A DNA stretch of 9,094 bases, from NCBI GenBank assembly GCA_946478995.1, contig CAMLDK010000033.1, forward strand, positions 1 through 9,094. Direction: 5' to 3'. The notes under the pieces were generated by a model. That model was not told the origin of the DNA and made no database searches. It saw only the letters and a list, made by a program, of their open reading frames with translations. How positions within the stretch are numbered: the stretch's first letter is position 1; each line of letters begins with the position of its first letter. Positions 1 through 9,094 of the stretch are shown here, one piece after another. A program made the position numbers and the translations under genes. The DNA is from an uncultured Candidatus Saccharibacteria bacterium (GTDB lineage Bacteria > Patescibacteria > Saccharimonadia > Saccharimonadales > 2-12-FULL-41-12).

Positions 1-49
1 GCATAAGCAATTTTTATTTTGACAAAAACCTGCTAATGTAGCGTAAATG

Positions 50-77
50 TTAATAATCGTTTAAATTCTGTTAAAAT
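50..77 (+). promoter_or_regulatory. Candidate extended -10 promoter for the gene at 90
   Basis: An extended -10 element, TG-T-TAAAAT, lies at 69-77, with a weak -35 (TTAATA, 50-55) 16 nt upstream. The -10 ends 12 nt before the ATG at 90, so transcription would start around 84 and leave only a few untranslated bases. No Shine-Dalgarno is present. A consensus TTGACA also occurs at 19-24, but no good -10 follows it at the right distance. Confidence 0.45.
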
Positions 78-89
78 AGACTCTTAATT

Positions 90-1208
90 ATGCCACCACC
101 AAAAGAACTAGATCCTTCATTAAGACAGCAAAAAAAACAGCTTGAAGCTACTTGCGAAAGCTGGGGGGTCAGTTATGGCGACACGGTATTTTATTATGGC
201 GGCGAATTAGCCCGTCAGCAGGGCGAACAAGACCCGCTGCCGGAACTTGAAGTTCTACAAAACCTCGATCAGGTACCTATGGCTTTGCGGCCTAGTCCGG
301 CTTCAACCCGGGCTATAAGAGACAGAAGAGCTTATGCCGATGCTCTGCCGGGAGTTGCCAGAGACCTGCTGAAGGATCATGTAGAGGCCGAAGGCAGTCT
401 GATGGACTATTTGCCCGATGATCCTGAGCAATATCCAGGACAAGCGCCGATGCGGTTTTCTATCGCAGGAGAACGCCAGCCTAGGGAAAATACCGATTTT
501 GTAGCGAAAAATGTGGACCCAAGATACCCGGAAGCCATAGCCGAACTTAGCCGGGATCCGGGTACCCGCGACTCAATAAAAGAGGCAATAAAATTAATGA
601 AGCAAGGCCGAAGCATCTTGGGCATCACTTATCATGCGAAAGATATAATCGACACGGCAATAGCCTTAAAAATAGACCTGGATTTATTTGACGACCAGGG
701 CTTTGCTCCGGAAAAAACCGCCTTGGGTCTAAGCAAAGCTATCGCTTGGGGACAATATAACGTACCGAATCTTGGCAAGGTCGTAATGCTCAACACGGTC
801 GGCACTCTTGCTGACACGACTTATTTATTGCTGCCTAGAACCGAAGCGTCCAAGGGCGTAGTAGGCAAGTTGCCCGACAGCGAAGCAGATCGAAATAACA
901 GGGAAGCGGCAGAAGATAATAATGGTCTTTTAGCGGACGGGAACGCACTTGTTATGTGGTCTCCTATAGGCAGCACCCGCGGCGGCGGGGTTAGTGAAGG
1001 GACAGCCAGGCTTATGGCTCATGAGAATACGTATGTTATGCCGCTTTCACTGTGGCGGCTCGGTGATGAAATCAAAGCAAGGTGTTTGCCGCCAGTCAAG
1101 TTAAAAGATCCGTCCGAGGCCGATTCCCTCATGAGTTATTTCGCCAAAGATCTAAGCGACCTGGTACCGGATCAAGAGTTTATTTACACTCCGCACCGAA
1201 GCACTTAG
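90..1208 (+). CDS. Unknown protein, possibly a diverged glycerol-acyltransferase (PlsC-like) relative
   Basis: This is a soluble 372-residue protein with no signal peptide or membrane segment. I do not recognise residues 1-175, which are charged and proline-containing. Residues 176-330 resemble the layout of the PlsC/LPLAT acyltransferase fold. A ITYHAKDIID stretch (H182, D184, D187) could stand for the HX4D motif, although the His-Asp spacing is not canonical. LADGNALVMWSPIGSTR (about 281-297) recalls the LLkeG..l.iFPEGTRS block with Glu replaced, and SEGTARLMA followed by YVMPLSLW (302-322) recalls the KkGaarLA...vPvvPv block. If the assignment holds, the protein would act on acyl and glycerol-phosphate type substrates, but the altered motifs make activity uncertain. 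The start at 90 is the first ATG and sits just downstream of a -10 box. The next gene starts 16 bp after the stop. Confidence 0.85.
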   Translation: MPPPKELDPSLRQQKKQLEATCESWGVSYGDTVFYYGGELARQQGEQDPLPELEVLQNLDQVPMALRPSPASTRAIRDRRAYADALPGVARDLLKDHVEAEGSLMDYLPDDPEQYPGQAPMRFSIAGERQPRENTDFVAKNVDPRYPEAIAELSRDPGTRDSIKEAIKLMKQGRSILGITYHAKDIIDTAIALKIDLDLFDDQGFAPEKTALGLSKAIAWGQYNVPNLGKVVMLNTVGTLADTTYLLLPRTEASKGVVGKLPDSEADRNNREAAEDNNGLLADGNALVMWSPIGSTRGGGVSEGTARLMAHENTYVMPLSLWRLGDEIKARCLPPVKLKDPSEADSLMSYFAKDLSDLVPDQEFIYTPHRST

Positions 1209-1210
1209 GC

Positions 1211-1216
1211 TATAAT
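1211..1216 (+). promoter_or_regulatory. Consensus -10 box 8 nt before the ATG at 1225
   Basis: A perfect TATAAT lies in the 16-bp gap between the stop of the upstream gene (TAG, 1206-1208) and the ATG at 1225. With normal spacing, transcription would begin at or within a base or two of the A of ATG, giving a leaderless mRNA. No good -35 is seen at 16-19 nt and there is no Shine-Dalgarno. Confidence 0.5.
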
Positions 1217-1224
1217 GTCTTCAA

Positions 1225-1836
1225 ATGGCAACTATATACTGCAGCAAATGCGGCCGTCCGATTGAGGCAGAATCAAACTTTTGCCAATTTTGCGGTGCGG
1301 GCCAGAATAGTGCCAAAGCTTCCGCAAAGTCCCAAGAACTTTCAGTAGAGACCGGCGATCTGATACCCAGGCAGCATCTAAGCGGCCGGGCGGTATGGTC
1401 ATTCATGATAGGCTACACCACCTACACCGGCATAATTTTGCTTCTGCTTGTGCTGGGAGTAATCCTTAACCCGCTTATATTTATCTCGGCAATCGTATTC
1501 TATTTTTTTGCTCTTACCATTTTTGCGAGCTTGGTCCACGGTTATTTTTATTATGAGATCAATGAAACTGGCTTCAATATGGAATACGGAATCCTACAGA
1601 AACGGACTGTGAGTATACCTTTTGAAAAAATCCACAACGTAAATATCACAAGAAGTGTCATTGACCGGCTGTTAGGATTGGCGCGTATAGAGATAGAAAC
1701 CTCCGGCAGCAACCTTCATGAAAAGAACGCTCTTGGCGGAAACATAACTGCCGCCGAAGGCATGCTGCCCGGCCTGACGTTAAAGCAAGCCCAGAAAGTC
1801 CACGATGTATTGCTTAAATATTCCGACGGAGAATAA
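1225..1836 (+). CDS. Zinc-ribbon and PH-domain membrane protein
   Basis: The protein has 203 residues. An N-terminal zinc ribbon carries two CxxC knuckles (C6/C9 and C20/C23, the second being CQFCG). A linker leads to two hydrophobic membrane segments (about 58-80 and 84-106). Residues 107-197 then match the bacterial PH domain (bPH_2, formerly DUF304, as in YdbS/YdbT proteins): YYEINETGF, a GILQKRTVSIPFEKIHNV strand block, an IDRLLGLARIEIET helix-strand, and a closing amphipathic helix. The zinc ribbon and PH domain should face the cytoplasm, with a hairpin of two TM helices in the membrane. The exact role is unknown; members of this family are linked to membrane or envelope stress. The start is fixed by the zinc ribbon beginning at residue 6 and by the -10 box 8 nt upstream. 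Confidence 0.88.
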   Translation: MATIYCSKCGRPIEAESNFCQFCGAGQNSAKASAKSQELSVETGDLIPRQHLSGRAVWSFMIGYTTYTGIILLLLVLGVILNPLIFISAIVFYFFALTIFASLVHGYFYYEINETGFNMEYGILQKRTVSIPFEKIHNVNITRSVIDRLLGLARIEIETSGSNLHEKNALGGNITAAEGMLPGLTLKQAQKVHDVLLKYSDGE

Positions 1837-1841
1837 TCCGT
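1826..1841 (+). terminator. Weak hairpin over the stop codon at 1834
   Basis: ACGGA (1826-1830) and TCCGT (1837-1841) form a 5-bp stem around the TAA stop, followed by only a short TTTAAT. This could be a weak terminator, but the stem is short and the T-tract poor. Confidence 0.2.
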
Positions 1842-1888
1842 TTAATACATGTGTTAAACTAGCTTTAATACAAAACTAACGCTTATTA

Positions 1889-3715
1889 ATGGACCCAGAT
1901 TCACAGAACAAGCCCGACGAACAAAACACTTCTTCTCCGTCTCCCGGCGGCGTGATAAAGCCTGCGGACAGTCAAAGTCCGCTGGCGGCTCAGCCGCCGC
2001 AAACCGTCCAGCCAGCTGATTTGCCGCAGGTTTCAGCGCAAAATCCCGCGCCCGGACCGAAGCCGGATTTGCCGCAAAATCCGGACGGCAGCAAGCCTAT
2101 CTTTCCTTCGGATTCTTCAAGCCCGCCTTCCTCAGGCAGGGTTCTTAATAAGAAGCTGATTTTACTCATATTAATCCCATTGTTATTGGTACTCCTAGCT
2201 GCCGGCTACGTCTTTGGCTATTACATACCGAACCGGCCCGAGAACGCCTACAAAACCGGTTTGGACAGATCCGGCGATGCCTTGCAGATGATAGTAGATA
2301 AAGCTACCCAGCAGCAGACTTACGATAATTTCAAAAAATCAGAAATAACCGCCAATTTGGACATTAACTCCGGCGGCCAGAACGTAAAAGGTGATTTTAA
2401 GGCGAAATTTGACGGCTCCAAAATGGACACTGACCTAAACGTCAATTTTCCTAACGGCGATTCCCAGACAGCCAGTCTGGGCCTGAGTATCTTAAGCGAA
2501 AAGGCCGATGGCAAAGAATTCCCCGACACGTACTTTAATCTACGGGGAATCAAAGCTTTAGGAGTGGATCTGTTCTTGCCCGGCATCAACAAATATGACA
2601 ACAAGTGGGTTGAAATATCTTCGGACTATATAGCATCTTTGGCTAAACAATCAGGGGTAGAACCTAATCAGCCAGACAACACTGGCAATTACCCGACTTT
2701 TGATGAAATTTCATCCTTAATACGTGATGTTTACGGAGTGACAAACGAGTATGTTCTAACTTCCGATCCGAATAAAGCGGTTCTTGTGAATAAACAATAT
2801 CTGGGCAAAGAAGAAGTTGAAGGTGTAAACACTTTCCACTATGAGGTCGGGATAAACAAAGATCACTATAAAGCATACTGCGAAGCCGTTTCGAACGTTC
2901 TCTTAAACAGCCCGGCCCCTAAGAAGTTTCTGAACTTAAAAGACGAACAGATTGAACAGGAAAAACAAAAAATAGCTGAAAATTGCCAAAAAGATAGCGA
3001 ATCCATAAAAGATGAAGATACTTTTGAAATGTGGGTAGATACCAAATACAAGCTGATCAAAAAAGTTCGTATCTATTCGAGCAAAGAGAACAAAGGCGAG
3101 TATTACGAACTGGGACAGAATTACGACGGCAGCGATAAGGTCAGTCTGTTTTTTGCAACAGTCAGCGATAAGGGCGGATTTAGCTCAAAGACCACCATTA
3201 CAACCGATCTGAACGTAGGTGAGAGCAGCGGCGAGTTTACGTTCTCCGGCGGCACCGCTCCGGACAATTACGACGGCAAAGTTACGCTCAGCGCCAAGCC
3301 ATTAAGCGAAGATTTTACAATAACCAAACCAAGTAAAACCACCAGTATCGATAAAATCCTGAAAGAAATCGGAATTGACCCCAAGGCTCTAATTGCACTT
3401 TATGGCGGCAACCCGGCAGCAGACTTCGTTTCTGGCAACCAAGCTCAAAGCCAGGACGCTCAGATCAAATCAAATGTAAATGCCGTCTATTCGCATTTAG
3501 AAGTTTATTTTGCGGAGAATGCAATCTACCCTACAAGCTCCCAACTTAACGACCAGTCTTGGCAGGCAAGCAATATGTCTGGTTTTAACGCGGATTTCTT
3601 GTCTGGAGTCGAGTATAACCCTTCTGATTGCAATGATAACGGCTGCTTAAAATATACTCTTAGCGCCAAGCTTAGCGATGGAAGTACGTTTGAAAAAACC
3701 GGCTCTAATAATTAG
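1889..3715 (+). CDS. Large single-pass surface protein with pilin-like C-terminal domain
   Basis: The protein has 608 residues. The N-terminal 85 residues are a low-complexity Pro/Ser/Gln/Asp tail, presumably cytoplasmic. A basic RVLNKK motif is followed by one strong membrane helix (about 90-112), so the remainder should be outside the cell. Residues about 115-480 are beta-rich with repeated short Asp/Gly/Lys strands, and loosely recall LppX/LprG-type lipoprotein folds, but I cannot assign a family. Residues 523-608 look like the C-terminal half of a type IV pilin/GspG pseudopilin: a helix with HLEVYFAENAIYPTSSQL, then LKYTLSAKLSDGSTF, with a Cys pair (C581, C586) likely to form a disulfide. 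No prepilin peptidase site is present, so it is not itself a pilin. The ATG at 1889 has no Shine-Dalgarno; a possible TG-T-TAAACT -10 lies at 1852-1860. It may be co-transcribed with the acylphosphatase 9 bp downstream. Confidence 0.87.
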   Translation: MDPDSQNKPDEQNTSSPSPGGVIKPADSQSPLAAQPPQTVQPADLPQVSAQNPAPGPKPDLPQNPDGSKPIFPSDSSSPPSSGRVLNKKLILLILIPLLLVLLAAGYVFGYYIPNRPENAYKTGLDRSGDALQMIVDKATQQQTYDNFKKSEITANLDINSGGQNVKGDFKAKFDGSKMDTDLNVNFPNGDSQTASLGLSILSEKADGKEFPDTYFNLRGIKALGVDLFLPGINKYDNKWVEISSDYIASLAKQSGVEPNQPDNTGNYPTFDEISSLIRDVYGVTNEYVLTSDPNKAVLVNKQYLGKEEVEGVNTFHYEVGINKDHYKAYCEAVSNVLLNSPAPKKFLNLKDEQIEQEKQKIAENCQKDSESIKDEDTFEMWVDTKYKLIKKVRIYSSKENKGEYYELGQNYDGSDKVSLFFATVSDKGGFSSKTTITTDLNVGESSGEFTFSGGTAPDNYDGKVTLSAKPLSEDFTITKPSKTTSIDKILKEIGIDPKALIALYGGNPAADFVSGNQAQSQDAQIKSNVNAVYSHLEVYFAENAIYPTSSQLNDQSWQASNMSGFNADFLSGVEYNPSDCNDNGCLKYTLSAKLSDGSTFEKTGSNN

Positions 3716-3726
3716 CTAAAGCTAAT
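3711..3726 (+). promoter_or_regulatory. Hairpin linking a stop codon to the next start codon
   Basis: ATTAGC (3711-3716), a 4-nt loop and GCTAAT (3721-3726) form a 6-bp stem. It contains the TAG stop of the surface-protein gene (3713-3715) and the first two bases of the acylphosphatase ATG (3725). Ribosomes finishing the first gene would open it, which fits translational coupling. This is inference; the stem is AT-rich and short. Confidence 0.25.
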
Positions 3727-3991
3727 GAAGCATTTTAATATCAAGGTTTCCGGTAAAGTCCAGGGCGTATGGTTTCGGCGAAGTACGTTTCAAAAGGCAA
3801 ATGAACTGGGTGTTTTTGGCACGGTTAAGAACATGCCCGATGGCAGCGTGGAGATACGAGCGGAGGGCGAGGAAACAGCTTTACAGAAACTCCTTGACTG
3901 GTGCAGAAACGGTCCGGAGCATGCCGCTGTTGAAGATGTAACTTACAGCGAAGAGGGATTTCAAGGCTATAAGGACTTCTCTATTTCTTAA
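3725..3991 (+). CDS. acyP: Acylphosphatase
   Basis: This 88-residue cytoplasmic enzyme is of normal length for the family. It hydrolyses the carboxyl-phosphate bond of acyl phosphates such as acetyl-phosphate, carbamoyl-phosphate or 1,3-bisphosphoglycerate. Signature 1 is VSGKVQGVWFRR (8-19), where R18 matches the phosphate-binding catalytic Arg. Signature 2 is GTVKNMPDGSVEI (32-44), where N36 matches the catalytic Asn that positions water. The family's WC..GP..A.V block follows at about 69-79. There is no Shine-Dalgarno; the start follows the previous stop by 9 bp and lies in a small hairpin, so translation is probably coupled to the surface-protein gene. The 3' end overlaps the convergent MFS gene by 11 bp. 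The function is well supported, although the physiological substrate cannot be told from sequence. Confidence 0.96.
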   Translation: MKHFNIKVSGKVQGVWFRRSTFQKANELGVFGTVKNMPDGSVEIRAEGEETALQKLLDWCRNGPEHAAVEDVTYSEEGFQGYKDFSIS

Positions 3992-5264
3992 ATTCTTCGG
4001 CAACATCCGCTTCAGAATCTTCGGCAGATTTTTTAATAGGGTCGGACTCGGCTTTCTCTTTCCGTGCCAGCAGCATGAACGGCACGGCAAATGCGCTTAT
4101 AACGCCGCTGACCATATAGGAGGCTGAATAGCTGTAAAAATCCGCTACTTTACCAAGCGCCGGCTGGAAGATAACGCCGCCGCTGGAACCGATCATCGAA
4201 TCGAAAGACAGAACGGTCGCCCGCTGCTTGGACGGAATTACGCCGTTAAGATAAGTCTGGCGTATCGGCATCTCAGCGGCAAAAATCAGCGCCCAAAGTA
4301 CTATCAAAATTATCGCCACCCAGAATATATTGACGAAGCCGAAGCTGAATAACAGAAGCGCACTCGAAACCGTACCCAGGGTTAAGATAGAAGTCCGGCG
4401 CTTGAAGAGCGTAACGAACTTTGGTACGAACAATCCGCCGAGTATCTGCGCGCCGGCTATTATCGCCGCCACCAAGCCGGCTATGCTATACGCATCAGGG
4501 TCGCCGTAAAGGTTTAGAAGATACGGCTGCATGGCATAAAAAGCATAGAACCCTACGCCGGACGTAAACGGCGCGGCCAGCATTATCCAGCGGACTTTGC
4601 GGTTCTTGATACCGTATTCGACGGATTTGTCAAAAATCCTTTTTATTTCCTTGATCGGCTGTTTGGATTTTTCCGGAGTGAAGCCGATATCGCGCATCAC
4701 AAAAAACGCGAATAGGAAGCTCAGGCCAAGTATCGCCGCACGGAGTATATACGGAACGCCCAAATTGCTTGCCTGGGCGATCAGTCCGCCGGCTACCGAA
4801 CCGCCCAGCATAGCTATACCGCCGGCGATCTGGCCCTTGGCAAAAACATTTTCCAAGTTACCCTTGAACTTTGTAAAGTGCATGGCATCAACCAGCCAGG
4901 CTTCAACCGCTCCGGAAAAGAAAGTAAAGCCCAGCCCGAGCAGCACGGAGCTGGCTATCCATCCCCAAAAAGGCCCGTTTATTTCCCACATTAATAAATA
5001 CAGAGCTGTCGACGCGCTCAAGGTTATGGTCCCCAGCAGGAAAGAAGTCCGCCGCCCGCGGCTGTCGGCGACTATGCCTGTCGGAACTTCAAACAACAGC
5101 TGTCCGGCCGTGAAAAAAGCATTTGCCGCGAACGCCTGGGTATTTGAAAGCCCGGCGTCAAGCAGGAAAAGGGTATTGATTCCCCATATCAAGGAAGCGG
5201 CCAGCGTATTAAGCAGAGTCAGCGTCAAATATATACGTTGTATGCGTCTGGCCTCGCTATTCAT
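3981..5264 (-). CDS. MFS transporter, probable drug or metabolite exporter
   Basis: This 427-residue inner-membrane protein has the 12-helix pattern of the major facilitator superfamily. After TM2 comes EVPTGIVADSRGRR (59-72), the classic motif A (G-x-x-x-D-x-x-G-R-R) in the loop between TM2 and TM3. A longer charged cytoplasmic loop at about 191-225 separates the two six-helix halves. Another conserved-looking stretch, RQTYLNGVIPSKQRATVLSF (335-354), is typical of the exporter-like subgroup related to putative tetracycline/multidrug MFS proteins; the substrate cannot be assigned. The C-terminus is a charged tail. A TACAAT -10 sits 6 nt before the ATG (complement of 5262-5264), implying a leaderless message. 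The gene is divergent from metK and convergent with acyP, and no terminator separates it from acyP. Confidence 0.93.
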   Translation of the reverse strand: MNSEARRIQRIYLTLTLLNTLAASLIWGINTLFLLDAGLSNTQAFAANAFFTAGQLLFEVPTGIVADSRGRRTSFLLGTITLSASTALYLLMWEINGPFWGWIASSVLLGLGFTFFSGAVEAWLVDAMHFTKFKGNLENVFAKGQIAGGIAMLGGSVAGGLIAQASNLGVPYILRAAILGLSFLFAFFVMRDIGFTPEKSKQPIKEIKRIFDKSVEYGIKNRKVRWIMLAAPFTSGVGFYAFYAMQPYLLNLYGDPDAYSIAGLVAAIIAGAQILGGLFVPKFVTLFKRRTSILTLGTVSSALLLFSFGFVNIFWVAIILIVLWALIFAAEMPIRQTYLNGVIPSKQRATVLSFDSMIGSSGGVIFQPALGKVADFYSYSASYMVSGVISAFAVPFMLLARKEKAESDPIKKSAEDSEADVAEEFKK

Positions 5265-5270
5265 ATTCGA

Positions 5271-5279
5271 ATTGTATCA
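5271..5279 (-). promoter_or_regulatory. Extended -10 promoter of the MFS gene
   Basis: On the minus strand, TG-A-TACAAT (5279 down to 5271) is an extended -10 element that matches TATAAT at five of six positions. It ends 6 nt before the ATG at 5264, so transcription would start at or very near the start codon. No -35 of quality is seen, which is common with an extended -10. Confidence 0.5.
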
Positions 5280-5306
5280 AATAATATCTTCCCAGGCTCA
5301 ATCTTA

Positions 5307-5335
5307 TTGCCAGGCTGCTTCTTACATGCTAAATT
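5307..5335 (+). promoter_or_regulatory. Promoter of the metK leader
   Basis: TTGCCA (5307-5312) and TAAATT (5330-5335) are separated by 17 nt, and a TG one base before the -10 makes it an extended element. Transcription would start near 5342, about 16 nt before the riboswitch aptamer. This is one of the better-formed promoters in the window. Confidence 0.6.
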
Positions 5336-5357
5336 AAAGACCGTTAACAATTAGATA

Positions 5358-5462
5358 GATATAAAGAGCGCGGGGAGAGATCTAGCTCAACGAACCGCCA
5401 GCAACCCGGATAATGCCGGGTGCTCCGCCTAGACCGCTTTATTAGTCAAGCGGGAAGATATC
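5358..5462 (+). promoter_or_regulatory. SAM-I (S-box) riboswitch aptamer upstream of metK
   Basis: All parts of the S-box fold can be drawn. P1 is GATAT (5358-5362) with ATATC (5458-5462). P2 is GCGG (5370-5373) with CCGC (5395-5398), plus an inner GAG/CTC stem (5375-5377 with 5386-5388) and a kink-turn-like AACGAA side (5389-5394). P3 starts with the hallmark GCAACC (5401-5406) and returns as GGTGC (5419-5423), enclosing CCCGG/CCGGG (5405-5409 with 5416-5420). P4 is CCGCTT (5434-5439) with AAGCGG (5448-5453). The P2 loop TCTA (5381-5384) can pair with TAGA (5430-5433), the conserved pseudoknot. The aptamer is 105 nt, typical of the class, and its placement before a SAM synthetase gene gives direct product feedback. 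A SAM-I/IV variant is the main alternative subclass. Confidence 0.92.
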
Positions 5463-5474
5463 ACTTTTGCGATC

Positions 5475-5511
5475 ATCCTTTCCGCTAAGTTCATGGCAGA
5501 AAGGATTTTTT
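5475..5511 (+). terminator. Riboswitch expression platform: terminator hairpin that also hides the metK Shine-Dalgarno
   Basis: ATCCTTTC (5475-5482) pairs perfectly with GAAAGGAT (5499-5506), with a possible GC/GC extension inside, followed directly by a T-run (5506-5511). That is an intrinsic terminator ending one base before the metK ATG. The 3' arm is also the ribosome-binding site: AGAAAGGA (5498-5505) is complementary to the 3' tail of 16S rRNA and lies 7 nt from the ATG. The alternative fold would pair GGAAGAT (5453-5459) with 5475-5483 (two bases bulged), opening P1 and freeing the Shine-Dalgarno. The expected outcome is expression off when SAM is bound. Confidence 0.8.
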
Positions 5512-5512
5512 A

Positions 5513-6622
5513 ATGCCCAAGGACCACAAGTTATTCACCAGCGAATCCGTCTGTGCCGGCCATCCGGACAAGATATGCGATATCATCAGCGATGCTATTT
5601 TGGATGAAGTCCTCCGTCAGGACCGGTTTTCCAGGACGGCGATCGAGACGGTCGTAGGCGAGAATCAGATCAGTCTTTTCGGCGAAATCCATACCAAGGC
5701 CAAGCTTGACTGTGAAGCCCTGGTCAGGAGTAAGATCGCTGAGCTTGGCTACAACAGACCTGAATGGAAGTTTTCCGACAAATCCAACTTTTCCAGTTTT
5801 CTTCATGAACAATCGCCGGAAATTTCAGCGGGCGTTGATCCGGGCGGCGCCGGCGACCAGGGCATAATGTTCGGCTATGCCGTAAAGGACTCGAAAGAGC
5901 TAATGCCCATGCCCATAGTCGTCGCCCACGCTTTGACGAAGAGAATAGACCGGTGCAGGAAAGACAAAATTCTTGAATGGCTACGGCCGGATGGCAAGGC
6001 CCAGGTGACCATTAAATATGTGGCGAATAAACCGGTTGCCGCGGAAAAAACAGTTCTGGCTTTAGCCCACAGCGAAGAGATCGGTCCTGATGAAGTCTAT
6101 AAGCAAGCCATAGAACATATCATCAAGCCGGTTATAGAAAGCTTCGGATTGGATCTTAATAAGTCAGGCATAGTTGTGAACGGCACCGGCGTCTGGCATA
6201 TACCCGGGCCGGAATCTGATGCCGGGCTAACCGGACGCAAAATCGTGGTTGACACATACGGCGGATATGCCAGGGTCGGCGGCGGGGCTCTATCCGGCAA
6301 AGATCCGACCAAAGTCGACCGGTCCGGGGCGTACGCTGCCCGCTATATAGCCAAGAACGTCGTGGCAAAAGGCATGGCAGATGAATGCGAAGTGGCCTTG
6401 GCTTATGTCATAGGCCAGCCGAGGCCGCTGATGCAGACCATCGAAACTTTCGGTTCGGCGCTAGCGGACGATAAAGAAATAGAAGAGTTCGCCGCCGGTT
6501 TGCTCGATACGTCAGTCAGGGGAATCATCGACGGTCTGGACCTGAGAAGACCAATATATTCCCGGACATCTGTCTACGGCCACTTCGGCAAACCGGAATT
6601 ACCGTGGGAAAAAGTTGGCTAG
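5513..6622 (+). CDS. metK: S-adenosylmethionine synthetase (methionine adenosyltransferase)
   Basis: The enzyme makes SAM from ATP and methionine in the cytoplasm, releasing phosphate and diphosphate. It has 369 residues, slightly shorter than the usual 380-400. Aligning by eye to E. coli MetK: FTSESVCAGHPDK carries His17 and Asp19 (Mg/ATP), Glu45 and Glu58 (K+ and methionine sites), GAGDQGIMFGYA carries Gln116, RPDGKAQV carries the ATP-binding DGK (160-162), and DAGLTGRKIVVDTYGG carries Asp236, Arg242 and Lys243. GGGALSGKDPTKVDRSGAYAARY carries Lys263 and Lys267. An oddity is TGVWHIPGP (225-233) in place of the usual TGRFVIGGP, so the ATP-contacting Arg is Val227; the His of ARHGGG is also Val. 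The protein ends with the family's PWEKV block. Translation starts at the ATG 7 nt after a strong Shine-Dalgarno that is controlled by the upstream SAM riboswitch. Confidence 0.97.
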   Translation: MPKDHKLFTSESVCAGHPDKICDIISDAILDEVLRQDRFSRTAIETVVGENQISLFGEIHTKAKLDCEALVRSKIAELGYNRPEWKFSDKSNFSSFLHEQSPEISAGVDPGGAGDQGIMFGYAVKDSKELMPMPIVVAHALTKRIDRCRKDKILEWLRPDGKAQVTIKYVANKPVAAEKTVLALAHSEEIGPDEVYKQAIEHIIKPVIESFGLDLNKSGIVVNGTGVWHIPGPESDAGLTGRKIVVDTYGGYARVGGGALSGKDPTKVDRSGAYAARYIAKNVVAKGMADECEVALAYVIGQPRPLMQTIETFGSALADDKEIEEFAAGLLDTSVRGIIDGLDLRRPIYSRTSVYGHFGKPELPWEKVG

Positions 6623-6627
6623 CATTG

Positions 6628-6633
6628 TACAAT
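6628..6633 (+). promoter_or_regulatory. Candidate -10 box of corA
   Basis: TACAAT (five of six consensus positions) lies in the 21-bp gap between metK and corA, ending 10 nt before the ATG at 6644. The leader would be only about 3-4 nt. TGGGAA at 6605-6610 is at -35 distance (17 nt) but is a poor match. There is no Shine-Dalgarno, so corA may have its own leaderless message in addition to any read-through from metK. Confidence 0.4.
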
Positions 6634-6643
6634 TATCTGTAAG

Positions 6644-7570
6644 ATGATCAATGTTTACCACAGCACTGCTCGTGATTCCAAATTAAGGTCGGCCAAAATC
6701 GCCAAGGCCGGCAGCTGGGTTCATGCCGTCGAGCCGACCGAAGCCGAGCTGGAAAAGCTAGCCAAGGAATTCAACTTGGACAAAGACATCCTTATGGATG
6801 CGACCGATCCGCACGAGGCTCCCCGTGTGGAAGAAAGCGAAGGCGCTACGTACGTTTTCTGCCGTTACTGCCGCCCGGCCGACCCTGATATTCCGACCGA
6901 GCCTATGCTTATAGTCTCTACCGACAAAAACATCATCACCGTGATGCGCAGCAATGACGACACGCTACAAAACATAATAAACGGCCACAAATATATAGCC
7001 ACCACACAGAAAACCAAGACATTTCTTCAAATCTTAGAGCAAATCAACCATTCCTACCGCAGCCAGCTGCTTCAGATCTCCAAGCAAATTCTGCGTTTCC
7101 GCTCCCAGATGCGCCGTACAGAAGCCAGCAATATAGACCTGATAAAATTCATTGAACTCGAGGAAGACCTGAATGAATTCTTATCAGCTCTGCAGCCGCA
7201 GGGAATTGTTCTAAACGCCCTTGAGTCCGGTAAATATATGAAAATGTATGAGGATGACAGGGAGATGGCCGACGATATTCTGCTAAATACCAACGAGCTG
7301 ATCGAGCAGTGTAAATCGCGGCTTAGGACTGTTGTGAATATCCGCCAGGCTTATGATGTGATAGCCACCAACAACCTTAACAAAATATTCAGGCGCCTAA
7401 CCGCCATAGCCATCTTTTTGGCCATACCGACGGTAATCGGCGGCTTATGGGGGATGAATGTGCCCTTGCCTTATCAGGAAAGTAAGTACGCGTTTTTCAT
7501 TATCCTGATCCTTATTGCCGCCACGGTATATTTAGCTAACCGGTTCTTTACTTATAAAAAATGGCTCTAA
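6644..7570 (+). CDS. corA: CorA-family magnesium/divalent cation channel
   Basis: The protein has 308 residues, close to the usual CorA length of about 310-320. An N-terminal alpha/beta cytoplasmic domain (about 1-120) is followed by a long charged helical region (about 125-250, the funnel/stalk). Two C-terminal membrane helices follow: TM1 at about 252-270, ending in the diagnostic GMN (270-272) within GGLWGMNVPLP, and TM2 at about 281-301. A short basic tail, TYKKWL, ends the protein, as in other CorA proteins. It would form a homopentamer that lets Mg2+ (or Co2+/Ni2+) into the cell. It lies 21 bp downstream of metK; MetK needs Mg2+, which makes the pairing sensible, but a functional link is inference. 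A -10 box close to the ATG suggests a separate leaderless start. Confidence 0.95.
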   Translation: MINVYHSTARDSKLRSAKIAKAGSWVHAVEPTEAELEKLAKEFNLDKDILMDATDPHEAPRVEESEGATYVFCRYCRPADPDIPTEPMLIVSTDKNIITVMRSNDDTLQNIINGHKYIATTQKTKTFLQILEQINHSYRSQLLQISKQILRFRSQMRRTEASNIDLIKFIELEEDLNEFLSALQPQGIVLNALESGKYMKMYEDDREMADDILLNTNELIEQCKSRLRTVVNIRQAYDVIATNNLNKIFRRLTAIAIFLAIPTVIGGLWGMNVPLPYQESKYAFFIILILIAATVYLANRFFTYKKWL

Positions 7571-7593
7571 CCTAAAAATCAGCTATTTTTAGG
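7571..7593. terminator. Inverted repeat between convergent genes, possible bidirectional terminator
   Basis: CCTAAAAAT (7571-7579) and ATTTTTAGG (7585-7593) form a perfect 9-bp stem with a 5-nt loop, starting right after the corA stop and covering the TAA stop of the convergent gene (7589-7591). Both arms supply a T-run for one strand. The stem is AT-rich with only two GC pairs, so terminator strength is uncertain. Confidence 0.5.
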
Positions 7594-7978
7594 GACGTGC
7601 CACCGGTGCCATTCTATCGAAGACATCCCTGTATGCTCCCGTGCCAAGCCAGGTAAGCGCGACACTTCGCGAATCTTTTGGCGCGCCTGGTTTCTCTTCA
7701 TGTGTGCGAACCAAACTTATCTCACATAACCTATCAAGGGTTTCTCCAAAAAGCTTAATACGGTCTTCGTCGGTTCTTGATATCCTAAGCCCTTTTCTTA
7801 ATTCTATTTTAGGATTGAAGCCTGTCACGCTCTTGCTGCCGAGTTTTCTTAAAATTTCGATAGCCATTGCAGACTGGTCGGCGCTCACCTCGCCGCCTTC
7901 TTCCTCACGACCGGCTGTCAACAGCTCGCCGACAGCCTCTAATTGCTCGTCTCTAGATTTCCTGACAGGATTATTCAC
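7589..7978 (-). CDS. Unknown small protein, perhaps with a winged-helix-like C-terminal part
   Basis: The protein has 129 residues from a GTG start at 7978. I chose this start because TATAAT lies just 6 nt upstream of it with a -35 at 17 nt. A TTG at 8008 would extend the frame by 10 residues but lies within the promoter, between the -10 and -35. The product is charged, with an acidic low-complexity patch (about 24-33), a helix MAIEILRKLG (about 38-47) and a C-terminal stretch where a helix (DRIKLFGETLDRLCEISLV, about 72-90) is followed by a charged turn and SVALTWLGTGAY. That order is reminiscent of a winged-helix recognition helix plus wing, but the match is weak. No membrane segment or signal peptide is seen. 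I do not recognise the family. The opposite-strand frame over the same bases is Ser/Leu-rich and looks like a shadow. Confidence 0.7.
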   Translation of the reverse strand: MNNPVRKSRDEQLEAVGELLTAGREEEGGEVSADQSAMAIEILRKLGSKSVTGFNPKIELRKGLRISRTDEDRIKLFGETLDRLCEISLVRTHEEKPGAPKDSRSVALTWLGTGAYRDVFDRMAPVARP

Positions 7979-7984
7979 TTTTAT

Positions 7985-8013
7985 ATTATACAATAAACCT
8001 TTATACAAATCAA
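7985..8013 (-). promoter_or_regulatory. Promoter with consensus -10 for the minus-strand small gene
   Basis: On the minus strand, TTGATT (8013-8008) and a perfect TATAAT (7990-7985) are spaced by 17 nt. The -10 ends 6 nt before a GTG at 7978, so the message should start at or next to the GTG. This places the start codon well inside the longest open frame and argues for leaderless translation from GTG. Confidence 0.6.
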
Positions 8014-8033
8014 CATAAGCGTAAAAGTTTTAA

Positions 8034-8064
8034 TTGACGCGTTAACTAGTAGTCGGTTTATAAT
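8034..8064 (+). promoter_or_regulatory. Promoter of a candidate small RNA
   Basis: TTGACG (8034-8039) and a perfect TATAAT (8059-8064) are separated by 19 nt, a somewhat long spacer. Predicted transcription starts near 8071. No start codon leading to an ORF follows before the terminator at 8092-8124, so the product would be a short untranslated RNA. Confidence 0.5.
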
Positions 8065-8070
8065 AAACAT

Positions 8071-8124
8071 TGGAAGTGTGAGGCTTCCGTCGATCCCGAC
8101 ATCACCGTCGGGATCCTTGTTTTT
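8071..8124 (+). ncRNA. Candidate short RNA of two hairpins, or an attenuated leader
   Basis: Between a consensus-like promoter and a strong terminator lies a segment of about 54 nt without an ORF. Hairpin 1 is GGAAG (8072-8076) with CTTCC (8084-8088), possibly extended by a G-T pair. Hairpin 2 is the terminator stem, 8092-8115. I do not recognise it as a known RNA family. It could be a stand-alone small RNA or a leader that attenuates the gene at 8199; that gene, however, seems to have its own promoter downstream. Boundaries are predicted from promoter spacing and the end of the T-run. Confidence 0.4.
8092..8124 (+). terminator. Strong intrinsic terminator
   Basis: GATCCCGAC (8092-8100) and GTCGGGATC (8107-8115) make a perfect 9-bp GC-rich stem with a 6-nt loop, followed by CTT, a G and five T (8120-8124). 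It is the best intrinsic terminator in the window, yet no plus-strand ORF lies directly upstream; the nearest plus-strand gene, corA, ended 500 bp earlier. Confidence 0.75.
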
Positions 8125-8145
8125 AAGAACCATTATCCACGACAT

Positions 8146-8176
8146 TTGATTTATCGCTATATTATGTTAAGATAAT
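8146..8176 (+). promoter_or_regulatory. Candidate promoter of the gene at 8199
   Basis: TTGATT (8146-8151) and GATAAT (8171-8176) are 19 nt apart, giving a start near 8183, just before the Shine-Dalgarno AGGGAG (8187-8192), which is 6 nt from the ATG. The same -35 hexamer, TTGATT, is used by the minus-strand small gene. Confidence 0.4.
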
Positions 8177-8198
8177 CTTAAATAACAGGGAGTTTCGG

Positions 8199-8543
8199 AT
8201 GAATAATAAAGGGTATGAAACCGTAAAAGCCGCACTTGACGAAAGGCTTGGTGAAAGAACTTATGCAACCACTAGTCAGCATTTCGACGAAGAGGATGGC
8301 TACTCTTCTAGGTATGTAAGCTTTAGTGCTCATCTTGGCCCTGGAGAAACAACTCATAACGGCGTTGACCCTGTAAGAATACTGTCGGCACTGCATGACG
8401 CTGGGCTTATGGCCTCTCATGAAACCAGGGTCGTGCATTCGGACACCCCGCAATTTGCATACCTAGGGGTTTTTACTGATTTGCCTCACAATGAGGGTGA
8501 GACGCCTCCGCCGAAAGTTATGCTGGAAGACCTTAACGCATAA
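8199..8543 (+). CDS. Unknown small acidic protein
   Basis: The protein has 114 residues, soluble and acidic, with no membrane segment or signal peptide. I do not recognise the family. Residues about 1-20 look helical (KGYETVKAALDERLG), about 33-48 form a strand-like, Ser/Tyr-rich stretch (GYSSRYVSFSAHLG), and about 57-72 look like another helix (DPVRILSALHDAGLMA) before a last strand (FAYLGVFTDL) and a Pro-rich end. The start is well defined by the Shine-Dalgarno AGGGAG 6 nt upstream, one of only two clear ones in the window. The stop (TAA, 8541-8543) is followed after 6 nt by another start in the same reading frame, so the two genes are likely co-transcribed. Confidence 0.75.
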   Translation: MNNKGYETVKAALDERLGERTYATTSQHFDEEDGYSSRYVSFSAHLGPGETTHNGVDPVRILSALHDAGLMASHETRVVHSDTPQFAYLGVFTDLPHNEGETPPPKVMLEDLNA

Positions 8544-8549
8544 ATTGCC

Positions 8550-9094
8550 ATGAGCAGAGGTATATTGCCCGTATTTGAAGCTGTTGAAAATATTGAAGCC
8601 GCCGAAGCCCTTAGCGAACCTTTCCTGCGGGCTGAAGATTATACAGTTCTTCCGGAAGACGACCTGGGGAAAGTGGAGCCGATTGCAGTAGGTGTGGCTT
8701 ATATTTCAGATGATGGAGAGGTTGAGTACGGATTTGCGTTAGCTGAAGAGACAGACAGGCCGCTAGCTGCTGTCCAGGAATTTTCCGGGGGATATGATAG
8801 GACAGTTGGCTATGAGCATGCGGTAGAAGCTAGAGTGAAATCTCAAAATCAAGCTAATGTTGTAGCAGCAAACTCCGATTGGAGAAGGATAGCAATAGAA
8901 AAAACCCAAGCACGGGGTCTAAAAACAATCTCAGGTTTTGCGGTATTTGCTTCAGGAGTAGAAAGTTCGGAGCTAAGCAGCGGTTTTGTCGTGACGAAGA
9001 AAGTCTTTGAAGAACTCCCCTTGGACTTAAGGGAAGACTGGGTAGATACTGTAAATAGAGGTGAAGTAAATGAACTCGAAGCCAGACTATCCGG
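8550..9094 (+). CDS. Unknown acidic protein, 3' end cut by the window
   Basis: An open frame runs from the ATG at 8550 to the end of the window without a stop (181 complete codons). It begins MSRGILPVFEAVENIEAAEA and is rich in Glu, Ala and Val. No transmembrane helix, signal peptide or recognisable motif is seen, and I cannot name a family. There is no Shine-Dalgarno and no -10 box near the ATG, so its translation probably depends on the upstream gene, whose stop lies 6 nt before in the same frame. Codon choice in the segment looks like a real gene (mixed third positions, no long shadow features). The true length cannot be known from this window. Confidence 0.75.
   Translation, partial: MSRGILPVFEAVENIEAAEALSEPFLRAEDYTVLPEDDLGKVEPIAVGVAYISDDGEVEYGFALAEETDRPLAAVQEFSGGYDRTVGYEHAVEARVKSQNQANVVAANSDWRRIAIEKTQARGLKTISGFAVFASGVESSELSSGFVVTKKVFEELPLDLREDWVDTVNRGEVNELEARLS

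Follow-up and report, generated by a model that had tools for sequence, protein, structure and literature searches.

Saccharibacteria are host-dependent bacteria with reduced genomes, and the question raised by this locus is whether one of them controls metK by a SAM-responsive switch and, if so, how that switch acts on the gene. An initial annotation of the window (the whole 9,094-nucleotide stretch of DNA analysed here), made from the sequence alone, proposed a SAM-I riboswitch ahead of metK and raised the possibility of a CPR host. The putative leader lies in a 248-base gap between an MFS transporter gene (3981-5264, minus strand, divergent) and metK, directly ahead of a SAM/methionine gene as is expected of a SAM-I leader.

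5513 to 6622, plus strand: metK, coding for an S-adenosylmethionine synthetase of 369 aa (Pfam S-AdoMet synthetase N, M, and C domains; relatives are named methionine adenosyltransferase, Candidatus Saccharimonadales).

The nearest organism-named MetK relative is from Candidatus Saccharimonadales (81% identity), and the top eight genome loci by MetK (66 to 68% identity) comprise seven titled Candidatus Saccharibacteria and one titled 'bacterium', which bears out the CPR host. The closest relatives of the window (81 to 90% MetK identity) were compared as proteins, and the leader DNA comparisons use more distant genomes. These metK loci were found in genome contigs with an alignment of 24 MetK sequences as query, a single-MetK scan having given no relative. 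A CorA-like Mg2+ transporter gene (6644-7570, same strand) begins 22 bases past the end of metK and may share its SAM switch.

The aptamer and its parts are as follows.

5356 to 5464, plus strand: SAM-I riboswitch aptamer (RF00162, 44.7 bits, E 8.7e-8; covariation among relatives).
5358 to 5362, plus strand: P1 5' strand, pairing with 5458-5462.
5381 to 5385, plus strand: P2-loop side of the pseudoknot, UCUAG, pairing with CUAGA at 5429-5433.
5400 to 5424, plus strand: P3, with GCAACC at 5401-5406 and GGTGC at 5419-5423.
5434 to 5453, plus strand: P4 hairpin, 5434-5439 with 5448-5453.

The RF00162 (SAM) match spans the full model (1-108) and scores 44.7 bits against the Rfam gathering score of 44.4; nothing else from Rfam reaches E ≤ 1 in the window. 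Within the Rfam SAM clan the best match here is RF00162 and not SAM-IV or SAM-I/IV. The conserved SAM-I core (AAGAG, GCAACC, and GGTGC) is present in the RF00162 alignment, helices P1 to P4 form a four-helix junction, and the L2-J3/4 pseudoknot has five pairs. P1 is short, with five Watson-Crick pairs (5358-5362/5458-5462), and three further P1 pairs of the model are non-standard. The P1-P4 helices, the GCAACC/GGTGC strands, and the loop pseudoknot that the initial annotation had read by inspection are thus all in place, and the scan with SAM clan models that it had proposed puts RF00162 above the gathering score. Since the margin is only 0.3 bit, the relatives weigh more than the score in the case for SAM-I, and both a model match and conservation in relatives, either of which might have been missing, were found. 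A decaying riboswitch that has lost SAM binding would agree with so narrow a margin over the cut-off and with the several non-standard P1 pairs, but the core motifs and the pseudoknot are intact and relatives with metK score anywhere from 29 to 61.8 bits; we regard decay as very improbable.

The class and the phylum (taken as Saccharimonadia and Patescibacteria) were sampled around genome G005, whose locus L005 is titled Candidatus Saccharibacteria. RF00162 matches occur in 17 of 20 genomes chosen for metK, 154/294 genomes of the class, and 83/379 of the phylum, which rules out that the switch is rare in the group. In the class, metK was found in 178 of the 294 genomes; 149 genomes have both metK and the switch, 5 the switch only, 29 metK only, and 111 neither (odds ratio, 114). 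The annotation had implied that a feedback switch on metK would be unusual here, and this does not hold: 149/178 metK genomes of the class carry it, and the category of platform has already been described. Nor do all 29 metK-only genomes seem to lack a switch, as 5 of 7 leaders read by eye (L224-L230) show all or part of one: a whole switch in L225, L226, and L228, a switch with a long insertion in L229, and the 3' half only in L227. No switch was visible by eye in L224 and L230. Repeating the RF00162 search with laxer filters matched 1 of the 29 (G198, at two weak places). Either RF00162 misses divergent copies and those with long insertions, or the reading of L225-L229 as SAM-leader-like is too generous.

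Other riboswitches were seen in passing. Two metK loci that are further removed, one titled Candidatus Levybacteria and one 'bacterium', have matches to SAM-I/IV (RF01725) just over the cut-off rather than to SAM-I (L030 2836-2954 and L039 2843-2953). L035, from a MAG titled 'bacterium', has an FMN riboswitch (98.1 bits) at 4125-4249, just 3' of a metK relative; in the available part of PMC4508563, the FMN riboswitch is given as not found in the Parcubacteria genomes of that study.

How the aptamer might act on metK depends on what lies between it and the start codon.

5475 to 5482, plus strand: 5' arm of a terminator-like, sequestering hairpin, AUCCUUUC (folding; 95.2% of cells paired in 39 leaders).
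5498 to 5505, plus strand: metK Shine-Dalgarno, AGAAAGGA (7 of 8 bases within the hairpin 3' arm, 5499-5506; 16S tail of relatives).
5506 to 5511, plus strand: T-run behind the hairpin, its first T also paired (sequence; recurs in relatives).

The hairpin consists of AUCCUUUC (5475-5482) paired with GAAAGGAU (5499-5506) over eight pairs, the T-run is followed by A5512 and then the ATG (5513-5515), and no space is left between hairpin and AUG. This agrees with the annotated 8-bp hairpin whose T-run ends one base before the ATG. Its 3' arm had also been equated with the Shine-Dalgarno, and here the overlap stands but the identity does not: the arm is GAAAGGAU, so that 7 of the 8 bases of AGAAAGGA are paired. 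Folded alone, the platform (5465-5515) reaches -14.1 kcal/mol, a moderate stem. A simple terminator scan, which admits loops of 3 to 8 bases only, gave none in 5200-5600; the loop within the eight-pair stem is 16 bases long and holds a small inner helix. The anti-Shine-Dalgarno was read from the 16S of relatives rather than from the window's own genome: 10 of 25 genomes match the 16S tail within 2 mismatches, all 10 ending in ACCTCCTTTCT, the last 8 bases of which are complementary to AGAAAGGA, and the other 15 of 25 have no match at ≤2 mismatches. The leader thus has a terminator-like hairpin near the frame, with the ribosome-binding site in its 3' side and a U-run, as in a dual transcription/translation platform.

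Conservation of this platform was assessed in 160 leaders (143 places among the RF00162 matches listed in the class, 16 loci, and the window), of which five duplicate aptamers were dropped to leave 155 distinct leaders; at least two listed places (G010 and G020) fall outside the 155. With start codons assigned by the MetK motif and the best Shine-Dalgarno match, 93 of the 155, the window included, start 36 to 76 nt past the aptamer and have the hairpin layout of the window, and 46 start 1 to 5 nt before the aptamer ends; of the remainder, 15 lack a MetK motif in the part that was read, and one has no start codon. The proposed merging of termination and Shine-Dalgarno sequestration in one hairpin therefore holds as a layout, and it is conserved in these 93 leaders. 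The matched Shine-Dalgarno is fully or all-but-one-base paired in the platform's own fold in 80/93 leaders. In fixed 50-nt stretches it is paired, with at most one base left free, in 64/86, with 7 of the 93 left out for want of a 5-base Shine-Dalgarno match, versus 381/1,720 with the upstream part shuffled. Pairs were counted on 92 hairpins (L086 was skipped, its start being probably misassigned), each in the sequence's own fold; GGA is followed by an A-U pair in 45 of them and by a C-G pair in 34.

Covariation, which the annotation had suggested looking for in metK leaders of related genomes, is evident in an alignment of 39 of the 50 ATCTAG leaders listed, the 11 whose arm differs from CCTTTC being left out. 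Changes on both sides are seen in 22 of the 41 pairs of the named structure (shuffled mean, 13.1; 0/500 shuffles reach 22), or in 88 cells versus a shuffled mean of 42.1, and sliding the partner by 1 to 3 columns lowers pairing from 87.3% to 38 to 47%. The hairpin is paired in 95.2% of cells, and five of its eight pairs change on both sides; corresponding values are 94.9% for P1, 99.0 and 100% for P2, 80.6% for P3, and 63.6% for P4, which is variable in length and poorly aligned. Four of the five pseudoknot pairs are invariant and the fifth forms in 5/39 leaders; this invariance is partly by choice, because the 39 were selected for ATCTAG, and outside this subset the pseudoknot reads, by eye, CTGG with CCAG. 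RNAalifold alone recovers P2, the P3 core, and the hairpin from the 39 leaders, and does not predict P1 and P4.

Two simpler readings of the hairpin have to be weighed. In the first, the switch is translational only: the hairpin acts on full-length mRNA by covering the Shine-Dalgarno, and the U-run serves as an unstructured spacer. The Shine-Dalgarno does sit in the hairpin; translational control seems at home in the class, because the 46 sister leaders initiate in the aptamer with no hairpin; and translation attenuation is the commonest mode outside Firmicutes according to the available part of Barrick and Breaker 2007 (PMC2258182). However, a T-run of at least four in the 12 nt ahead of the start is present in 88/93 hairpin leaders, compared with 0/46 hairpin-free leaders and 4/59 other ORFs (≥150 aa, from 30 loci, 22 titled Saccharibacteria; this set replaced a 9-ORF control). 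The T-run therefore goes together with the hairpin, as required for a terminator but not for a spacer, and a purely translational switch is unlikely. In the second, the switch works by termination only, and the Shine-Dalgarno falls in the hairpin merely from the terminator's nearness to the start, its covering having no effect of its own. The antiterminator/terminator layout described below and the lack of space before the AUG are as this reading would have them, but a leader that escaped termination would still hold the hairpin with no clear reason to open, and the Shine-Dalgarno complement is retained as the 5' arm in nearly all of the 92 hairpins counted; it is less probable again than a translational switch, although not as remote as decay.

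An antiterminator that competes with the hairpin, an element absent from the initial annotation, is predicted from the 3' side of the aptamer.

5449 to 5457, plus strand: predicted antiterminator 5' strand, AGCGGGAAG (P4 3' arm and J4/1; folding and co-evolution).
5478 to 5486, plus strand: predicted antiterminator 3' strand, CUUUCCGCU (folding).

In the modelled SAM-free state AGCGGGAAG can pair with CUUUCCGCU, and because this pairing uses part of P4 and part of the hairpin 5' arm, it excludes both. The energies, which are for secondary structure only and include neither ligand nor kinetics, favor the antiterminator in a transcript ending at 5494 (-42.2 versus -36.8 kcal/mol with P1 forced) and P1 plus the hairpin in the complete leader (-47.1 versus -43.1 kcal/mol with the antiterminator forced), and this modelled reversal fits a decision made during transcription. 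Folded without constraints, the complete leader is most stable (-48.1 kcal/mol) in a structure that keeps P3, P4, and the hairpin but lacks standard P1.

Co-evolution of the two strands was examined with a between-species swap, in which, for 92 leaders, the last 32 nt of each aptamer were paired both with the arm of the same leader and with those of the other leaders (1 of the 93 had no recognisable arm and was dropped). Own pairs average -12.48 kcal/mol and swaps -10.13, and a G+C-stratified permutation has a mean of -10.25 kcal/mol with 0/10,000 as low as the own value; control regions of the same aptamers gave no signal in the same test (P3, p = 0.19; P2, p = 0.78). Leader by leader, the own pairing beats at least half of the swaps in 68/92 and at least 95% of them in 22/92. 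The window's own pairing is stronger than about 97% of swaps, which is a further argument against a decaying riboswitch. The swap took the place of a plain arm-shuffle test, which 19/93 leaders pass at 5% and which is weak because nearly any ordering of a purine strand can pair with a pyrimidine strand.

The aptamer, the two mutually exclusive pairings, their conservation and covariation, and the U-run are all computed here, and we consider it likely that the leader is a SAM-I OFF switch providing feedback on metK through a dual platform; SAM binding, termination, and the translational block are inferred from them. With little SAM, AGCGGGAAG (5449-5457) would pair with CUUUCCGCU (5478-5486) once the latter is transcribed, and with the antiterminator formed the polymerase would continue and the Shine-Dalgarno would remain open. 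Bound SAM would hold P1 and P4 and so free the pyrimidine arm for GAAAGGAU (5499-5506), whereupon the hairpin and U-run would stop transcription just ahead of the AUG. On any transcripts that escaped, the Shine-Dalgarno would be covered by the hairpin.

The 46 leaders that start within the aptamer are organized differently. In 42 of them the AUG falls within the P1 3' strand, 5 nt before the aptamer end; 37/46 have AGAAAGGA 5 nt ahead of the AUG. AGAAAGGAAAGATATG is a typical aptamer end, in which the Shine-Dalgarno, as judged by eye, occupies the loop and 3' arm of a short P4. MetK thus starts within the SAM-I aptamer (e.g., L098, L100, and L112), and the coding sequence takes in the final bases of the sensor. 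Among the metK matches listed, many in the lower-scoring part cover only about positions 3 to 77 of the 99-position Pfam N-domain; their frames are about 320 to 400 codons long and make up a divergent branch of shorter MetK proteins in the class, the branch that holds the leaders with aptamer-internal starts as far as these were compared. Ribosome-binding sites in the 3' side of SAM-I P1 are noted in the available part of PMC2258182, and the arrangement of the 46 leaders is an extreme form of the direct translation attenuation described there.

Both layouts might follow from one feature. We tentatively propose, as a possibility somewhat short of an even chance, that in Saccharibacteria metK, together with a small methionine regulon, is under the standing control of SAM-I, which acts by mimicry: GGGAAGAU, the purine strand at the aptamer 3' side, and AGAAAGGAU, the Shine-Dalgarno, are near-copies that would compete for one pyrimidine arm, and this likeness would let the start site move from the hairpin into the aptamer. 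If so, the end of the sensor doubles as the start of the coding sequence, as in 46/155 leaders.

Some genomes seem to have a small SAM regulon, since methionine-type genes lie behind the same leader. Longer stretches were taken for 14 of the 15 leaders with no adjacent MetK motif and for four further places (18 in all), and 10 proteins from 9 of these stretches were scanned against Pfam. The matches are a homocysteine S-methyltransferase (L231), Cys/Met-metabolism PLP enzymes (L235, L239, and L242), a cobalamin-independent methionine synthase N-domain (L233), an aminoacyl-tRNA editing domain (L236), a ThiS-like protein (L246), and, below the cut-off, a 2OG-oxygenase (L240); the L234 protein and a second ORF of L246 have no Pfam match. 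By eye, L234, L241, L245, and L247 resemble L233, L243, L244, and L248 resemble L235, and L232 resembles L231, and in L237 and L238 a small ORF precedes metK. The homocysteine-methyltransferase-like genes of L231 and L232 (G112 and G127) have an in-frame AUU where others have the AUG after the U-run; ATG, GTG, and TTG were not seen nearby, and the AUU is a possible start codon. In L240 (G263:C20:53584-56500) the SAM leader is followed by the 2OG-oxygenase-like frame and then, by eye, by GTP cyclohydrolase I- and dihydropteroate synthase-like frames, a possible folate operon under SAM control.

Upstream of the leader are two further elements.

5307 to 5335, plus strand: promoter-like TTGCCA - 17 nt - TAAATT, with TG before the second hexamer (pattern scan).
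5343 to 5352, plus strand: conserved GTTAACAATT box before the leader (recurs ahead of relatives' leaders).

Promoter-like sites are expected by chance at a mean of 1.0 per shuffled region. The GTTAACAAT(T) box, with at most one mismatch, is found within 30 nt 5' of the aptamer in 70/155 leaders versus 12/1,550 shuffles, and five of the six exact copies of GTTAACAATT in L001-L060 (392,541 bases, both strands) are followed by a SAM leader. With up to two mismatches it is present in 97 leaders, and because in 62 of these it lies 6 to 8 nt past a TATAAT-like hexamer, the box may be the first transcribed bases. A test for pairing between the GTTAACAATT box and the platform was negative (own, -4.66; swapped, -5.03; p = 0.97; n = 66).

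The presence of the switch in most sampled metK genomes of the class suggests that these bacteria adjust their own SAM supply and that metK is not unregulated. It offers a lineage-wide, ligand-specific regulator for testing, and a native riboswitch would be a starting point for expression control in Patescibacteria, for which riboswitches are named as candidates in the available part of a 2024 PNAS review (PMC11665869). With both platforms within one class, the shift from hairpin to start-site-in-aptamer control is open to comparison. The open-licence literature, as far as available, yielded no report of a SAM switch or its platform in Saccharibacteria, and Rfam listings or subscription papers may well show it; the riboswitches in the available part of PMC10409787 are TPP riboswitches of Variovorax.

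The switch of the window is a known design, its aptamer being a SAM-I member and its platform a category described in 2007. With SAM-I (S-box; RF00162) it shares the full-length match, the core motifs, the L2-J3/4 pseudoknot, P1 to P4, and the position before metK, and it differs in its low score, in the CUAG/CUAG pseudoknot core of its subgroup, and in the leader-specific upstream box. The SAM-I riboswitch of the Xanthomonas campestris met operon is mainly translational according to the available part of PMC7270179 and belongs to another host and operon. The direct translation attenuation of PMC2258182 is shared, as an initiation site in the aptamer, by the 46/155 relatives but not by the window. 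The closest likeness is to the dual platform of PMC2258182, the available part of which describes terminators near the reading frame with the ribosome-binding site in the 3' side of the hairpin and proposes that these could attenuate transcription or, where that fails, translation. The window agrees with this with no difference of principle found, and what goes beyond that account, in the part available, is that the dual platform is the majority layout in one class (93/155 leaders).
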